From positions 186,001 to 250,000 of the forward strand of contig NZ_HG315687.1 of the NCBI RefSeq assembly GCF_000455365.1: a stretch of DNA of 64,000 nucleotides. Direction: 5' to 3'. A model generated the notes under the pieces. The model did not search any database and was not told the origin of the DNA. It saw only the letters and a list, made by a program, of their open reading frames with translations. The first letter of the stretch is position 1. Each line of letters begins with the position of its first letter. Origin of the DNA: Halopiger djelfimassiliensis. GTDB taxonomy: Archaea; Halobacteriota; Halobacteria; Halobacteriales; Natrialbaceae. The translations under genes were made by a program, and so were the position numbers. Positions 1-64,000 of the stretch are shown here, piece by piece.

Positions 1-548
1 ACGTCGCTCGAGAGCAACGCCATCTCGAGTTCGTGCAAGGGGTCTTCGAGGTCCTCCTCCTCGATGACGAACTTTCCTTTCACGAAGGATTTGGCCTTGC
101 GCCCGAATCCGGTCGCGTTGTCGTCGGATTCCTCCTCGGTCTCGGAATCGGCGTCGTCGGTCGGCTCCCCGTCGGTGGCACCCGAATCCTCCGCGGGTTC
201 AGCCGCCTCGGAGTCGGCTTCCGGCGGGCGTGATCCGTTCGCACCCCCCGGTTCGGTCCCGACGTCGGCGGCCGACTCGGTTTCGGCCGTCTCCGGCGTG
301 GCCGCGGGCTCCGCTTCAGCCGTCTCCGGTGTCGCCGCGGGCTCGGCAGCGGCCCGTGGCTCGGCCTCGGCTTCGACGTCGGCCTCGGCTTCCCCAGCCG
401 CTCCCGTCGTCTCGGAAGCGTCCGCAGCCTCCGTCGCCGTCTCCTCTTCTTCGAGTTCGGCTTCGTCGACCTCCTCGACGTTCTCTTCGGCGGCTTCTTC
501 GGCGTCTTTACGGAAGCTCCCGAGCTTCTCTTTCAGGTTATCGAACAT
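1..548 (-). CDS. ftsY: Signal recognition particle receptor FtsY (N-terminal part, gene runs off the window)
   Basis: The minus-strand reading from ATG at 548 begins MFDNLKEKLGSFRKDAEE and then becomes a long Glu/Asp/Ala/Thr-rich acidic A domain. It ends, at the window edge, in the FtsY N-domain signature GRKAKSFVKGKFVIEEEDL. FtsY is the membrane-associated GTPase that receives SRP-ribosome complexes; its NG GTPase domain lies outside the window. The low-complexity acidic repeats (TPETAEAEPAATPETAET) are typical of haloarchaeal FtsY. It sits 45 bp downstream of prefoldin alpha on the same strand, consistent with the conserved archaeal L18Ae-pfdA-ftsY arrangement. The call rests on the N-terminal signature plus gene order, because no G motif is visible here. 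Confidence 0.88.
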   Translation of the reverse strand, partial: MFDNLKEKLGSFRKDAEEAAEENVEEVDEAELEEEETATEAADASETTGAAGEAEADVEAEAEPRAAAEPAATPETAEAEPAATPETAETESAADVGTEPGGANGSRPPEADSEAAEPAEDSGATDGEPTDDADSETEEESDDNATGFGRKAKSFVKGKFVIEEEDLEDPLHELEMALLSSD

Positions 549-593
549 GGGTGTCGGTAGGGGTTTCGAACGGGGTCGGTGCGGTACTCGTCG

Positions 594-1043
594 TTACTCG
601 TCGGGGTTCTGGCCCTGCCCCATCTGCTGCATCTGCTGTTGCATCGCCTGCTGCTGGAGTTGCTGGGCCTGCTGTTCGAGCTCCTCGCTTTCGGTCTCGA
701 GTTCGGCGATCTCCTCGTTGAGGTCGTCGATCCGGTCGTCGAGGCGCTCTTTCTTGTTCTCGAGGGCGTCGACGGCGTCGTCCTGTTCGAACTCCGCGGC
801 GTAGTCGGCACCGAGTTCGACGATCGCCTCGTCGATGTCCTCGATCGTCGCCCGGAGGTAGGCACCGCCGCCGAGCGGGACCTGAACGGTCGAGTCGGTC
901 TCGAGGGTCTCGAGCGCTTCGATGGCCTCGTCGACTTCGGTCTTTTCCTGCTGGATGGCCTCGACGTTCGTCTGCAGGGCGTCGATCTCTTCCTGAATCT
1001 CCTGTAGTTCCTGGGACAGCTGCTGGAGTTGCTGCTGGCTCAT
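594..1043 (-). CDS. pfdA: Prefoldin alpha subunit
   Basis: A 149-residue protein beginning MSQQQLQQLSQELQEIQEEI. It is the alpha subunit of the prefoldin hexamer, which captures unfolded polypeptides and hands them to the thermosome. Two long heptad-rich helices (about residues 3-50 and 95-140) flank the central hairpin segment VQVPLGGGAYLRATI, the family signature. The C-terminal tail is Gln/Met-rich (QQQAMQQQMQQMGQGQ). Its ATG overlaps the L18Ae stop codon by 4 nt (ATGA), which indicates translational coupling. Length and context (L18Ae before, FtsY after) match the archaeal family. Confidence 0.96.
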   Translation of the reverse strand: MSQQQLQQLSQELQEIQEEIDALQTNVEAIQQEKTEVDEAIEALETLETDSTVQVPLGGGAYLRATIEDIDEAIVELGADYAAEFEQDDAVDALENKKERLDDRIDDLNEEIAELETESEELEQQAQQLQQQAMQQQMQQMGQGQNPDE

Positions 1044-1216
1044 TGTTCGTCGACCTCCTCGAGTTCGATCTGGGTCCGTTTGAGACCGTGCTGGCTGCCC
1101 AGCTGTGCGTAGGTGTGCTCGCGGGCGACGTTCTCGTTTTCGGCGTCGATCGACGTTTCGAACTCCGCGTAGCCGTCGCGGCTCTGGAACCGGCCGGTGA
1201 CCGTGAATTCACTCAT
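1040..1216 (-). CDS. rpl18a: 50S ribosomal protein L18Ae (LX)
   Basis: A 58-residue protein, MSEFTVTGRFQSRDGYAEFE at the start, matching archaeal ribosomal protein LX/L18Ae, a small beta-rich large-subunit protein. The internal motif AREHTYAQLGSQHGLKRTQI is characteristic: archaeal members carry a similar 'YSxLGSrHglkR' segment. The start at 1216 was chosen because the longer in-frame extension upstream encodes unlikely sequence and a weak AT-rich element lies about 27 bp before this ATG. Its stop overlaps the prefoldin alpha start by 4 nt. It is separated from the aIF-6/L31e/L39e block by two inserted genes. Confidence 0.94.
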   Translation of the reverse strand: MSEFTVTGRFQSRDGYAEFETSIDAENENVAREHTYAQLGSQHGLKRTQIELEEVDEQ

Positions 1217-1327
1217 AGCTATCCCTCCGGCAGGCAGTCGGAAGAATCTTCCCTTCCGTCGGAGCCGTCGGCCGGATCGCGGTTCGGCGGTATAGCCGAC
1301 GGCAATCGATTTTACGCGCAACCGCGT

Positions 1328-1639
1328 ATGGCCGAACGCGACGCCACCGACCTTCTCCCGAGCGAGCGCATGCGAACCACGGCACTCGACGGCGAGGTCA
1401 CACAGATCCACCGCGGGCATCGATACGCCGACGACGGCGAGACGTTCACGATCGCCGGAACGACCTTCGAAGTGACCGCGGTCACGGAGCGTCCTCTCGG
1501 CGAGCTGACCGACGAGGATGCCCGGGCCGAAGGGATGGCGGATCTCGAGTCGTATCGCCGACTGCTAGAGCGTGTCCACGACGACTTCGAGTGGGACGAC
1601 GAGAGCACGGTCGTCCGGCATCGATTCGAGCGGCGCTGA
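1328..1639 (+). CDS. ASCH domain protein
   Basis: A 103-residue protein starting MAERDATDLLPSERMRTTAL. The fold signature is that of ASCH domains, beta-barrel RNA-binding proteins related to PUA. Here it is seen as a short barrel containing IHRGHRYADDGETFTI, FEVTAVTERPLGELTDEDAR and the terminal ESYRRLLERVH, which resembles archaeal ASCH proteins. The Gly-Asp-Leu region followed by 'LTDEDARAEGM' is the usual ASCH middle motif. Function (RNA binding, possibly coactivation or modification) is inferred from the fold only. It is encoded opposite to the flanking ribosomal genes and splits the translation block. Confidence 0.75.
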   Translation: MAERDATDLLPSERMRTTALDGEVTQIHRGHRYADDGETFTIAGTTFEVTAVTERPLGELTDEDARAEGMADLESYRRLLERVHDDFEWDDESTVVRHRFERR

Positions 1640-1644
1640 CCCTG

Positions 1645-1953
1645 TCAGTCCTCGAGCCGACGCCGGCGGTCGGGGCGCACGACCGCGGCGAGGCGACGGG
1701 AACGCATCGCGGGACCCACACTGGGGGATCGATACGCCGCGATCAGACACCACATGACGCCCGTCGCCAGGAGACCGCCCGCGGCGAGGTACATTCCCAT
1801 CGACGCGAACGTGATCGCATAGACCCCGCCGAGAAGCATCTTCGGCAAACTCGTCGCGAGGGGAATCCGTGCGTTCGCGTTCCGAACCGCGGGCACGAGT
1901 ACGATCACGGAAAGCAAACTGCCGACCAGAAAGAGCACGTCCTGCCAGACCAT
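1645..1953 (-). CDS. Small membrane protein, three predicted TM helices
   Basis: A 102-residue hydrophobic protein. Three likely membrane spans are seen: VLFLVGSLLSVIVLVPAV (about 6-23), LPKMLLGGVYAITFASMGM (about 36-54) and YLAAGGLLATGVMWCLIAAY (about 55-74). An Arg-rich basic tail (RSRRLAAVVRPDRRRRLED) should stay in the cytoplasm. I do not recognise a named family; the three-helix size resembles SemiSWEET-like half transporters, but no PQ-loop motif is evident. It is convergent with the ASCH gene (5 bp between stops) and follows aIF-6 in the same direction after about 110 bp. Confidence 0.7.
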   Translation of the reverse strand: MVWQDVLFLVGSLLSVIVLVPAVRNANARIPLATSLPKMLLGGVYAITFASMGMYLAAGGLLATGVMWCLIAAYRSPSVGPAMRSRRLAAVVRPDRRRRLED

Positions 1954-2062
1954 ACAGCATACACTCGCGCTCGAGTAAATGTAGGTTCCGGTCGAAAAAC
2001 GGCGTTTCAGACGACTTTCTGGCCGTTCAACCGGTCAAAAGCGCGACTCGGACTCGAGTCGC

Positions 2063-2728
2063 TTACTCGAGATATCCCAGCGCGTCCTCGATCCGGCCCA
2101 GTTCCGGTCCGGTCGTGTTCTCGCCGACGACGTAGCCGGCCTCGTTCGCGATCAGGCCCGATCCGACAAGCGGCGCGCCGTAGTTGACCGTGCCGACGTC
2201 GGCCCGGACGTCGAGCACCGATTCGAGGACGTCCAGTTCCTCGTCGGTCGCCTTCGGATGACAGAGCACGCCGGCGTTGGTCGCGACCGCGGCGGTCCCG
2301 ACCGTCCGGACGCCCGCGAGGTCGCCGCGTTCGACCGGCACCTCGAGGGTGTCTTTGATGATCTGGACGGCCTCCCGCGAGAGATCGGGATGGACGTAGG
2401 CCCCGTAGTCGTTCGCGAGGACGACGTTCCCGGCGGCGTTGACGTTACCCGGCAGTTCCGCGACCGGAACGTCGATCTCCTCCTCGAGTCGATCGCGCTC
2501 GTACTCGAGCACCCGCGAACTGACGAGCAGCCCGTTTTCGTTACCCGTAGCTAAGGCACCGACCGTCGAGGAACCGCCGACGGTCGTTTGGATCGCGGGC
2601 ACCTCGAGTTCGTCGGACAGGTCGGCGACGACATCGTCGTCGACGTCCTGGCGAACGAGCACGCACGAGTCGGTCGCGCGGGCAAAGACGCCGACGTAAG
2701 CCGACCCGGCGAAGGCGAGGCGTTGCAA
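2063..2728 (-). CDS. eif6: Translation initiation factor aIF-6
   Basis: A 221-residue protein, the usual length for archaeal aIF-6, which binds the 50S subunit and blocks premature joining with 30S. The pentein repeats are visible as recurring 'GTxxxA/TGNxxGLLV' units: [54 protein letters not shown] and [18 protein letters not shown]. It begins [20 protein letters not shown]. It follows L31e by 2 bp, as part of the conserved L39e-L31e-aIF-6 operon, so all three are very probably cotranscribed from the promoter before L39e. Confidence 0.97.
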
Positions 2729-2730
2729 GT

Positions 2731-3009
2731 TTAGTCGGCGACCTCGGCCTCGACGACCGCTTCGCCCTCTTCGTCGAAGCGGGCCGCGCGGACGCGAAGC
2801 TTCCGCGGCGGGTTCGAACGGCCCTGTGACCAGACGGCCTCGTTGATCGAGGGGTCCAGTCGGATGGCGTCCTCGTCGACCGCGAAGTGCTTTGCGAGGT
2901 GTTCGCGGACGAGTCGCATCGCCAGATCCGCGGCCTCGTGGTTAGCCCCCTTCTTGACGTCTCGCAGCGGAACGGTAACGACGCGTTCCTCGAAATCACT
3001 TGCACTCAT
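2731..3009 (-). CDS. rpl31e: 50S ribosomal protein L31e
   Basis: A 92-residue large-subunit protein starting [20 protein letters not shown]. The L31e motifs are the N-terminal [12 protein letters not shown] segment, the helix [13 protein letters not shown] and the [20 protein letters not shown] region, where 'VWSrGrknPPrkirVr' is the family hallmark. The C-terminal part is acidic, as usual in haloarchaea. It lies between L39e (2 bp upstream) and aIF-6 (2 bp downstream), a tight operon. Confidence 0.97.
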
Positions 3010-3011
3010 CG

Positions 3012-3164
3012 TTACTCGTCAGTGTCGTTGCGCCGCCAGTTGCGTCGCTTCGGGTTCCGCTGGACTTCCATGTCGGTTTTCATCATAACCCAGGCCGGAA
3101 CGCGGCTGTTCTGGTTCTCGAGTTTGGCAAGTCGCTTCTTCTTGCCCTTCGATTTCTTACCCAT
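3012..3164 (-). CDS. rpl39e: 50S ribosomal protein L39e
   Basis: A 50-residue, strongly basic protein starting [20 protein letters not shown] and containing [10 protein letters not shown] and [15 protein letters not shown], the classic L39e pattern. L39e lines the polypeptide exit tunnel. The start at 3164 fits both the family length and a TATA-like element 30 bp upstream. It heads the L39e-L31e-aIF-6 operon. Confidence 0.97.
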
Positions 3165-3190
3165 AGTAGCCGAACGTAGCCCGCGGTGGC

Positions 3191-3198
3191 TTAAAATC
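3191..3198 (-). promoter_or_regulatory. TATA-like element of the L39e-L31e-aIF-6 operon
   Basis: Minus-strand GATTTTAA lies about 30 bp before the L39e ATG, in an otherwise GC-rich flank. This spacing predicts a leaderless or nearly leaderless transcript. Confidence 0.6.
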
Positions 3199-3422
3199 TT
3201 GTCCATCTTGAAGGGACCGTTCGTTCGAGGCGTAACGCGTTCGTCGCCGCCGGCAACGGGATTCCGTCGGTTCGGCAGCCTTTCTCTCGGTGCCGATGGC
3301 GATTCGATCAGTGAAAAGTCGTTCCGTCGACCGTGTTGGTGATTGCTATCTCGGCTCTCGAGTGGCGTTGATCGGAGACGATCGAAGAACGGCGGCCGTG
3401 ACGGCGTGTCGAGACGCCGATC

Positions 3423-4430
3423 TCAGGCCTCGAACCGTCGCTCGAGGGTCCGCGTGACGCCCTCACAGGTTGCGTCGCTGAGGCCGGTCGTGTAGGTCCA
3501 CTCGTCGATCCCTTCGAGACCGTCGTGTCGATAGAATCGGCTCCGGTCGCCACAGCCGGTCCCGTGAAACCGGGTCCCGCCGCCGATCCGGTCGGGGCCG
3601 GCGTAGGCGGTCGCCATCGGGGAGACTCGAAGGGTGCCGTCGCCGTTGCTGACTGCCGCCCCGAGTTCGTGGTCACAGACGGCGTCGTCGATGGCCGTCA
3701 CGACGTCGGCCTCGAGAAACGTATGGAGCGTCTCGTGGATCACCATGTTCCGCGTCACCGCTCGCGAATCCCAGACCTCCGTCGCGCCGACGTTCGCGAC
3801 CGCCTGTGCGTCGCCGCTGGTCCCGTCGTGCTCGGTGCCCACGGTGGCGTGTGGCGACAGCGTCCCACCGTATCCGACGCGGTAATTTAGCGGCGACCAG
3901 TCCAGAAGGACGTGACAGGTGCGCCCGTCGAGCGCGTCGCGTGCACGCAATCGATCGCGGAACCGTTCGAGGACCGTCTCGAGCGACGGCAGCACGGCCT
4001 CGGACGAGAACGGCGTCTCCGTGGGCGGGAACCGAATTCGGTCGCCGCGCTCGATGTAGAGCTCGAGGTCCGCGAGCCGACCGTGCTCGCGGGCGTATGC
4101 GAGGACCTGATCGAACGCGTCCTCGATGGCGTTCGCTGCGGCCGCCAGCGGCTCCGGCCAGACGCCTCGCAGGTCGTCGGTCCCGTACCACACCCGTGCG
4201 TGAAGCGGCACGACGCCCGGATAGACGCGCACGCGGACGTCGCCGTGTTCGGCGGCGTCGGTGTGAACGGTCGCCGCGTTCTGCGCCCCGACCGCTGACG
4301 TCAGACCCGCACCGCCGACCGCAGCGAGGACTTCCCGGCGCGTGACGGGCCACCCGGGGCTGGTGGGGACGAGGCCGGTCGCTCGCTCGTCGTCGCTATC
4401 GTCGCCGAGTCCGGTGGGACCGGTGTCCAT
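3423..4430 (-). CDS. Tat-type exported HExxH protein, putative metalloprotease
   Basis: A 335-residue protein with a Tat-like signal near residues 28-50: the twin arginines of VTRREVLAAVGG are followed by a hydrophobic Ala/Gly stretch ending around SAVGAQNA. An HExxH zinc-binding motif (HETLH, residues 232-236) sits in a plausible helix, with E240 four residues on and Asp/His candidates beyond; no third ligand can be assigned with certainty. Conserved-looking Cys pairs (TCHVL, VCDHE, TGCGD, ATCEG) could form disulfides outside the cell. I do not recognise a named peptidase family, and proteolytic activity is inferred only from the motif. It is monocistronic, 77 bp beyond the start of the ThpR gene's stop. 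Confidence 0.7.
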   Translation of the reverse strand: MDTGPTGLGDDSDDERATGLVPTSPGWPVTRREVLAAVGGAGLTSAVGAQNAATVHTDAAEHGDVRVRVYPGVVPLHARVWYGTDDLRGVWPEPLAAAANAIEDAFDQVLAYAREHGRLADLELYIERGDRIRFPPTETPFSSEAVLPSLETVLERFRDRLRARDALDGRTCHVLLDWSPLNYRVGYGGTLSPHATVGTEHDGTSGDAQAVANVGATEVWDSRAVTRNMVIHETLHTFLEADVVTAIDDAVCDHELGAAVSNGDGTLRVSPMATAYAGPDRIGGGTRFHGTGCGDRSRFYRHDGLEGIDEWTYTTGLSDATCEGVTRTLERRFEA

Positions 4431-4507
4431 CGTCTCGCGGACGATACACCGGGACGGCCCATTATGTCCTGTTCAGCAGTAGCTGACTGTCTCCGTACGT
4501 GATACAC

Positions 4508-5065
4508 TCACTCCAGCGGGAACGATTCGACCGTCGAGTACACCGGTCCCGTATCGGTAAGCGTACTCTCGGTCAGTCGCACTTCGTCGACGGTGGTCTC
4601 CCCGATCGTCGGATCGCGGTCGCGCACGAGTTCCTGTACCAGGTCTTTCCCGCCGGCGTGTTCCATCCGTGCGAGCGTGACGTGTGGGGTAAACTCGTGG
4701 GACTCCGGATCGAACCCCATGTCGGTCGTCCGATCCTCGATGGCCTCGTGTAATCGGGTGAGCTCGTCGCCACCGGTCTCGGTGCCGAACCAGACCACGC
4801 TGATGTACTCGAGGTCGGGAAATACTCCCAGTCCGCCGTAGCGAACCCTAAAGGGGTCGACGTCGGCGTCGTCGACCGCGGTCTCGAGCGTTCGTTTCAG
4901 TTCGGACAGCCGGGCTTCGTCGACGTCGCCGAGGAACTTCAGAGTGACGTGGGCCTGCTCGGGATCCGTGAAGTTGAGTCCGCTCGCGTCCGCGAACTCC
5001 GTCTGCAGGTCGGCGATCGGGTCCGCGAGGTCGTCGGGCAGGTCGACGCTGACGAACAGTCGCAT
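4508..5065 (-). CDS. thpR: RNA 2',3'-cyclic phosphodiesterase (ThpR/LigT)
   Basis: A 185-residue 2H phosphoesterase beginning MRLFVSVDLPDDL. Both catalytic HxTx motifs are visible: HVTLKFLG at residue 39 and HVTLARM at residue 128. Length and the N-terminal RLFVSVDLP strand match the ThpR/LigT group, which opens 2',3'-cyclic phosphates to 2'-phosphates and in some members can ligate tRNA halves. The cellular substrate in haloarchaea is not settled. The gene stands alone; its start at 5065 gives the canonical N-terminus. Confidence 0.93.
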   Translation of the reverse strand: MRLFVSVDLPDDLADPIADLQTEFADASGLNFTDPEQAHVTLKFLGDVDEARLSELKRTLETAVDDADVDPFRVRYGGLGVFPDLEYISVVWFGTETGGDELTRLHEAIEDRTTDMGFDPESHEFTPHVTLARMEHAGGKDLVQELVRDRDPTIGETTVDEVRLTESTLTDTGPVYSTVESFPLE

Positions 5066-5132
5066 ACCGGATGTCGAACCGGAGTCCTATTCAATCGTGG
5101 CACCGGCGACGAACGAATAGCGGGGCGTCGAG

Positions 5133-5836
5133 TCAGTTCTCGAATTTCTCTCCCATCTCGGTCGCGTCCTCGAAGACCTGATAGGCAATGAGCTCTTGGG
5201 CCGCCTCCTCTGCGATCCAGATCCCGAGCTTCTCTTCGTCGGGATTCGAGAGCGTCACTGTAGTCGTGTCCCGTCGGCCGTCAGGGGTCGTCCCGTCCGC
5301 AGTCGGCTCGCTCTCGTCTGCGGTGTCGGTTTCGTTGCCGTCGTTCGTGTCAGCCGCGTCAGAAGCGGAGTCGCCATCGCTCGTCTCGGTGGCGTTTTGC
5401 TCCCCGTCCGGGTCGGTCGCGTTCTGATCGGCATCGGAACCCGGGTTCGGACTGGGATCTTCCGCGAAGGTAAGCGTAACCTCGTAGTCGCCGGCACCGT
5501 CCCAGACGTCGCCGTAGTTTGCCATCGAGTCGTCGTCTTCGTCGTCTCCGTTGTCTTCGTCGTCCTCGCTCGCTGCGAGTTCGAACGACTCCTCGAGGAC
5601 CGATTTCCCGTCGGGATCGGTGATTTCGATCGTTCCCGAGATCGGCGTGTCCGCACTGTTGAAGACGTTTACCTCCTTCAGGGCGAGATCAACGAGGTAG
5701 TTGGCAACCCTCGTACAGCCGGCAAGCGAAAGCAGCGTCGTCGTGCCTCCGGCAGCGATGACTGCGCGCCGTGAAACGGGGAACCGGTTGTCATGGAGGG
5801 CGATTCGGTCGAGTGGGGGCGATTTGACGGGGACAT
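5133..5836 (-). CDS. Tat/lipobox membrane-anchored acidic protein with apparent 5' frameshift
   Basis: The main frame encodes a lipoprotein-type N-terminus: twin Arg in SRRAVIAAGG, then LLSLAGCT with the lipobox Cys. A roughly 200-residue body follows, with an Asp/Glu/Asn/Thr-rich linker (DGDSASDAADTNDGNETD) and the C-terminal helix IAEEAAQELIAYQVFEDA. No ATG, GTG or TTG exists in this frame between the Tat motif and the upstream permease gene. The well-placed start (ATG at 5836, TATA-like element 28 bp before it) is in another frame, so one base is apparently missing or extra between 5836 and about 5780. Either a sequencing/assembly error or a genuine disruption would explain this. The location after an ABC-2 exporter suggests an accessory role; function is unknown. 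Confidence 0.65.
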
Positions 5837-5860
5837 ATCCACCTGAGATAATTAGTTGGA

Positions 5861-5868
5861 TAAAATAA
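5861..5868 (-). promoter_or_regulatory. TATA-like element for the lipoprotein gene
   Basis: Minus-strand TTATTTTA is centred 28 bp upstream of the ATG at 5836. It implies a leaderless start at that ATG and an own promoter, separate from the ABC genes. Confidence 0.6.
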
Positions 5869-5905
5869 GTTTTCCTGTTGATCGTACTCGAGTGCGAACC
5901 GTCGG

Positions 5906-6721
5906 TCAGAGGTCGGCGGTACTGAACTGGAGATAGCCGAGCGCAAGCGGGACGACGAGCCAGCCACACAGCACGATCAGCGCAGTTACGGGGTTGACGT
6001 ACCACGGGGTCGTGGCGGCGAGGTGGGCCTGTGAGCCTCCGATTTCGAAAAGGGTTGCGACGAGGTGACGGTACGCCTCGCTTGGCGACGCCAGCTGGAG
6101 GCCGACCGCCCAGTCGGGCATGTCGCTCGGGAGTGCTATTCTGAAGCGATACAGGAGCCGTACGAACTGGTTGATAAACCAGTTCCATCCCAGATCGAGC
6201 ACGACGTACGCACCGATCGCCCTGATGAGGACCTGTCGTCCGGCGGTCGTACTCATCGAGCAGGCCAGCGCGATCGAGACGAACACGGCACCGTACAGGA
6301 CGGTCGCGACGACGAAGGCCAGATACGGTGCCAGCGATACCGACTCGTACTGGACGACTGCGATCGAACCGCCGACGATCAAACCGACGACTACCGGGAT
6401 GGTAAGGACGAGCAACCGGCCGACGAGTTTCCCCACGACGAAGTCCCGGCGGGACTGGGGAAGCGACAGCGAGAGGACGAGACTGCCCGATTCCCGCTCG
6501 TAGAGGACGGCCTTGTAACCGAGCACGATACCGACTATCGGTAACAGCCCGTGGACGTTCGCAAACGTCGTCTCGACGAACCCGTCAAACGGCCCGGAAC
6601 GCGGACCGAAGACGACGTTGCCGAGGATGAAAAGCCCCACGAACCCGATCAGCAGGAGCCAGATGGTCCGCGATCGGATCGCGTCCCGGAAGTCCTTCCG
6701 CGCGGTCGATTGCCAGTTCAT
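5906..6721 (-). CDS. ABC-2 type transporter permease (second copy)
   Basis: A 271-residue polytopic membrane protein beginning MNWQSTARKDFRDAIRSRT, an amphipathic N-terminus followed by about six TM helices. The cytoplasmic motif ERESGSLVLSLSLPQSRRD and GKLVGR are typical of NosY-like ABC-2 permeases, where this loop contacts the ATPase. It is clearly paralogous to the permease at 6786-7607 (shared LSLP.SR.D.VVGKLVGR and C-terminal LGYL.FS..DL), suggesting a heterodimeric channel. It lies 64 bp behind that gene and shares its ATPase. Substrate unknown. Confidence 0.88.
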   Translation of the reverse strand: MNWQSTARKDFRDAIRSRTIWLLLIGFVGLFILGNVVFGPRSGPFDGFVETTFANVHGLLPIVGIVLGYKAVLYERESGSLVLSLSLPQSRRDFVVGKLVGRLLVLTIPVVVGLIVGGSIAVVQYESVSLAPYLAFVVATVLYGAVFVSIALACSMSTTAGRQVLIRAIGAYVVLDLGWNWFINQFVRLLYRFRIALPSDMPDWAVGLQLASPSEAYRHLVATLFEIGGSQAHLAATTPWYVNPVTALIVLCGWLVVPLALGYLQFSTADL

Positions 6722-6785
6722 TCGCGATCACCCGTTTCGGGAGTCGTGTGGTCGAACATCGTCGTTGTTGAGGGGAGTCGGTCGG

Positions 6786-7607
6786 TCATAGGTCGGTGTT
6801 GCTAAACCGGAGGTAGCCAAGCGTTACCGGAACGACGGCCCAGACGAGAAACAGCGCGAGCGCGACCCACTCGCTGAGGTACCACGCGTCGGACCCGGCG
6901 TACGGCCCGGCTCTCTCGATGAAGAACCCGGTCAGGATTCGATCGTACAGCGTCGCGGGGTTGAGTCCGAACAGGAACAGGACGCCGTCGGGCAACCCGG
7001 CGTCGGTCAGCCCGATCGTCTCGAGGCCGTATCTGAGGCCGGCCTGAACGGGACTCCAGAAGAGGACGAACAGTCCGTAGAGTCCGAACGCACTGACCGT
7101 CGCGAGGTGTTTCGATCGCGTGAGCATCGAGATCGCCGTCGCGGTCGCGGTGAAGATCCAGCCATAGAGGACGGTGACGACGATAAAGGCCAGATACCAC
7201 CCGAGAGCGAGCGAGCCGAAGGGGTAGACGACGAGTGCCCCGGCGACGGCCAGTATGGTGATAAGCGACGTCGCGAAGGCGAGCGAGCGGCCGACGAGTT
7301 TCCCGACGACGAGATCACCCCGGCTGTACGGCAGCGACAGCAGTAGCGTCAGCTTGCCGGACGCCCGTTCGGTAACGATGGCACCGTGCCCGAGGAAGAC
7401 GCCGATCAGGGGCAGGAGGTGATTGATGCTCCCGAGCAAAACGCCGTCGCTGATGAACGTCCGCGTCGTGACCGCCCCGTCCGTGGTGATGGGATAGAAG
7501 TACCCGCTCAGGACGCAGGTGATAGCGAGCAGCCACAGCAGCCACCGGATCGCACGGGAGTCACGCGTCGTCGCGTACTCCCGGCGTGCGATCGTCGTCC
7601 ACGACAT
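6786..7607 (-). CDS. ABC-2 type transporter permease (first copy)
   Basis: A 273-residue membrane protein starting MSWTTIARREYATTRDSRAI with about six hydrophobic spans and the coupling loop ERASGKLTLLLSLPYSRGD plus GKLVGRS. The ATG at 7607 was preferred over an upstream in-frame start because it overlaps the ATPase stop codon (TGATG), a common coupling arrangement. Together with the ATPase and the paralogous downstream permease it forms an ABC-2 exporter of the NosFY/CcmAB-like type. No nos genes are nearby, so a role in nitrous oxide reductase maturation is not supported. Confidence 0.9.
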   Translation of the reverse strand: MSWTTIARREYATTRDSRAIRWLLWLLAITCVLSGYFYPITTDGAVTTRTFISDGVLLGSINHLLPLIGVFLGHGAIVTERASGKLTLLLSLPYSRGDLVVGKLVGRSLAFATSLITILAVAGALVVYPFGSLALGWYLAFIVVTVLYGWIFTATATAISMLTRSKHLATVSAFGLYGLFVLFWSPVQAGLRYGLETIGLTDAGLPDGVLFLFGLNPATLYDRILTGFFIERAGPYAGSDAWYLSEWVALALFLVWAVVPVTLGYLRFSNTDL

Positions 7608-8521
7608 CAGTTCACACCGTTGGTGTACTCGACGAACATCTCCTCGAGCGATGCCTCCTCGGTTCGGAAGTTCTCGACGTCGACGCCGGCTTCGTGGAGC
7701 GCGACCAGCACGGTCATTTTGGCGTCGTTCGTACACGTGACTTCGATGCGGTTCTCGTCGGGGTTCGGCCAGACGTTTTCGACGCCGTCGAGCGACTCGA
7801 GTCTCCCGACGACGTCCGTCTCGAGGTCGTCGACCGTAATCAACAGCTTCGTGCCGCCGCCGACGGACTGTCGGAGGCCGTCGATCGTATCGGTTGCGAC
7901 GACCTGTCCGTCGTACAGGATCCCGACCCGGTCACAGACGGCTTCGACCTGTTCGAGGATGTGACTCGAGAAGAAGACGGTCGCGCCGCGTTCGTTTTCC
8001 TCCCGGATGACCGTTCTGATCTGCTTGATTCCGTGGGGGTCGAGCCCGCTTGTGGGCTCGTCGAGGATGAGCAGGTCCGGTTCGCCGACGAGTGCCATTC
8101 CGAGGACGAGTCGCTGGGCCATCCCCTTCGAGTAACCGCCTGCCTTTTGATCGGCGGCGTCTCGAATGCCGACCCGCTCGAGAACCGCCATCGGTTCGGC
8201 GTCGGCCGCTTTCGCTTCGATCGCGTACTCCATGTGCTGTCGGCCCGTCAGCCGATCGTATACCGAATATCCGTCGGGGAGAACGCCCATTCGGGATTTC
8301 ACCTCGACATCGTCCTCCTGACAGTCGTGTCCGAATATCGTCGCCTGTCCGGAGTCCGGCTGGGTGAAATCGAGAAAGACGTTGATCAGCGTCGATTTAC
8401 CTGCGCCGTTGGGACCGAGAAAGCCGAAGATTTCGCCTTCGTCGACCGTCAGATCGACGCGATCGAGCGCCGTTACGGTACCGTACCGCTTGGAGACGTT
8501 CTCGACCGTTATTGCACTCAT
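7607..8521 (-). CDS. ABC transporter ATP-binding protein (ABC-2 exporter)
   Basis: A 304-residue ATPase with complete motifs: Walker A GPNGAGKST (about residues 35-43), signature YSKGMAQRL, Walker B with catalytic Glu in LLILDEPTSGLDP, and the H-switch in FFSSHILEQVE. A C-terminal domain of about 80 residues follows, as in the NosF/CcmA-like DrrA class. It energises the two permeases downstream, with which it overlaps by 1 nt. The first gene of the three, it begins 148 bp from a divergent TPR gene. Substrate cannot be deduced. Confidence 0.93.
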   Translation of the reverse strand: MSAITVENVSKRYGTVTALDRVDLTVDEGEIFGFLGPNGAGKSTLINVFLDFTQPDSGQATIFGHDCQEDDVEVKSRMGVLPDGYSVYDRLTGRQHMEYAIEAKAADAEPMAVLERVGIRDAADQKAGGYSKGMAQRLVLGMALVGEPDLLILDEPTSGLDPHGIKQIRTVIREENERGATVFFSSHILEQVEAVCDRVGILYDGQVVATDTIDGLRQSVGGGTKLLITVDDLETDVVGRLESLDGVENVWPNPDENRIEVTCTNDAKMTVLVALHEAGVDVENFRTEEASLEEMFVEYTNGVN

Positions 8522-8537
8522 ACCTGTTAGTCAATAA

Positions 8538-8574
8538 ACCATTCCTATATGTCTTTATGTTCTGATACCATTCC
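8538..8574. promoter_or_regulatory. ACCATTCC direct repeat around the ABC operon promoter
   Basis: Two exact copies of ACCATTCC (8538-8545 and 8567-8574) are spaced 29 bp start to start and bracket an AT-rich segment (TATATGTCTTTATG, 8546-8559) that is the likely TATA region for the ATPase gene starting at 8521. The same-face spacing of nearly three helical turns is compatible with a regulator site, though an 8-mer pair can also be chance. Confidence 0.35.
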
Positions 8575-8668
8575 GTTTTCCGCGGCGTCGACTGTCCCTC
8601 GGTCTCCCGCTCGGGCGGTCGATGTTCGGGTCGCAGGCCTTAACAGTCGTCACCGCCACATTCCGTTC

Positions 8669-9529
8669 ATGACTGACCGAGAGGGCGATCGCGATCACCG
8701 CTTCTCCGAAGGGGAGGGGTTCGAGGACCCCTACGACGAGTTCGATCTGGATCCGCCGGAACTGGACGTCGATCCCTCGAAGGTCGACCCGGTCGACTCG
8801 CGCGTCGTCGCCGATACGCTCGACGAACAACACGTCGGCAGCGACGAGGTCGACGCAAGCGAGTTGCTCGACGTCGGGTTGAACTACATGCAGATCAACC
8901 GGTACGAGCAGGCGACCGAAACCTTCGAGCGGGCCGCCCGGTTCGCCGAGGACGACCGCCTCGAACAGGAGGCCTGGGTCAACAAGGGCGTCGCCCACGC
9001 CGAACTCGAGGAGTACGACGAGGCGATCGGTGCCCACCGCGAGGCGATCGCGATCGACGACTCGAGCGATCACGCCGCGACCGCAGAGACGAACCTCGCG
9101 TATGCGCTCTGGGAGTTCGGCGAGACCTCGCAAGCGCTCGACCACGCCGAGCGGGCCGTCGAGATCGACGAACGGTTCGCCGAGGGCTGGTTCAACCGCG
9201 CGTTTTTCCTCTCCGAACGCGGTCTGGCCGAGGAGGCGCTTCACTGTATCGACAACGCCGTTCGGCTTGGCCTGCGTAACGCGAAGGTCCTCGAAGAGAA
9301 GGCCCACATTCTCGAGGAACTCGGCGAGTACGACGAGGCCGAGGAGATCGCCGAGGAGGCAAACGAGATGCGCGAACGGGCCGAACAGCGAGTCATGGAG
9401 GAACGGCGGGAAATGCACGGTCAGGGACCCGGCGGCGCTCAGGCCGACCTGCCCCAAGACGAGGTGGACGTCACGGAGCCGGGTCGTGAACTCGACGGCG
9501 ACCGCGATCGCGAGTGGGAACTCGAGTGA
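8669..9529 (+). CDS. Tetratricopeptide (TPR) repeat protein
   Basis: A 286-residue soluble acidic protein starting MTDREGDRDHRFSEGEGFED. After an acidic leader of about 70 residues come four to five TPR units, seen as repeating helix pairs: NYMQINRYEQATETFERAA, NKGVAHAELEEYDEAIGAHR, AYALWEFGETSQALDHAERA, NRAFFLSERGLAEEALHCID and EKAHILEELGEYDEAEEIAE, each with the W/L-G-Y-A-P-like spacing. It ends in a charged tail. TPR proteins scaffold protein complexes; no partner is evident. DUF424 follows 2 bp downstream, so the two are probably cotranscribed. The start at 8669 avoids an implausible basic extension. Confidence 0.87.
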   Translation: MTDREGDRDHRFSEGEGFEDPYDEFDLDPPELDVDPSKVDPVDSRVVADTLDEQHVGSDEVDASELLDVGLNYMQINRYEQATETFERAARFAEDDRLEQEAWVNKGVAHAELEEYDEAIGAHREAIAIDDSSDHAATAETNLAYALWEFGETSQALDHAERAVEIDERFAEGWFNRAFFLSERGLAEEALHCIDNAVRLGLRNAKVLEEKAHILEELGEYDEAEEIAEEANEMRERAEQRVMEERREMHGQGPGGAQADLPQDEVDVTEPGRELDGDRDREWELE

Positions 9530-9531
9530 GC

Positions 9532-9825
9532 ATGATCGTCAACGAACGGGAGACACAGGAAGGGTTGCTGGTCGCCGTCTGTGACGACGACGTCCTCGGG
9601 GAGACCTTCGAGGAGGGCGACCTGTCGCTGACCGTCACCGAGGAGTTCTACGGCGGCGACGAGGTCGACGAGAGCGCGGTCGTCGACAGCCTGACGCGGG
9701 CGACCGTCGCCAACATCGTCGGGACCCGGGCCGTCGAACTCGCCGTCGAGGAGGGCTTTATCGACGAAGCGAACGTACTCGAGGTCGGGCCGACGCTGCA
9801 CGCGCAGTTGCTACGGATGCAGTGA
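9532..9825 (+). CDS. DUF424 family protein
   Basis: A 97-residue protein, MIVNERETQEGLLVAVCDDD at the start. The features VLGETFEEGDLSLTVTEEFY, the central ATVANIVGTRAVELAVEEGF and the ending VGPTLHAQLLRM match the archaeal DUF424 (COG2412) pattern, a small universally archaeal protein of unknown biochemical role that is often found near translation genes. The ATG at 9532 is 2 bp after the TPR gene stop. The convergent ABC ATPase ends 7 bp beyond its stop. Confidence 0.85.
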   Translation: MIVNERETQEGLLVAVCDDDVLGETFEEGDLSLTVTEEFYGGDEVDESAVVDSLTRATVANIVGTRAVELAVEEGFIDEANVLEVGPTLHAQLLRMQ

Positions 9826-9831
9826 GCAGCG

Positions 9832-10752
9832 TCACCCTTCCGGAGGTCCCACGGGGTCGCCATCCGACTGCGGCGGCACCGGTGGCATGCGGGGTGTCGT
9901 CTCGATCACCAGATCGCGGATCGTCGCCCCCGCATCATCGAGTCCCGTCACGACCCGCGCTTTCGTCGCCGGGTCGGCGATAACGCACGTCAGCGTCCTG
10001 CCGGTCGCGCCGGTGACGGTGACGCCCGCGATCGAGTCGAGGATGTTGCGGCCCCACTCGGCGGGGTCGGCGAGCGTGAGCGTCATCGTCGCCCCCTCGC
10101 GGCGTTCTTCGACCGTCTCGACGGCGACCAGCCGTCCGTCGGCCACCACCCCGACACGGTCACAGAGCGGCCGGACGTGACCGTCCCTGTGGCTCGAGAG
10201 GACGGCCGTCGTCCCCCGCTGGACCGCGGCGGCAACGAGTGTCTGCACTTCGCGGACGCCGCGGCGATCGAGCCCGGTGAAGGGAGCATCGAGGAGGAGC
10301 AGGTCGGGATCGCCGCTCAGGGCCATCCCGACCGCGAGCCGTCGGCGTACTCCCGCGGCGTACTCGCCGACGGGCCGCGCGAGGTCGGCGGCCGAGAGCC
10401 CGATTCGCTCCCGGATCGCGTCGGGGTCGTCGTCGGCGTCCGCGGCTTCGAGCGCCGTCTCGATGTGCCGACGGCCGGAACGACTCGGCTCCATCTCGAA
10501 CGCGTCCGGGAGCACACCGACGCGCGATCTGAACGCGTCGGTCCCGTCGCCGGGATCCGTCCCCAGTACCCTTACCGTTCCCGCCGTCGGGCGAGTGACC
10601 CCCCGAAGTACGTCGATCGTGGTCGACTTTCCTGCGCCGTTCGGGCCCAGCAAGCCGAACGCTTCGCCGTTCTCGATACGGAGATCGAGGTCGTCGACGG
10701 CGATGTGATCGCCGTACCGTTTCGTCAAACCGCTCGTCTCGATTGCGGGCAT
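9832..10752 (-). CDS. Solitary ABC ATPase lacking the Walker B catalytic glutamate
   Basis: A 306-residue DrrA/CcmA-type ATPase. Walker A is intact (GPNGAGKST, residues 36-44), as is the His switch (AVLSSHRDG), but two motifs deviate. The signature loop reads EYAAGVRRRL instead of (L/Y)SGGQ/SKG, and Walker B reads LLLLDAPFTGLD, with Ala156 where the catalytic Glu should follow Asp155. A C-terminal domain of about 80 residues with VTVTGATGRTLTCVI follows. No permease is adjacent. The start MPAIETSGLTKRYG at 10752 is supported by a TTATC element 29 bp upstream. Slow hydrolysis or a switch-like, ATP-clamped role is inferred from the missing Glu. Divergent from the HTH/membrane operon. Confidence 0.85.
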   Translation of the reverse strand: MPAIETSGLTKRYGDHIAVDDLDLRIENGEAFGLLGPNGAGKSTTIDVLRGVTRPTAGTVRVLGTDPGDGTDAFRSRVGVLPDAFEMEPSRSGRRHIETALEAADADDDPDAIRERIGLSAADLARPVGEYAAGVRRRLAVGMALSGDPDLLLLDAPFTGLDRRGVREVQTLVAAAVQRGTTAVLSSHRDGHVRPLCDRVGVVADGRLVAVETVEERREGATMTLTLADPAEWGRNILDSIAGVTVTGATGRTLTCVIADPATKARVVTGLDDAGATIRDLVIETTPRMPPVPPQSDGDPVGPPEG

Positions 10753-10789
10753 CGTCGTCCCGTTGCGCCGACGGGACCGATAACCAGCC

Positions 10790-10818
10790 CCCACGGTTTC
10801 ACGGCCGGAAACTGTGGG
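10790..10818. promoter_or_regulatory. 29-bp dyad between divergent promoters (candidate operator)
   Basis: Arms CCCACGGTTTC (10790-10800) and GAAACTGTGGG (10808-10818) are inverted repeats of 11 bp with a single mismatch and a 7-bp spacer. The dyad abuts the plus-strand TATA box at 10821 (BRE position) and lies just upstream of the minus-strand TTATC element (10779-10783) of the ABC ATPase. It is thus placed to serve both promoters. The obvious candidate ligand is the HTH protein encoded immediately downstream. Confidence 0.6.
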
Positions 10819-10820
10819 AT

Positions 10821-10830
10821 CTTTTATATC
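10821..10830 (+). promoter_or_regulatory. TATA box of the HTH/membrane operon
   Basis: CTTTTATATC is centred 27 bp before the ATG at 10853, the ideal spacing for a leaderless haloarchaeal transcript. This decides the start over an in-frame ATG 39 bp further upstream. Confidence 0.75.
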
Positions 10831-10852
10831 AGCTATCCGTACGAACGAGCGA

Positions 10853-11194
10853 ATGACCGACGATGAGGATCGAGAACTGCTCGCGTTGCTCGACGACGAG
10901 TACGCACGCCGCATCCTCATCGCGGCCAGCGAGGAACCGATGTCCGTCGAGCGCCTCACCGACTACTGTGATGCGTCGCCGCCGACGATCTACCGGCGGA
11001 TCGACCGGCTCACCGAACAGGGGTTTCTCGACGAGTATCAGGAGCTCGATCCCGATGGACACCACTACAAGACCTACAGCACTCGCCTCGAGCGCGTGGC
11101 GATCGAGATCGCCGACGGCTCGATGGAGACCGACGTGTATCGACGCGACGAGGACCCCGCGGATCGGTTCACGCGACTTTTCGAGGACCTGTGA
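10853..11194 (+). CDS. ArsR-like winged helix-turn-helix regulator
   Basis: A 113-residue protein starting MTDDEDRELLALLDDEYARR. The wHTH is the usual haloarchaeal ArsR-type: helix ARRILIAASEEPMSVERL, turn and recognition helix CDASPPTIYRRIDRLTEQG, and wing FLDEYQELDPDGHHYKTY. No metal-binding Cys pair of classical ArsR is seen (single Cys in DYCDAS), so the ligand is unknown. It overlaps the next gene by 4 nt (GTGA). Start chosen by the TATA box at 10821. Its position heading an operon of membrane proteins and facing a dyad suggests autoregulation and control of the divergent ABC ATPase. Confidence 0.85.
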   Translation: MTDDEDRELLALLDDEYARRILIAASEEPMSVERLTDYCDASPPTIYRRIDRLTEQGFLDEYQELDPDGHHYKTYSTRLERVAIEIADGSMETDVYRRDEDPADRFTRLFEDL

Positions 11195-11517
11195 TCACGA
11201 TGGTCGGATTCCCACTTCAGGCCGTCTCGGGCGACACGCCGGTTGTCGCGGTCGCCGTCTTCCTCGGACAGGCGACCGCGTTCGTCCTCGCCTGCTGGAT
11301 CGCGAAGCGTTCCTACGACGGGTATCGGGACGCTCACCGACGGCCGTTGCTCTGGCTGGCGCTGGGGATCACGCTGCTTGCCGCGGTGCCGACCGGCGTT
11401 CGATTCCTGCTCCCGACGCTTCTCGGGGCGTCCTCGTTGACGACGACCGTGTTCGCGACCGCGAGCGAGATCGTCGGCCTCGCGGCGATCCTCTATACCG
11501 TCTACGGTCGCCCGTGA
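11191..11517 (+). CDS. Small four-TM-type membrane protein (DUF7521-like), copy 1
   Basis: A 108-residue protein with GTG at 11191 overlapping the HTH stop (GTGA); an ATG three codons later is the alternative start. Three hydrophobic spans are clear: TPVVAVAVFLGQATAFVLACW, PLLWLALGITLLAAVPTGVRF and TTTVFATASEIVGLAAILYT, with a conserved-looking cytoplasmic AKRSYDGYRDAHRRP loop. It is paralogous to the next gene (shared A.RGY/D..R.PL..L..G..LL..VP), and resembles the haloarchaeal DUF7521 family as I recall it. Role unknown; it probably works with the flanking paralog and the sensor-domain protein. Confidence 0.75.
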   Translation: MITMVGFPLQAVSGDTPVVAVAVFLGQATAFVLACWIAKRSYDGYRDAHRRPLLWLALGITLLAAVPTGVRFLLPTLLGASSLTTTVFATASEIVGLAAILYTVYGRP

Positions 11518-11545
11518 TTCGCCCCGATCGAACGAGGTGGCGGCG

Positions 11546-11884
11546 ATGACCGCGGGCGTCGGTACCGTCGCTCCCGTTCTCGAGACGACGGCGTTCGGAC
11601 TCGACGAGGCGACGACGATCTTTTTCATCGGGCTGACAAGCGCTGCGCTCGGAACGATCGTCACGTGGACGGCCTACCGTGGGTACGCTCGCAACGACAG
11701 CCGGCCGATGCTGTTTCTCGGTACCGGCGTCGCGTTGCTCACGGTCGTTCCGTTCGTGCTCTCGCATGCGGTCGATCGACTCCTCGAGGTGGCCGACGCG
11801 ACGGTGTTGCTCGTCGTCACCGCCTGTCACCTGCTCGGACTGCTCGCGATCGTTCGCTCGTTCAGGAGGCCCGGTTCAGAATAA
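11546..11884 (+). CDS. Small membrane protein (DUF7521-like), copy 2
   Basis: A 112-residue protein starting MTAGVGTVAPVLETTAFGLD at ATG 11546. A Shine-Dalgarno-like GAGGTGG six bases upstream decides this start. Hydrophobic spans: TIFFIGLTSAALGTIVTWTAY, PMLFLGTGVALLTVVPFVLSH and ATVLLVVTACHLLGLLAIVRS; the loop YRGYARNDSRP matches copy 1. The stop TAA overlaps the next ATG by 1 nt (TAATG). The duplicate pair suggests a heteromeric membrane complex. No catalytic residues are evident. Confidence 0.77.
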   Translation: MTAGVGTVAPVLETTAFGLDEATTIFFIGLTSAALGTIVTWTAYRGYARNDSRPMLFLGTGVALLTVVPFVLSHAVDRLLEVADATVLLVVTACHLLGLLAIVRSFRRPGSE

Positions 11885-12744
11885 TGTCGAGTATGTCACC
11901 CGCACATTCCACAGCCGACGCGGTTCTTGCACGTATCGTGGCGTGGCTGCGCTGGTTTTTCGGCGTCGCCGTTCGCGAACGAACCTACGGTACCCTCGCG
12001 TATCTCTTGGTAGCGTTTCCGCTGGGACTCGGCTACTTCATACTCCTCGTGATCGGAGTCAGCCTCCCGCTTGGATTCGCGTTTGCGCTCGTCGATATGG
12101 CGGTTTCGTCCCCTATCGCGCTGCTCATCGCCGGGATTCCGATCCTCCTGCTCATGATCGTCGTCGGAATCCCGCTCGTTCTGTGGGTGCTTGTGTTGAC
12201 GATCGAACTGGCCGCCCTCGAGCGGGTCCTCGCCGAGCGGTTGCTCGGGGCCGACATTTCGACGTCCGAGCCGGCCCGGACGTTCCGCGAGCGGGCGCGA
12301 CGTCTCGTTCTCGACCGGGGGACGTGGAAGGGGATCGGCTATCTGTTCAGCAAGTTCGTCCTCGGGGTCGTCTCGCTGATCGCCCTCATTGTCGGGGTCG
12401 CGTTCACGTACGTACTGGTCGCCGCACCGCTTCATTATCGGAACCGATCCGTCGGGATCCACGTTGCCGGGCCGATCGAGTTCGTCCCGGAACTGACGTA
12501 CCGACACGACGGCTGGGCCGTCGATGTCGTGTCCTCGACGACGCTCTCGATCGCCGACGGCGAACTGATCTCGCTGTACGTCGATTCGTTCGCGTCGGCG
12601 TTGGTCGTTTCGGCGGTCGGCGTTCTGGTCGGGCTCGTCGTGCTCCACCTGTTCAACGCCCTCGGGTGGCTGTATGCACGCTATACGGAACTCCTTTTGC
12701 GCGGGACGCAGCCGTCGCTCTTCCGTGAACCGCCGACGCAGTGA
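11884..12744 (+). CDS. Membrane protein with putative sensor domain
   Basis: A 286-residue polytopic protein. After a short N-terminus comes RERTYGTLAYLLVAFPLGLG, the hallmark opening of the 'putative sensor' domain (PF13796 type) that precedes histidine kinases in actinobacteria. Here it stands alone without a kinase. Hydrophobic hairpins lie at about residues 37-65 and 75-110 and again around 150-185. An exported-looking stretch (FVPELTYRHDGWAVDVVSST) and a final TM (ALVVSAVGVLVGLVVLHLF) follow. Being the last gene of the HTH operon, it may pass an envelope signal to the HTH protein. This is inference. Confidence 0.75.
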   Translation: MSSMSPAHSTADAVLARIVAWLRWFFGVAVRERTYGTLAYLLVAFPLGLGYFILLVIGVSLPLGFAFALVDMAVSSPIALLIAGIPILLLMIVVGIPLVLWVLVLTIELAALERVLAERLLGADISTSEPARTFRERARRLVLDRGTWKGIGYLFSKFVLGVVSLIALIVGVAFTYVLVAAPLHYRNRSVGIHVAGPIEFVPELTYRHDGWAVDVVSSTTLSIADGELISLYVDSFASALVVSAVGVLVGLVVLHLFNALGWLYARYTELLLRGTQPSLFREPPTQ

Positions 12745-12864
12745 CCCGGCGCTTCCGATCGCCGCGGCCGAACCGGCAATTCGAACCGCGCGGCCGGGAT
12801 ACCGGAAAACCGCGCCGTCGACGGACCGAAGAAGTGTTTTGTATGGGGTTCCTGCTAGTGCGTA

Positions 12865-14109
12865 ATGAGCCACCAGAACCTCGAGACGCTCGACGCCGAG
12901 GCCATCCGCGAGGAGTTTCCGATCCTCCAGCGGGAGTTCGACGGCCAGCAGGTCGTCTACCTCGACAACGCGGCGACGACCCAGACCCCGGAGCCGGTCA
13001 TCGACGCGATGAGCGACTACTACCGCGAGTACAACGCGAACGTCCACCGGGGCATCCACCACCTCAGCCAGGAGGCCTCGATCGCCTACGAGGAGGCCCA
13101 CGACCGCGTCGCGGAGTTCATCGGTGCCGCGGGCCGCGAGGAAGTGATCTTCACGAAGAACACGACCGAAGCCGAAAACCTCGTGGCCTACTCGTGGGGA
13201 CTGAACGAGCTCGGTCCCGGCGACGAGGTCGTCCTCACCGAGATGGAACACCACGCCTCGCTGGTCACGTGGCAACAGATCGGCAAGCGCACCGGGGCGG
13301 ACGTCAAGTACATCCGCATCGACGAGGACGGCCGTCTCGATATGGATCACGCCCGCGAGCTCATCACCGACGATACCGCGATGCTCTCGGCGGTCCACGT
13401 CTCGAACACGCTCGGCACCGTCAACCCCGTCTCCGAACTGGTCGATATCGCCCACGACCACGACGCGCTGGCGTTTATCGACGGCGCACAGGCCGTCCCC
13501 AACCGGCCCGTCGACGTCGAGGCCATCGATGCCGACTTCTACGCCTTCTCCGGGCACAAGATGGCCGGTCCGACCGGCATCGGTGCCCTCTACGGCAAGC
13601 AGCACCTGCTCGAGGCCATGCAGCCGTACCTCTACGGCGGCGGGATGATCCGCAAGGTCACTTTCGAGGACTCCACCTGGGACGATCTCCCCTGGAAGTT
13701 CGAACCCGGCACGCCCCAGATCGCCGAAGCCGTCGGTCTCGTCGCGGCGATCGACTGGCTCGAGGACATCGGCATGGAGCGGATTCGGACCCACGAGGAG
13801 GAGATCGCCCGCTACGCCTACGAACGGCTCGAAGCCGAGGACGACGTCGAGATCTACGGCCCCGAGCCCGGACCGGACCGGGGCGGCCTCGTCGGGTTCA
13901 ACCTCGAGGGCGTCCACGCCCACGACCTCGCGTCGATCATGAACGATCACGCGGTCGCGATCCGCGCCGGCGACCACTGTACCCAGCCCCTCCACGACAA
14001 ACTGGGCGTGTCGGCCTCGGCTCGCGCGTCGTTTTACGTCTACAACACGCGCGAGGAAGTCGACAAGCTGATCGCGGCCCTCGACGACGCTCGCGAGCTG
14101 TTCGCGTAA
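12865..14109 (+). CDS. sufS: Cysteine desulfurase SufS
   Basis: A 414-residue PLP enzyme that removes sulfur from cysteine for Fe-S cluster assembly. It starts MSHQNLETLDAEAIREEFPI and shows YLDNAATTQTP, HRGIHHLS, the PLP-binding lysine in AFSGHKMAGPTGIG (near residue 232) and the active-site loop RAGDHCTQP with Cys372, the class II (SufS/CsdA) arrangement. Length is standard. It is transcribed alone, but the SufU-type scaffold lies 1.5 kb downstream on the same strand, and the two are expected to function together. No sufBCD genes are in the window. Confidence 0.96.
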   Translation: MSHQNLETLDAEAIREEFPILQREFDGQQVVYLDNAATTQTPEPVIDAMSDYYREYNANVHRGIHHLSQEASIAYEEAHDRVAEFIGAAGREEVIFTKNTTEAENLVAYSWGLNELGPGDEVVLTEMEHHASLVTWQQIGKRTGADVKYIRIDEDGRLDMDHARELITDDTAMLSAVHVSNTLGTVNPVSELVDIAHDHDALAFIDGAQAVPNRPVDVEAIDADFYAFSGHKMAGPTGIGALYGKQHLLEAMQPYLYGGGMIRKVTFEDSTWDDLPWKFEPGTPQIAEAVGLVAAIDWLEDIGMERIRTHEEEIARYAYERLEAEDDVEIYGPEPGPDRGGLVGFNLEGVHAHDLASIMNDHAVAIRAGDHCTQPLHDKLGVSASARASFYVYNTREEVDKLIAALDDARELFA

Positions 14110-14179
14110 TCGATCCGCGAACGGCGACATCGCGTTGTTTCTCGATATCGGGCGCTCGAGCGAGCACCGAAGTGACGAG

Positions 14180-14347
14180 TCAGGAGGAGTTAGCGGTGGT
14201 CCCGCCGGCCGTTCCGGTGTTCAGTACCGTTGCGATACCGGCTCCGAGAAGGACGCCGACGACCACCTGTCCGTAGACGAGATACGGAAGCGGATCGTGC
14301 AACGTGAACGCCGTCGTCAGTACTATCTCTTTTCCGCTCTTTTCCAT
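14180..14347 (-). CDS. Possible 55-residue single-pass membrane protein
   Basis: ATG at 14347 opens a 55-residue reading frame, MEKSGKEIVLTTAFTLHDPL at the start, followed by one hydrophobic span (YLVYGQVVVGVLLGAGIATVL) and a Thr/Gly-rich tail. The hydrophobic character makes chance less likely than for the many Arg-rich shadow frames here. A TTATCTA element about 21 bp upstream is a weak promoter candidate. It is convergent with sufS. No homolog is recognised. Confidence 0.45.
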   Translation of the reverse strand: MEKSGKEIVLTTAFTLHDPLPYLVYGQVVVGVLLGAGIATVLNTGTAGGTTANSS

Positions 14348-14446
14348 AGGTCGTATTCTTGGATAGATAACATCAATCTCCTCGATATCGGGCGAACCGC
14401 GTTCGAGGTCGGCGCGTTTATGTCCGATCGATGAAATCCGACGACT

Positions 14447-15082
14447 ATGCTCGAGACAGTTCGCACGCGTGCCCGCCAGTACTTCGGGGACGCCTCGCCG
14501 GCCCACGACTGGCACCACGTCGAGCGGGTCGAGACGCTCGCCGAGACGCTGGTCGACCGACACCCCAGCAAGGGGATCGACGACCGCGTGGTGACGCTTG
14601 CCGTGTACCTCCACGACGTCGGCCGCGAGCGGGAAGACCGCGGCGCGATCGACGACCACGCGACGTGGGGAGCACGGGAGGCCGGTCGAATCCTCGAAGA
14701 CGTCGACGCCGACCGGGAGACGATCGATCGCGTCCAGCACTGTGTTCGCGCACATCGGTACTCGAACGACGTCGATCCCGAGACGCTCGAGGCGAAACTC
14801 GTCAGCGACGCGGACAACCTCGACGCGCTCGGCGCGGTCGGGATCGCTCGCGTGTTCGCGTACGGCGGCGAACTCGGCCAGCCGATGTACGATCCCGCGG
14901 TCCCGGTCGCCGACGACGAGACGATCGCCGGCGCGACACAGTACAATCACGTCCACAAGAAGATCCTCGACCTCCCCGAGCGCATGTACACCGACGTCGG
15001 CAGGGAACTCGCGGCGGAACGTGCGGCGTTCGTTCGGGAATTCCTCGAGCGGTTCGACGGGGAAGTAGCCGGGGACCGCTGA
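14447..15082 (+). CDS. HD domain phosphohydrolase
   Basis: A 211-residue protein with the HD-domain metal ligands laid out as in YedJ/RpgF-type hydrolases: H20 and H23-H24 in SPAHDWHHVERV, H56-D57 in AVYLHDVGRE, then DDHATWGA and SDADNLDALGAVGIAR, where Asp completes the site. Such enzymes hydrolyse phosphomonoesters, nucleotides or phosphodiesters; the substrate is not predictable. It starts MLETVRTRARQYFGDASPAH. No operon partner is evident, as the next gene has its own leader. Confidence 0.88.
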   Translation: MLETVRTRARQYFGDASPAHDWHHVERVETLAETLVDRHPSKGIDDRVVTLAVYLHDVGREREDRGAIDDHATWGAREAGRILEDVDADRETIDRVQHCVRAHRYSNDVDPETLEAKLVSDADNLDALGAVGIARVFAYGGELGQPMYDPAVPVADDETIAGATQYNHVHKKILDLPERMYTDVGRELAAERAAFVREFLERFDGEVAGDR

Positions 15083-15142
15083 GTGACCGATCGGCCGCGC
15101 GCCGACGGAGGCATCGGCCCCTTCTGAAACAACAACAAACCC

Positions 15143-15167
15143 ACAGCAGGTTTTTTGATCCTGCTGT
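15143..15167. promoter_or_regulatory. Perfect 8-bp inverted repeat enclosing a T-tract
   Basis: ACAGCAGG (15143-15150) and CCTGCTGT (15160-15167) are perfect inverted repeats around TTTTTTGAT. As DNA, this brackets the likely TATA region of the small gene at 15197 (predicted start near 15182) and could be an operator. As RNA, it would be a hairpin with a U-rich loop after the HD gene, and might act in termination. Confidence 0.5.
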
Positions 15168-15196
15168 CCGTACTACTCGCTGCCGAGGTGAGAACG

Positions 15197-15445
15197 ATGT
15201 ACGAGAAACCGATCGGCCGTCCCGAACGGGATCCGTTCGAGACCCTGGTCGGCGTTCTCGCCGCGGTAACCCGGTACGATCTCCTCCTCGGGATCGTTCC
15301 GCTCGTCTTTACGGGTGCACTGGTCGCGGCACACGTGCTGAGCGTGTCGATGGTGCAGGCGATGTTCGTCGCAGCGACCATCGGCGCGTTCGTCATCGTC
15401 GATGCCTGCTACCTCAACCCCCCGACCGACCAGGGGTCCGCGTAG
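15197..15445 (+). CDS. Small two-TM membrane protein
   Basis: An 82-residue protein starting MYEKPIGRPERDPFETLVGV. Two hydrophobic spans, LLLGIVPLVFTGALVAAHVL and VQAMFVAATIGAFVIVDACYL, end in a short NPPTDQGSA tail. The ATG at 15197 is set by a good Shine-Dalgarno (GAGGTGAG, 15185-15192), so this is one of the few leadered transcripts in the area. No family recognised with certainty; similar short proteins are frequent in haloarchaeal genomes. Confidence 0.72.
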   Translation: MYEKPIGRPERDPFETLVGVLAAVTRYDLLLGIVPLVFTGALVAAHVLSVSMVQAMFVAATIGAFVIVDACYLNPPTDQGSA

Positions 15446-15631
15446 CAGTATCGACCATCAACCCTTCCGGAGGCGGATCGGCCCGCGTTCGCTGTAACTG
15501 ATCGGCGTCACGTGCGCTCGTGTACCTCCGCGTCTGGCCGTCGCCGAGCCGTCGGAGTAACCGGTCGTGGTAACGGGGGCCGAACGGCCCCGGAACCCTT
15601 TTACAACTCTCTCGTCTATTCGGGACTACCG

Positions 15632-16051
15632 ATGGGACTGGGCTCTGATATGTACAGACAGCAGATCCTCGATCACTACAAGAACCCACGGAACTACGGG
15701 GAACTCGAGGATCCCACGTTCTCTCACGTCGGCGAGAATCCGATGTGTGGCGACGAGATCCGCATGGACGTCGAACTCGCTGATGACGGCGAGACGATCG
15801 AACGGGTGGCTTTCTCCGGCGACGGCTGTGCGATCAGTCAGGCCTCCGCGAGCATGCTCTCGGGCGAACTCGCGGGAAAAACGATCGACGAGTTGCTCGA
15901 GATGGACCGCGACGACGTCATCGATATGCTCGGCGTCGACATCTCGCCGATGCGGGTCAAGTGTGCCGTCCTCGCGGAAAAGGTCGCACAGGACGGCGCG
16001 GAGATCTACAGGGGCGAACTCGACAAGGAGAAGACGACGACCGAGGATTGA
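15632..16051 (+). CDS. sufU: Fe-S assembly sulfur acceptor/scaffold SufU
   Basis: A 139-residue NifU-N/IscU-like protein starting MGLGSDMYRQQILDHYKNPR. The ligand residues of SufU are present: Cys39 and Asp41 in NPMCGDEI, Cys66 in GDGCAISQASASM, and Cys111 in RVKCAVL. The insertion typical of SufU relative to IscU (LELLEMDRDDVIDMLGVDI) is also there. It accepts sulfur from SufS, encoded upstream at 12865. A CTTTTA element about 30 bp upstream indicates an own, leaderless promoter. Confidence 0.94.
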   Translation: MGLGSDMYRQQILDHYKNPRNYGELEDPTFSHVGENPMCGDEIRMDVELADDGETIERVAFSGDGCAISQASASMLSGELAGKTIDELLEMDRDDVIDMLGVDISPMRVKCAVLAEKVAQDGAEIYRGELDKEKTTTED

Positions 16052-16126
16052 GTCGCCTCGGCTCAGTTTCCCGACGCCCGCGGTCGGGCGTGTGACCGTC
16101 CGTCCGGACGCTTTCTTCGTTTCAGT

Positions 16127-17956
16127 TCACCGTTCCGGAGCGACCTCGTACAGCGGGTTCCTGACGATCCCGTGTTCGACCGCGTGGGGCCGTTCCGGCA
16201 GATCCCCGTAACCGAAGTCGACGATCCGGTTGCGGTTCAGGGTCAGCTTCGGGAACGTCGGATCGAGCAGGTCGAACAGTTCGAACCGCTCCTCGAGTTC
16301 GGGGAACCGCTCGTGGTAGGCCTCGATCGCGGCCCGGACCTGCCCCCAGAAGCGTTCCTCGGAGTAGTCGTGATGGCGGACCAGCAGGTCCGCGAGATAG
16401 CGGTAGACTCCGACGAACAGGCCGTAGACGACGAACAGTCGGAGTTCGCTCGGCGGCACCGACAGGAGCACGTCGTCGAGGTCGTCCGGCAGGTCCTGTA
16501 GTTCCGGGATGGGGTACTCGCTGACGTTGACGTCGTCGACGAAGTCCTTGACCGCGAGCCGGGACGGCAGCCCGTCCTCGAGGACGAGGATCGTGTTCTC
16601 CCCGTGTGGCGAGAAGGCGGTTCCGTACCGGTAGAGGTAGTGCAAAAGCGGCGGGAGCATCGTATCGAACAGCTCCTCGAGCCACGCCTCGAGCCCGAGT
16701 CCCGAGCGGTCGACCAGCTTCGAGACGACCGGTTCGCCGTCCTCGACGTGCAGCAACGCCGAAAGCGTCATCGCCCGCTCGTCGTCGTCGATCATCGCCG
16801 TGACGCTCTCGCGCCAGATACAGCCCAGTAGTTCGTTGTACTGGTAGGCCGGCCCCGAGAGCGCGTCGAACGTCGGATGGTCGAAGTTCACGCCCGCGAT
16901 TTCGCCCGGCAGGACGAGTTCGCACTCGTCGCGAAGGAACGGATCGGAATTACGGATGTCCTTGACGTACTCCGTAACGAGCGGCGCGGCTTCGGTCCGC
17001 TCGCCGGGGAGGCCGCGCCAGACGAGCGTGTTGCTGATCTTCATGGGGAGCTTCACGTTGTGCTTTTCCGGCTCGTCGGCGTTGACGAACGTCCGAACCG
17101 ACTGCATGGGGCGGTAGTCGTCCGGTCCCGGACCCAGCGGGACGATGTCGTCGGTTGCGAGCTGTGCCCCGAACAGGGGGACGATGGCGTTTTCCCACTG
17201 CCAGTCGTGGACCGGCAGGAACAGGTAGTCCTCGGGCTCGAGCCCGCGGTCTGCGAGTTCGTCGCGGAACCGATCGTAGTAGCCGCCGAGTTCCGCCCGG
17301 AACAACGACTCGTACTCGAGTCCTTCGACGCTCACGAACGAGGCCGCCTCGCGCGAGACGCCACACCACGACAGTCGGATCGGCTTCGAGCGCTCGGGCG
17401 CGTAGTCGCGGTAATCGTCGTATCCCCAGCCGACCCGCCCCTTGTTGAAGGTGAGCCACGGGTGGCCGGTCATCTCGCCCTCGATCTCGGCGTAGCTCAT
17501 CTCGAGGACGGATTTCCCGTCGTCGGCGTCGATGTGGGAATCCGCGAGCAGCGTTTTGGCGTACTCGCGCACGAGATGCCCGGCTGTAATGGAGTCCATC
17601 TCGATCGTCGGCTCGATATCGACGACGAACTGGAGCGGGTCGGCGGCGGGTTCGAACCCGTCGCCGGCGTCGCGTTCGATCGAATCGGTCCGGACGCTGA
17701 TACTGTCCCAGGCCCGTTCTTGGGCGTCGAACCGGTAGGTCGTTCCCGCGAGGTCGATCCCGTATCGCGTCCAGTCGTCCGCCGATCGATCGGTTTCGAC
17801 CGGCTCGGGAGCGACGAGATCCTCGTAGGTGAACTCACGCAGGATCTTCGCGAGCAACTCCCGGCCCACGTCGTTCCAGCGGTCTTCGGTCAGCACGTCG
17901 TCCAGCGTGGCGATACCGTCGAGTCCGTCGTCGTGATCGATGTCGTGTCGGTCCAT
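16127..17956 (-). CDS. iucC: IucA/IucC family siderophore synthetase (second, IucC-like)
   Basis: A 609-residue NIS synthetase that condenses a citrate derivative with a hydroxylated, acylated diamine. Family motifs: GHPWLTFNKGRVGWG (N-terminal 'HPxxKxRxG' region), FLPVHDWQWENAIVPLFG, KISNTLVWRGLPGER, and the catalytic HGENTILVLEDGLPSRLAVKDF segment with FSPHGEN. It is the last gene of the six-gene operon, 3 bp after the monooxygenase. By analogy with aerobactin and schizokinen pathways, IucC-like enzymes make the second amide bond. The gene is complete, of typical family length. Confidence 0.93.
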   Translation of the reverse strand: MDRHDIDHDDGLDGIATLDDVLTEDRWNDVGRELLAKILREFTYEDLVAPEPVETDRSADDWTRYGIDLAGTTYRFDAQERAWDSISVRTDSIERDAGDGFEPAADPLQFVVDIEPTIEMDSITAGHLVREYAKTLLADSHIDADDGKSVLEMSYAEIEGEMTGHPWLTFNKGRVGWGYDDYRDYAPERSKPIRLSWCGVSREAASFVSVEGLEYESLFRAELGGYYDRFRDELADRGLEPEDYLFLPVHDWQWENAIVPLFGAQLATDDIVPLGPGPDDYRPMQSVRTFVNADEPEKHNVKLPMKISNTLVWRGLPGERTEAAPLVTEYVKDIRNSDPFLRDECELVLPGEIAGVNFDHPTFDALSGPAYQYNELLGCIWRESVTAMIDDDERAMTLSALLHVEDGEPVVSKLVDRSGLGLEAWLEELFDTMLPPLLHYLYRYGTAFSPHGENTILVLEDGLPSRLAVKDFVDDVNVSEYPIPELQDLPDDLDDVLLSVPPSELRLFVVYGLFVGVYRYLADLLVRHHDYSEERFWGQVRAAIEAYHERFPELEERFELFDLLDPTFPKLTLNRNRIVDFGYGDLPERPHAVEHGIVRNPLYEVAPER

Positions 17957-17959
17957 TGG

Positions 17960-19384
17960 TCAGTCCGTTCTGTCGGGCGACTGCGTCGTGTCGGTGCGAA
18001 CCGGTGCGTGGTCGGCGAACTGTTCGAGATCGAAATCCTGGTAGACGGTGTCCCGGTCGACGGGGTAGACCTCGCGGTCGGCCAGTTGCGAGATGATCAC
18101 CGCGTTCCGGTAACAGCCCAGTCCGAGGTCGGGCGTTCCGACGCCGTGGGTGTGCAGTTCGGCGTTCTGGACGAAGATCCGGCCGTCGTCGCCGGTCCCG
18201 AACTCGCCCTCGAGCCGGTAGTCCTCGGTCACACGGGGCCGGCCCCGGTCGTCGAACGCGAGCCGATCGGCCAGCGGCTCGAGAAACGCCGGGCTCGGCC
18301 GCTGGTATCCCGTCCCGAAGATCACGGCGTCCGTCTCGAGGGCGAACGGGCGCTCCTGCTGGCGGTGCTCGCACTCGAGCCGGTAGCCGCCTTCGCGGCG
18401 CTCGATGTCGGTCACGGCGGTCGTCGCGAGCATCCCGAAGTCAGGCTCGCGGTCGCCGATCGACCGCTCGTAGAGGGTGTCGTAGATTTGCGCGCTCGTC
18501 TCGACGTCGATACCCTTGTACAGCAGGTCCTGCTCGGCAAGGAGTTCGTCCTTCCGGGATTGGGGGAGATCGTAGAAGTACCGCGTGTACTCGGGCGTGA
18601 AATGCTGGAGGCCGAGCTTGGAGTACTCCATCGGGAAGAAGCCGTCCGAGCGGGTGAGCCAGTCGAGCCGGTAGTCGTGTGCCGATTGTCGCTCGAGCAG
18701 GTCCAGCACGACTTCGGCGGCGCTTTGCCCGGAGCCGACGACGGTAATCGAATCGGCGTCGAGGGCGGTTTCGCGGCCCTCGAGGTAGCGGGCGGTATGG
18801 AACAGGTCGGCCTCGCCGGCGAACTCGCGCGCGAACTCGGGGACGGCGGGGCGGGAGCCGATGCCGACGACGAGGTCGTCGGCGCGGTAGCGGTACGTCC
18901 GCCCGGTTTCGGGGTCGACGGCGTCGACGACGAACGCGCCGTCGGCCGCCGTCTCGGTGTTCGCTTCGACGTTCGTCACCGCGCGACTGAACTGCGTCGC
19001 GGGGACGGTCTCGGCGACCCAGCGCAGGTAGTCGTCGTACTCGCGGCGAGGGATCTGGAACGTCTCGTAGAAGTAAAACTCGTAGATGCGGTCGCGCTCG
19101 CGGAGGTAGTTGAGAAAGCTGTATGGGTTGGTCGGGTCGGCCATCGTCACCAGATCCGCGAGGAACGGGACCTCGAGCGTGACGCCCTCGATTAGCATTC
19201 CCTCGTGCCAGGCGAACTCGGGTTCGCGCTCGAGGAAGACGGCGTCGATCGCGTCGTCGGCACCGTCGAGCAGCGCCGAAAGGCCGAGGTTAAACGGTCC
19301 GAGGCCGACCCCGAGGACGTCGTAGCGGCCGCAGTCGACGACGTCGCAGTCGCCGCCGGTGGCGGAACCGTCGCGTTCAGTCAC
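17960..19384 (-). CDS. iucD: Diamine/lysine/ornithine N-monooxygenase (siderophore)
   Basis: A 474-residue flavoprotein hydroxylase of the lysine N6/ornithine N5 class. The FAD-binding motif GVGLGPFNLGLSALL is near residue 25 and the NADPH-binding motif VVGSGQSAAEVVLDLL near residue 210, with FLADLVTMADPTNPYSFLNY and the FAD/substrate-binding C-terminal region FGTGYQRP and HTHGVGTPDLGLGCYRNAVI. It makes the N-hydroxy diamine (probably 1,3-diaminopropane, given the neighbouring ddc) needed for hydroxamate formation. It has a GTG start, overlapping the acetyltransferase gene by 8 nt and lying 3 bp before iucC. Confidence 0.93.
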   Translation of the reverse strand: MTERDGSATGGDCDVVDCGRYDVLGVGLGPFNLGLSALLDGADDAIDAVFLEREPEFAWHEGMLIEGVTLEVPFLADLVTMADPTNPYSFLNYLRERDRIYEFYFYETFQIPRREYDDYLRWVAETVPATQFSRAVTNVEANTETAADGAFVVDAVDPETGRTYRYRADDLVVGIGSRPAVPEFAREFAGEADLFHTARYLEGRETALDADSITVVGSGQSAAEVVLDLLERQSAHDYRLDWLTRSDGFFPMEYSKLGLQHFTPEYTRYFYDLPQSRKDELLAEQDLLYKGIDVETSAQIYDTLYERSIGDREPDFGMLATTAVTDIERREGGYRLECEHRQQERPFALETDAVIFGTGYQRPSPAFLEPLADRLAFDDRGRPRVTEDYRLEGEFGTGDDGRIFVQNAELHTHGVGTPDLGLGCYRNAVIISQLADREVYPVDRDTVYQDFDLEQFADHAPVRTDTTQSPDRTD

Positions 19385-20039
19385 CGTCGCTCACCTCCTT
19401 GCCCGCGGTCTCGCCGTCGCCGGTCGGCGGCCAGATCTCACGCTCGAACCGCTCTCGCGGGCAGACGATCAGTTGTGCCGTCTTCTCCTCCTCGGGGAAC
19501 TCGAACTCGCGACGGAGGTCGCAGCCACACCGCTCGGCCACCGCGAGGACGGCGTCGTTCCGGGCGTCGGGTTCGCCGACCACCCGCTCGGTCTCGGGAT
19601 GGCGGAACGCTAGGGCGAACATCGCCCGGAACAACGCGGTCGCGTAACCGTGCCCCAGGTATTCTTCGGGGCCGATCAGGAGGTGAACCCCCTGATCTGC
19701 CGGCTCGGCGTCGTAGTACGCCGCCAGATCGTCCTCGGCCGCCCAGTAGCGTTCCCAGTAACTCATCGGCACGTGATCCAGACAGCCGACGTACAGCGTC
19801 TGGTGGTCGTCCGCGAGCTTCTCCCGGAGGGTCTCCCGGAACGCCGGCAGCGGCTCGTCGAGTTGCCAGTAGGGTTTGACGTGCTCCGAGCCGAGCCACG
19901 CGTGCAGTCGGCCGAGGTCGCGCTCGAGCGAGACCGGGCGAAAGCCGATGTGGCGGTCGATCGTCTCGTCGTAGTACTCGAAGTCGTACTCCGAACTCAC
20001 CGTCGCATGGGGGCCGCGGGCGGGGTCGGATGCCGTCAT
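19377..20039 (-). CDS. iucB: GNAT N-acetyltransferase of the siderophore operon (IucB-like)
   Basis: A 220-residue acyltransferase starting MTASDPARGPHATVSSEYDF. It matches the siderophore-type GNAT pattern: IGFRPVSLERDLGRLHAWLG, HVKPYWQLDEPLPAFRETL, PMSYWERYW, the acetyl-CoA site around LLIGPEEYLGHGYATALFRA, and EPDARNDAVLAVAERCG. It acetylates the N-hydroxy diamine to the hydroxamate. The ATG overlaps the upstream iucA-like stop by 4 nt (ATGA) and its stop overlaps the monooxygenase GTG by 8 nt, giving tight translational coupling. Confidence 0.9.
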   Translation of the reverse strand: MTASDPARGPHATVSSEYDFEYYDETIDRHIGFRPVSLERDLGRLHAWLGSEHVKPYWQLDEPLPAFRETLREKLADDHQTLYVGCLDHVPMSYWERYWAAEDDLAAYYDAEPADQGVHLLIGPEEYLGHGYATALFRAMFALAFRHPETERVVGEPDARNDAVLAVAERCGCDLRREFEFPEEEKTAQLIVCPRERFEREIWPPTGDGETAGKEVSDGD

Positions 20040-21901
20040 CGTTCCACCTCCGGTCGCGCCGCATCCGTCCCGGCGGTGACGTCGGCAAGCGGATTCGGAA
20101 CGTCGGCGTAGACGGATTGTTCGTCGATCGACGGCGCGTCGAGTTCGTCCAGCCCCCGGAATCGTGTCAGGAGGTTCGCCTTGCGCGGGACCGTCTCCGA
20201 CTCGAGCAGCGGTTCCAGAATCGACGTTCCGGGTCGGTCGAACTCCCGGAGCGACTCGAGTTCGGCCCGGAGGATCGCGAGCAGTCGCGATTCGTCGACC
20301 AGCCCCGCGGTCCCGAAGGCGTTGATCAGCCCGATGGCGTTGTTGAGCACGACGTAGTAGCGGATCCGTTCGTCGGCGACCGCGTCGGGACAGATGGTGT
20401 CGGCCCGTTCGCCGACGCCGGGACAGACGGAATCGACGCGGTCGTAGGCGTCCTCCGGGAAGTAGTAGCCCTGATTGTCCCGGTACCGGAACTCGTCGGG
20501 GTAGCCCGCTTCGTCCAGCGTGAGCACGCTGTTTTGCTGGTGGGCCTCGAGACCGACTCCCCACTCGAGGTAGAGCCACAGGAGCGGACGCACCGAAATC
20601 TCGAGGTAGCGGCGGAACCAGTCCTCACTCACGGCGGCGACCGCGCGTCCCTCGCGGTCGGCGATCGACTCGACGATGCGCCCGAGGCGGGACTGCCCGT
20701 CCCCGATCGGGTCCTGACAGAGCGCGACGACGGGCGTCGCCCGCCGGGCGTCCTCGCCGCGGAAGGGGTTGTCCCGGAGGACGACTTCGAACCCGGACTC
20801 GTCGCCGTCGCGACCGAACGCGTCCGGATCGACGGTCAGGTAGGCCGGATCCCGGAGCACGTCGAAGTCGGGGAACCGCTCGCGGAGTTCGTCGCCGAGG
20901 GCCGTCTCCAGCAGGTCCGCGATCGCGACGCCGCGTTCGAGTTCCGGCCGCTTGTTCGTTCGGACCGAGTTGGTGATCTCGACGGCCAGCGATCCCTTGA
21001 CCATGAACGGTGCGTCGGGGGCGTACAGCGTCCGCACCGATGCCGTCGGGAAGAACTCCCGCCCGAGTTGTCCGAGCGACTCGAGTTTCCCCGCGGAGAC
21101 GAGGTTCCGAACGGCGGGCCGCTCGAACAGTCGGTCGGCCTGCCACGGGTGGACCGGGATGACCACGTCGTCCACCGTCAGCCGGTCACACAGCGAGTCG
21201 GGGACCGCCGGATCGTCCCGCAGGGCGTCGCGGACCCACTCGGCGGCGTTCGTCTCGCGGGCGGAGCCGCCCTCGACGATTTCGGGATCGGCCCGCACGT
21301 AGTGCAGCGGGAACGATCCCTCGAGTTCCGGGGCGTAGCGCTCGGCGTGGCGCTCCATTCCGCGGCGGCTCTTCGGCGTCGGATGTCGGAGGTGGCCGAA
21401 GACGAGCGACTGCTCGGCCTCGCGGAACGTGAAGTCCGTGCCGTACAGGGCATCCCGGTCGTCGACGCGGGCGCGGACGTACCGTTCGACGTTGCGACAC
21501 GATCGGACGACCCGCTCGAGGAGGTCGTCACGGGTTCCGTCGCCGCCGCGCTCGAGTTCGAGGTCCTTCGTGACAAGCGTCGCGAGCGTCACGTAGTCCA
21601 GTTCGATCGGCTCCCCGTCGGTTCCGTGCAGGTAGTACGCCGGCAACTCGAACAGGTGTCGGCCGGTTGGGGAGCGATAGCGCACGGGGACGAAGAGGGC
21701 GACGCCCTGGTTCGAGAGCGAACACTGGAGGACGAGTCCGCTTGCCGGCGTGCGGTCGATCGGCGCGTCCGCGGCGGCGACGAACTCGCCGGCCCCGGTC
21801 TCGTGGCAGTAACAGTTCAGGAAGCTCTGTACCGCTGCGTCGCGTGCGGCCCGCGTCGGGTCGACGCGACAGTCGTCGGTCGTGGTAGCTCGTGGTGTCA
21901 T
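20036..21901 (-). CDS. iucA: IucA/IucC family siderophore synthetase (first, IucA-like)
   Basis: A 621-residue NIS synthetase. Motifs include HPTPKSRRGM in the N-terminal nucleotide region, VIPVHPWQADRLF, SVRTLYAPDAPFMVKGSLAV, TNSVRTNKRPELE and the catalytic EAHQQNSVLTLDEAGYPDEF segment with the YYFPEDAYD. ending. It is paralogous to, but diverged from, the 609-residue iucC at the end of the operon; two such enzymes add the two arms to citrate. Start at 21901 was chosen from the ATGA overlap with the decarboxylase stop. A longer in-frame extension exists but overlaps the neighbouring gene deeply. Confidence 0.92.
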   Translation of the reverse strand: MTPRATTTDDCRVDPTRAARDAAVQSFLNCYCHETGAGEFVAAADAPIDRTPASGLVLQCSLSNQGVALFVPVRYRSPTGRHLFELPAYYLHGTDGEPIELDYVTLATLVTKDLELERGGDGTRDDLLERVVRSCRNVERYVRARVDDRDALYGTDFTFREAEQSLVFGHLRHPTPKSRRGMERHAERYAPELEGSFPLHYVRADPEIVEGGSARETNAAEWVRDALRDDPAVPDSLCDRLTVDDVVIPVHPWQADRLFERPAVRNLVSAGKLESLGQLGREFFPTASVRTLYAPDAPFMVKGSLAVEITNSVRTNKRPELERGVAIADLLETALGDELRERFPDFDVLRDPAYLTVDPDAFGRDGDESGFEVVLRDNPFRGEDARRATPVVALCQDPIGDGQSRLGRIVESIADREGRAVAAVSEDWFRRYLEISVRPLLWLYLEWGVGLEAHQQNSVLTLDEAGYPDEFRYRDNQGYYFPEDAYDRVDSVCPGVGERADTICPDAVADERIRYYVVLNNAIGLINAFGTAGLVDESRLLAILRAELESLREFDRPGTSILEPLLESETVPRKANLLTRFRGLDELDAPSIDEQSVYADVPNPLADVTAGTDAARPEVER

Positions 21902-23463
21902 GCGGAATCGATCACCTCGCGTTCGAGGGCGTGGCCGCGGTCGAGGACCGCTTCGAGGGCGTCCCGGAGGTCGGACATCGTCGTCCGGGGGTTCAAGAGG
22001 GTGAACTTCAGGGCCGGCGTGTCGTCGACCTCGGTCCGGGCGAGCAACACTTCGCCGTCGGCGAGGAGGGCGTCGCGGATCGCGTGGTTCACGCGGCCGA
22101 TCGGGTCTTCGGTCGGTGAATCGCTCCGTTCGGCCGCCTGCTGGAGCCGATCGGACCGGTATCGGAAGACGACCGTACTCAGTTCGGGATCGCAGCACAG
22201 TTCCAGCGACGGCTCGGCCCGGATCTCGGCCGCGACCGCGTCGGCGAGATCACAGACGTACTCGACGCAGTCGGCCAGTCCCGCCCGTCCGACGGCGTTG
22301 AACGTCACGAACGGCTTCAACGCGTCGAACCGGCGGGTCGTTCGAATCGATTTCGAGACGAGGTTCGGGACGCCGGCCGCGTCGTCGCGCTCGGGGTTGA
22401 GGTAGGCCGCGTTGCGCTCGAGCAGCCGGTAGCGGTCGCCGTCGCGAAGCAGGAAGGCCCCGCAACTGATCGGCTGGTAGAACAGTTTGTGGAAGTCGAC
22501 GGCGATCGAATCGGCGCGGTCGATTCCCGCGAGCTTCGGTCGGAGGCGACCGCTGATCGCACACGCCCCGCCGTAGGCGGCGTCGACGTGGAGCCAGAGG
22601 TCGCGGTCGGACGCGCGGTCGGCGAGCGCATCGAGCGGGTCGATGCTGCCGAAGTCGGTCGTCCCCGCGGTGGCCACGATCGCGAACGGGTGGCGGCAGT
22701 CGGCCTCGAGTTCCGCGAGCGTCGCGTCCAGTCGCTCGAGATCGATCCGATGGTCGTCGTCGGTCGGGACGGTCACGACCGCGTTTTCGCCGAGTCCGAG
22801 GTGGTGGGCGGCCTGTTTGGCCGTAAAGTGGGCGTCCGCCGAACACAGCAGCCGGAGGTCCGTCCACTCGGGGGGCAACCCGTCGGCCCGGACGGAGCGG
22901 TCGAACCGCGTCTCGCAGTACCAGTCGCGAGCCAACAACAGGCCGAGGGCGTTCGATTCGGTGCCACCGCCCGTGAAGACGCCGTCCGCCCCGGTCGGAT
23001 AGTCGAACAGGGCACAGCAGGCGTCGACGACGCGTTCCTCGAGTACCGACGCCGCGGGTGCCTGATCGAACGAGTCCAGAGACTGATTCGTCCCCGATAC
23101 CAGCACCTCTGCCGCCAGTGCCGGAATCGCCGGCGGACAGTGAAGGTGAGCCACGCAGCCGGGATCGTGGACGCGGACCGAGTCCGCGAGGACGTCATCG
23201 GCGACCGTCTCGAGGACGGCCGCCAGCGACTCGCCGTCCTCCGGCATGACCGGCTGCTCCTCGAACCGGTCCCGGAGCGCCTCGTGATCGGTTCCAGCGT
23301 ACGGCCCCTCGATCGACGCGAACGATTCGACGAGGTGCGTTCGAGCACGGTCGATCGCGTCCGCGTAGGCCGCTTTACCCTCGGCCCCGCCGAGGAAGGC
23401 GCGTTCGGCCGCTGGGGGCGGCGTTGGGATGTCGACATCCGCCGTGTCGGTCGGCCGGGTCAC
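21898..23463 (-). CDS. ddc: L-2,4-diaminobutyrate decarboxylase
   Basis: A 521-residue group II PLP decarboxylase. Visible are TGGGTESNALGLLLARDWY, HFTAKQAAHHLGLG, VDAAYGGACAIS and the PLP-lysine motif VDFHKLFYQPISCGAFL. In siderophore operons with dat it converts diaminobutyrate to 1,3-diaminopropane. It starts with ATG at 23463 overlapping dat by 4 nt and overlaps iucA by 4 nt. The substrate assignment rests on its pairing with dat; the family also includes glutamate and tyrosine decarboxylases. Confidence 0.92.
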   Translation of the reverse strand: MTRPTDTADVDIPTPPPAAERAFLGGAEGKAAYADAIDRARTHLVESFASIEGPYAGTDHEALRDRFEEQPVMPEDGESLAAVLETVADDVLADSVRVHDPGCVAHLHCPPAIPALAAEVLVSGTNQSLDSFDQAPAASVLEERVVDACCALFDYPTGADGVFTGGGTESNALGLLLARDWYCETRFDRSVRADGLPPEWTDLRLLCSADAHFTAKQAAHHLGLGENAVVTVPTDDDHRIDLERLDATLAELEADCRHPFAIVATAGTTDFGSIDPLDALADRASDRDLWLHVDAAYGGACAISGRLRPKLAGIDRADSIAVDFHKLFYQPISCGAFLLRDGDRYRLLERNAAYLNPERDDAAGVPNLVSKSIRTTRRFDALKPFVTFNAVGRAGLADCVEYVCDLADAVAAEIRAEPSLELCCDPELSTVVFRYRSDRLQQAAERSDSPTEDPIGRVNHAIRDALLADGEVLLARTEVDDTPALKFTLLNPRTTMSDLRDALEAVLDRGHALEREVIDSA

Positions 23464-24824
23464 GTCGGCACCTCCACCTCGTCGGTCACGGCCGCACGGA
23501 CGCTTTCGTGGACGATTTCGCCGATCTCGTCGATCCGTGTCGCCGAAATCGTCAGCGGCGGGAGGAACCGGACGACGCTGCCGCGACGGCCGCCGGTTTC
23601 GACGATGAGTCCGCGGTCGAACGCCGCCGACTGGACGGCCGACGCGAGGTCGCCGTCCGCCGGATAGCGCCCGAGCGAGTCCGGCTCACCGTCGGGGTCG
23701 ACGAGTTCCACCCCGAGCATCAGCCCGCGGCCGCGAACGTCGCCGACCGCCTCGAACGTCGCGGCCGTCTCCTCGAGGTGGCCCCGCAACCGCTCGCCCA
23801 TCGCCGCGGCGTGGTCGTCGAGGTCGTGCTCGAGGACGTAGTCGATGGTCTCGATACCGGCGGCCATGCCGAGCTGGTTGCCACGGAACGTCCCCGCGTG
23901 CGCGCCGGGCTCCCAGAGGTCGAGCGAGTCGTCGTAGACGACGACCGACAGCGGCAGTCCCCCGCCGACGGCCTTCGAGAGCGTCATCACGTCCGGGACG
24001 ACGTCGGCGTGTTCGATCGCGTACAACTCGCCGGTGCGGCCGAGTCCGGTCTGGATCTCGTCGACGATCAGCGGGACGTCCTGTTCCCGGGTGATCCGGC
24101 GGATCTCGCGGAGCCACTCGTCGGGGGCCGGTACCGATCCACCCTCCCCCTGAACGGGTTCGACGATCATCCCCGCGGGATCGACGATGCCGCTTTCGGG
24201 ATTCGAGAGGGTCCGTTCGACGTACGCGGCACTCGTCCGCCAGCAGTCCTCGCCGCCGAGTCCGAACGGACAGCGATAGGCGTAGGGGTACGGCAGGTGG
24301 TGGACGTCGGACATGAGCCCCGGGATCGGCTCTTTCGGCTCCGTATCGCCCATCAATCCGAGTGCCCCGTGGGTCATCCCGTGATAGCCGCCCTGAAAGG
24401 CCAGCATCGACCGGTTGCCCGTGGCCGTCTTGACGAGTTTCAGCGCGGCTTCGACGGCGTCGGTCCCCGCGGGACTACAAAACTGCACCGTGGCGTTTTC
24501 GGCGAACTCGTCGGGCAGGCTCTCGAGCAACCGATCGACGAACCGCTCTTTGACCGGCGTCGTCAGATCGAGCGTGTGAACGGCTCGATCGCGCTCGAGA
24601 AGGTCCTCGATCCGCTCGACGACCGCCGGATGGTTGTGCCCGAGCGCAAGCGTTCCCGCGCCGGCCAGACAGTCGATGTACTCGTTCCCGTCGACGCCCT
24701 CGAGGATCGCCCCCTCGGCGCGTTCGATCGCGAGCGGCAGCGACCGGGGGTACGTTCGAGCGTTCGACTCCCGCCGTGCCTGCTGTGCGAGGAGTCGTTC
24801 GGCCGACGAACCGCCGTTGATCAC
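23460..24824 (-). CDS. dat: Diaminobutyrate--2-oxoglutarate aminotransferase
   Basis: A 454-residue class III aminotransferase. It uses GTG at 24824, six bases after a Shine-Dalgarno-like GGGGGTGAG. Motifs: GNEYIDCLAGAGTLALGHNH, QFCSPAGTDAVEAALKL, the PLP lysine in TLSKAVGGGLPL, and VDEIQTGLGRTGELYAIEH. It makes 2,4-diaminobutyrate from aspartate semialdehyde, the first step towards diaminopropane. First gene of the siderophore operon, directly downstream of two DtxR-like boxes, so iron repression of the whole operon is expected. The set dat-ddc-iucA-iucB-iucD-iucC predicts a schizokinen/rhizobactin-like citrate hydroxamate. Confidence 0.93.
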   Translation of the reverse strand: MINGGSSAERLLAQQARRESNARTYPRSLPLAIERAEGAILEGVDGNEYIDCLAGAGTLALGHNHPAVVERIEDLLERDRAVHTLDLTTPVKERFVDRLLESLPDEFAENATVQFCSPAGTDAVEAALKLVKTATGNRSMLAFQGGYHGMTHGALGLMGDTEPKEPIPGLMSDVHHLPYPYAYRCPFGLGGEDCWRTSAAYVERTLSNPESGIVDPAGMIVEPVQGEGGSVPAPDEWLREIRRITREQDVPLIVDEIQTGLGRTGELYAIEHADVVPDVMTLSKAVGGGLPLSVVVYDDSLDLWEPGAHAGTFRGNQLGMAAGIETIDYVLEHDLDDHAAAMGERLRGHLEETAATFEAVGDVRGRGLMLGVELVDPDGEPDSLGRYPADGDLASAVQSAAFDRGLIVETGGRRGSVVRFLPPLTISATRIDEIGEIVHESVRAAVTDEVEVPT

Positions 24825-24896
24825 GGCCGCTCACCCCCTGTGGGCGATCGATCGACGGACGGAGCCGGTAGCGAGTGTCCGTATAGCATGTGGATT

Positions 24897-24910
24897 TTAG
24901 GCTAACCTAA
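24897..24910. promoter_or_regulatory. DtxR-like iron box, proximal to dat
   Basis: The minus-strand reading TTAGGTTAGCCTAA is identical to the first 14 bases of the classical 19-bp DtxR/IdeR consensus. Arms TTTAGG/CCTAAA are perfect around a 4-bp centre. It overlaps ATTATTTAGG, a likely TATA element of the siderophore operon, so a bound regulator would block TBP. Confidence 0.75.
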
Positions 24911-24932
24911 ATAATGAAAAGCGTATCGGTTT

Positions 24933-24946
24933 TTAGGACAACCTAA
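24933..24946. promoter_or_regulatory. DtxR-like iron box, distal to dat
   Basis: TTAGG-ACAA-CCTAA, extended outward to 8-bp perfect arms (TTTTTAGG at 24930-24937, CCTAAAAA at 24942-24949). It lies 36 bp centre-to-centre from the proximal box. Two boxes suggest binding of two dimers, or joint control of an additional upstream promoter. Confidence 0.7.
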
Positions 24947-24949
24947 AAA

Positions 24950-25348
24950 CTATATCGTATTCCTGAATCCCGCGAATTCGGAACGTAGAGGGATTAAAAT
25001 ACGGTCACAACGGAGTTGTTGGCGGCTGATGCGGACGGTAATAACGTGTTTTCTCGAGTGAACGTCGAGATATCGTAAATGTGCCGTAGACGGGAATCGA
25101 ACGTCGATGATCGGAAGTCGGTACGTAATCGAGATATCGGTATATGATTTCCGATACAAATAACTCGGTTCGAAACCGGGGGTTCGTTTAAAAGACCGAC
25201 ATCGTCCGGGTCGATACTCCCGAACCCGGATCGACAACTGTTCGTCTCCACCTCTCGCGTTCGGGTCCCGAACGCGATCGAAACCGGTACCGCGACTGGC
25301 TGATGGGAACGAAACGAAACCCGTACTGCAACCGGGAGCCGGGAACCG
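24950..25348. other. Gene-free AT-richer spacer between the siderophore promoter and radA
   Basis: About 400 bp with no convincing gene. It is noticeably richer in A/T than its surroundings. It contains two copies of TCGAGATATCG (25065-25075 and 25129-25139) and an AT-rich motif GTTTAAAAG near 25188 that could be a promoter on either strand. The only frame longer than 80 codons (minus strand) has an Arg/Ser-rich shadow-like composition. Confidence 0.5.
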
Positions 25349-26380
25349 CTACTCGGGTTTCAGCCCGCCGTCCTCGACGCGCATGACGGCTTCGCCGTCG
25401 GCGAGGTTCGGCGCGTCGACCAGCCGGACGATCCGCTTGTCGCCTTTGGACTTGCGGAGGTAGATCCGGAACGTCGACTTGTGGCCGAGGATGTTGCCGC
25501 CGATGGGCTGGGTCGGGTCGCCGAAGAACGAATCAGGGTTCGAGGCGACCTGATTGGTGACGATCACGGCGGCGTTGTAGAGGTTGCCGACCTTGTCGAG
25601 GTCGTGGAGGTGTTTGTTGAGCTTCTGCTGGCGATCCGCGAGTTCGCCGCGGCCGACGTACTCCGCACGGAAGTGGGCGGTCAGCGAGTCGACACAGAGC
25701 AGTCGAACGGGATACTCCGAGTCCTCGTGTTCGCTCGCGAGTTCCTTTGCCTTCTCGGCCAGCAGCATCTGGTGGTTTGAGTTGAACGCCTTCGCGACGT
25801 GGATCTTGTCGAGGACGTCGTTGACGAGTTCCTCCATGGCGTCCTCGTCGCCGGCCGCCCCCTCGATTTCCCGATCCTCGAGTGTGGCCTCGATCGTGTC
25901 GTCGGGCAGGCCCCGAACCATGTCGTCGATCCGCTCGGGGCGGAAGGTGTCCTCGGAGTCGACGAAGATGGCGCTGCCGTGGAGGCCGCCGACCTCCTTG
26001 GGCAACTGGACGTTGACGGCCATCTGGTGGGTGACTTGGGACTTGCCGGCTCCGAACTCGCCGTAGACTTCGGTGATCGACTGGGTCTCGATCCCGCCGC
26101 CCAGCAGGTCGTCGACCTCGTCGATGTGCCAGCTCAGTTTGCCGATCTTGTTCCGTCGCTCGAGTACCGTCGACCCGGTCTCGAAGCCGCCGATGTCGGC
26201 GGCGTCGCGGGCGGCGTTGACGATGTCCGCAGCGGTGGACTCGCCGACATCGGCCGTGTTCGACAGCTCCGACGGCGAGGCGACGGCGAGACTCTGGAAG
26301 GAATCGAAGCCTGCATCGTGGAGTTTGTCTGCGGTCGCCGGTCCGACGCCGGGGAGTTCCTCGAGATCTGCTTCGGGCAT
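25349..26380 (-). CDS. radA: DNA repair and recombination protein RadA
   Basis: A 343-residue archaeal RecA/Rad51-family recombinase that forms filaments on ssDNA and catalyses strand exchange. It has an N-terminal helix-hairpin-helix domain ([20 protein letters not shown]), the linker [18 protein letters not shown], Walker [10 protein letters not shown], Walker [16 protein letters not shown] and the DNA-binding loop region [20 protein letters not shown]. No intein interrupts it, unlike in some haloarchaea. ATG 26380 is preferred over a longer in-frame start because of a TATA box exactly 27 bp upstream. Confidence 0.97.
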
Positions 26381-26403
26381 ACTCCCTCGTTGTGCCGGCC
26401 CCT

Positions 26404-26410
26404 TCATAAA
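26404..26410 (-). promoter_or_regulatory. TATA box of radA
   Basis: Minus-strand TTTATGA is centred 27 bp before the radA ATG at 26380, indicating a leaderless transcript. Confidence 0.65.
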
Positions 26411-26508
26411 CCCTCGTTAACAGGGGAGTGGAAGTGAAAGTGCGGACCGGCGTCGGGACGAACCGCGGTCACAGCGATGGGTTTAGAAGGAATAGAGTTC
26501 TCGCAGGC

Positions 26509-27693
26509 TCACCGCGAGGGGTCGTCGTCCCACGCGAGACAGTGGAGGGTTCCGTCCTCGCTGCCGACGTAGAGCCGTCCGGGAGCGACTGCGGGTGTAC
26601 TTACGACGGCAGCCTCGAGCGAGGCGTACCACAGGAGATCGGGCTCGTCGGCGTCGATTCCGTAGAGCGAGCCGCTCGCGTCGCCGACACAGAGGACGTT
26701 ACCGACGACGACGGGACACGAGCGGACCGGCCCGTCGAGTTCGATCCCCTTCCGCGAGAACAGCCACCCGCGCAGTTTGCGCTTCCCGACGGTCGTGTCG
26801 GTGACGTGGCAGTAGCCGTCCGTCGCCCCGACGAACGTCGTTTCGGCGGCCGCGAGCACGGTCGGCGAGGTTGTGAACCCGCCTCGAATTTCGTACGTGA
26901 ACCACGTCTGGCCGGTCCCGCCGTCGAGCGCGAGCATCGTCCCGTCGTCGTCGGCGACGTACACCCGACCCTCGGCGACCGTCGGTCCGGCCGCAACCGT
27001 CCCGTCGGTCGGTGCCGACCACGCTTCCTCGCCCGTTTCGGCCTCGAGCGCTCGAACGCTGCCGTAGTCAGTCCCGACGAAGACCCGTTCCGACCGCCAG
27101 CGGTGATCCGCGTCCCGATCCTCGAGGCGCGTCGAGCCGAGATGCGTCGGTTCCTGCTGTGTGTCAATCGGGTCCCGTCCTCGGACCTGCTCCCGACCGT
27201 CTGCGATCGCCGGCCTGTCGACCACCGCCGACTCGGTTTCGTGGCTCCACAGTTCGGTTCCCGTTTCCGTCTCGAGCGCGATCAGCCCGTCCGCGTGTCC
27301 GACGTAGAGGCAGTCGTTCGAGAACGCGAGGCCGGCGGCGGTGAACTCGGCGGGGAGTTCGACGTGCCACCGTTGCTCGCCGGTCGCGGTATCCAGCGCG
27401 TAGACCGTTCCCTCGTCCGTTCCGAGGTAGAGCCGATCGCCGGACACGATCGGGGTCGCGTCGGTCGCAGCCGTCGTCTCGACGACCCACCGCCGACGGC
27501 CGGTCTCGCGTTCGAGCGCGTAGCAGTTCCCCCGGTCCGTGCCGACGTAGACGCTGTCGCGATCGAACACCGGCGACCCCGGCGATCCGACGAGGTCGGC
27601 CGACCACGTCTCGGTGACGCGGGCCGGCCCCTCGAGATCGCGCCGGCAGCCCGAGTTTCGCGCATCGCCCTTGTACTGGTTCCAGTCCGTCAC
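26509..27693 (-). CDS. PQQ-type beta-propeller repeat protein with an inserted segment
   Basis: A 394-residue propeller, with GTG at 27693 (MTDWNQYKGDARNSGC) supported by an AATTATC element 28 bp upstream. Blades are seen as repeats such as VYVGTDRGNCYALERETGRR, LYLGTDEGTVYALDTATGEQ, VFVGTDYGSVRALEAETGEE and VYVADDDGTMLALDGGTGQT, the BamB/PQQ pattern. One blade is split: between ADGRE and ERVFVGT lie 33 hydrophilic residues (27091-27189) without propeller character. No signal peptide is seen, so it is probably cytoplasmic. Ligand or partner unknown. The longer upstream in-frame start would add a non-conserved 30 residues. Confidence 0.8.
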   Translation of the reverse strand: MTDWNQYKGDARNSGCRRDLEGPARVTETWSADLVGSPGSPVFDRDSVYVGTDRGNCYALERETGRRRWVVETTAATDATPIVSGDRLYLGTDEGTVYALDTATGEQRWHVELPAEFTAAGLAFSNDCLYVGHADGLIALETETGTELWSHETESAVVDRPAIADGREQVRGRDPIDTQQEPTHLGSTRLEDRDADHRWRSERVFVGTDYGSVRALEAETGEEAWSAPTDGTVAAGPTVAEGRVYVADDDGTMLALDGGTGQTWFTYEIRGGFTTSPTVLAAAETTFVGATDGYCHVTDTTVGKRKLRGWLFSRKGIELDGPVRSCPVVVGNVLCVGDASGSLYGIDADEPDLLWYASLEAAVVSTPAVAPGRLYVGSEDGTLHCLAWDDDPSR

Positions 27694-27867
27694 TGATCGG
27701 GAGTACTGAACGAATGGGGATAATTGATGTGCAACGAGGGCCGGGATCGGACCGGACCCCTTCGATACCGGGGCCGAAATCACGAGGTCGGCGATCGACC
27801 GTGAGTCCCGCTCGAGCGTCCATCGGACGGTATGACGGCATACCGCTGGGAGAAATCGAACGGGGGT

Positions 27868-29508
27868 TCAGGACATACCTGCCGCCGAGTCGGCACTCTC
27901 GACGCCGGAGAACTCGAAGCGGGCACCCCCGTCGGGGGTCTCCTCGATCGAGACGGCCCAGCCGTGGGCCTCGGCGATCGTTCGGACGATGTTGAGTCCG
28001 AGCCCTGTCCCATCGTCGTTCGTCGTGTACCCCATCTCGAACACTTGCCGTCGCTTGTCCGTCGGGATTCCGGGCCCGTCGTCCTCGACGACGAACCCCG
28101 CGTCCGTTCGGCGAACGGTGACGGTTACGTCCGTACCGGCGTGGTCGAGACTATTCCGAAACAGGTTCTCCAGTAGCTGGCGCAGTCGATCCCGATCGCA
28201 CGATACCGCGCCCAGTTCGCCGTCGATGCGAAGTCGGGCCTCGGACGACCCGGCCGTCGACCAGGCCTTATCGACGATCGGCCGGAGCGCAACGGGACGG
28301 AACTCGTCGACCGTTTCGCCCTGTCGTGCGAGGGCCAGCAGATCCTGAATGAGGTCCTCCATACGGGCTAACGCGGCCGCGACCTCGGCCAAGTTTTCGT
28401 CGGCCCCGTCCTCGTTCTCGCCCGCCTCCGTTCCCCCCTTCCGCTTCTCGCGCGCGAGCTCGAGGTGGCTCGTCGCGACGTTCAGCGGGTTCCGGAGGTC
28501 GTGGGAGACGACGCCGGCGAACGCGTCCAGCCGTTCGTTCTGTCGAGCCAGTTCCCGCTCGTGTTCCGCCAGGCGATGCCGGGCTTCGATCGACGCGATG
28601 GCGTGGCCGATCGTCTCGCCGAGTTCCGCGAGCACCTCCTGTTCGTGTTCGTCGAACACGTTTTGACGGTCCGCATAGATACTACAGAAACCGTACGCGG
28701 TCCCGTCGTGGACGATCGGAACGACCGCAAGCGACTGCACGCCGCGACGCTCGAACAGCTCCCACCACGGCTCCATCGTCGGATCGGCGAAGACGTCCGG
28801 AACGCACTGTATCTCGCGGGTTTCGATGGCACGGCCGCCGGCACCGTTGCCGGTCGGGCTGTCGTCGACGGTGACCTCGACCGACGCGACGTACTCGTCG
28901 TCCAACCCGGCCCATGCGGCGGGGCGAACACGGGACGTCGCACCGTCATCATCGTCGTACCGGCCGATCCAGACCCCCTCGTAGGGTTCGGACTCGCTCA
29001 ACCGGTTGCAGACGGCCTGTTCGAGGTCGATCCGTTCGGCCCTGTTTACCAGCTCCTGGGTCGCGATCCGGATCGTCTCGTTGATGCGGTTTAATCGTTC
29101 GACCGACTGCTGTCGTTCCAGCCCGCGGACGTCGTAAACGCCGACTAGCAGACCGACGAGAGACCCGAACGTCGCGGTATTGAGCAACGCGAGGAATGGC
29201 TTCATGACCGGGAAGCCGATAATGACGAACGAACTGAATATCCAGACACCCAGCGCTGAAAGCGATAGGGCACCGGTGACCGTCCACGCCAGCATCCGGT
29301 CCGCGAACTGAGCCGAGACGAGGCGGTCTCGAGCGAGCGCCACGCCGACGACGATCATCACCAGCGAGAGAACGAGCGGAGCCCCGTCGAGAAACACTTG
29401 TTCGGGAACTGACCGGCGCTTGGCGAGGTTCGCGAGGTGAACGAGCGCGGAGAGGACACCCCCTCCGCCGATGAGTCCGCCAACGGCCTGATTCGAACAG
29501 TCTTTCAT
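27868..29508 (-). CDS. Membrane sensor histidine kinase with GAF domain
   Basis: A 546-residue kinase. Four TM helices (about residues 8-27, 42-60, 72-97, 104-125) are followed by a coiled linker, a GAF domain (about 150-300, including YGFCSIYADRQNVFDEHEQE), HisKA with the phosphoacceptor His336 in VVSHDLRNPLN, and HATPase_c motifs N-box NLFRNSLDHAG, G1 DDGPGIP and G2 GTGLGLNIV. It probably autophosphorylates and passes phosphate to an unlinked response regulator; no receiver domain lies next to it. The HisKA linker holds a Glu/Gly-rich insert (GGTEAGENEDGADEN). Signal unknown. Confidence 0.92.
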   Translation of the reverse strand: MKDCSNQAVGGLIGGGGVLSALVHLANLAKRRSVPEQVFLDGAPLVLSLVMIVVGVALARDRLVSAQFADRMLAWTVTGALSLSALGVWIFSSFVIIGFPVMKPFLALLNTATFGSLVGLLVGVYDVRGLERQQSVERLNRINETIRIATQELVNRAERIDLEQAVCNRLSESEPYEGVWIGRYDDDDGATSRVRPAAWAGLDDEYVASVEVTVDDSPTGNGAGGRAIETREIQCVPDVFADPTMEPWWELFERRGVQSLAVVPIVHDGTAYGFCSIYADRQNVFDEHEQEVLAELGETIGHAIASIEARHRLAEHERELARQNERLDAFAGVVSHDLRNPLNVATSHLELAREKRKGGTEAGENEDGADENLAEVAAALARMEDLIQDLLALARQGETVDEFRPVALRPIVDKAWSTAGSSEARLRIDGELGAVSCDRDRLRQLLENLFRNSLDHAGTDVTVTVRRTDAGFVVEDDGPGIPTDKRRQVFEMGYTTNDDGTGLGLNIVRTIAEAHGWAVSIEETPDGGARFEFSGVESADSAAGMS

Positions 29509-29809
29509 GCCGTCGCTCCGTCGTTAGCAGGTGATGCGGAGCCGCAGTGATAGGCGCTCCGGCCTCGTATCAGCGAGTTTATCAACGAGCCCCGGCTGAA
29601 CACCCGTTCGATCCTCCGGCTCGGTTCGGCTGCAGCCGACGGCACGGTCGGAATGACGGAAATACGGCAGAAAAATCGGGATCAACTGGTGTATGGCGTA
29701 GTTGTGATGATGTGGCGATCCGATGTGGTCGGTGTGGGTTCCTGCCGTGTACGTCTCACTACCCGCCGAGCCGGGATAGCAGTGACCCCAACAGGATTTG
29801 GTATTCCGC
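29509..29809. other. Intergenic spacer
   Basis: About 300 bp between the start of the histidine kinase gene and the stop of pspAB. No convincing small gene is seen; no clear TATA element sits 27 bp before the kinase ATG, so its promoter cannot be placed. Confidence 0.4.
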
Positions 29810-30415
29810 TCACTCCCACGGATGGGTCCCGCCGTCGCTCGGCCACAACGGGTACCAGTACTCCTTCTCGCGCTCGATCTCGAGTTCACCGTCCAGCGCC
29901 GCCTCGAGTTTGAACTCCACGCTCGAGTCGCGTTCGCGCCCTGTTCGGGGCGCGAACGGGTAGAACGACCCGCGGCGGAACGAGTAGATCCAGTACGCCG
30001 GTCCGTCCCGGCTTCGATAGGCGAAGACGGCCGCGAGCAGCCGCGAGCCGTAGCCGTGCTCGATGAACGTATCCGCGGCGAAGTGCATGCTCGTGATCAG
30101 ATCCTCGGGATCGCTGTCCTCGAGGATCACCCAGTGGTAGCCGTGATCGTCCTCCGAGACGGTGAACTCGGTCCCGGTTTCCTCCTGTCCGGCTTCGAGG
30201 ATCGCCTCGACCTCGTCGACGGCTTCCCGGAAGCTGTGGGTGTCGACGCCGGAGAAACAGAGCGCACCGACGTCCAGCGGCTCGTAGCCGAGTTCCGCGT
30301 CCATCGTCACGTAGGCGGTGCTCATCCCGAAGAGGTCGTCGGGATCGGCGTCGCGGCTCGCGTCGGCCTCGGCGCGCAATCCGAGTACGGCCCGCAGTCC
30401 GTCCAGCAGTCCCAT
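29810..30415 (-). CDS. pspAB: PspA-associated protein PspAB
   Basis: A 201-residue protein starting MGLLDGLRAVLGLRAEADAS. The segments DPDDLFGMSTAYVTMDAELG, HGYHWVILEDSDPEDLITSM and the C-terminal EYWYPLWPSDGGTHPWE match what I know as the archaeal/bacterial PspAB family, associated with the PspA phage-shock (membrane-stress) proteins. The biochemical role is not established. Neither PspA nor HtpX, its frequent partner, is adjacent here. It is probably monocistronic. Confidence 0.8.
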   Translation of the reverse strand: MGLLDGLRAVLGLRAEADASRDADPDDLFGMSTAYVTMDAELGYEPLDVGALCFSGVDTHSFREAVDEVEAILEAGQEETGTEFTVSEDDHGYHWVILEDSDPEDLITSMHFAADTFIEHGYGSRLLAAVFAYRSRDGPAYWIYSFRRGSFYPFAPRTGRERDSSVEFKLEAALDGELEIEREKEYWYPLWPSDGGTHPWE

Positions 30416-30560
30416 AGCCGGACGAAGGGGGCCGAGCCCTTAGAATCCACCTGTTGTGGGCTCACCGCCTGCCGATCACGGTTCTCGAACGCAACGCTCG
30501 GCGACGATCCGACGGCCGAACGCCACACCGCAGTCGCGGTGATCGATTGTGGTCCCGTCC

Positions 30561-31523
30561 TCAGCCGCCGATAGTATCGTCGTCTGAGGCTGCCCGAACC
30601 AGCGCTTCGTCGACCGATATCTCGCGTCGCGTCGCGTATACCCACACCACCACCAACGCCAGCATGAGGGTCACGAAAAACAGGTTGAGTCCATCGAGAG
30701 TATTCCACACACCGGGAAACGTCGTCTCGAGTCGTATCAGTGCAGGAAACTCGTCTCCCGGAGCCGCTGTCTTGCCGAAGACGGCGACGCCAGCGAAATT
30801 CGTCGAGACGTGTAACCCGATCGGAAACCCGAGATTGCCGGTAAGAACGTACGCGAGGCCGAAATACGCACCGCTGATCGTCGTCGAGACGAGGACGACG
30901 GGAACGGCCACCCCTTCCTGTCCCGTTGCTTGCCAGTAGTGGATGACTCCGAACGTGAGCGAACTGATGAGCCATGCCAGCCAGACGGCTGTGGCGGGCG
31001 AGAACCCCCGCTCGGCGAACCCCTCGGTGGCGTTTATGATGAATACGCCTCGAAACAACGTCTCCTCCCAGATGCCGACCCCGACGAACGATAGCAGCGT
31101 CAGCGCCATTCCGACGGCGAACGCCGACGATCCCGGCGAAACGATCCCGGTGACGCTGGCCCAGCCGAGGCCGAGGTACGTCACCGCGATCAGCGCCTGC
31201 CACAGCAGTCCGATTCCAACGGCACCCACGAAGTCGAACCACCAGCGGCGGTCGACGTCGAACCCGTACTCCCGGATCGAACGCCGGTCGACCCGTCGAG
31301 GGATAACCACGAGGACGACGCCGGTCGCAACGACGTATCCCGTCGCAGTGACGACCCGCTGATAGCCGTCCGGGATTCCGGCAGCGGCCGACGCCCGGAA
31401 GATGCCTATCGCGACCGCGAGAAAGAGGCCGAATGCGAACACTATCCGCCACGTCGCACGGATGCGGCCCTCTTTTCGCCCACGAAACAGCAGCCGTATC
31501 GCGTTCGGGAGACGTCCGATCAT
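30561..31523 (-). CDS. CPBP family intramembrane metalloprotease
   Basis: A 320-residue membrane protein with about eight hydrophobic spans. The CPBP/Abi motifs are present: motif 1 IWEETLFRGVFI (EExxxR), motif 2 with His in FGVIHYWQ, and motif 3 with His/Asn in GLHVSTNFAGV. Family members related to Rce1 cleave prenylated or other membrane substrates; in bacteria some confer bacteriocin self-immunity. Start MIGRLPNAIRLL at 31523 is supported by an ACTATAA element about 30 bp upstream; an in-frame extension of 32 residues is the alternative. A second, different CPBP gene lies at 33031-33849. Confidence 0.87.
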   Translation of the reverse strand: MIGRLPNAIRLLFRGRKEGRIRATWRIVFAFGLFLAVAIGIFRASAAAGIPDGYQRVVTATGYVVATGVVLVVIPRRVDRRSIREYGFDVDRRWWFDFVGAVGIGLLWQALIAVTYLGLGWASVTGIVSPGSSAFAVGMALTLLSFVGVGIWEETLFRGVFIINATEGFAERGFSPATAVWLAWLISSLTFGVIHYWQATGQEGVAVPVVLVSTTISGAYFGLAYVLTGNLGFPIGLHVSTNFAGVAVFGKTAAPGDEFPALIRLETTFPGVWNTLDGLNLFFVTLMLALVVVWVYATRREISVDEALVRAASDDDTIGG

Positions 31524-31755
31524 CGATGTAGTCGCCCCGACGATGGACGCGGGACTATAACGCGGGCATGAACTGTCGGGCGAGTCACTCTGCGAAAACC
31601 CTTTCCGTGAGGACCGCACCCGGTTGCCGGCCCCGCTCGTCTATCGTATCGACGATCGATACATCAACGATCCTGACGGGCGCGGCCGTTATAGGCCTCG
31701 ATCCCCTAGTTGTGTCGAATAGCCCGCCGACCGACCCACCATCCCTGACGCACCC

Positions 31756-32397
31756 ATGAAAACAACAGCGTCACCGAAAGCACCGCTTCCAGTACCGCCG
31801 ACCGACCACCTCGAGGGCCGCTCGCGCCGGGCCCGCACCGAACCGATGTCGGTGCTCTCGCTCGGCGACGGTCTCTACGAGGTCGAGTCGGCCAGCGACC
31901 ACACCTACCTCGTCGACCTCGAGAGCGGGCGCTGTACCTGTCCGGACCACACCTTCCGCGACGTCCGGTGCAAGCACGTCCGCCGGGTCGCCATCGAGAT
32001 CACCGAGGGGCGGACCCCGCCGCCGGGCGAGATCGCCGTCGAGTGTCACGACTGCGACGCCACCGTCTTCGTCGACGAGGACGCGACCGACCCGTTCTAC
32101 TGTTCGACCCACGAGATCACGCCGGGCGATACGGTCGTCGACCGCGAGACCGGCGGCCGTCTCACCGTCGTCGACGTCTCGGCGTTTCGGGCCGACGCCG
32201 TCGAGATCCGCGACGCGGACTGTACCGTCGCCGAGTACGGGACCAACGAGGACTACGATCCCGACGTTCCCGTCGTCGGCGCGGTCTACCCCCACGCCAG
32301 CGTGAAACCCAACGGCGTCGTCCCGGGATCGCTGAAGGTCTACGTCTTCCCGCGGACGCGACTCGAGAAGGTCTCACCTGCGCCCACGCCGGACTAA
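31756..32397 (+). CDS. SWIM zinc finger protein with a second Cys/His cluster
   Basis: A 213-residue protein. The SWIM motif CxCx(n)CxH is complete: Cys60 and Cys62 (GRCTCPDH), Cys72 and His74 (VRCKHVRRV). A second potential zinc knuckle uses Cys97/Cys100 (ECHDC) and Cys116/His119 (YCSTH). A C-terminal beta-rich region (EITPGDTVVDRETGGRLTVV onward) may be a small barrel. SWIM domains bind DNA or protein and accompany SNF2 ATPases and recombination factors. Hjc lies convergently 57 bp downstream, but a functional link is only conjecture. Confidence 0.85.
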   Translation: MKTTASPKAPLPVPPTDHLEGRSRRARTEPMSVLSLGDGLYEVESASDHTYLVDLESGRCTCPDHTFRDVRCKHVRRVAIEITEGRTPPPGEIAVECHDCDATVFVDEDATDPFYCSTHEITPGDTVVDRETGGRLTVVDVSAFRADAVEIRDADCTVAEYGTNEDYDPDVPVVGAVYPHASVKPNGVVPGSLKVYVFPRTRLEKVSPAPTPD

Positions 32398-32454
32398 CGA
32401 GATCGCCGTCCCGGAGTCGCCGGCCACGGACCCCTTCGTCGTCTCTCGAGACGG

Positions 32455-32973
32455 TTACTCGAGCAGGTCGGCCGCTTCTTCGACCTCCATCACGCCCTGC
32501 TGGACGGCGTTCAGGACGCGCAGGATCTCCTCGTCAGGGCCGTCGTCCGCTTTGCCGACCTCGGCGAGCGTTACCTTCTCGGATTTCCCGACGAACTCGG
32601 CGAAATCGACGCCGTCGGCGACGGCCGTCTCCTTTTTGACGCGGTAGTTGCCGCCGTCGGTGACGTAGAGGTCGCCGGGGTGGAAGAAGTACCAGTCCTC
32701 GCGGTCGAACCGGACGCCGATACGGGGTTTCGCGCCGAAGTTCTGCGCGAAGTAGATCAGCGCTTCGACCTCCTCGCCGGTCAGATAGATCGGGTCACCG
32801 GCGCTCGATTTCGCCTCGATCGCGTAGAAGATCTCGCCGTCGCCGGCGAGCACGTCCGGGAGTTCGCGTTCCGTTGCAGAACCGCTTGCGGGTGCACGCA
32901 TCACCGCGAAGCCGGCCTCGTCGAGTTCGTTGACGAGTTCGCGTTCGCGGCGGTCACCCTTCGCCTGAGACAT
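32455..32973 (-). CDS. hjc: Archaeal Holliday junction resolvase Hjc
   Basis: A 172-residue nuclease of the PD-(D/E)xK fold, starting [20 protein letters not shown]. The catalytic residues are visible: E10/E12 region, Asp40 in LPDVLAG, and Glu53-x-Lys55 in AIEAKSS. It cuts four-way junctions symmetrically during homologous recombination. The C-terminal about 45 residues (beyond [20 protein letters not shown]) are an acidic helical extension usual in haloarchaeal Hjc. It is monocistronic. Confidence 0.95.
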
Positions 32974-33030
32974 ACCCGTTGCTCGCCGGCGGCACCTAAT
33001 AAAGGAACGGACGCGGCCGTCCGCCGACGG

Positions 33031-33849
33031 CTATCCCGGAACGGCCGCGAGGAGATCGACGAGCAGCGACGGCGTCGGCTCGGCCCCCTCGAGCTCGTAC
33101 TCGATGGCCAGATAGAGAAGGCCGAACTGGAGGGCATTGAAGACGGCGTGGGCGATGATCGGGACGACCAGATTGCGGGTCTTCGCGTAGAGGGCACCGA
33201 AGATGAGCGCGCCGCCGAAGACGACGACGATCGAGACGGCGATCGCGGCGACGGAGTCGGCATAGATCATGTAGACGGGCACGTGAATCAACGCGAAGAT
33301 GCCGCTCGCGATACCCACCGACTGCATCCGAGTGAACGCGGCGTAGAGTCGTTTCTGGACGATATTCCGGAAGAGGAACTCCTCGGCCGGCGCGTTGAAA
33401 AAGAAGACGATTCCGATCATGACGAGGATCATCGTCTGGTCGTTGCCGATGATGCCGACGACTTGGTTGTCCGCGGTCGGCAGCCCCAGCGCCTGCACGA
33501 TGACGCTGACGAGGACGTAAAACACGATCGGGGCCACGATCCCGAGGCCGACGTAGAGCCAGCCGCGTTTCGTGGGAACCTCGAGATCGACGTACGACCA
33601 GCCGCGGTCGGTCGCGGCGAGATAGAGCGCGCCGGCGAGTACGAAGCCGACGAAGTTCAGGATCATGAACCCCGTTCGGGCTTCGATCGAGGCGTCGGCC
33701 GGGGATTCGATCAACGTCGGCTCGAGCAGCAGTGCCGGCGTCGTCGCGAAGTTGGAGACGATGATACCGAAAAGTGCCAGTCCCGCGGCGATAAGCGTCG
33801 CTCTGACGGGGCCGTCTTCACGGATGCGTTGCCCTGTGGGCGTTTCCAT
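33031..33849 (-). CDS. CPBP family intramembrane metalloprotease
   Basis: A 272-residue membrane protein with about seven spans. CPBP motif 1 is APAEEFLFRNIVQKRL, followed by FALIHVPVY and VPIIAHAVFNALQFG, which supply the His residues. Start METPTGQRIREDGPVRATLI at 33849 was chosen because upstream in-frame sequence overlaps the Bat-type gene's 3' end and is Arg-rich. It is similar in topology to, but clearly different from, the CPBP at 30561-31523. Substrate unknown. It lies 59 bp behind the large Bat-type regulator and could be cotranscribed. Confidence 0.9.
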   Translation of the reverse strand: METPTGQRIREDGPVRATLIAAGLALFGIIVSNFATTPALLLEPTLIESPADASIEARTGFMILNFVGFVLAGALYLAATDRGWSYVDLEVPTKRGWLYVGLGIVAPIVFYVLVSVIVQALGLPTADNQVVGIIGNDQTMILVMIGIVFFFNAPAEEFLFRNIVQKRLYAAFTRMQSVGIASGIFALIHVPVYMIYADSVAAIAVSIVVVFGGALIFGALYAKTRNLVVPIIAHAVFNALQFGLLYLAIEYELEGAEPTPSLLVDLLAAVPG

Positions 33850-33908
33850 ACCGCGCAATACATTCACCGTCCCCTTGGTCGTTCCTCTCTCGACCGGTCG
33901 ACGGCGCG

Positions 33909-36900
33909 CTACCCGGCGGGGGCGGCGATGGCTTCCGCTTCGAACAGCTGTTCCAACAGCCGCTGGTGGCCGATCCTGAGGTGACGGTTGACCGTCGGCT
34001 GACTGACGTCGAGCATCGCGGCGATCTCCTCGCCGGTGCTCTCGCGGGGCCACTCGAAGAAGCCGGCGAAGTACGCCGTTCGAAGGACCTCGAGTTGGCG
34101 GTCGGTCAGACCCTCGAACAGCGACGACACCAGCTCCCGTCTGGTATGGGTCTCGCGCTGGACGTGCCGGCGAGAGCGGAGCTCGACGGTCCCGTAGTGG
34201 TCCCGGAGCATGTCGACGAACTCGCGGACGTCGGTTCCTATGGGCACGTCGACCGTGACCGACGTCTCCGTGCCGTCAGCGCGTATCGACCGGGGACTGC
34301 CGCCGTGGCGAACCAGTCGCGAAACGAGCGCATCGCCCGCAACGGTCGCCTCGAACCGCCCCTCGTCGTCCGATTCGCTGATCAGTCGGTACTCCGTGAC
34401 GGAGACGAGATCGTCGAGCGCCGCGGCTACTGTGGCCGGTTCAGCACCGTTCGTCCGGAAGAACAGCAGCGTTTCCGCGGAGGTGTGGGTCCCGAGCCCG
34501 TCGTACTCGACGCGGGCGTCCGTCGCCGTCGCGATCCGGGACAGGATGTCGTCCGAGTCCGCAAGCTCGAGAGTGAGTTCGATGAGGGTTTCGGTATGCA
34601 GCGCTTCCTGGGTTTTCGTCGCGTTGATCGCGTTGGCGATCCCCTCGCCGAGTTCCGTAAACACCGTCCGCTCGAGGTCGGTAAACGCATCTGGTTCGTC
34701 GGCGTACACCGACAGGACGCCGTAGGTGTACTCCTCGAACGCGAGGGGGACGGAAATGACCGACTGGAACCCGGCGTTGAGCGCGCTCGCTCGCCACGTC
34801 CCTTTCTGGAGCCCGTCGACGACGTTTTCGACGACCGTCGGCGTCCCGGTTCGGGCCGTCTGCACTGCCGGTTCCATCGAGGTTTCCCGATCGAGCGGGA
34901 CGGCGTCGAGATACTCCGGGCTGGAGCCGGCCCAGGTGTGGGGTTCGAGCTCCGTCCCGCCGGCGTCAGCGGCACCGATCCACGCGAACTCGACGGTGTC
35001 GGCTTCGACGAGCCGCTCGGGAACGGTACGTTCGATTTCCGATCGGCTCTCGGCACCGATGAGCGACTGGTCGATCCGGCGGATGATCTCGGTAATCGCG
35101 ATCTGCCGTCTGAGCCGTCGGTTTCGGGCCTCCAGTTCGGCGTCGCGCTCTCGAAGGGTCGCCTCGCTTTCGAGGCGGTCGAACGCGGCTTCGGTCGTCG
35201 CGACGAGCGTTTCGATCAGCCGACGCGCCTCGCTGTCGATCGGTCCCGAGTCGGAGACGACCGTGAAGACGCCGTGATCGCCGATCGGAACGACGACGCC
35301 GCTCTCGACGGCGGGGCCGAACACCTGTGACTGATCGAAGGCTGCGGGGTCGTCGATGACCGTCTGTGCACCCGTGATGAACGCGTTCCAGAGCGCCGAG
35401 TCGCCGCCGACCGCGACGGCGGGAATGTCGTCACAGAGATCGGTGAACCCGTCGGTGTGGTCGATCGGCTCCAGCCGATTGACGTCCGGATCGAGCCGAT
35501 AGAGGGCGATGCCGGCCGCCTCGAGGACCTCGTCGGCGGTGTCGACGACCAGTTCCGCCACTCCCCGTTCGGTATCGGCTCCGAGCAGATCGCGAGCGGC
35601 GTCGTGGAGCGACCCGAGGGCCAGTTCGCGCTCCTTGTGTTCGGTGATATCCTGAATCGAGCCCCGGACAGCGACGATCTCGCCGTTCTCGCGGACGGGT
35701 TCGCCGATGCTGCGGACCCACCGTTCGTCACCCGTCGCGGTTCGCAGCCTGTGTTCGAAGTCGTAGCTCTCGCCGTACTCGATCGCACCGGTGACGGCCT
35801 CGTTGACGCGAGCACGGTCGTCGGGATGGGGGAACGACGCGGCCGTCTCGATATCGATCGATTCGCCCAGCGGGAGATCGTAGAGTCGCCGGAGCCCGTC
35901 GGTCATGATCATCCCATATGGATCCGACGTGACGTCGAGTTCCCAGCCGCCGATCCCGGCGATCCGTTCTGCCTGCTCGAGCAGCTCCGTCGTTCGCTCG
36001 AGATCGCGTTCGCGTTCCTTGCGCTCGGTGATGTCCCGGACGACGCCCGCGGTCCCGGCGAACCCGCCGTCGTCGGACGGCAACAGCGCCATGTGGTTTT
36101 CCGTCTCGATCACGTCGCCGTCTTTGGTCACGAGCGTCATCTCGAAGGTCCGTGACGGTTCGTTTGCCGCCAACAGCTCCCGAATCAACGCCTGCCCCGT
36201 CTCGATGTCCGTCCGTGTCATTACCGTCGAGACGTGTTCACCGATCAACTCGTCGGGTTCGTACCCCACCAGCGACCGGGTGGCGTCGTTGAGAAACCGG
36301 AAGTATCCCTCCTCGTCGAGCACGTAGATCAGTTCGTCGAGCGCCTGAATGATGGTTTCCGAGCGCTCGAGTTCGTGTTCGCGCTCCTTTCGATCGGTGA
36401 TGTCCTGAATCGAGCCGCGAACGGTAACGATTTCGCTGCCGCCGTCGGCCCGGCCGTTCGTAGAGGACTCGCGCACGGGTTCACCGATGGTTCTGACCCA
36501 TCGCTTTCGGCCATCCGCGGTGGTCATTCGTAACTCGAGATCGTACGGCTCGCCGTCCTCGACCGCCCGTTCGACCGCCGCCTGAAGCTTCGGTTGGTCG
36601 TCGGGATGGTAGAACGCGAGGGCCTGTTCGAGGTCGACCCCGTCGTCGGACGGGAGGCCGTGGATGCGGGCGGTTTCGGTCGACCACCGTGGCTCGTACG
36701 GTTCGTCGTTGACGTCCAGCTCCCAGGCCCCGACGCTTGCCAGTCGCTGGGCCTGTTCGAGGAGATGGGTCGTTCGCTCGAGTTCGCGCTCGTAGCGTTT
36801 GCGGTCGGAGATGTCCCGCCCGATCCCGACTTCGACCGGGTTGCCGTCGGGGTCCTCGAGCACCGATGCGGTGAACTCGTAGGGGATTCGCTCGCCGTCT

Positions 36901-38090
36901 TTGGTCACCAGTTTCGCTTCGACGCGGGTGTCGCCCGTCTCGAAGGCCTCCGTCATCGATTCCCGAATCTCCGCTTTGGTTGCGTCGTCGAAGAAATCCA
37001 GTGCGGTCATATCGTCGATTTCCGCGTGCGTGTATCCGGTGACTTCGGCCAGCGTCTCGTTCCAGCGTACGAAGGTCCCGTCCCGGTCGAGTACGTAGAA
37101 CAGATCGTCGACGGCGTCGAGCATGTCGTCGATGAACGTCCGGTACTGTTCCAGGTATCGCTCGCGTTCGCGCCGCTCGAACTCGTGGCTCACCCACCGG
37201 GTCATCAGATCGACGAACGTTTTTTCGGCTGTCGTAAACGGCTCGTCGTGGGAGTCGCGGTCGAGAAAACAGAGCGTCCCGTACAGTTCGTTTCGAACCT
37301 CGATCTTCCCCCCGAGATAGCAACTGATTCCCAACTCCTCGTAGCTGGGATCGTCCTCGAACCCCTCCGCGGCGGCGTCGTAGATGCCGAGGATGTCGTC
37401 GGACGTAACGGTCTTTCGACAGTACATCTTCGACAGCACCGTCTCGTCGCCCTCCCGAACGAAGTCGCTTCCGTATACCGCTCGGATCTCGTAGTGTCCG
37501 GTTTCCTCGTCGATGTGTGAAATGGTCCCGACTTCGACCCCGAGCCGTTCGCACCCGAGTTCGAGGATGCGACGGATCTTCTCCTCGTGGCTCGCTGTGG
37601 GGTCCGACGTGATGCGGTAGAGTCGCTTCCGATAGCGTTCGTTCTCCGCGACCTGTCGCTCTCGCTCCTGAATCGTCGTCGTCAGGTCATCGATCACCGC
37701 CGACAGGCGGCCGATGTCGTCGTCGCGCTCGAGGGGGAGATCCGCGTTCTCGGATCGCCGATCGAGCTCGTCCTCGAGCTCGCTGTCGGCTGTCTCCAGC
37801 TGTTCGATGTACTCTTCGACTTCCCCCGTGAGTTGTTCGATAGCCCGTTCCCGATCGGCGTCTTCCCGCGCGGCGAGACCGATCACGCCCGGCAGGAGCG
37901 GACCGATACCGAAACCCGGCTCCGGACCCATCCCGACAGCGAGCGCGAAACCGATGCCGAGCAGAGCCGAACCGACGCAGACGGCGATCGCGAGCGATCC
38001 GGTTTCGAACCGTCCCGTCGATCGGCTCCGTTCGGGCCGTCGGCGACGATGCTGTCGGGGGGACCGACCGCGGCGCAAGGCGGCGGGCAT
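33909..38090 (-). CDS. Multi-sensor bacterio-opsin activator (Bat)-type transcriptional regulator
   Basis: A 1393-residue protein. N-terminal TM segments (about 31-75) and a coiled linker precede a GAF domain (about 160-310). Four PAS/PAC modules follow (about 320-830), with linkers such as DISDRKRYERELERTTHLLE and SIQDITDRKEREHELERSET. Then come two GAF domains (about 840-975 and 990-1140) and the bacterio-opsin activator C-terminal part, ending in HTH_10 (about 1300-1393: LTDRQLEVLRTAYFAGFFEW and ISQPTVNRHLRIGHQRLLEQ-like). No kinase domain, so it acts as a one-component, membrane-tethered regulator. TATA element 26 bp upstream of ATG 38090. Signals likely redox/light/gas-type but not predictable. 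The domain count is unusually high. Confidence 0.92.
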   Translation of the reverse strand: MPAALRRGRSPRQHRRRRPERSRSTGRFETGSLAIAVCVGSALLGIGFALAVGMGPEPGFGIGPLLPGVIGLAAREDADRERAIEQLTGEVEEYIEQLETADSELEDELDRRSENADLPLERDDDIGRLSAVIDDLTTTIQERERQVAENERYRKRLYRITSDPTASHEEKIRRILELGCERLGVEVGTISHIDEETGHYEIRAVYGSDFVREGDETVLSKMYCRKTVTSDDILGIYDAAAEGFEDDPSYEELGISCYLGGKIEVRNELYGTLCFLDRDSHDEPFTTAEKTFVDLMTRWVSHEFERRERERYLEQYRTFIDDMLDAVDDLFYVLDRDGTFVRWNETLAEVTGYTHAEIDDMTALDFFDDATKAEIRESMTEAFETGDTRVEAKLVTKDGERIPYEFTASVLEDPDGNPVEVGIGRDISDRKRYERELERTTHLLEQAQRLASVGAWELDVNDEPYEPRWSTETARIHGLPSDDGVDLEQALAFYHPDDQPKLQAAVERAVEDGEPYDLELRMTTADGRKRWVRTIGEPVRESSTNGRADGGSEIVTVRGSIQDITDRKEREHELERSETIIQALDELIYVLDEEGYFRFLNDATRSLVGYEPDELIGEHVSTVMTRTDIETGQALIRELLAANEPSRTFEMTLVTKDGDVIETENHMALLPSDDGGFAGTAGVVRDITERKERERDLERTTELLEQAERIAGIGGWELDVTSDPYGMIMTDGLRRLYDLPLGESIDIETAASFPHPDDRARVNEAVTGAIEYGESYDFEHRLRTATGDERWVRSIGEPVRENGEIVAVRGSIQDITEHKERELALGSLHDAARDLLGADTERGVAELVVDTADEVLEAAGIALYRLDPDVNRLEPIDHTDGFTDLCDDIPAVAVGGDSALWNAFITGAQTVIDDPAAFDQSQVFGPAVESGVVVPIGDHGVFTVVSDSGPIDSEARRLIETLVATTEAAFDRLESEATLRERDAELEARNRRLRRQIAITEIIRRIDQSLIGAESRSEIERTVPERLVEADTVEFAWIGAADAGGTELEPHTWAGSSPEYLDAVPLDRETSMEPAVQTARTGTPTVVENVVDGLQKGTWRASALNAGFQSVISVPLAFEEYTYGVLSVYADEPDAFTDLERTVFTELGEGIANAINATKTQEALHTETLIELTLELADSDDILSRIATATDARVEYDGLGTHTSAETLLFFRTNGAEPATVAAALDDLVSVTEYRLISESDDEGRFEATVAGDALVSRLVRHGGSPRSIRADGTETSVTVDVPIGTDVREFVDMLRDHYGTVELRSRRHVQRETHTRRELVSSLFEGLTDRQLEVLRTAYFAGFFEWPRESTGEEIAAMLDVSQPTVNRHLRIGHQRLLEQLFEAEAIAAPAG

Positions 38091-38112
38091 ATCCCCAATA
38101 TGGATTGAGCGG

Positions 38113-38120
38113 GAATTATA
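38113..38120 (-). promoter_or_regulatory. TATA-like element of the multi-sensor Bat gene
   Basis: Minus-strand TATAATTC is centred about 26 bp before the ATG at 38090, indicating a leaderless transcript. Confidence 0.65.
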
Positions 38121-38351
38121 CGTTTGGTGGCTGCTGGAAGAAAGTCGTAAAGTTTAGTGAGTGTCCACGGCCGTTCGAACCGGGGCTGTCGGGTCCAGTC
38201 CCGTTCCGGGCCTGCCCAGTGTCGGGACGGCGGTCGTCGCGGCCGCTGGGGTCGATTCTGCGCTGACTTCTATACATGTAGTGTCCGAACGTGGTCGGGA
38301 TTACGTGTATAACGGACAGCGGGATGCCCGCCGATCGCGTTCGTACGAGTA

Positions 38352-38615
38352 ATGCCAGAAATGACCCTCGACCACTATCAGGATTCCCCCAGTCTCCGAG
38401 TCATCGACGCGCTCGCGGCCGCAACCGAAACCGATCCGCTCGAGCTCGATCCGCTGTACGACGCCGTCGATCCCGAAGCGCTGGACCGGCTTTTCGGTCC
38501 CGAGGCGAACGGGAACGCCACGGTCCAGTTCGCATACGACGACCACGCGGTCGAGATCCGGAGCGACGGAACCGTCTCCGTCGACGGAACGGTCTACGAC
38601 CATGACCGAGCGTAA
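38352..38615 (+). CDS. HalOD1 output domain protein
   Basis: An 87-residue single-domain protein starting MPEMTLDHYQDSPSLRVIDA. It follows the HalOD1 pattern (LRVIDALAAATETDPLELDP, LYDAVDPEALDRLF, then a beta-hairpin VQFAYDDHAVEIRSDGTVSV), a haloarchaeal output domain often attached to or next to receiver/PAS proteins. Here it is free-standing. An ATG three codons in (38361) is an equally good start. The pseudo-receiver/PAS gene begins 90 bp downstream on the same strand, so the pair is probably functionally linked. Confidence 0.8.
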   Translation: MPEMTLDHYQDSPSLRVIDALAAATETDPLELDPLYDAVDPEALDRLFGPEANGNATVQFAYDDHAVEIRSDGTVSVDGTVYDHDRA

Positions 38616-38705
38616 GCGCCGCCTGTCGACACGTCGCCCGATCGCGGTCGTTCGACCCGCGGCACGGTTTCGGCTGCAACTGGCCCCGCACGCGGGAGTT
38701 CAGTG

Positions 38706-39476
38706 ATGCTTCGATCGATGTCGCCACCGGATCCGGACTCCCGAACGAGACGGACGCCGATCACCGTCCTCGTCGTCGCCGAACAGCCGTCCCTGGAACG
38801 GATCGAGGCAATCCTCGGCGACGCCGATCGACTCGAGGTACGGACGGCGTCGACCGTCTCGGACGCCCTCGATCGCCTCGCCGACGTCGACTGTCTCGTC
38901 CTCGTTCCGTCGGTTTCGGACGCGAAAGCCACAGCCGTGGTTGACCGTCTCAGACAACGTCTACCCGACCTTCCGATCGTCGTGCTCGATGACGAGTCCG
39001 CACCCGCGTCGTTACCCGCCGACGCCGCGGGATCACGTCAGTGGGTCGACCACGTCGTCGTCGACCCCGAGCGCAGTGATTCGGTCCTCCTCGAGCGATT
39101 GGGCCGGCGTGTCCGTTCGCTCGTCGAACGCCGTCGGCTCGCTGCGCTGTCGAGACGATCGCTCGCGAGCGTCGAACTCGCCAAGGACGCGATCGCGATC
39201 GTCGGCGTCGACGACGAAATCGAGTTCGCCAACCACTCCTATGCGGTCCAGTTCGGGTACGATCGCGCCGAACTCCGTGGGGTCCCGTGGCAGCAACTCT
39301 TTACCGACGACACCGTCGACCGTCTCGAGTCGACCGCGATCCCGACCGCCGCTGAGGGCTGGCGCTGGACCGGCACCTGTACCGCCCGGCGATCAACGGG
39401 CAAGACCTTCACCGCGCAGGTTCGACTGGGTGGTCTCGAGGACGGCAGTCTCGTGTTCGTCGTCGATGGGGTCTAG
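38706..39476 (+). CDS. Pseudo-receiver plus PAS domain protein
   Basis: About 256 residues. The N-terminal half (TVLVVAEQPSLERIEAILGD to RVRSLVERRRLAALSRR) has the alternating beta/alpha pattern of a receiver domain. However, the acidic pair is replaced by Ala-Glu (VVAEQ), and the phosphoacceptor position reads LVLVPSVSD with no Asp in register, so it is probably not phosphorylatable. A PAS domain follows (about 150-256: ASVELAKDAIAIVGVDDEIE, GYDRAELRGVPWQQLFTDD). No output kinase or HTH is attached. ATG 38706 is used; GTG 38703 and ATG 38718 are alternatives. Its 3' end overlaps the convergent neighbour by 4 nt. Confidence 0.75.
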   Translation: MLRSMSPPDPDSRTRRTPITVLVVAEQPSLERIEAILGDADRLEVRTASTVSDALDRLADVDCLVLVPSVSDAKATAVVDRLRQRLPDLPIVVLDDESAPASLPADAAGSRQWVDHVVVDPERSDSVLLERLGRRVRSLVERRRLAALSRRSLASVELAKDAIAIVGVDDEIEFANHSYAVQFGYDRAELRGVPWQQLFTDDTVDRLESTAIPTAAEGWRWTGTCTARRSTGKTFTAQVRLGGLEDGSLVFVVDGV

Positions 39477-40147
39477 ATGGTCACCGCATACATCACGCCG
39501 AGGACGGCGAGCATGAGGGTCACGATGGCGCTCCGGGTCACCCACGGCTCCCGTCGTTCCCGCCAGTTGTTGAGCCGTACCGTCGGCACCCGTTTCACCT
39601 GTTTGATCCCGCGTTCGGACTGATAGGTGAACACGACCGGAAGCCGGTACGTTCCCGGGGGTGCACGCGCACGCGTGTTGAGTTCGAGGATGTACGCCGC
39701 GGCGGCGCGGTGGTTCCCCTCGAGTGGCTCCCGCCGCATGGCGTGCTCTTCCACGGTTTTACCGCGTCGGAACGCCGACAGCTCCGACTCGGCGGCGCGG
39801 TCGGCTTCCCCGTCGGTGTCGTCGTCCGTGTCGGTCCCCGTGCCCGTATTTCGGCGCACGACGCCGGGGTCGTCGAGATCGATCACGTCGTCGTGATCGT
39901 AGAACAGGCTCAACGAGACTTCCTCGATGTCCCTGACGCCCGAGACGAAAATACCCATCTCGAGGTGGTCTCCCGGATCGATACGTGATTGCCTGAGGAA
40001 CACGTCGAGTTCGGTCGTCCCGAGGTCGCTCCCACCCCACATCGACACCGCGATTTCGACTTGTCCGTCGGTGTCGATACTCGAGCGTTCGAAGATGGGC
40101 GCGACGGAGTACTCCGTCGGTCCCTCGGATCCGGTCCCCCCACTCAT
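39473..40147 (-). CDS. Tail-anchored membrane protein of unknown function
   Basis: A 224-residue protein starting MSGGTGSEGPTEYSVAPIFE. The body looks beta-rich (QVEIAVSMWGGSDLGTTELD, HLEMGIFVSGVRDIEEVSLS, GTYRLPVVFTYQSERGIKQV), suggesting one or two Ig-like domains, with an acidic Thr/Asp linker (NTGTGTDTDDDTDGEAD) between. A single C-terminal TM, VTRSAIVTLMLAVLGVMYAV, ends the protein, so the soluble part is probably cytoplasmic. No N-terminal signal. I do not recognise the family. It is convergent with the pseudo-receiver gene, overlapping it by 4 nt. Confidence 0.7.
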   Translation of the reverse strand: MSGGTGSEGPTEYSVAPIFERSSIDTDGQVEIAVSMWGGSDLGTTELDVFLRQSRIDPGDHLEMGIFVSGVRDIEEVSLSLFYDHDDVIDLDDPGVVRRNTGTGTDTDDDTDGEADRAAESELSAFRRGKTVEEHAMRREPLEGNHRAAAAYILELNTRARAPPGTYRLPVVFTYQSERGIKQVKRVPTVRLNNWRERREPWVTRSAIVTLMLAVLGVMYAVTI

Positions 40148-40579
40148 TGAGTACCGTACGTATTCCGCTCGGCCTAGTTCATACCTTCGGCCGAACGCGA
40201 CTGCTCGAGCGGAGCGATGGCGAAGACCGGTCGCCAGTCCCGGCTCCTGTCGTGTGTTTGGACAACCGGGGTGTGTTCCCGCTGTTCAGGTCTTTCTGGT
40301 GGTCTACATGATATGATTTCTAATGGACATAATACTAACTCATTATCATGGCATATATGTTATAACAATCGCTCTCAGCGACTCAAGCCGCTCCGTCGCG
40401 GAGCCACGTTTTTCGATCGTCCCGCGGGAAGCGTCCGTTCGTCCGCGAGCGAAGCGACACAGTGGTTCGTGCTGAGAAGTCGGTGAACTGAACCACCGTG
40501 GTATCGCCCGCAAAAGGCTACGGTGACCGGCATCGTCGATCACTGACGTGATCGGCGATCGGTCACTGGCCGGTTCGCG
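40148..40579. other. Intergenic region with an AT-rich island
   Basis: About 430 bp between the tail-anchored protein's start and the 3' end of ahcY. Roughly 40310-40370 is markedly AT-rich (for example ATATGATTTCTAATGG and GCATATATGTTATAAC) compared with both flanks. It could hold a promoter in either direction, but no supported gene follows on either side. No RNA gene is recognised. Confidence 0.45.
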
Positions 40580-41863
40580 TTACGTCCCGTGGTCCCACGA
40601 GTCCATGTACTCGCGCTGGGTGTCCGTCAGCGAGTCGTACTCGACGCCCTCGGCGGCGAGTTTGATCTCGGCGATCTCGCGGTCGAGTTCGTCGGGCACG
40701 TCGTGGACACCTGGCCCGTACCGGTCGCCGTTCTCGAGCATCTCTCGGACACAGACGGCCTGGATGCCGAACGACTGGTCCATGACCTCGACGGGGTGGC
40801 CAAGCGAGACGGGCGCGGCGAGGTTCACGAGTCGGCCCTCGGCGATGACGTTCAGCCGGCGGCCGTCCTCGAGTTCGTAGGCCTCGACGCCGTCGCGAGC
40901 CTCGTAGCGGTCGACCGCGAGGTCCTCGAGCGCGTCGAGGTCGATCTCGATGTCGAAGTGGCCGGCGTTGGCCAGCAGGACGCCGTCGGCCATCTTCTCG
41001 AAGTGCTCCTCGACGATGACGTCGCGGTTGCCCGTCGTCGTCAGGAAGACGTCGCCGACCTCGGCGGCCTCGTCCATCGGCATGACCTCGTAGCCCTCCA
41101 TGTGGGCCTCGAGGGCGCGGCGAGGCTCGACCTCGGTGACGATGACGTTGGCGTTCTGGCCCGCCGCTTTCTTCGCGACGCCCTTGCCGCAGTAGCCATA
41201 GCCCGCGACGACGACGTTCTTGCCGGCCCACGAGAGGTTCGTGGTCATCGCGATCGACGCCAGCGAGGACTCGCCGGTGCCGTGGACGTTGTCGAACAGC
41301 CGTTTCATCGGCGTGTCGTTGACCGCGAAGACGGGGTACTCGAGGGCACCGTCGTCGTCCATCGCGCGCAGGCGGTGGACGCCGGTGGTCGTCTCCTCAC
41401 AGCCCCCGACGATGCCGTCGATCAGTTCGGGGTAGTCCTCGTGGATCGCCGCGACCAGATCCATCCCGTCGTCGACGGTGATCGTCGGCTCGTGGTCGAT
41501 GACGGCTTCGATGGCGGCGTAGTACTCCTCGTCGTCGACGCCGCGTTTGGCGTAGCTGGTGATCGACTCGTGGGCATCCAGCGCCGCCGAGACGTCGTCG
41601 TGGGTCGAGAGCGGATTACAGCCGGTGACGGCGACCTCCGCGCCGCCCTCGGCTAACGTTTCGACGAGCATCGCCGTCTTTGCCTCGACGTGCATCGCCA
41701 TCGCGATGCGTTCGCCCTCGAAGGGCTGGTCCGCGACGAACTCCTCGCGGACGGACTCGAGAATCGGCATGTGCTGGGCGGCCCAGTCCATCTTGCGCCG
41801 CCCTTCCTCGCGGGCGGCCTCGAGATCGTCCACCTGTTCGCTGATCGGCGGGTACTCGGTCAT
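40580..41863 (-). CDS. ahcY: Adenosylhomocysteinase
   Basis: A 427-residue NAD-dependent S-adenosylhomocysteine hydrolase. Start [20 protein letters not shown] at 41863 is supported by an AT-rich TATA-like element about 27 bp upstream; a longer frame upstream is Arg/Thr-rich shadow. Motifs: [31 protein letters not shown], the NAD-binding [33 protein letters not shown] and the C-terminal [14 protein letters not shown]. It splits SAH to homocysteine and adenosine, relieving methyltransferase inhibition. The nearby deaminase at 42945-44243 acts on related SAM by-products. Confidence 0.96.
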
Positions 41864-42152
41864 GGATTGACTGAGTGGGACCGTCGCCAAAACGCTACCG
41901 AACCGGCCGCGGGAGTTCGGTACTGCACGGACGGCTATCGGAGTCTCCGTGGCCGTCGAATGGGGGTGAAAAGGCGAATCGTGTCGACCGGTAGGTGCCG
42001 TGCTCGTGTGTGCCCACCTTCGGGATGCTCGTCGATCCCGGAGCGTGGGAGCGTCGTTCGACACCGGCGACGGAACGTACTGGTGCCTCTGACAACGTTC
42101 GTCGTCGATCCGTCGTCCGCTGTCGTTCGAACGGTGGTGTACGGAGTGGTGA

Positions 42153-42803
42153 TCAGGCCTTGCCCGGCGGTCCGCCGCCGTTACCGCCGCCGCCGTTGTT
42201 CCCGCCGGACGAGCCGGCGTGTCCCGGCGGTCCGCCGCCGGTCTCGTCATCGTCGTCGTCATCGTCGTCACTCGGTGGGCCGGCGTGTTCCGGCGGTCCC
42301 TGAGTGCTCTCGTTATCGTCGCTCGGCGGGCCAGCGTGCTCCGGCGGTCCCTGCTTGGTTTCGTTTCCGTCGCTCGGCGGACCGGCGTGTGCGGGCGCGT
42401 TACCGGGGTTGTTCTCGACGACGAAACTCGCCACCGAGATCCCTAACGGGCCGTCGGACTCGTTTTTCTCCTCCTCGACGAACGTCGAGACGAGCGAGCC
42501 GAAGGTTTCGGCCTCCTCGTCGTCGGTTTCGTTGTCGTCGGTTTCGTTGCCGTCTCCCTCGTCGTCGGTTTCGTCGTCAGTCTCGTTGTCGTCTCCCTCG
42601 TCGTCACCGTCCGACTCCTCGGTCTCGTTTCCATCGAGGTCGCTGTCGGTTTCGTCGTCCGTTTCGTTTCCATCGAGTTCCTCCTCGTCGCCGTCGAGTT
42701 CGTCGCCCTCCTGTGTCGTCGCAGCCGCTGCTCCCATCGGAGCCAGCGCTGCACCGACCATGAGGACGGTGAACACGACCGCAAGCAGTCGATATCTGTT
42801 CAT
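42153..42803 (-). CDS. Secreted, extremely acidic repeat protein
   Basis: A 216-residue protein with a Sec-type signal peptide ([20 protein letters not shown], cleavage about AAAATT). Then come about 80 residues of Asp/Glu/Asn-Glu-Thr repeats (units like GNETDDETD), a short ordered-looking segment ([35 protein letters not shown]) and three to four copies of a unit of about 16 residues based on [17 protein letters not shown]. It ends in a Gly/Asn-rich PPGKA tail. NxT sequons are numerous. TATA element TTTATTCC lies 28 bp before ATG 42803. Function unknown; a surface-exposed, solvent-retaining or structural role is only a guess. Confidence 0.75.
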
Positions 42804-42944
42804 CCGAGTCGAACATTCACGAGAGGTGGAATAAATCCGGACGGCGGTTCTCGGAGTTTCCGACGAGTCGAAACCGACGCAGAATAGTTATAAGCGTTTA
42901 TCGTCTCCTCTGAACGTTCAATTTCCGTTCAACGTCCGGAGGTA

Positions 42945-44243
42945 TCAGTCGGTGGCGCGGCCCACCAGTGACTCGGCTGCCTCGAGCGCCCGGGTTCGAA
43001 CCGCCCCCTCGTCGAGCGTGCGGACCTCGCGGTCGCGCATGAGCACGCGTCCGTCACAGATGGTGTGTCTGACGTCGGCCGCGGCCGCGGCGTAGGCGAG
43101 GTGACTCACGAGGTCGTGCCGCGGCGTCAGGTGCGGTTGCTCGAGATCGATCACCGCGAGGTCCGCCGGCGCGCCTTCTTCGAGACGGCCCGACTCGAGC
43201 CCGATCGCATCGGCGCTTGCGCTCGTGAGCAGTTCGACGACCGCTTCGGCGGGAACGGCGCTTGCGTCTTCGGCGGCCAGTTTCCCGAGCATGGCGGCGT
43301 CGCGGGCCTCGTCCAGCATCGAGAGGTCGTTGTTCGAGGCCGCGCCGTCGGTGCCCAGTCCGACGGTGACGCCGGCCTCGAGCATCCGCTGGATGGGGGC
43401 CATGCCGCTTGCCAGTTTCATGTTCGACGCCGGACAGTGGATGACGCCCGTCCCCGTCTCCGCGAGCAGCTCGATCTCGCGTTCGTCGACGTGGACGCCG
43501 TGGGCGATGAAGTCCTCGGACTCGAGCATCCCGCGTTCGGCGGCGTAGGTAAGCGGCCGCACGTCGTGTTCCTCCACGATCGGTGCGACCTCGTCGGCGG
43601 TTTCGTTCGCGTGGTAATGGATCGGGACGCCGGCCTCGCGGGCCTTGGGAACGAACTCCTCGAGGTACTCCTCGTCGACGGTCGTCAGCGAGTGTGGCAT
43701 AAACGCCGTCGAGATCCGGCCGTCGGCCGCGCCGTCGTACTCGCGGGCGATCTCGAGGCTCGTTTGCATGTCCGACCGAGCGCCCGCGTCGTCTTTGACG
43801 ACGGTGACGACGCCGTGGCCGAGGCGTGCTCGCAGTCCCGCCTCCTCGACGGCCGCGGCGATCTCGGGAACTCGGAAGTACATGTCCGCGAAGCCCGTCG
43901 TTCCGGACTTGATCATCTCGAGCAACCCGAGTTCGGCTCCGGCCCGGACGTCCGCGGCCGTCAGTTCCTCCTCGGCGGGCCAGATGTCCTCGCGAAGCCA
44001 GGCGTCGAGGGGTTTATCGTCCGCGTAGCCGCGCAACAGCGTCATCGCGACGTGGCAGTGGCCGTTGACGAAGCCGGGGGTGACGAGCGAGTTCGACGCA
44101 TCGAGCGTCTCGTCGCCGTCGCCCGCCAGACTCGGCCCGATCTCGAGAATGCTGCCGGCGTCCTGATCGATCAGTACGTCCGCACGCGTCACCGTCGCGT
44201 CGGGCAACAGCACGTGCCCCCCGGTGATCGAAAGCGTCGTCAT
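42945..44243 (-). CDS. mtaD: SAH/MTA/5'-deoxyadenosine deaminase (amidohydrolase)
   Basis: A 432-residue metal-dependent amidohydrolase. Metal ligands are visible: HxH in GFVNGHCHVAMTLLRG, His in IHYHANET, His in IAHGVHVDE, and Asp in LGTDGAASNN, together with IHCPASNMKLASG. These place it in the MtaD/DadD/TrzN group, which deaminates SAH, methylthioadenosine or 5'-deoxyadenosine. Start MTTLSITGGHVLLPDA at 44243. The exact substrate cannot be fixed from motifs, but proximity to ahcY fits SAM by-product recycling. Confidence 0.9.
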   Translation of the reverse strand: MTTLSITGGHVLLPDATVTRADVLIDQDAGSILEIGPSLAGDGDETLDASNSLVTPGFVNGHCHVAMTLLRGYADDKPLDAWLREDIWPAEEELTAADVRAGAELGLLEMIKSGTTGFADMYFRVPEIAAAVEEAGLRARLGHGVVTVVKDDAGARSDMQTSLEIAREYDGAADGRISTAFMPHSLTTVDEEYLEEFVPKAREAGVPIHYHANETADEVAPIVEEHDVRPLTYAAERGMLESEDFIAHGVHVDEREIELLAETGTGVIHCPASNMKLASGMAPIQRMLEAGVTVGLGTDGAASNNDLSMLDEARDAAMLGKLAAEDASAVPAEAVVELLTSASADAIGLESGRLEEGAPADLAVIDLEQPHLTPRHDLVSHLAYAAAAADVRHTICDGRVLMRDREVRTLDEGAVRTRALEAAESLVGRATD

Positions 44244-44479
44244 CGACCGGAGGTTCTCACCGGAGCGTCTTAGTAGCGCGGAACCCTGTTCTTCGGCCGG
44301 CGACGCCGGCACTCGAGGACGACAGCTGTCGCGGAGACGTCCGCGGTCCAGCTGTCCGTTCGGACCTCGAGGCGGTGCCCAGTCCGCTGGTTCCCCCTCC
44401 GTTTCGAGTGGAACCGTTGTCCGGTCCGACGCGCATGCGGACTGAATCCTGACTGGCGTCGATCACGTCCCGGCGGCGG

Positions 44480-47140
44480 TCAGCCGCGGAGCCACGCGAG
44501 CGGCCTCGTCACCGCCGGCCGGTACTCCTCGTGGGGATCGTACTTCGCGAACGCGAGACTGTTGCTCATCACGCTCACGCTCGAGGTTGCCATCGCGAGT
44601 CCGGCCAGTGCGGGGTTCAAGAGCCCGAGCGAGGCGATCGGGACCAGCGTCGTGTTGTAGACGAGCGCCCAGAACAGGTTCTGGCGAACCTTCGAGAGCG
44701 TCGCCTCGGAGATGCGGACGGCCTTGAGCACGTCCGCCGGGTCGTCGCGCATCAGGGTCACGTCGGCGCTCTCGATGGCCACGTCGGTTCCCGAGCCGAT
44801 GGCGACGCCGACCTGCGCCGTCGTCAGCGCGGGCGCGTCGTTGACGCCGTCGCCGACCATCATGACGCGACGTCCGCCGTCCTGCAGCGCTTCGATGTGG
44901 TCGGCCTTGTCCTCGGGCAACACCTCGGCGCGGACGTTGTCGGGATCGATCCCGACTCGGTCGGCGACCGCGCGGGCCGTGCGCTCGTTGTCGCCGGTGA
45001 GCATCACGACCTCGGTGCCCCGCTCGCGCAGCGCCGCGACGGTCTCGGTCGCGCTCTCGCGGACCTCGTCTGCGACCGCGAGGACCCCCAGCAGGTCGCC
45101 GTCGACCGCGACCGGCATCGCCGTCTTGCCCTCGCGCTCGAGTCGCGTCAGCGTCTCCTCGGCCGGAGCGGTGTCGATCCCCTCGTCCTCGAGGAGCTTT
45201 CGGCGGCCGACCAGTACGGTCCCGCGGTCGGTCTCGGCGCGGATCCCGTGACCGGGGACGTTCTCGAACGCTTCGAGGTCGCCGACCTCGATGTTCCGTT
45301 TCTCGGCACCGTCGACGATCGCGCGGGCGATCGGGTGTTCGGAGCCGGATTCGGCCGTCGCGGCCGCGCCGAGGACGAACGACTCGAGGTCCGTCTCGCG
45401 CTCGGACAGGAGGCCGCCGTCCGGCGCGGGCTCCGTCCCGCCGTCGGCGACCGGCCGCTCGCCGACGAGTTCGACGTCCGTCAGCGTCATCTCGCCGTGG
45501 GTCAGCGTGCCCGTCTTGTCGAAGACGATCGTGTCGATGCCCCGAACCTGCTCGAGCACGTCGCCGCCCTTGAAGAGGACGCCGTTTGTCGCCGCAAGCG
45601 TCGAACCCACCATCGTCGCCGCGGGCGTCGCCAGCCCGAGCGCGCAGGGACAGGCGATCAGCAGTGCGGAGGCGAGGACGATAACGGCAAACTCGAGCAT
45701 CGGCACGCCCGCGGTGCCGACGGCGGCCTCGGGACCGCCCTGGACGGGTTCGAGCAGCGGGAGCACGTCGCCAAGCGCCGCGGAGACGCCGTACAGCGCC
45801 TCGGGGAAGACGAACCAGAGGATCGCCCAGAGGACGGCGTTTGCGATCACCGCGGGGACGAAGTAGGCGCTTATCGTGTCGACCAGCCGCTGGATCTCGG
45901 GCTGGCGCGACTGGGCCTCCTTGACCCGGTCGACGAGTTGCTGGATCGCCGTCTCCGAGCCCACGTTCGTCGCTTCCACGAGCAACACGCCGTTCTCGTT
46001 GATCGTCGAGCCGACGACCTCGTCGCCCTCGCGCTTTTCGACGGGGACCGACTCGCCGGTGAGCATCGACTCGTCGACGGCGCTCTGGCCCTCGACGACC
46101 ACGCCGTCGGTCGGGATCTTCTCGCCCGGCCGAACTTTCATCACGTCGCCCGGTTCGACCGCCTCGAGCGGCACCCGGCGCTCGTCACCGTCCTCGACGA
46201 CGGTGGCCTCGTCGGCCTCCATCTCGAGGAGTTCACGGAGCGCGCTGCCGGCGCGGGCCTTCGAGCGAACCTCGAGCCAGTTGCCGACCGTGATAAACCA
46301 CAGGATGAACGCGACGGCCTCGAAGTAGAGGCCGGCACCGCCGATGAGCCCGAACAGGACGGCCGTGCTGTAAACGTACCCCGTCGCGGTGCCAAGCGCT
46401 ACGAGCGTGTCCATGTTCGCCCGCCGGTTGTGCGAGAACGCCCGGTAGGCCCCGGCGAGAAACTCCCTGCCGAGCGTGGCCATCAGGACCGTCGCGAGAA
46501 CGAACTCGAGCAGCCCCATGCCCGACACCGTCGCGACCCCGACGTCGAACTCCCCGAGCGAGGGAAGCGAGACGAGATCGAACATCGCGAGCATGACCGG
46601 CACGAACGGCAGGGTCAACAGCCCGCCGCTGATCACCAACCGGCGCTGCCGACGCAGTTCCCGCTCGACGGCGCGCTCGCGCTGGCTCGCCCCCTGTGTT
46701 CCCTCGGTGTCCTCGCTGTCGTCGTGAACGGGGTCGTATCCGGCGTCCTCGATCGCGTCCCGGATCTGCGCCAGCGAGACGTCGCTCGGGTTGTACTCGA
46801 CGCGCGCTTCGTCGGACGCGAAGTTGACGTCCGCCCGGAGTACACCCGGCAGTTCTTCGACGGCTTCGCTCACCGTCTGCGAACACGTCGCACACGACAT
46901 CCCCATCACGGTGATCGTCTCCGTCTCGGAGACGGCCCCGTAGCCCGCCTCGTCGATCGCCGCGTAGATTTCGGCCAGCGAGACGCTGTCGGGGTCGTAC
47001 GCGACCGTTCCCTCGTCAGTCGCGTAGTTCGCGCTCGCCGACTCGACGCCCTCGAGATCGGCCACCGCGTCCTCGACGGTCCCCGAACACGTCGCACAGG
47101 ACATCCCCGTGATCTCGAGGTGTGCGCTTCTGGTACTCAT
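44480..47140 (-). CDS. copA: Copper-translocating P-type ATPase (CopA-type)
   Basis: An 886-residue P1B-1 ATPase that exports Cu+. It has two N-terminal heavy-metal-associated domains, each with GMSCATCS (Cys15/Cys18 and Cys83/Cys86), and eight TM helices. Other motifs are the actuator motif TGESVPVEK, the transmembrane ligand [10 protein letters not shown], the phosphorylation site [16 protein letters not shown], and the C-terminal [12 protein letters not shown] and [13 protein letters not shown] (Met/Ser-rich M8 site). The CPC plus the N/YN and MSS motifs support Cu+ rather than Zn2+. No chaperone or copper regulator gene is adjacent. Confidence 0.96.
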
Positions 47141-47284
47141 GTGTGAATGTAGTGGCTACCCGTTCAAGCGGATTGTGCCTTTGTGACTGCGAATATCTCT
47201 CCGATAGACTTTCGAAACTAAACCGCGGTCGGTTCTGTAGGGGAATCGTTTTCACTATCAGCCACTGGCTAAGATGCGAGGTAG

Positions 47285-47560
47285 ATGGTGATACCCGTCG
47301 GTATTGTGATTGCGCTCGGTATCGTTGCTCTGGTCATTACAGCGCGAAAGGGGCTAGGGATCACACCTTCCGAGTACCAACTCCTCGGATGGCTTGGATG
47401 CATGGCTCCCATACAGTTACAGGCCTTCCTCCCGCTGTCAGCCACCGTGTCGACGGTCATCGTTTCGAGTGGGCTCGGTGCGACGGTGCTTTTCGTCCAC
47501 GACCTCGTCTGCCTTTTGCGGTCACCCGATCACCCCCTCGGGTCCGGTCAGAACCGGTGA
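47285..47560 (+). CDS. Small two-TM membrane protein
   Basis: A 91-residue protein, MVIPVGIVIALGIVALVITA at the start (first TM), then a cytoplasmic loop (RKGLGITPSEYQLLGWLG), a second TM (LSATVSTVIVSSGLGATVLF) and a polar tail. GAGGT just before the ATG is a weak Shine-Dalgarno. No family recognised. It stands between copA (divergent) and hisG and is followed by about 100 bp without a gene. Confidence 0.6.
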   Translation: MVIPVGIVIALGIVALVITARKGLGITPSEYQLLGWLGCMAPIQLQAFLPLSATVSTVIVSSGLGATVLFVHDLVCLLRSPDHPLGSGQNR

Positions 47561-47662
47561 CGCGGCGACGGTCGACACCCTCGTTGCGGACGTCTGACCC
47601 GGCACGGAATGGTATTGCCCGGATGGAAAGACAGTTCCCGTGCGACGCCAAACCCCCTGTAA

Positions 47663-48520
47663 ATGCGAATCGCCGTTCCCAACAAGGGCCGCCTGCACGA
47701 GCCGACGATCGATCTCTTGGAGCGGGCGGGACTCCACCTCGAGAACGGTGCCGACCGGAAGCTCTACGCCGACACCGTCGATCCCGACGTCTCCGTCCTC
47801 TTTGCCCGCGCGGCGGACATCCCCGAGTACGTCGCCGACGGTGCGGCCGACCTCGGGATCACCGGCTACGATCAGGTTCGGGAGGCCCGCGTCGACAACG
47901 TCTCCGAACTGCTGGATCTTGGATTCGGGCGCTGTCGACTCGTCCTCGCGGCACCCGAGGACGGCGAGATCGACGGCGTCGCCGATCTCGAGGGCGGCAC
48001 CGTCGCCACCGAGTTTCCCACCATCACGCGGGACTTCTTCGACGGGACGGGCGTCGAACCGGACGTCGTCGAGGTCTCCGGCGCGACCGAACTGACCCCA
48101 CACGTCGAGATGGCCGACGCCATCGTCGACATCACGAGCACCGGCACGACGCTGAAGATGAACCGGCTGGCCGTCGTCGAGGAGGTACTCGCGAGTTCCG
48201 TGCGGCTGTTCGGCCGGGAGGACGTCCTCGACGATCCCAAGGTCGACGAGGTACGAACGGCGCTGGACTCGGTCAAACAGGCCGAAGGGAAACGCTACCT
48301 GATGATGAACGTCCCCGAGGATCGACTCGAGGACGTCCGCGACGTCATTCCGGGGATGGGCGGACCGACGGTCATGGACATCGCCGACGAGAACGGCGAC
48401 GGAAAGGTCGCCGTCCACGCCGTCGTCGACGAACGGGACGTCTTCGAGACGATCACCGAGGTCAAGAAGGCCGGCGCGAGCGATATTCTGGTGACGGAGA
48501 TCGAGCGGCTGGTCGAGTAA
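47663..48520 (+). CDS. hisG: ATP phosphoribosyltransferase HisG (long form)
   Basis: A 285-residue enzyme that starts histidine biosynthesis by joining ATP and PRPP. It begins [20 protein letters not shown] and shows [33 protein letters not shown], the PRPP-binding loop around [16 protein letters not shown], and a C-terminal regulatory domain ([20 protein letters not shown] onward) for histidine feedback. Length and the C-terminal domain mark the HisG long form, so no HisZ is required. No other his genes are nearby. Confidence 0.96.
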
Positions 48521-48621
48521 CGACCGGCACCCACTCGGTCGACGATACGTCGCCCTCTTTCGGCGACACTGCGGCGGTCACCACGGGGTCGTCGTTCCTG
48601 TGCCGTTCGATCGTCGATCGA

Positions 48622-49017
48622 TCAGTCGTCCGACTCGTCCTCGAGCGCGACTTCGATCGCGGACAGGGTCACGCCGGGCGAAACGACGCCGCGCTCCCGA
48701 TCGTAGGCCACGATCCCGTATGACTCGAGCACGGGGAGGTGCGTCCGGCAAAGCGAGACGTGGATGCGCTGGCGCAGTTCGAGGATCGTCGTGACGACCG
48801 TCGCGTCGTCTTCGTCGTCGGCGAGTCGTCCGACGAGCGTGTGCACTCGGGTGGGGCCGTCGGCGTCGAGGAGACGGCGGATGACCGCTTGCCTCCGGTC
48901 GCTGTCGAGGACGTGCCGGAGGTCCGCACGCGAGAGCGGGAGACCGCCGCTGGGAGCGTCACCGCGAGGGATCGGCCGCTGGAATCCGGGCTGCGGTCGG
49001 TCTGAGTGAATCGTCAT
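48622..49017 (-). CDS. Winged-helix regulator (DUF7344-like)
   Basis: A 131-residue protein starting MTIHSDRPQPGFQRPIPRGD. The wHTH is seen as LRHVLDSDRRQAVIRRLLDA, LELRQRIHVSLCRTHLPVLE and GIVAYDRERGVVSPG, a pattern shared by small haloarchaeal regulators (DUF7344 as I recall). It has the 'H-x3-L/P-xLxxxGxVxYD' helix-wing of this group. An AT-rich element (CGTTTATTCGGC) lies about 30 bp upstream. It is divergent from the small wHTH gene at 49288. Target genes unknown. Confidence 0.82.
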   Translation of the reverse strand: MTIHSDRPQPGFQRPIPRGDAPSGGLPLSRADLRHVLDSDRRQAVIRRLLDADGPTRVHTLVGRLADDEDDATVVTTILELRQRIHVSLCRTHLPVLESYGIVAYDRERGVVSPGVTLSAIEVALEDESDD

Positions 49018-49287
49018 GGACACCTGAGAGTCACCGCCGCCATGCCGAATAAACGCGAGTGCTCGTTTCGACGATCGCGGTCAGTTGTCGCCAGTATTGC
49101 CGACTTGAACCGGAATGAACGGTGGTAAATCCGGCCCAAGAGTCCGCTTTCGACGACAGTCACCGCGGCGTCTGTCGGCTGGGACCACTGACCGACGGCC
49201 TGCCGTCCGTGCCACACCGGCAGCGCGCGACGGCCCTGTTCCCGGGGAAACCACTATGCCATTCTATGTCGTCCCATCGGTACAGCG

Positions 49288-49503
49288 ATGACGGGCTGCT
49301 CGGATCGGTCACTGTTACGAGTACTTGACGAGCGCGGACCGGCGAGAGTCACGGTTCTGGCCGGGGAACTCGAGGCCCACCCGATTACGGTCACCCAGCA
49401 CTGCGACGACCTCCAGTCGGACGGCTACGTTCGGCGGCTCTCCGCCGACGTCTACGGGATCACCGAGGACGGCCGGGAGTATCTCGCGACGCTCCCGGAG
49501 TGA
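49288..49503 (+). CDS. Small PhiH1-repressor-like winged helix protein
   Basis: A 71-residue wHTH protein starting MTGCSDRSLLRVLDERGPAR. Recognition helix ITVTQHCDDLQSDGYVRRLS and wing DVYGITEDGREYL follow the short haloarchaeal 'phiH1 repressor-like' pattern. A TATA-like TTCTATG lies about 26 bp upstream. The 270-bp region it shares with the divergent wHTH gene (48622-49017) contains a small dyad, GACGGC-CT-GCCGTC (49194-49207). It is convergent with the ion-channel gene, 5 bp apart. Confidence 0.8.
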   Translation: MTGCSDRSLLRVLDERGPARVTVLAGELEAHPITVTQHCDDLQSDGYVRRLSADVYGITEDGREYLATLPE

Positions 49504-49508
49504 GCGGT

Positions 49509-50513
49509 TCAGTCGTCGATCGGCGGCCAGTGCCAGGCGTCCGCGTCGACGACGCCGCGGAGTTTTCGACGGCGGTCGGTCAGGTCCGCCAGCGCAGCGG
49601 CGAACGCTTCGTCCGAGACGGTCGGAACGCCCGCCTCGCGAAGCCGGTCGAGGTCCGGCTCGGGCGGGGCGTCGTTTGCTGGTTCGATGAACGCCGTATC
49701 GAGCGTCTCGAGGTAGCTCTGCGTGCTCGAGCGGGCGTCCTCGACCAGCGTGGGATTGGGCTGTTCGTCGTCCGGTACGCCGTACCGATAGATGGTCAGT
49801 GCCTCGTCGAGGATCGGGACGGCGACGGCCGATGCCTGTTTGCTTCGCTCGCTGTGGTAGTAGTGGAGGATCGGATAGGATTTGTGCTGTTCCGCAAGCA
49901 TCGATAGCTGCGAGGAAAGCGACTCGAGCGGTTCCTCGAGGCCGCGGAAGGCCTCGTCCTCGCCGGCCCAACTCGCCCGGACGAACGCTTCGCTTCGTTG
50001 CCCGAGTCCGGTGACGTCGCTTGCGAACGACCGTTTCGCGGAGACGGCACCGAGAACCGACAGGATGTAGGAGATACCCAGCGTGACGAAGGCCATCCCG
50101 GTCGCCGTCGTGAACGAACTGGCGATCTCCCAGGTGCCGCTCGTGGGCGAGTAGTCCCCGTTTCCGTCCGTAAACATGGTGTAGGCGACGTAGTACAGCC
50201 GTCCCGTCCAGGTTGCGGGATCGCCGGTGCGCGTGCTGACGAGCGCGTTCGTCCCGCCGGCAAAGAGGAGCGTCCACCCGATCCAGAGGAGGCCGATCCA
50301 CATGACGAGCGTCAGCGACAGGATCAGCGGGCCGGCGAGGCTGAGCGGACGGGTTCGGTCCCCGCTTGCACGCCGAAGGCCGCGCCAGACGCCGGTCGTC
50401 AGTCGACCGGAGAGCGGCCCGGAGCCTCCGTCGACCCACAGCGTCGTCCAGAGAATGTCCACGATTACGGCGATCAGCAAAACGAGTCCGGCACCGAGAT
50501 ACAGCGGTTGCAT
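49509..50513 (-). CDS. Potassium channel-like membrane protein
   Basis: A 334-residue protein. N-terminal TMs (about 3-22 and 57-80), a pore-like segment YVAYTMFTDGNGDYSPTSG (TDGNGDY resembles the TxGxGD selectivity filter, with Asp/Asn changes) and a further TM (GMAFVTLGISYILSVLGAVS) form a two-TM/pore unit. It is followed by a long soluble C-terminal region with helical content. The start MQPLYLGAGLVLLI at 50513 is preferred over one five codons upstream. Ion-channel activity is inferred from the filter-like loop; the altered filter leaves selectivity open. Confidence 0.78.
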   Translation of the reverse strand: MQPLYLGAGLVLLIAVIVDILWTTLWVDGGSGPLSGRLTTGVWRGLRRASGDRTRPLSLAGPLILSLTLVMWIGLLWIGWTLLFAGGTNALVSTRTGDPATWTGRLYYVAYTMFTDGNGDYSPTSGTWEIASSFTTATGMAFVTLGISYILSVLGAVSAKRSFASDVTGLGQRSEAFVRASWAGEDEAFRGLEEPLESLSSQLSMLAEQHKSYPILHYYHSERSKQASAVAVPILDEALTIYRYGVPDDEQPNPTLVEDARSSTQSYLETLDTAFIEPANDAPPEPDLDRLREAGVPTVSDEAFAAALADLTDRRRKLRGVVDADAWHWPPIDD

Positions 50514-50707
50514 GTCGTCCCGGATCAACCACGCGGACGCATGTCAACGGTCTGCCGGCACTGCAAACGATCGGTACCAGGAAAGTGCGATACCGAAACG
50601 ATAGCGGCGAGCAAACAGCGGGCAGTGCTTCGACGCGCCGGCGGCGAGCAACGCCGACCGGATTCGGACAGCGTTGACGCTCGAGCGTCGGTCAAACGGT
50701 GAGCTCG

Positions 50708-51268
50708 TTATTCGAGCAACCCGAGATCCTCGAGCCGGGAGACGATCTTGTCGACGGCGTGTTCGGCGTCTTCGGGCTTTTTCCCGCCGGTAATGACCAG
50801 CTTCCCGGAGCCAAACAGCAACGCGACGACCTCGGGTTCGTCGAGGCGGTAGACGAGGCCGGGGAACTGCTCGGGTTCGTACTCGATGTTCTCGAGGCCG
50901 AGCCCGATCGCGATCGCGTTCAGGTTGAGGTTTCGGCCGAGGTCGGCCGAGGTGACGATGTTCTGGACGACGATCTCGGGGTCCTCGTTGACCTGTATCT
51001 GGAGCTCCCGGAGCTTGTCGAAGACGATGCGCAGGCTCTCGTGGACGTCGTCGGTGCTTTTCGCGCCGGTACAGACGATCTTTCCGGAGCGGAAGATCAG
51101 TGCAGCCGACTTGGGATTCTGGGTGCGGTAGACGAGACCGGGGAACTGCTCGGGGTCGTAGTCGGCCCCCTCGAGGTCCATCGCGACGCTCTGGAGGTCG
51201 AGTTCCTGTCCGATGCCGGTCGACGCCACCACGTTTTCGATGTTGATGGTGTCCTTCGGATCCGTCAT
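50708..51268 (-). CDS. tbp: TATA-box binding protein
   Basis: A 186-residue TBP with two imperfect direct repeats (about residues 8-90 and 98-181) forming the saddle. Repeat motifs: QFPGLVYRTQNPKSAALIFR and QFPGLVYRLDEPEVVALLFG, plus FRSGKIVCTGAKSTDD and FGSGKLVITGGKKPED. It recognises the TATA elements that precede most genes here. Haloarchaea carry multiple TBPs; this one starts MTDPKDTINIENVV, as general TBPs do. AT-rich double TATA elements precede it. Confidence 0.96.
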   Translation of the reverse strand: MTDPKDTINIENVVASTGIGQELDLQSVAMDLEGADYDPEQFPGLVYRTQNPKSAALIFRSGKIVCTGAKSTDDVHESLRIVFDKLRELQIQVNEDPEIVVQNIVTSADLGRNLNLNAIAIGLGLENIEYEPEQFPGLVYRLDEPEVVALLFGSGKLVITGGKKPEDAEHAVDKIVSRLEDLGLLE

Positions 51269-51286
51269 AAGTCGCTTAAAAAGACG

Positions 51287-51304
51287 TATTTAAGGTTTAT
51301 AAAG
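51287..51304 (-). promoter_or_regulatory. Tandem TATA-like elements upstream of tbp
   Basis: Minus-strand TTTATAAA (51297-51304) and CTTAAATA (51287-51294) bracket the -27 position relative to ATG 51268. The strong AT run in a GC-rich flank suggests a robust, possibly autoregulated promoter. Confidence 0.65.
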
Positions 51305-51659
51305 GTTGGTGCCGATGCCGGATTTGTCCGGTTTATATGGGTGTCCGCCTCGACCGAAAGTGTCGGACTCGGCCGCTAGAGATGCTGAAAGACGGAATTC
51401 GTATCGGGGAACGCCTTCCGGTAGCTGTCGGTCCGGGCAACGATATCGCCTCCCACTATCACCATCGGCATCGATTGACTCCGGGTCGAGTAATGGTCGA
51501 TTTCGGAGCTCGGGATCGGTAATCCGACGATACCTCCGTATTTTACGCCCTTCCGATGGGTGAATGGAGTGTCCGACTCAAAGCCTTTGTAGAATAAGTA
51601 TAAGTAACTTCCGGTGGTGATATTCAGGTGGCGCGCTATGCGCTAGCACAAGTCATCCG
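51305..51659. other. Sparse region upstream of tbp, with a possible 46-codon frame
   Basis: About 355 bp with no confident gene. ATG 51382 opens a 46-residue frame to 51522 (MLKDGIRIGERLPVAVGPGN at the start, with a His/Arg-rich middle), whose composition is less Arg-skewed than typical shadow frames. A GTTTATATGG element at 51329 is about 50 bp ahead of it. I rate it as doubtful. An AT-rich block at 51583-51610 may be the promoter of the gene at 51660. Confidence 0.3.
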
Positions 51660-51857
51660 ATGGCTTCGGAGACACCCAGGCAAATGGTTGGAATTGTACG
51701 GGCTCAGTCACCGCCCGAGATCGGCGTCTACTGCGGCGTCATGCTCGCTCTCTGTGGTGTAAGTTTCGGTGCGATCCTCGTGATCGTATCCGGCATGATC
51801 TTCGCGATCATGTCACTGCTGGCGTGGGTATACGTCAGGAAACTCGCCACGGAGTAG
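51660..51857 (+). CDS. Small two-TM membrane protein with Cys residues
   Basis: A 65-residue frame (or 57 from ATG 51684). The start segment MVGIVRAQSPPEIGVYCGVM is followed by two adjacent hydrophobic spans, CGVMLALCGVSFGAILVIV and GMIFAIMSLLAWVYVRKLAT. The coding sense is supported by the strongly hydrophobic, compositionally sensible product. A partial, diverged copy of its 5' end lies about 240 bp downstream (51922-51960), in the sense orientation. Function unknown. Confidence 0.6.
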   Translation: MASETPRQMVGIVRAQSPPEIGVYCGVMLALCGVSFGAILVIVSGMIFAIMSLLAWVYVRKLATE

Positions 51858-51921
51858 GTGCCTCGAGTGGAGTACGGCCTATACCCCTTGACCTCGAATT
51901 TTTTGAAAAAGAACGTGGTTG

Positions 51922-51960
51922 GAAGTGGTTGGAATCGTACGAGCCGAGTCACCGAACCGA
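51922..51960 (+). repeat. Diverged direct copy of the small membrane gene's 5' end
   Basis: GGTTGGAATCGTACGAGCC and the following AGTCACCG align with GGTTGGAATTGTACGGGCT plus AGTCACCG at 51686-51712, with four mismatches in 28 bases. It encodes VVGIVRAESP against MVGIVRAQSP in the same frame sense. The copy lacks the TM-coding remainder and looks decayed. It is preceded by a 10-bp tandem duplication of GTGGTTGGAA (51915-51934). The rest of 51858-52192 shows no supported gene. Confidence 0.6.
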
Positions 51961-52192
51961 TTCCAGACGGTGGCGAGGCGTCCGGAAGTCTCCGCTACTG
52001 GTTCGGCGATCGTTACTCGCTTCCACCAGTTGACCGTAAACCCGGACAATAATGCGGTGAGCCGGCCCTACGGCCAACACTGCTGCATACGGATTCCGAG
52101 ATATTAAGATTGTGGTGATAGCGATCGGCTAGGTCCTGCCGACGGTCCGCGAAAAACGGTACGCTGATAGCCGGCCGAGACGACCACCGAAC

Positions 52193-53299
52193 GTGTACCT
52201 GCTCGAACTCGGCGGCGAGGACGACGCGTTCGCGGCGGCCGAGGCGGCAAGCGCCGCGACCGGCCTTCGTCGGATCGCGCCCGGTCTCGCCGTCGCGGCG
52301 TCGATCGCTCGCGATCGCGTGCGCGGACTCGCGTACACACACCGCGCGAGTTCCCTCATCGGCCGGACCGACGCCGACCTCCAGAGCGCCCGGGCGCTCC
52401 TCGAGACCGCCCCCATCGATCGGGGCGGCACCGTCGCGGTGCGGGCGACCGACGTCCACGGCTCGAGCGGCGTCAGCACCGAGCGCGCGGAGCGCGAACT
52501 CGGTCAGGCGTTGGTCGACCGCGGGTTCGACGTCGATCTCGACGACCCCGACCACGTTCTCCGGGCGACGTTTTCGGCGGGCCGGCTCGAGCCCGGCGGG
52601 ACGATCACGGCCGACGACGCGACGGGCGACCTCCTGACGCCGTTCGCGGACGACGCCGGGGACGAGCCACGCGGCGAGCGCGTCTCCGTCTGTGCGCTTG
52701 GCTGGCTCGCAACCGAAAGCGTCCGCGATTTCGGAACCCGCGCGCCGACGGACAAACCCTTCTTCCAGCCCGGGAGCATGGACCCGCTGCTCGCTCGTGC
52801 ACTCGCCAACGTCGCGGGTGCGCGTCCCGGCGCGAGACTACTGGATCCGATGTGTGGCACCGGCGGCGTCCTCGTCGAGGCCGGTCTCGTCGGCGCGGAC
52901 GTGCTCGGGACCGACGCGCAGGCGAAGATGGTCGCGGGAGCGCGGGAGAACCTCCGGCACTTCCTTGCGCCCGCCGAACCGTCGCCGACCGGCGGCCCCC
53001 GCGGCTCGTGGGGGGTCGGCCACGGCGACGCAACGCGGCTTCCGCTTGCGGACGACGCCGTCGACGCCGTCGTCTTCGACGCCCCGTACGGCCGGCAGTC
53101 GAAAATCGACACCCATCGGCTCGAGGACCTCGTTTCGGGGGCGCTCTCGGAGGCCCGTCGGGTCGCTCAGCGGGCCGTCGTCGTCGCCGATCGGTCGTGG
53201 GCGAGCGAGGCCCGCGAAGCCGGATGGAAACTTGAGGCCGCGTTCAAGCGCCGCGTCCACCGGTCGCTGACGCGGTACGTGCTGGTGTTGACGGGATAA
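52193..53299 (+). CDS. trmG10: tRNA (guanine(10)-N2)-dimethyltransferase
   Basis: A 368-residue protein with GTG start (MYLLELGGEDDAFAAAEAAS). The N-terminal half is a THUMP-type RNA-binding region; the C-terminal half is a Rossmann methyltransferase with LLDPMCGTGGVLVEAGLVGA (SAM motif I) and DAPYGRQSKIDT, the (D/N)PPY variant of N-methyltransferases. This arrangement marks archaeal Trm-G10/Trm11-like enzymes that methylate G10 of tRNAs. RNA target is inferred from family. It is convergent with the thioesterase gene, 4 bp away. Confidence 0.92.
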   Translation: MYLLELGGEDDAFAAAEAASAATGLRRIAPGLAVAASIARDRVRGLAYTHRASSLIGRTDADLQSARALLETAPIDRGGTVAVRATDVHGSSGVSTERAERELGQALVDRGFDVDLDDPDHVLRATFSAGRLEPGGTITADDATGDLLTPFADDAGDEPRGERVSVCALGWLATESVRDFGTRAPTDKPFFQPGSMDPLLARALANVAGARPGARLLDPMCGTGGVLVEAGLVGADVLGTDAQAKMVAGARENLRHFLAPAEPSPTGGPRGSWGVGHGDATRLPLADDAVDAVVFDAPYGRQSKIDTHRLEDLVSGALSEARRVAQRAVVVADRSWASEAREAGWKLEAAFKRRVHRSLTRYVLVLTG

Positions 53300-53303
53300 C
53301 TCG

Positions 53304-53738
53304 CTACTCGCTCTCGAGTGCGCGCACGCGGAGCCGTTCGCTTTCTTCGGTCTCGACGTCGAGATCCGGGACGGGCCGTGGCGTCCCCTCCCCGTCGATC
53401 GCGACGAAGGTAAACGAGGAGTCGGTCGTCAGTTCGGTCTCGCCGGTCGTCGGGTCTTCGCGCCAGGCGCGCAACGCGACGCGGACGCTCGTCCGGCCGG
53501 TATCGTAGACGTAGGCCTCAACCAGCGCCGTCTCCCCGCCCTCGAGCGGACGAACGAAGTCGAGTTCGTCCACACGAGCGGTCACGCAGGTCCGCCCCGC
53601 GAACCGAATCGCCGACAGCGCGCCGACCGTATCGAGCCACTTCATCAGGAGGCCGCCGTAGAGCATGCCGTTGGGATTGAGGTGGTTCGGCTGGACGGGG
53701 TATCGGTTTCGAATGTGGGTCTCGCGAAGCGACGGCAT
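53304..53738 (-). CDS. Acyl-CoA thioesterase (hotdog fold)
   Basis: A 144-residue hotdog protein of the YciA/BFIT group, starting MPSLRETHIRNRYPVQPNHL. It shows the family motifs NHLNPNGMLYGGLLMKWLDT (with Asn and Asp of the active site) and RFAGRTCVTARVDELDFVRP, then VEAYVYDTGRTSVRVALRAW. It hydrolyses acyl-CoAs, probably as a dimer or hexamer. An upstream in-frame ATG (53765) would add nine residues. Substrate length not predictable. Confidence 0.9.
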   Translation of the reverse strand: MPSLRETHIRNRYPVQPNHLNPNGMLYGGLLMKWLDTVGALSAIRFAGRTCVTARVDELDFVRPLEGGETALVEAYVYDTGRTSVRVALRAWREDPTTGETELTTDSSFTFVAIDGEGTPRPVPDLDVETEESERLRVRALESE

Positions 53739-53810
53739 ACGACTCGTTTCGTCCGAGAGCGCCAAGAAGCCGACGCCCCGGCAGGGCGGTCACTGAGTCC
53801 GGCGATCCGA

Positions 53811-55634
53811 CTATCGCTCGAGGAGGCCGGCCCGCTCGAGTTCGTCCCGGACGATCTCCCGAATCTCGGCCTCGCTTGGGCCGTCGTCGTTTCGAACGGC
53901 GGCGACGTCCTCGTTGAGGAGGGCCAGCCGTTCGAAGACGTCCTCGAGTTTGTCGTAGGCGCTCTCGTGGTCCCCCTCGAACAGCTCCGGGGAGAGCGCT
54001 GCCGTTTCGGGGTCGGCGTCGCGTTCGACCGCGATCGGGGTCAGCCGCCGGCTTCGCGTGACGTGCTTGACGCTTTCGACGTTTTTCGCGAGGTGATTCC
54101 CGAGTTTCTCCTGTGCGTAGTTCGGCCCGTGGATCAGTGCGATCGTCTCGGGATCGATACTGCGAGCGAACTCGAGCAGGCCGTGCTGAGCGGCGTGGCC
54201 GCTGAGGCCGTCGACGATCGAGACCCACTCGGCCGGGATCGTCGCCCGCGTCCGGGCGCGCGGCTCGCCGTCGACGGTCGTCCAGCTCACGTTCTCGGCG
54301 GCGGGCCAGTCCGTCCCGAAGGGCTCGGCGTCGGTCGTAACCGTCACCTCGTCGGCACCGCCGTCGACCTGATTCTGGATCGTCCGCCCGGTCGTCTGCT
54401 TGGACTGGTAGCCGGTCAACAACAACTTTGCGGACGGGAACCGGGCCGCGAACTCGACGAGGTACCGCGGCGAGTTCCCGCCGGTCAGCATCCCCGAGGG
54501 CGCGATGATGATCGGGACCTTGCCTCCGTCGGTCGGATCCGCGTCCTCGAGCACCGCGCGCCGGTCCGCATCGGTTTCCGGGAACTCGACGTTTGCCGGC
54601 GTAAACGGCGTTTCTTCGCCGCTTTCGTTCACCCGATTCGTGATCGACTCGTCCATGTAGTCGTCGTCGGCGACGTACTCATGGTAGGTGTCGGTCGCAT
54701 CCTGTGCCATGCCGTCGACGACGAGTCGGACGCGGTCGCTCAGGTCCCCGGGAAGCGTGTGGAGTCGATCGGCAAAGAGCAGTTGCAACGTCTGCGCCCG
54801 CCCGACGGCGAAGGTTGGAATGAGGACCGGCTCGTGGTCGTGCAGCGCCCGCTCGACCGCACGATAGATCGCCGTCTGTGCGTCGCTGAACGACGTGTGG
54901 CTGTGGGTCCCGCCGTAGGTCGACTCGAGCAACAGCAGGTCCGCCTGGGGCGGCGGCGTGATATCGGGCAAGTGACTCGCGCGCCCGCCGAGGTCGCCGG
55001 AAAAGACGACGCGATACCCTCCCGATTGGAGCGCGAGCCACGCCGAGCCGAGCAGGTGTGCGGCGTTGCCCAACTGGAAGACGAGCGGGTCGTCCGCCAC
55101 CGACTCGGCCACCGCTTCGATGCGACCGCCGCCGTAGCCGACTGGCTCGAATCGGTCGAAGATCGCTGCCACGTCCGCCTCGGTAAACCGTTGTCGCTCG
55201 CCCGCTTGGTTCGTCTCCCGACGATGGATCCGAAGCGAGTCCTCCAGCAGCGTCTTCGCGAGATCGATCGTCGGCGGGGTTGCGACGATCGGTGCCTCGT
55301 CGTCGAGGAGGCCCCGGGCCTCGAGCACCGGCAGCCCCCCGCAGTGATCGATGTGGGCGTGCGTGAGAAACACCGCGGCGACCGATTCGGGCTCGAGTCC
55401 GCGAAGGTCGGGATAATCGTCACCTTCCCCCTGATTCAACCCGCAGTCGACGAGGTAGGTCGCGTACTCGGTATCGACCTGGTAACAGCTTCGGCCGACT
55501 TCGCGGTCGCCGCCACGCGGCGTGACGACCATGGGTGTATCGGCGGCGGGCTGGACGCCGGCGTGCTCGAGCGGATCGAAATCCTGACCCGCGTCCGCGG
55601 GAAGCCAGGGCGTTTCGGGGTCGCGTCCGGTCAT
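53811..55634 (-). CDS. Beta-CASP metallo-beta-lactamase ribonuclease (aCPSF2-like)
   Basis: A 607-residue nuclease. The metallo-beta-lactamase signature HAHIDHCGGLP (ligands His92, His94, Asp96, His97) is followed by AHLLGSAWLAL and VVFSGDLGG. The beta-CASP motifs TYGGTHSH, VLIPTFAVGRAQTLQLLFAD, PIIIAPSGMLTGG and VSIVDGLSGHAAQHGLLEF follow. No KH domains are present at the N-terminus, which distinguishes it from aCPSF1, the archaeal transcription-termination nuclease. A C-terminal about 80-residue helical region is an addition. It likely processes RNA ends. Start at 55634 with an AT-rich element 27 bp upstream. Confidence 0.88.
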   Translation of the reverse strand: MTGRDPETPWLPADAGQDFDPLEHAGVQPAADTPMVVTPRGGDREVGRSCYQVDTEYATYLVDCGLNQGEGDDYPDLRGLEPESVAAVFLTHAHIDHCGGLPVLEARGLLDDEAPIVATPPTIDLAKTLLEDSLRIHRRETNQAGERQRFTEADVAAIFDRFEPVGYGGGRIEAVAESVADDPLVFQLGNAAHLLGSAWLALQSGGYRVVFSGDLGGRASHLPDITPPPQADLLLLESTYGGTHSHTSFSDAQTAIYRAVERALHDHEPVLIPTFAVGRAQTLQLLFADRLHTLPGDLSDRVRLVVDGMAQDATDTYHEYVADDDYMDESITNRVNESGEETPFTPANVEFPETDADRRAVLEDADPTDGGKVPIIIAPSGMLTGGNSPRYLVEFAARFPSAKLLLTGYQSKQTTGRTIQNQVDGGADEVTVTTDAEPFGTDWPAAENVSWTTVDGEPRARTRATIPAEWVSIVDGLSGHAAQHGLLEFARSIDPETIALIHGPNYAQEKLGNHLAKNVESVKHVTRSRRLTPIAVERDADPETAALSPELFEGDHESAYDKLEDVFERLALLNEDVAAVRNDDGPSEAEIREIVRDELERAGLLER

Positions 55635-55752
55635 CGTCGTATTGTTCGTCGGTTCCGACTTTATTCTTCCGTGACTGTCGTGAAAGTAGCGCGCAGGCTC
55701 CCGGTTCGGTCCGGGAGTCGGTCGGTTGGCTGTCGGGTTCGAACCGCTTCGC

Positions 55753-56757
55753 TCAGGCGTCCCGCCCCAGTTCCGCAAGCAAGTGCGAGACGTGGATCCG
55801 GTCGCTCGTCCCCTCGTGCATCTCGAACTCGACGTCAGCGGCGAGGCGGTGTATTCGCGCGAGTTGCTCGCCCTGATAGCGCTTGCGGGCGACCCGAAGG
55901 ATCGCCTCGAGCACCTCCTCGCCGTCGAACCCCTCGTCGACGAGGAGGTCGTCGAGCGTGCTCCGGGCGTCGGTGAACGCGCCGGTCTCGGCGTCCTCGA
56001 GCATCGATTCGACGTCGTCGTCGAGGCCGACCTCGCCGAGCGTTTCGTAGGCCGCGCCCATCGTGAGTTCGCCTTCGTCCTCGACGGTCGTCTGTGCGGC
56101 CAGAATCGCCTGCCGGAGGTTGCCGTCGGCATAGCCGGCGACGAACTCGAGGCCGTCGGCGTCGTACGCGACGCCCTCGCGGTCGACGATGCGCTCGAGG
56201 ACGGCGGCCGTTTCGTCGGTCCTCGGGGCGCGAACGGAGACGGGGAAACACCGCGAGCGGATCGGTGGGATGAGTTTGGTGGGCTGGCGGGTGGCGATCA
56301 GAAACTGGGTCGTCCGGTGGTGCTGTTCCATGATCCGGCGCAGTGCCTGCTGGAAGTCCTCGCGAACGTCCTCGGCGTTGTCGAGTAAGACCGTGGTGTA
56401 GCCACCCGAAACCGGCGCGTAGCTCGCGGATTCCTTGAGGACGTGGTTGATCATGTCCCGTTTGGACATCGAGGAGCGGCCGACGAGGAAGTGCTCGAAC
56501 CGGGGGTCGTTCTTGATCTCGGTTTTGGTCCGGCCGAAGAAGTCGGCGACGTTGATCTCGACGAAATCGTTGTCCGGATCGTCGTGTGCCTCGCGGGCCA
56601 GGGCACGCGCCGCCGCCGTCTTTCCGCTTCCGGGCGGGCCCTGCAGGAGGAGGTTGATCGGCTCCTCGACGGCCCGCTGTAAGTACTCGCGGGCGTCGTC
56701 CTGTGGCAGTTCGGCCAGCTCCGGGGCGTGGGTCTCGGTCCACAGCGGCGCGTCCAT
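55753..56757 (-). CDS. rfcC: Replication factor C small subunit-like protein RfcC
   Basis: A 334-residue AAA+ clamp-loader subunit. Walker A GPPGSGKT (residues 40-47), Walker B in TVLLDNAEDV (Asn instead of the DEAD Glu), and the SRC motif PPIRSRCFPV are visible. The N-terminus MDAPLWTETHAPELAELPQD matches the diverged haloarchaeal RfcC rather than the canonical small subunit, which has a full DExD and a 'KYRP' start. It loads the PCNA clamp, together with RfcA/RfcB encoded elsewhere. It is divergent-looking in the minus direction and separate from the nuclease gene. Confidence 0.9.
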   Translation of the reverse strand: MDAPLWTETHAPELAELPQDDAREYLQRAVEEPINLLLQGPPGSGKTAAARALAREAHDDPDNDFVEINVADFFGRTKTEIKNDPRFEHFLVGRSSMSKRDMINHVLKESASYAPVSGGYTTVLLDNAEDVREDFQQALRRIMEQHHRTTQFLIATRQPTKLIPPIRSRCFPVSVRAPRTDETAAVLERIVDREGVAYDADGLEFVAGYADGNLRQAILAAQTTVEDEGELTMGAAYETLGEVGLDDDVESMLEDAETGAFTDARSTLDDLLVDEGFDGEEVLEAILRVARKRYQGEQLARIHRLAADVEFEMHEGTSDRIHVSHLLAELGRDA

Positions 56758-56819
56758 CGACAGCCGATAGGGATGGGACGGGTAAGAATCGGTCGATTGT
56801 TCGTTCCCGACCTCGTCGA

Positions 56820-57935
56820 TCACTCGTCGGGGTCGCTCTCGCCGTCCGCGTCGTCCTCGCCGATCGGAACCGGCGCGTCTACGCGCTGGTTGTCGCCGTT
56901 CTCGGGTTCGAACGGTGTCGCCGTGCCGGCCCCCTCGGGATCGCCCTCGTAGACGACCGCAGTCAGGTTGTCCGACCCGTTGACCGTCGCGTTTTCGTCC
57001 AGATCGATGTCGACATCGTCGTGTTCGCCGGGCTCGAGCGCGTCGCTCGTTCCGAACACCGTTTCGTTGGTCTCGACGGCGACGAACCCGTCGACGGGGA
57101 GCGCGACGTCGACCGTCACGCGCTCTTCGCTCGCATCGACGACGGTGATAGACGGGTTCGTGTGGAACTCGAGATCGATCGTCTCGATCTCGCCGTCGGC
57201 CTGCGTGTAGACGCCGATCGGCTGCTCGCCCGGCACGGCACCGGTCGTGTCGACTTCGAAGGTCTCCTCGCGGGACTCGCCGCCCTCGAGTTCCAGCAAT
57301 CGCTGTTCCAGTACCGTCCCGTCGAGACGGAGGACGACGGGTTGCTGGCTCCGCATGTCGGTCGGGTTGTGGATCTCGGCGGTGACGTTGATCGTGTCGT
57401 TCGTGGTCGCCGTCTCGGGGGTGGTCATCGAGTCGACGGTAAAGGAGTCCGTGAGGAGATCCCCGTCCTCGTCGGTCGTCACGGTCGCGGTGTCGCTGAC
57501 CGGGAAGCCGGCCTCGAGATAGGGGCGGTCCTCCTCGCCGTCGGTCTCCGCGTAGGTGTATTCTCCGTCGTCGTCCGTGTCCCGGTGGACCGTCGCGGTC
57601 AGTCGACCGACCAACTCGCTGGTCCCGCCCTCGTCGGTCTCGACGGTGACGTTCTCGTGGGTGCCCGCCTCGAGATAGTCGGAGACGGCGATCGGGTCGT
57701 CACCGTCGTCGGTCACGACGACGAAGCCGCCCTCGGAGAGGGATACCTCGTCGATCGTGACGCTGGTTCCGTTGCCGTCCTGCTCCTCGAACGTGATCGA
57801 CGCCTCGGGGTCTTCCTCGACGCCGAAGATGGCAGGGGCCTGGCCGACGACGATCCCCGCAGCGAGGACGATCGTGATCGCGAGCAACACGGCGGCGATT
57901 CGCTTGAGCGTGCCAAAGGTCGGTCTCGAACTCAT
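56820..57935 (-). CDS. Membrane-anchored surface protein with DUF7282-like repeats
   Basis: A 371-residue protein. An N-terminal TM anchor (RIAAVLLAITIVLAAGIVVG) is followed by two related beta domains: the first around VTIDEVSLSEGGFVVVTDDG and YLEAGTHENVTVET, and the second around VTVDVALPVDGFVAVETNET and ALEPGEHDDVDIDLDE. Between them lies an Ig-like stretch (TTNDTINVTAEIHNPTDMRS, EGGESREETFEVDT). It resembles DUF7282-type haloarchaeal surface proteins. The tail is extremely acidic (PIGEDDADGESDPDE). Start at 57935 by the TM; many NxT sequons. Confidence 0.77.
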   Translation of the reverse strand: MSSRPTFGTLKRIAAVLLAITIVLAAGIVVGQAPAIFGVEEDPEASITFEEQDGNGTSVTIDEVSLSEGGFVVVTDDGDDPIAVSDYLEAGTHENVTVETDEGGTSELVGRLTATVHRDTDDDGEYTYAETDGEEDRPYLEAGFPVSDTATVTTDEDGDLLTDSFTVDSMTTPETATTNDTINVTAEIHNPTDMRSQQPVVLRLDGTVLEQRLLELEGGESREETFEVDTTGAVPGEQPIGVYTQADGEIETIDLEFHTNPSITVVDASEERVTVDVALPVDGFVAVETNETVFGTSDALEPGEHDDVDIDLDENATVNGSDNLTAVVYEGDPEGAGTATPFEPENGDNQRVDAPVPIGEDDADGESDPDE

Positions 57936-58074
57936 TGGGTCTCGGTCGCTGGCTCCGACATAGGGGCTCGAGGGACGTAAAACGCGCAGTCCGTTCGCAG
58001 CCCCCGGACCGGTCGGTGTCGGTCCCCTCGAGCGATCCGAAGCCGGTTTAGTCCCGGCCGCCGAACACGAACCG

Positions 58075-59007
58075 ATGCCATTGCGCGTGACGTTTCTGGG
58101 AACCAGTGGGGCGATTCCGACGACCGAGCGGAACCCGAGCGGGATCTTCGTGGCTCGCGAGGGCGACGAGTTGCTCTTCGATGCCGGCGAGGGGACCCAG
58201 CGCCAGATGATGCGCTTTGGCACGGGCTTTTCCGTCTCGCAGGTGTTCGTCACGCACCTCCACGGCGATCACGTCCTCGGACTCCCGGGGCTGCTCCAGA
58301 CGATGGACTTCAACGAGCGCGAGGCACCCATTGCGATTCACACCCCACACGGGACGCGCCGTCAGCTCAAGGGGCTGGTCAACGCCCTCGACAACCGGCC
58401 GTCGTTTCCGGTCCGGATCAACGAGATCGGCGACGGCGACGTCGCGTACCGGGCCGACGAGTACGAGGTCCGGGCGTTCGAGACCGACCACGACACCCGC
58501 TCGGTCGGCTACGCCCTCGTCGAGGACGACCGCAAGGGTCGATTCGACCGCGAACGCGCCGAGGAACTCGGGGTCCCCGTCGGCCCGAAGTTCTCGAAAC
58601 TCCACGAGGGCGACCCCGTCGAACTCGAGGACGGCACCGTCGTCGAACCCGAGCAGGTCGTCGGCGATCCCCGCCCCGGGCGGACGATCGTCTACACGGG
58701 CGATACCCGCCCGACCGGAGCGACGATCGAAGCCGCTGACGAACCCGACCTGCTGATCCACGACGCGACCTTCGCCGAGGACCGCGCCGAGCGGGCCGCT
58801 CAGACGGCCCACTCGACGGCCAGTCAGGCCGCCGAGATCGCAAACAGGGCCGGCGCAACGCGGCTCGCACTGATACACCTCTCCTCGCGGTACGCCGGCT
58901 CCACCGGCGATCACCTCGAGCAGGCCCGAGCGGTCTTCGACGGCGAGGCCTGCGTCCCCGACGACGGGGACACGATCGAGATCCCGTACCCCGATTCCGA
59001 CGACTGA
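58075..59007 (+). CDS. rnz: Ribonuclease Z (tRNA 3' endonuclease)
   Basis: A 310-residue zinc nuclease that cuts the 3' trailer of pre-tRNA. It begins MPLRVTFLGTSGAIPTTERN, has the His motif THLHGDHVLGLPGLLQT (His61, His63, Asp65, His66), the exosite-type region PVGPKFSKLHEGDPVELEDG, TIVYTGDTRPT, HDATFAEDRAE and LALIHLSSRYAG, the complete tRNase Z set of the short form. A GGTTTAGTC element centred 27 bp upstream predicts a leaderless transcript. Confidence 0.97.
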   Translation: MPLRVTFLGTSGAIPTTERNPSGIFVAREGDELLFDAGEGTQRQMMRFGTGFSVSQVFVTHLHGDHVLGLPGLLQTMDFNEREAPIAIHTPHGTRRQLKGLVNALDNRPSFPVRINEIGDGDVAYRADEYEVRAFETDHDTRSVGYALVEDDRKGRFDRERAEELGVPVGPKFSKLHEGDPVELEDGTVVEPEQVVGDPRPGRTIVYTGDTRPTGATIEAADEPDLLIHDATFAEDRAERAAQTAHSTASQAAEIANRAGATRLALIHLSSRYAGSTGDHLEQARAVFDGEACVPDDGDTIEIPYPDSDD

Positions 59008-59070
59008 CTCGAGCCGGCACCCGGAGGAGATGTAGGTGGACTTATAACTCCAACGTCGCTAGAGACGAAC

Positions 59071-59592
59071 ATGCCCGCGACCGACTCCGGTGTCGAAGCG
59101 TGGAAAGAGCAGACGAGCGCCTTCGACAGGGTCCGCTCCGTCGCCCAAACGATCACACAACCCCGTTCAGCGCCGTGGATCGCCGACCGAGCAGCGGTTG
59201 CAGAGAACACTGCCCGCCGTCACCTCGACCGCCTCGTCGATATGAACCTCCTCGTCTCGTTCGACCGCGAGAAGCCGATCACGTACGCGCCCGACCCGCT
59301 TCATACCCGCCTCCAGACGATCCGCAACCTCCTCGAGGAGTACGACCACGAGGGACTCATCACGCTGAAAGCGGAGCTGCAGGGCCAGATCGAAAGCTGG
59401 AGCGACGAGTACGGCGTCGACTCGCCCGCCGAACTCCGCGAACTGGCAGCCGAGACGACGACCGCCGACGAAACGGCGGCCGTTCGACACACCGCAAGCG
59501 ATTGGGAGGTCGCCGAGTACCGCCTCGGCATCGTCGAGGACGCCATCGACAACTACGACGCGTACAGCCGTCCCGAGACGGTTTCGACGTAA
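59071..59592 (+). CDS. Winged-helix protein with long C-terminal extension (DUF7342-like)
   Basis: A 173-residue protein. N-terminal HTH: RSVAQTITQPRSAPWIADRA, recognition helix AENTARRHLDRLVDMNLLVS. A C-terminal helical region of about 100 residues follows (LQTIRNLLEEYDHEGLITLK onward), rich in Glu/Ala. It fits small haloarchaeal HTH families that occur next to a conserved partner gene. TATA element TTATAA is centred 27 bp before the ATG. The next gene starts 4 bp after its stop, so they are cotranscribed. DNA-binding function is inferred. Confidence 0.8.
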   Translation: MPATDSGVEAWKEQTSAFDRVRSVAQTITQPRSAPWIADRAAVAENTARRHLDRLVDMNLLVSFDREKPITYAPDPLHTRLQTIRNLLEEYDHEGLITLKAELQGQIESWSDEYGVDSPAELRELAAETTTADETAAVRHTASDWEVAEYRLGIVEDAIDNYDAYSRPETVST

Positions 59593-59595
59593 CGT

Positions 59596-60039
59596 ATGTC
59601 CGATCGCAACACATCGTACGACCCAGCCGCACAGACACATCGAGCGCTCCGTGGGATTCGACGGGCGCTCGAACGCCACCCCGCCGTCTCGAGCGCCCGC
59701 GATTTCCCGCCGGACGCACGCGCCCGGGTTCGGGCCGAACTCGACCCGTCCCACCTCGGCGTCGACCTCGACGCTGCGACGCTGACCGTCCGGTGGTTCG
59801 CCGGCGAAACGCTCGGGGATCGACCCGAGTTCTCGTTTCGCTACAGCGACGAGACCGGGACCGACGTCGGGTGGTGTCACGAACCGACTCCCGCCGTCGA
59901 CGGATGGGGCCACTATCAGGAACGGCTCGATTCGACCCTCGAGACCGCCCCGACCTCCTTCGGGACGTCCGTGCCGACGCGAGTCGTCTGGGACGTGCTT
60001 TCCCGCCTTTCCGACGTGCTCTCGGGACGGGACGACTGA
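59596..60039 (+). CDS. Unknown partner protein of the wHTH gene
   Basis: A 147-residue protein starting MSDRNTSYDPAAQTHRALRG. A helical N-terminus (IRRALERHPAVSSARDFPPD) leads to a compact beta-rich middle (HLGVDLDAATLTVRWFAGET, EFSFRYSDETGTDVGWCHEP) and a helical end (VVWDVLSRLSDVLSGRDD). Single Cys. No recognised domain or catalytic triad. It is cotranscribed with the wHTH protein 4 bp upstream, a layout seen for toxin-antitoxin-like or regulator-effector pairs in haloarchaea; this is inference. Confidence 0.75.
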   Translation: MSDRNTSYDPAAQTHRALRGIRRALERHPAVSSARDFPPDARARVRAELDPSHLGVDLDAATLTVRWFAGETLGDRPEFSFRYSDETGTDVGWCHEPTPAVDGWGHYQERLDSTLETAPTSFGTSVPTRVVWDVLSRLSDVLSGRDD

Positions 60040-60048
60040 ACTCCCTCC

Positions 60049-61023
<975 letters not shown>

Positions 61024-61119
61024 GCGGTGCCCGACCACGAACCGGGGGAAATAGCCCCGGTGTGAACCGTGCGTCGGGGCCGCGCCGGATTTATACTCGA
61101 CTCGACCTTACCATCCCCT

Positions 61120-63093
61120 GTGAGTACGCGAACGAGTGCGCTCGATGCAGTCGTCTTCGGTGTCGACATCCAGAGCGGGGACGTGCGGGGGGACGCGCCC
61201 TCCTACGCGCTCGCGGTCTACGATGGCGACGACGTCGCTCGGGACGTCGTCTCCCACCGAAAACTCAGGCGACTGATCGACGACGAGGAGCCGGCGATCA
61301 TCGCAACCGACAACATGTACGAGCTGGCCGCCGACAAGGACCAGCTCATTCACTTCCTCGGGTCGCTTCCGGCCGGTACGAAACTCGTTCAGGTGACGGG
61401 TGCCGAGCAGCCCGAACCCCTCTCTCGAGTCGCGAAACGCCACGGCATCCCCTACGGCAAGGACCCGATGCAGGAGGCCGAGGCCGCCGCGCGCCTCGCG
61501 GCCCACAACGTCGGCCACGAGGTCTCGGCCTTTACCGACACCACCGAGGTCAAGGTCTCGCGCGGTCGCTCGACCGGCAAAGGCGGGTGGAGCGAGGATC
61601 GCTACACCCGGCGCATCCACGGCGCCGTCAAGCGACGCGCCCGCGAGGTCGAGTCCGAACTCGAGACGGCCACCCTCGAGTACGATCGCGAGATCCGCGA
61701 GGCCTACGGCGGCTACGCCAACGCCGTCTTTACGGTCGAGGCCCGGCCCGGCGACATCCCAGTCTCCCGCTCGCGGTCGGGCGACGTTCGTGTCGAGATC
61801 GACCGCAAACGCCGCGACGGCATCGAGTTTCGCCCGCTCGCAAAGCGGCGCGACCACGTCGTCGTCGGGATCGATCCCGGGACGACGACCGCCGTCGCGA
61901 TCGTCGGTCTCGAGGGCGAGGTGCTGGACGTCTGGAGTTCCCGCACCAGCGATACCGCCGCGGTGATCGAGTGGATCGTCGAGCGCGGCCGGCCGATCAT
62001 CGTCGCGGCCGACGTGACGCCGATGCCCGAAACCGTCGAGAAGTTCCGCCGCAGCTTCGACGCCGCCGGCTGGACGCCCGGCAGCGATCTGCCGGTCGAC
62101 GAGAAACAACACCGCACGCGGGACCATCCGTACGACGACGACCACCAGCGCGATGCGCTGGCGGCCGCGCTGTACGCCGTCGACGCCCACGCCGATCAGT
62201 TCGACCGGATCGCGGACAAACTGCCGCCGGGGATCGACCGCGGGGAAGTCACGGCCCGCGTCGTCGCCGGCGAGGAAAGCGTCGAGGCCGTCCTCGCGGA
62301 GTTGACCGACGACGACGAGGCCGACGAGGAGTCGACCGAGCACGAACCGCGGGAACTCACCGAGGAGGAACAGCGGATCAAGGACCTCAACCGGCAGGTC
62401 GAACGCCTCCAGTCCCACGTCGAAACCCTCGAGGAACGCCTCGAGCAAAAGGACGAGCGGATCGACGAACTCGAGACGGAACTCAGCGCCGCCCGCCGGG
62501 AAGAGCGCAAGGAGGTCCGCCGGGACCGGGAAGTCTCGCGGCTCGAGCGCAAGACAACCCGATTGGAGCGCGAACGCGACGAGGCCCGCGAGGAAGTCGA
62601 GGCGCTCGAGAACAAGGTCGACCGGATGAAGGCCCTCTGGAAGCTCGATCATTCGAATTTCAGCGACGTCTCCGCCGAGAAGGAGGGGCTCGTCCCGGTC
62701 AAGGTCGTCGAGAAGTTCACGAAGGGGGCGATCCGCGAGGCCGACGACCAGTACGGCATCGCGCCGGGCGACGTCGTCTATCTGCGCGATGCAAGCGGCG
62801 CGGGCCGGTCGACGGCCGAACTGCTCGCGGGCTTCGAGCCCCGGGTCATCATCAAGGACGGCGGCCTCTCCGAGGTCGCCGACGAGATCCTGTTCGACAA
62901 CGAGATCCCGGTCGGTCCCGCCGGCGACGTCGCCATGCAGGAGGTCGACGAACTCGCCGTCGCTCGCGAGGAGGACATCGAGGCGGTGATCGACGACTGG
63001 CACGACCGCGCCCGCGAGCGCCGGCGGGATCGGAAAGCGGCGATGGTCGATCAACTCATCAGCGAACACCGCGCGGGAAACAACGAGGTATAG
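61120..63093 (+). CDS. DUF460 family RNase H-like protein
   Basis: A 657-residue protein. GTG at 61120 is preferred to an upstream ATG because TTTATAC is centred 27 bp before it. An RNase H/RuvC-like domain is seen around VVVGIDPGTTTAVAIVGLEG, with DHQRDALAAALYAVDAHADQ further on. A long coiled coil (about residues 410-530, LNRQVERLQSHVETLEERLE) and a C-terminal globular part (GIAPGDVVYLRDASGAG onward) follow. The N-terminus contains FGVDIQSGDVRGDAPSYALA and PYGKDPMQEAEAAARLAAHN. The family (COG2433) is archaeal and its nuclease activity is predicted, not shown. It has its own promoter. Confidence 0.88.
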   Translation: MSTRTSALDAVVFGVDIQSGDVRGDAPSYALAVYDGDDVARDVVSHRKLRRLIDDEEPAIIATDNMYELAADKDQLIHFLGSLPAGTKLVQVTGAEQPEPLSRVAKRHGIPYGKDPMQEAEAAARLAAHNVGHEVSAFTDTTEVKVSRGRSTGKGGWSEDRYTRRIHGAVKRRAREVESELETATLEYDREIREAYGGYANAVFTVEARPGDIPVSRSRSGDVRVEIDRKRRDGIEFRPLAKRRDHVVVGIDPGTTTAVAIVGLEGEVLDVWSSRTSDTAAVIEWIVERGRPIIVAADVTPMPETVEKFRRSFDAAGWTPGSDLPVDEKQHRTRDHPYDDDHQRDALAAALYAVDAHADQFDRIADKLPPGIDRGEVTARVVAGEESVEAVLAELTDDDEADEESTEHEPRELTEEEQRIKDLNRQVERLQSHVETLEERLEQKDERIDELETELSAARREERKEVRRDREVSRLERKTTRLERERDEAREEVEALENKVDRMKALWKLDHSNFSDVSAEKEGLVPVKVVEKFTKGAIREADDQYGIAPGDVVYLRDASGAGRSTAELLAGFEPRVIIKDGGLSEVADEILFDNEIPVGPAGDVAMQEVDELAVAREEDIEAVIDDWHDRARERRRDRKAAMVDQLISEHRAGNNEV

Positions 63094-63096
63094 CGG

Positions 63097-63351
63097 CTAC
63101 TCCGGCGAGTCGACCGGCGACAGCACCTTCGGCACTTCCTCGACGTCGACCTCCTCGGTCAGGTCCGCCGGCTGGTCGACCGGGCCGTTGACGAACAGCG
63201 CGTGTGCGATGAACGCGATCGAGATGAGTCCGAGCCCGATGACCGAAACCTCGAGCGGCACCCGCGTCGCGTAGCCGACGAGGAACCCGAGGCCCAGACT
63301 CGCGGCGATACAGACCAACACCAGGTCGTAGTAGTGAAGCGAGTAGCCCAT
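63097..63351 (-). CDS. Small two-TM membrane protein
   Basis: An 84-residue protein starting MGYSLHYYDLVLVCIAASLG. Two spans (YDLVLVCIAASLGLGFLVGY and VSVIGLGLISIAFIAHALFV) are followed by an acidic cytoplasmic tail (LTEEVDVEEVPKVLSPVDSPE). A GTTTTATC element is centred about 25 bp before the ATG. It converges on the DUF460 gene, 3 bp between stops. No recognised family. Confidence 0.78.
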   Translation of the reverse strand: MGYSLHYYDLVLVCIAASLGLGFLVGYATRVPLEVSVIGLGLISIAFIAHALFVNGPVDQPADLTEEVDVEEVPKVLSPVDSPE

Positions 63352-63418
63352 ACGGAGTACAGGCGGGCAAACGATAAAACGGTTCGGAGCGGGGTGGTCG
63401 GCGAGACCGTAGCGATCG

Positions 63419-63598
63419 CTAGAACATCCCGAAGCTCTGGAGCAGCCCGGAAACCAGCGATTTGACGACCAGTCCCAGTCCGGCGACCACGAGAGCCATA
63501 CCCGCGGCGATGATTGGGTTTGCGTACGCGACCAGTCCGATACCGGCGAGCAAGAGGACGATGCCGGCGATTCCCAGCGGTCCGATCTTATCGAGCAT
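63419..63598 (-). CDS. Small two-TM membrane protein (DUF7470-like)
   Basis: A 59-residue protein starting MLDKIGPLGIAGIVLLLAGI. Two Gly/Ala/Leu-rich spans (GIAGIVLLLAGIGLVAYAN and AAGMALVVAGLGLVVKSLV) with a short terminal GLLQSFGMF. This matches my recollection of the haloarchaeal DUF7470 family. It is preceded by 164 bp of spacer up to aIF-1A, which is transcribed the other way. Confidence 0.8.
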   Translation of the reverse strand: MLDKIGPLGIAGIVLLLAGIGLVAYANPIIAAGMALVVAGLGLVVKSLVSGLLQSFGMF

Positions 63599-63761
63599 AC
63601 GCAGGTCTGGCGAGGCAAGGGAAATAAACGGCGTGGTTCGCGGCCGGACGAGCCGCGAACCGAAGCGTCCGTCCGTTCGGGCCTGCCCACGACTCCGTGA
63701 TCGATTCCGCCGGCGACGGAATCGATAAAGCGTTAAACCGATCGAACGCGAATCCGGGGCC

Positions 63762-64000
63762 ATGAGCGACGACGGTGAGGGCGGTCGGAAGAACCTCCGA
63801 ATGCCAGAAGACGACGAGGTCTTCGCGACCGTCACGGACATGCTCGGGGCGAATCGGGTCAAGGTACGCTGTGCCGACGGTCAGGAGCGGACGGCGCGCA
63901 TTCCCGGCAAGATGCAAAAACGCATCTGGATCCGCGAGGACGACGTGGTCCTCGTCGAGCCGTGGGACTGGCAGGACGAGAAAGCCGATATCACGTGGCG
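63762..64000 (+). CDS. eif1A: Translation initiation factor aIF-1A (3' end outside the window)
   Basis: The N-terminal 79 residues, from [20 protein letters not shown], are seen. The S1/OB-fold core follows: [20 protein letters not shown] and [20 protein letters not shown], both strongly conserved in aIF-1A, then [16 protein letters not shown]. It promotes scanning-independent mRNA binding and tRNAi placement on 30S. A GTTAAAC element is centred 27 bp upstream. The window ends inside the gene. Confidence 0.96.

Follow-up and report, generated by a model that had tools for sequence, protein, structure and literature searches.

A conserved haloarchaeal wHTH/DUF7521/Sensor cassette lies head to head with a probable remnant of an ABC-2 exporter

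Does a lone ABC ATPase gene that faces an operon encoding a DNA-binding regulator and three membrane proteins belong to one circuit with them, or do two separate entities meet at this locus? In the window (the whole 64,000-nucleotide stretch of Halopiger djelfimassiliensis DNA analysed here), the ATPase gene opposes a four-gene wHTH/membrane-protein operon head to head. The preliminary description read the five genes as a self-contained envelope-sensing circuit in which the ATPase may act on the membrane proteins. The observation as a whole is confirmed, and that interpretation is partly supported. The probable reading is that two entities face each other: a conserved signalling cassette composed of the wHTH, DUF7521 and Sensor proteins, and an eroding ABC-2 exporter ATPase that no longer works as a transporter part. 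All five ORFs are present in the window, and their coordinates agree with the overlapping or near-overlapping joints described earlier. The locus comprises the following features.

9832–10752, minus strand: orphan ABC-2 exporter ATPase (DrrA/NosF type), degenerate (Pfam, synteny, motif alignment)
9826–9901, no strand: deletion junction (blastn against loci L105, L110, L111 and L109)
10778–10785, minus strand: TATA-like element GGTTATCG of the ATPase promoter (relatives have TATACAC or TTATCC)
10790–10818, no strand: candidate operator dyad CCCACGGTTTC-N7-GAAACTGTGGG (core TTC 10798–10800, GAA 10808–10810)
10822–10829, plus strand: TATA box TTTTATAT of the wHTH operon, 24–31 nt upstream of the ATG, a leaderless-type spacing
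10853–11194, plus strand: wHTH regulator (HTH_20), 113 aa (Pfam)
11153–11191, plus strand: conserved C-terminal tail DPADRFTRLFEDL of the wHTH, found among the loci examined only in DUF7521-accompanied wHTHs
11191–11517, plus strand: DUF7521-like small membrane protein 1, 108 aa, ~3 hydrophobic segments (Pfam below cut-off, paralogy)
11546–11884, plus strand: DUF7521 small membrane protein 2, 112 aa from the ATG (Pfam)
11884–12744, plus strand: PF13796 'Sensor' membrane protein, 286 aa, with no kinase or other enzymatic domain (Pfam)

The wHTH start is placed at the ATG at 10853; an upstream GTG at 10814 is discounted because it falls within the dyad and precedes the TATA box. A 4-nt overlap joins the wHTH stop to the start of small protein 1, small protein 2 has an alternative GTG start at 11537, and the Sensor ORF overlaps small protein 2 by 1 nt. 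Pfam assigns ABC_tran to the ATPase and HTH_20 to the wHTH. Small protein 2 scores 42.4 bits against DUF7521 (PF24365), above the gathering cut-off of 27, and small protein 1 falls just under it at 23.7 bits; the two match each other with E values of 1e-5 to 1e-7 and are paralogues, as had been proposed. The Sensor matches PF13796 with 99.1 bits (gathering score 28.2). In profile searches none of the five proteins matched a histidine kinase or a receiver domain, the two parts of a two-component system, which agrees with the earlier statement that there is no kinase, and no other enzymatic domain was matched in the wHTH operon. Defence-system models returned only generic ABC and HTH matches at the locus.

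The operon is found far beyond this genome. When the wHTH alignment was scanned against one genome per species (84,980 species), 80 loci were found, all of them haloarchaeal. A DUF7521 gene accompanies the wHTH in 79 of the 80 loci and a Sensor in 44, often together with a second, divergent Sensor; no Sensor was detected in nearly half of the loci, and some contain one DUF7521. With paralogues included, members of the wHTH family are present in 134 of the 145 haloarchaeal genomes sampled, and in 55 of 59 genera. The wHTH, two DUF7521 proteins and the Sensor thus form a conserved haloarchaeal unit. The ATPase is not part of this pattern: cassettes without any adjacent ATPase are found in Natribaculum, Halostella, Halosimplex and others. 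Conservation as a unit, which had been anticipated for all five genes, is therefore seen for the operon and not for the ATPase. The cassette is widespread and is undescribed in the searched literature, in which DUF7521/PF24365 is not named and PF13796 occurs only in unrelated papers.

The 29-bp dyad reported earlier between the two genes is present, reads CCCACGGTTTC-ACGGCCG-GAAACTGTGGG and forms 10 of 11 pairs. Its motif recurs far beyond chance, at 13/18 or better in 39 of the 80 upstream regions against 0.55 expected from shuffles. The consensus CACRGYTTC-N7-GAARCYGTG was derived from 37 sites (30 unique) at a fixed promoter position, all of which keep TTC and GAA; the conservation expected of the dyad at wHTH promoters is borne out. 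The bare core TTC-N7-GAA occurs in 9 of the 43 remaining upstream regions, against 1.2 expected. The gap between the dyad and the TATA run is 4–7 nt, while the distance to the annotated start varies from -55 to -79; the constant gap despite the variable start distance ties the site to the basal promoter. The dyad lies upstream of wHTH genes in Natrinema, Haloterrigena, Natribaculum, Halostella, Halosimplex, Halorientalis, Halorubrum, Halobellus, Halopenitus and Haloarcula, including loci where the ATPase is not nearby. The claim that it serves both divergent promoters stands for the window genome and the Natrinema/Haloterrigena group; in other cassettes the dyad is at the wHTH promoter only. 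Taken together, the dyad is the predicted operator of the wHTH operon.

At dyad position 6, a T-A pair is found in 15 unique sites and a C-G pair in the other 15, with zero exceptions; the remaining variable positions pair no better than shuffled ones. This switch tracks 19 residue columns that split the wHTH into two subfamilies, several of them in or beside the predicted recognition helix. The pattern is consistent with co-evolution of protein and site, and may reflect a single event. A pattern scan of the window genome returned one exact or strong site, and the wHTH is therefore regarded as a local regulator. A wider regulon was considered and rejected, since the near-matches with one or two mismatches look like chance; in one of them (G000:C3:540571) the dyad overlaps the start of an unrelated membrane-protein ORF.

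The wHTH contains no ligand domain, and its only further conserved element is the acidic tail DPADRFTRLFEDL. A DRFT-type tail is present in 81 of 81 DUF7521-linked wHTHs and in 0 of 18 unlinked ones (Fisher 4e-20); linked and unlinked proteins belong to different subfamilies, so that the association may represent common descent rather than contact. The DUF7521 proteins share an invariant Gly-Tyr within a basic loop (AYRGYRRN). Confident predicted folds were obtained for the Sensor (pLDDT 86, pTM 0.78, with residues ~190–235 poorly predicted) and for DUF7521 protein 2 (pLDDT 86, pTM 0.71). Neither model has a convincing PDB counterpart: Foldseek gave no E value below 0.001, and the best Z of 5.0 in the VIA structural comparison is uninformative for helical proteins.

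The closest published analogue of the cassette is the HAAS-PadR wHTH systems, proposed as a two-component alternative in envelope stress (mSystems 2024, PMC11237479), which likewise combine a stand-alone wHTH with membrane-associated partners and no kinase. In contrast to these systems, the window wHTH is of the HTH_20/ArsR-like type and its partners are DUF7521 and PF13796 proteins. Profile searches of the five proteins gave no match to HAAS-type domains (DUF1700, DUF1129, DUF1048) or to PspC, and the PadR profile reaches only 16.6 bits, under its cut-off of 27; by its domains, the cassette is not a HAAS-PadR system. Archaeal ArsR-like wHTHs (PH1932, 1uly; 2p4w) match most of the window wHTH (1uly, E 1.3e-6), which differs in its DRFT tail, its DUF7521 neighbours and a predicted operator immediately before the BRE. 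Archaeal regulators of the TrmB family also use palindromic sites adjoining the BRE/TATA, and their sites are associated with activation when upstream of these elements and with repression when overlapping or downstream (PMC4158304). The window wHTH belongs to another protein family, has a different candidate dyad and lacks a ligand domain.

The ATPase has a different history. Its best match is TIGR01188 (drrA) and, among small solved chains, NosF. Its closest relatives, ~50–61% identical, occur in some 26 haloarchaeal genomes. Most of them share one chromosomal location, with a TPR/DUF424 pair on one side and a SufS-type aminotransferase gene on the other, and in every case an ABC2_membrane_2-family permease comes next. 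This arrangement, TPR-DUF424-[permease-ATPase]-SufS, is seen in more than 20 genomes. In blastn comparisons, homology to the relatives ends at the DUF424 stop (~9825) and restarts at ~9901 within the ATPase; where the window has this junction (9826–9901), the relatives hold ~1040 bp that include the permease gene. The window locus has lost the permease by deletion, and its last ~20 ATPase codons are new. A translated search found no permease remnant at the junction, and elsewhere in the genome the lost permease has only distant homologues (at most 38% identity in well-covered hits). The earlier statement that there is no permease holds for the adjacent genes, but the window also contains an intact ABC exporter at 5906–8521 (ATPase 7607–8521, two permeases 5906–7736). 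Likewise, the ATPase is solitary in being permease-less here, but it is probably the leftover of an exporter whose relatives keep their permease.

The missing catalytic Glu noted earlier is real. The window ATPase has DAP at Walker B (E156A; LLLLDAPFTGLD) where 31 related loci have DEP, and its signature reads YAAG instead of the YSKG/YSxG of relatives; all 31 related loci keep both residues, the Walker B Glu and signature Ser, and only the window copy lacks them. It has also lost SLESLF, a C-terminal stretch that can be compared with DrrA's LDEVFL motif (PMC3533511). Among the features of a functional ABC-2 exporter, Walker A (GPNGAGKST), the D-loop (GLD) and the H-loop (SSH) are intact, and a permease in the same operon is absent. 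Compared with DrrAB/NosFY-type exporters, which it resembles in its TIGR01188 match and in the ABC2_membrane_2 family of its lost permease, the ATPase is without permease, catalytic Glu, signature Ser and LDEVFL-like motif.

These changes are not confined to the motifs. Of 159 columns invariant in 15 orthologues, 49 are altered in the window ATPase, compared with 0–7 in five orthologues tested likewise. None of the 11 invariant Walker A residues is altered; change is heavy after Walker A, in the Q-loop region, in the signature helix and in the H-loop neighbourhood. The window ATPase is 54–59% identical to its Natrinema orthologues, which are 80–95% identical among themselves. For the wHTH, Sensor, SufS and the small proteins, by contrast, the distance from the window to Natrinema is similar to that among the Natrinema proteins themselves. 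In a two-ratio codon model (our own implementation, F3x4), omega is 0.28 on the window ATPase branch against 0.08 elsewhere (2dlnL 25.5), on a branch long enough for saturation to matter. No such shift was observed for the wHTH, small protein 1, Sensor or SufS, and a weak one was observed in small protein 2 (5.5). For the window ATPase a model with omega = 1 is rejected (2dlnL 37), so constraint has been relaxed and not absent throughout the branch. Given this rejection of neutrality, an open reading frame and an intact Walker A, the protein may still bind ATP, or may have been free over just part of the branch. Overall, the ATPase appears to be a case of ordinary genome decay, an eroding remnant of an ABC-2 exporter after loss of its permease.

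Comparison within Natrinema also separates the two halves. In 9 of 9 Natrinema/Haloterrigena loci the cassette is divergent from an intact ATPase-permease pair, in the same orientation as in the window; in Natribaculum and Halostella the cassette alone occupies the TPR-DUF424/SufS spot with no exporter, and ATPase orthologues usually lie far from any cassette. Among 29 genomes of the genus Natrinema, the Sensor is present in 21 and the permease in 24. Four (G178, G211, G212 and G160) keep the exporter and have a lost or fragmentary cassette; G160 is apparently N. limicola (L114), in which an in-frame fusion joins the wHTH to the end of the Sensor. The window genome exhibits the opposite loss, with the exporter gone and the cassette retained. 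This reciprocal loss shows the cassette and the exporter to be separable. The five-gene circuit including the ATPase, and an action of the ATPase on the membrane proteins, are not supported, given the ATPase-free cassettes, the orthologues that have a permease and usually lie far from any cassette, and the eroded state of the window copy.

Alternative roles for the ATPase were weighed against this decay. It could have been recruited as an ATP-binding, non-hydrolysing signalling subunit that dimerises and gates the Sensor or the wHTH. Retention of Walker A, the D-loop and the H-loop His amid other change, with Walker A untouched at every invariant residue, the rejection of neutral omega, and the retained head-to-head promoter with its shared dyad would all fit such a subunit. 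However, the case is confined to one genome, the signature Ser, Q-loop region and C-terminal motif are eroded within the same chain, many cassettes have no ATPase, and the wHTH, small protein 1 and Sensor show no accompanying rate change; recruitment is quite unlikely. A present role as the degenerate partner in a heterodimeric transporter, formed with the intact exporter 1.3 kb away, is very unlikely, even though many ABC exporters have degenerate half-sites (PMC7544095). Composite ABC sites join the Walker motifs of one chain to the signature of the other; with both spoiled in a single chain, as in the window, both sites would be harmed; moreover, loci L070 and L072 have the neighbouring exporter alongside an intact ATPase copy with its own permease.

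A further possibility concerns the cassette itself, which might chiefly be a dedicated regulator of the divergent exporter and also be on its way out here. Head-to-head exporters are also found in Haloarchaeobius (L134, L139) and Haladaptatus (L133), and all Sensor-bearing Natrinema genomes among the 29 keep the exporter, given that the permease of the sole apparent exception (G200) is cut by a contig end. Most cassettes, however, have no exporter nearby, the excess of exporters near the cassette outside Natrinema is small (five hits), and the wHTH, small protein 1 and Sensor are under normal constraint in the window genome. A dedicated regulator is thus rather unlikely, and a cassette separable from a decaying exporter is preferred.

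The cassette would then operate as follows. A wHTH dimer would bind the dyad beside the BRE and autoregulate its own operon. The membrane proteins may read the state of the envelope or membrane and hold or release the wHTH through direct contact, in which the acidic DRFT tail probably binds the basic GYRR loop conserved in DUF7521; in the simplest model, the Sensor would alter this tail-DUF7521 contact. Such direct membrane-protein-to-wHTH contact would suffice for signalling without a kinase, and a role in envelope sensing is what we infer. We lean slightly toward activation over repression, because the site abuts the BRE and the upstream sites of TrmB go with activation. In Natrinema relatives the exporter shares the dyad within a divergent promoter region, whose counterpart in the window genome faces an ATPase that has lost its permease. 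More tentatively, kinase-less signalling of this kind could be haloarchaea-wide, with the DRFT tail docking on DUF7521, PF13796 proteins as envelope sensors and the TTC-N7-GAA operator as output.

The ATPase half represents a clean natural case of exporter ATPase decay following permease loss, and it cautions that a solitary ATPase without its motifs need not mean a new mechanism. Comparison now defines a predicted operator and partner set for the cassette. With its operator, fixed gene set and candidate docking tail, the cassette would represent an unnamed archaeal signalling system that is testable in tractable haloarchaea and, if the proposed docking is true, a third membrane-to-DNA signal route beside two-component systems and HAAS-PadR.

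For the second DUF7521 small membrane protein of the cassette (window 11546-11884), there is a weak rise in omega along the window branch (0.28 vs 0.08; 2dlnL 5.5). Further features of the window and the compared loci are as follows.

Window 5906-8521: DrrA/NosF-like ABC exporter, intact, consisting of an LDEP-bearing ATPase and two ABC2_membrane_2 permeases
L104 (same genome, C3:392000-407000): paralogous wHTH-DUF7521 pair, wHTH at C3:398979-399302
L114:7923-8450 (Natrinema limicola): in-frame wHTH-Sensor fusion
L127:12444-12797 and L171:11976-12536: additional wHTH-DUF7521 pair in each, opposite strand, ~4 kb from the first pair

The intact exporter adjoins a TPR gene, a position that is kept in two further genomes (L070, L072). 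Upstream of the TATA box of the paralogous pair, a dyad variant, TTTTC-N7-GAAAA, is located at similar spacing, and the same form is observed in locus L161.

A different arrangement occurs in other genomes of the family (loci L101, L102, L103), where wHTH-DUF7521-DUF7521-Sensor is divergent from Sensor-ATPase-permease. The Natrinema limicola fusion, which joins the Sensor C-terminus to wHTH residues 1-91, arose when both DUF7521 genes and the greater part of the Sensor were lost; the exporter is still present.
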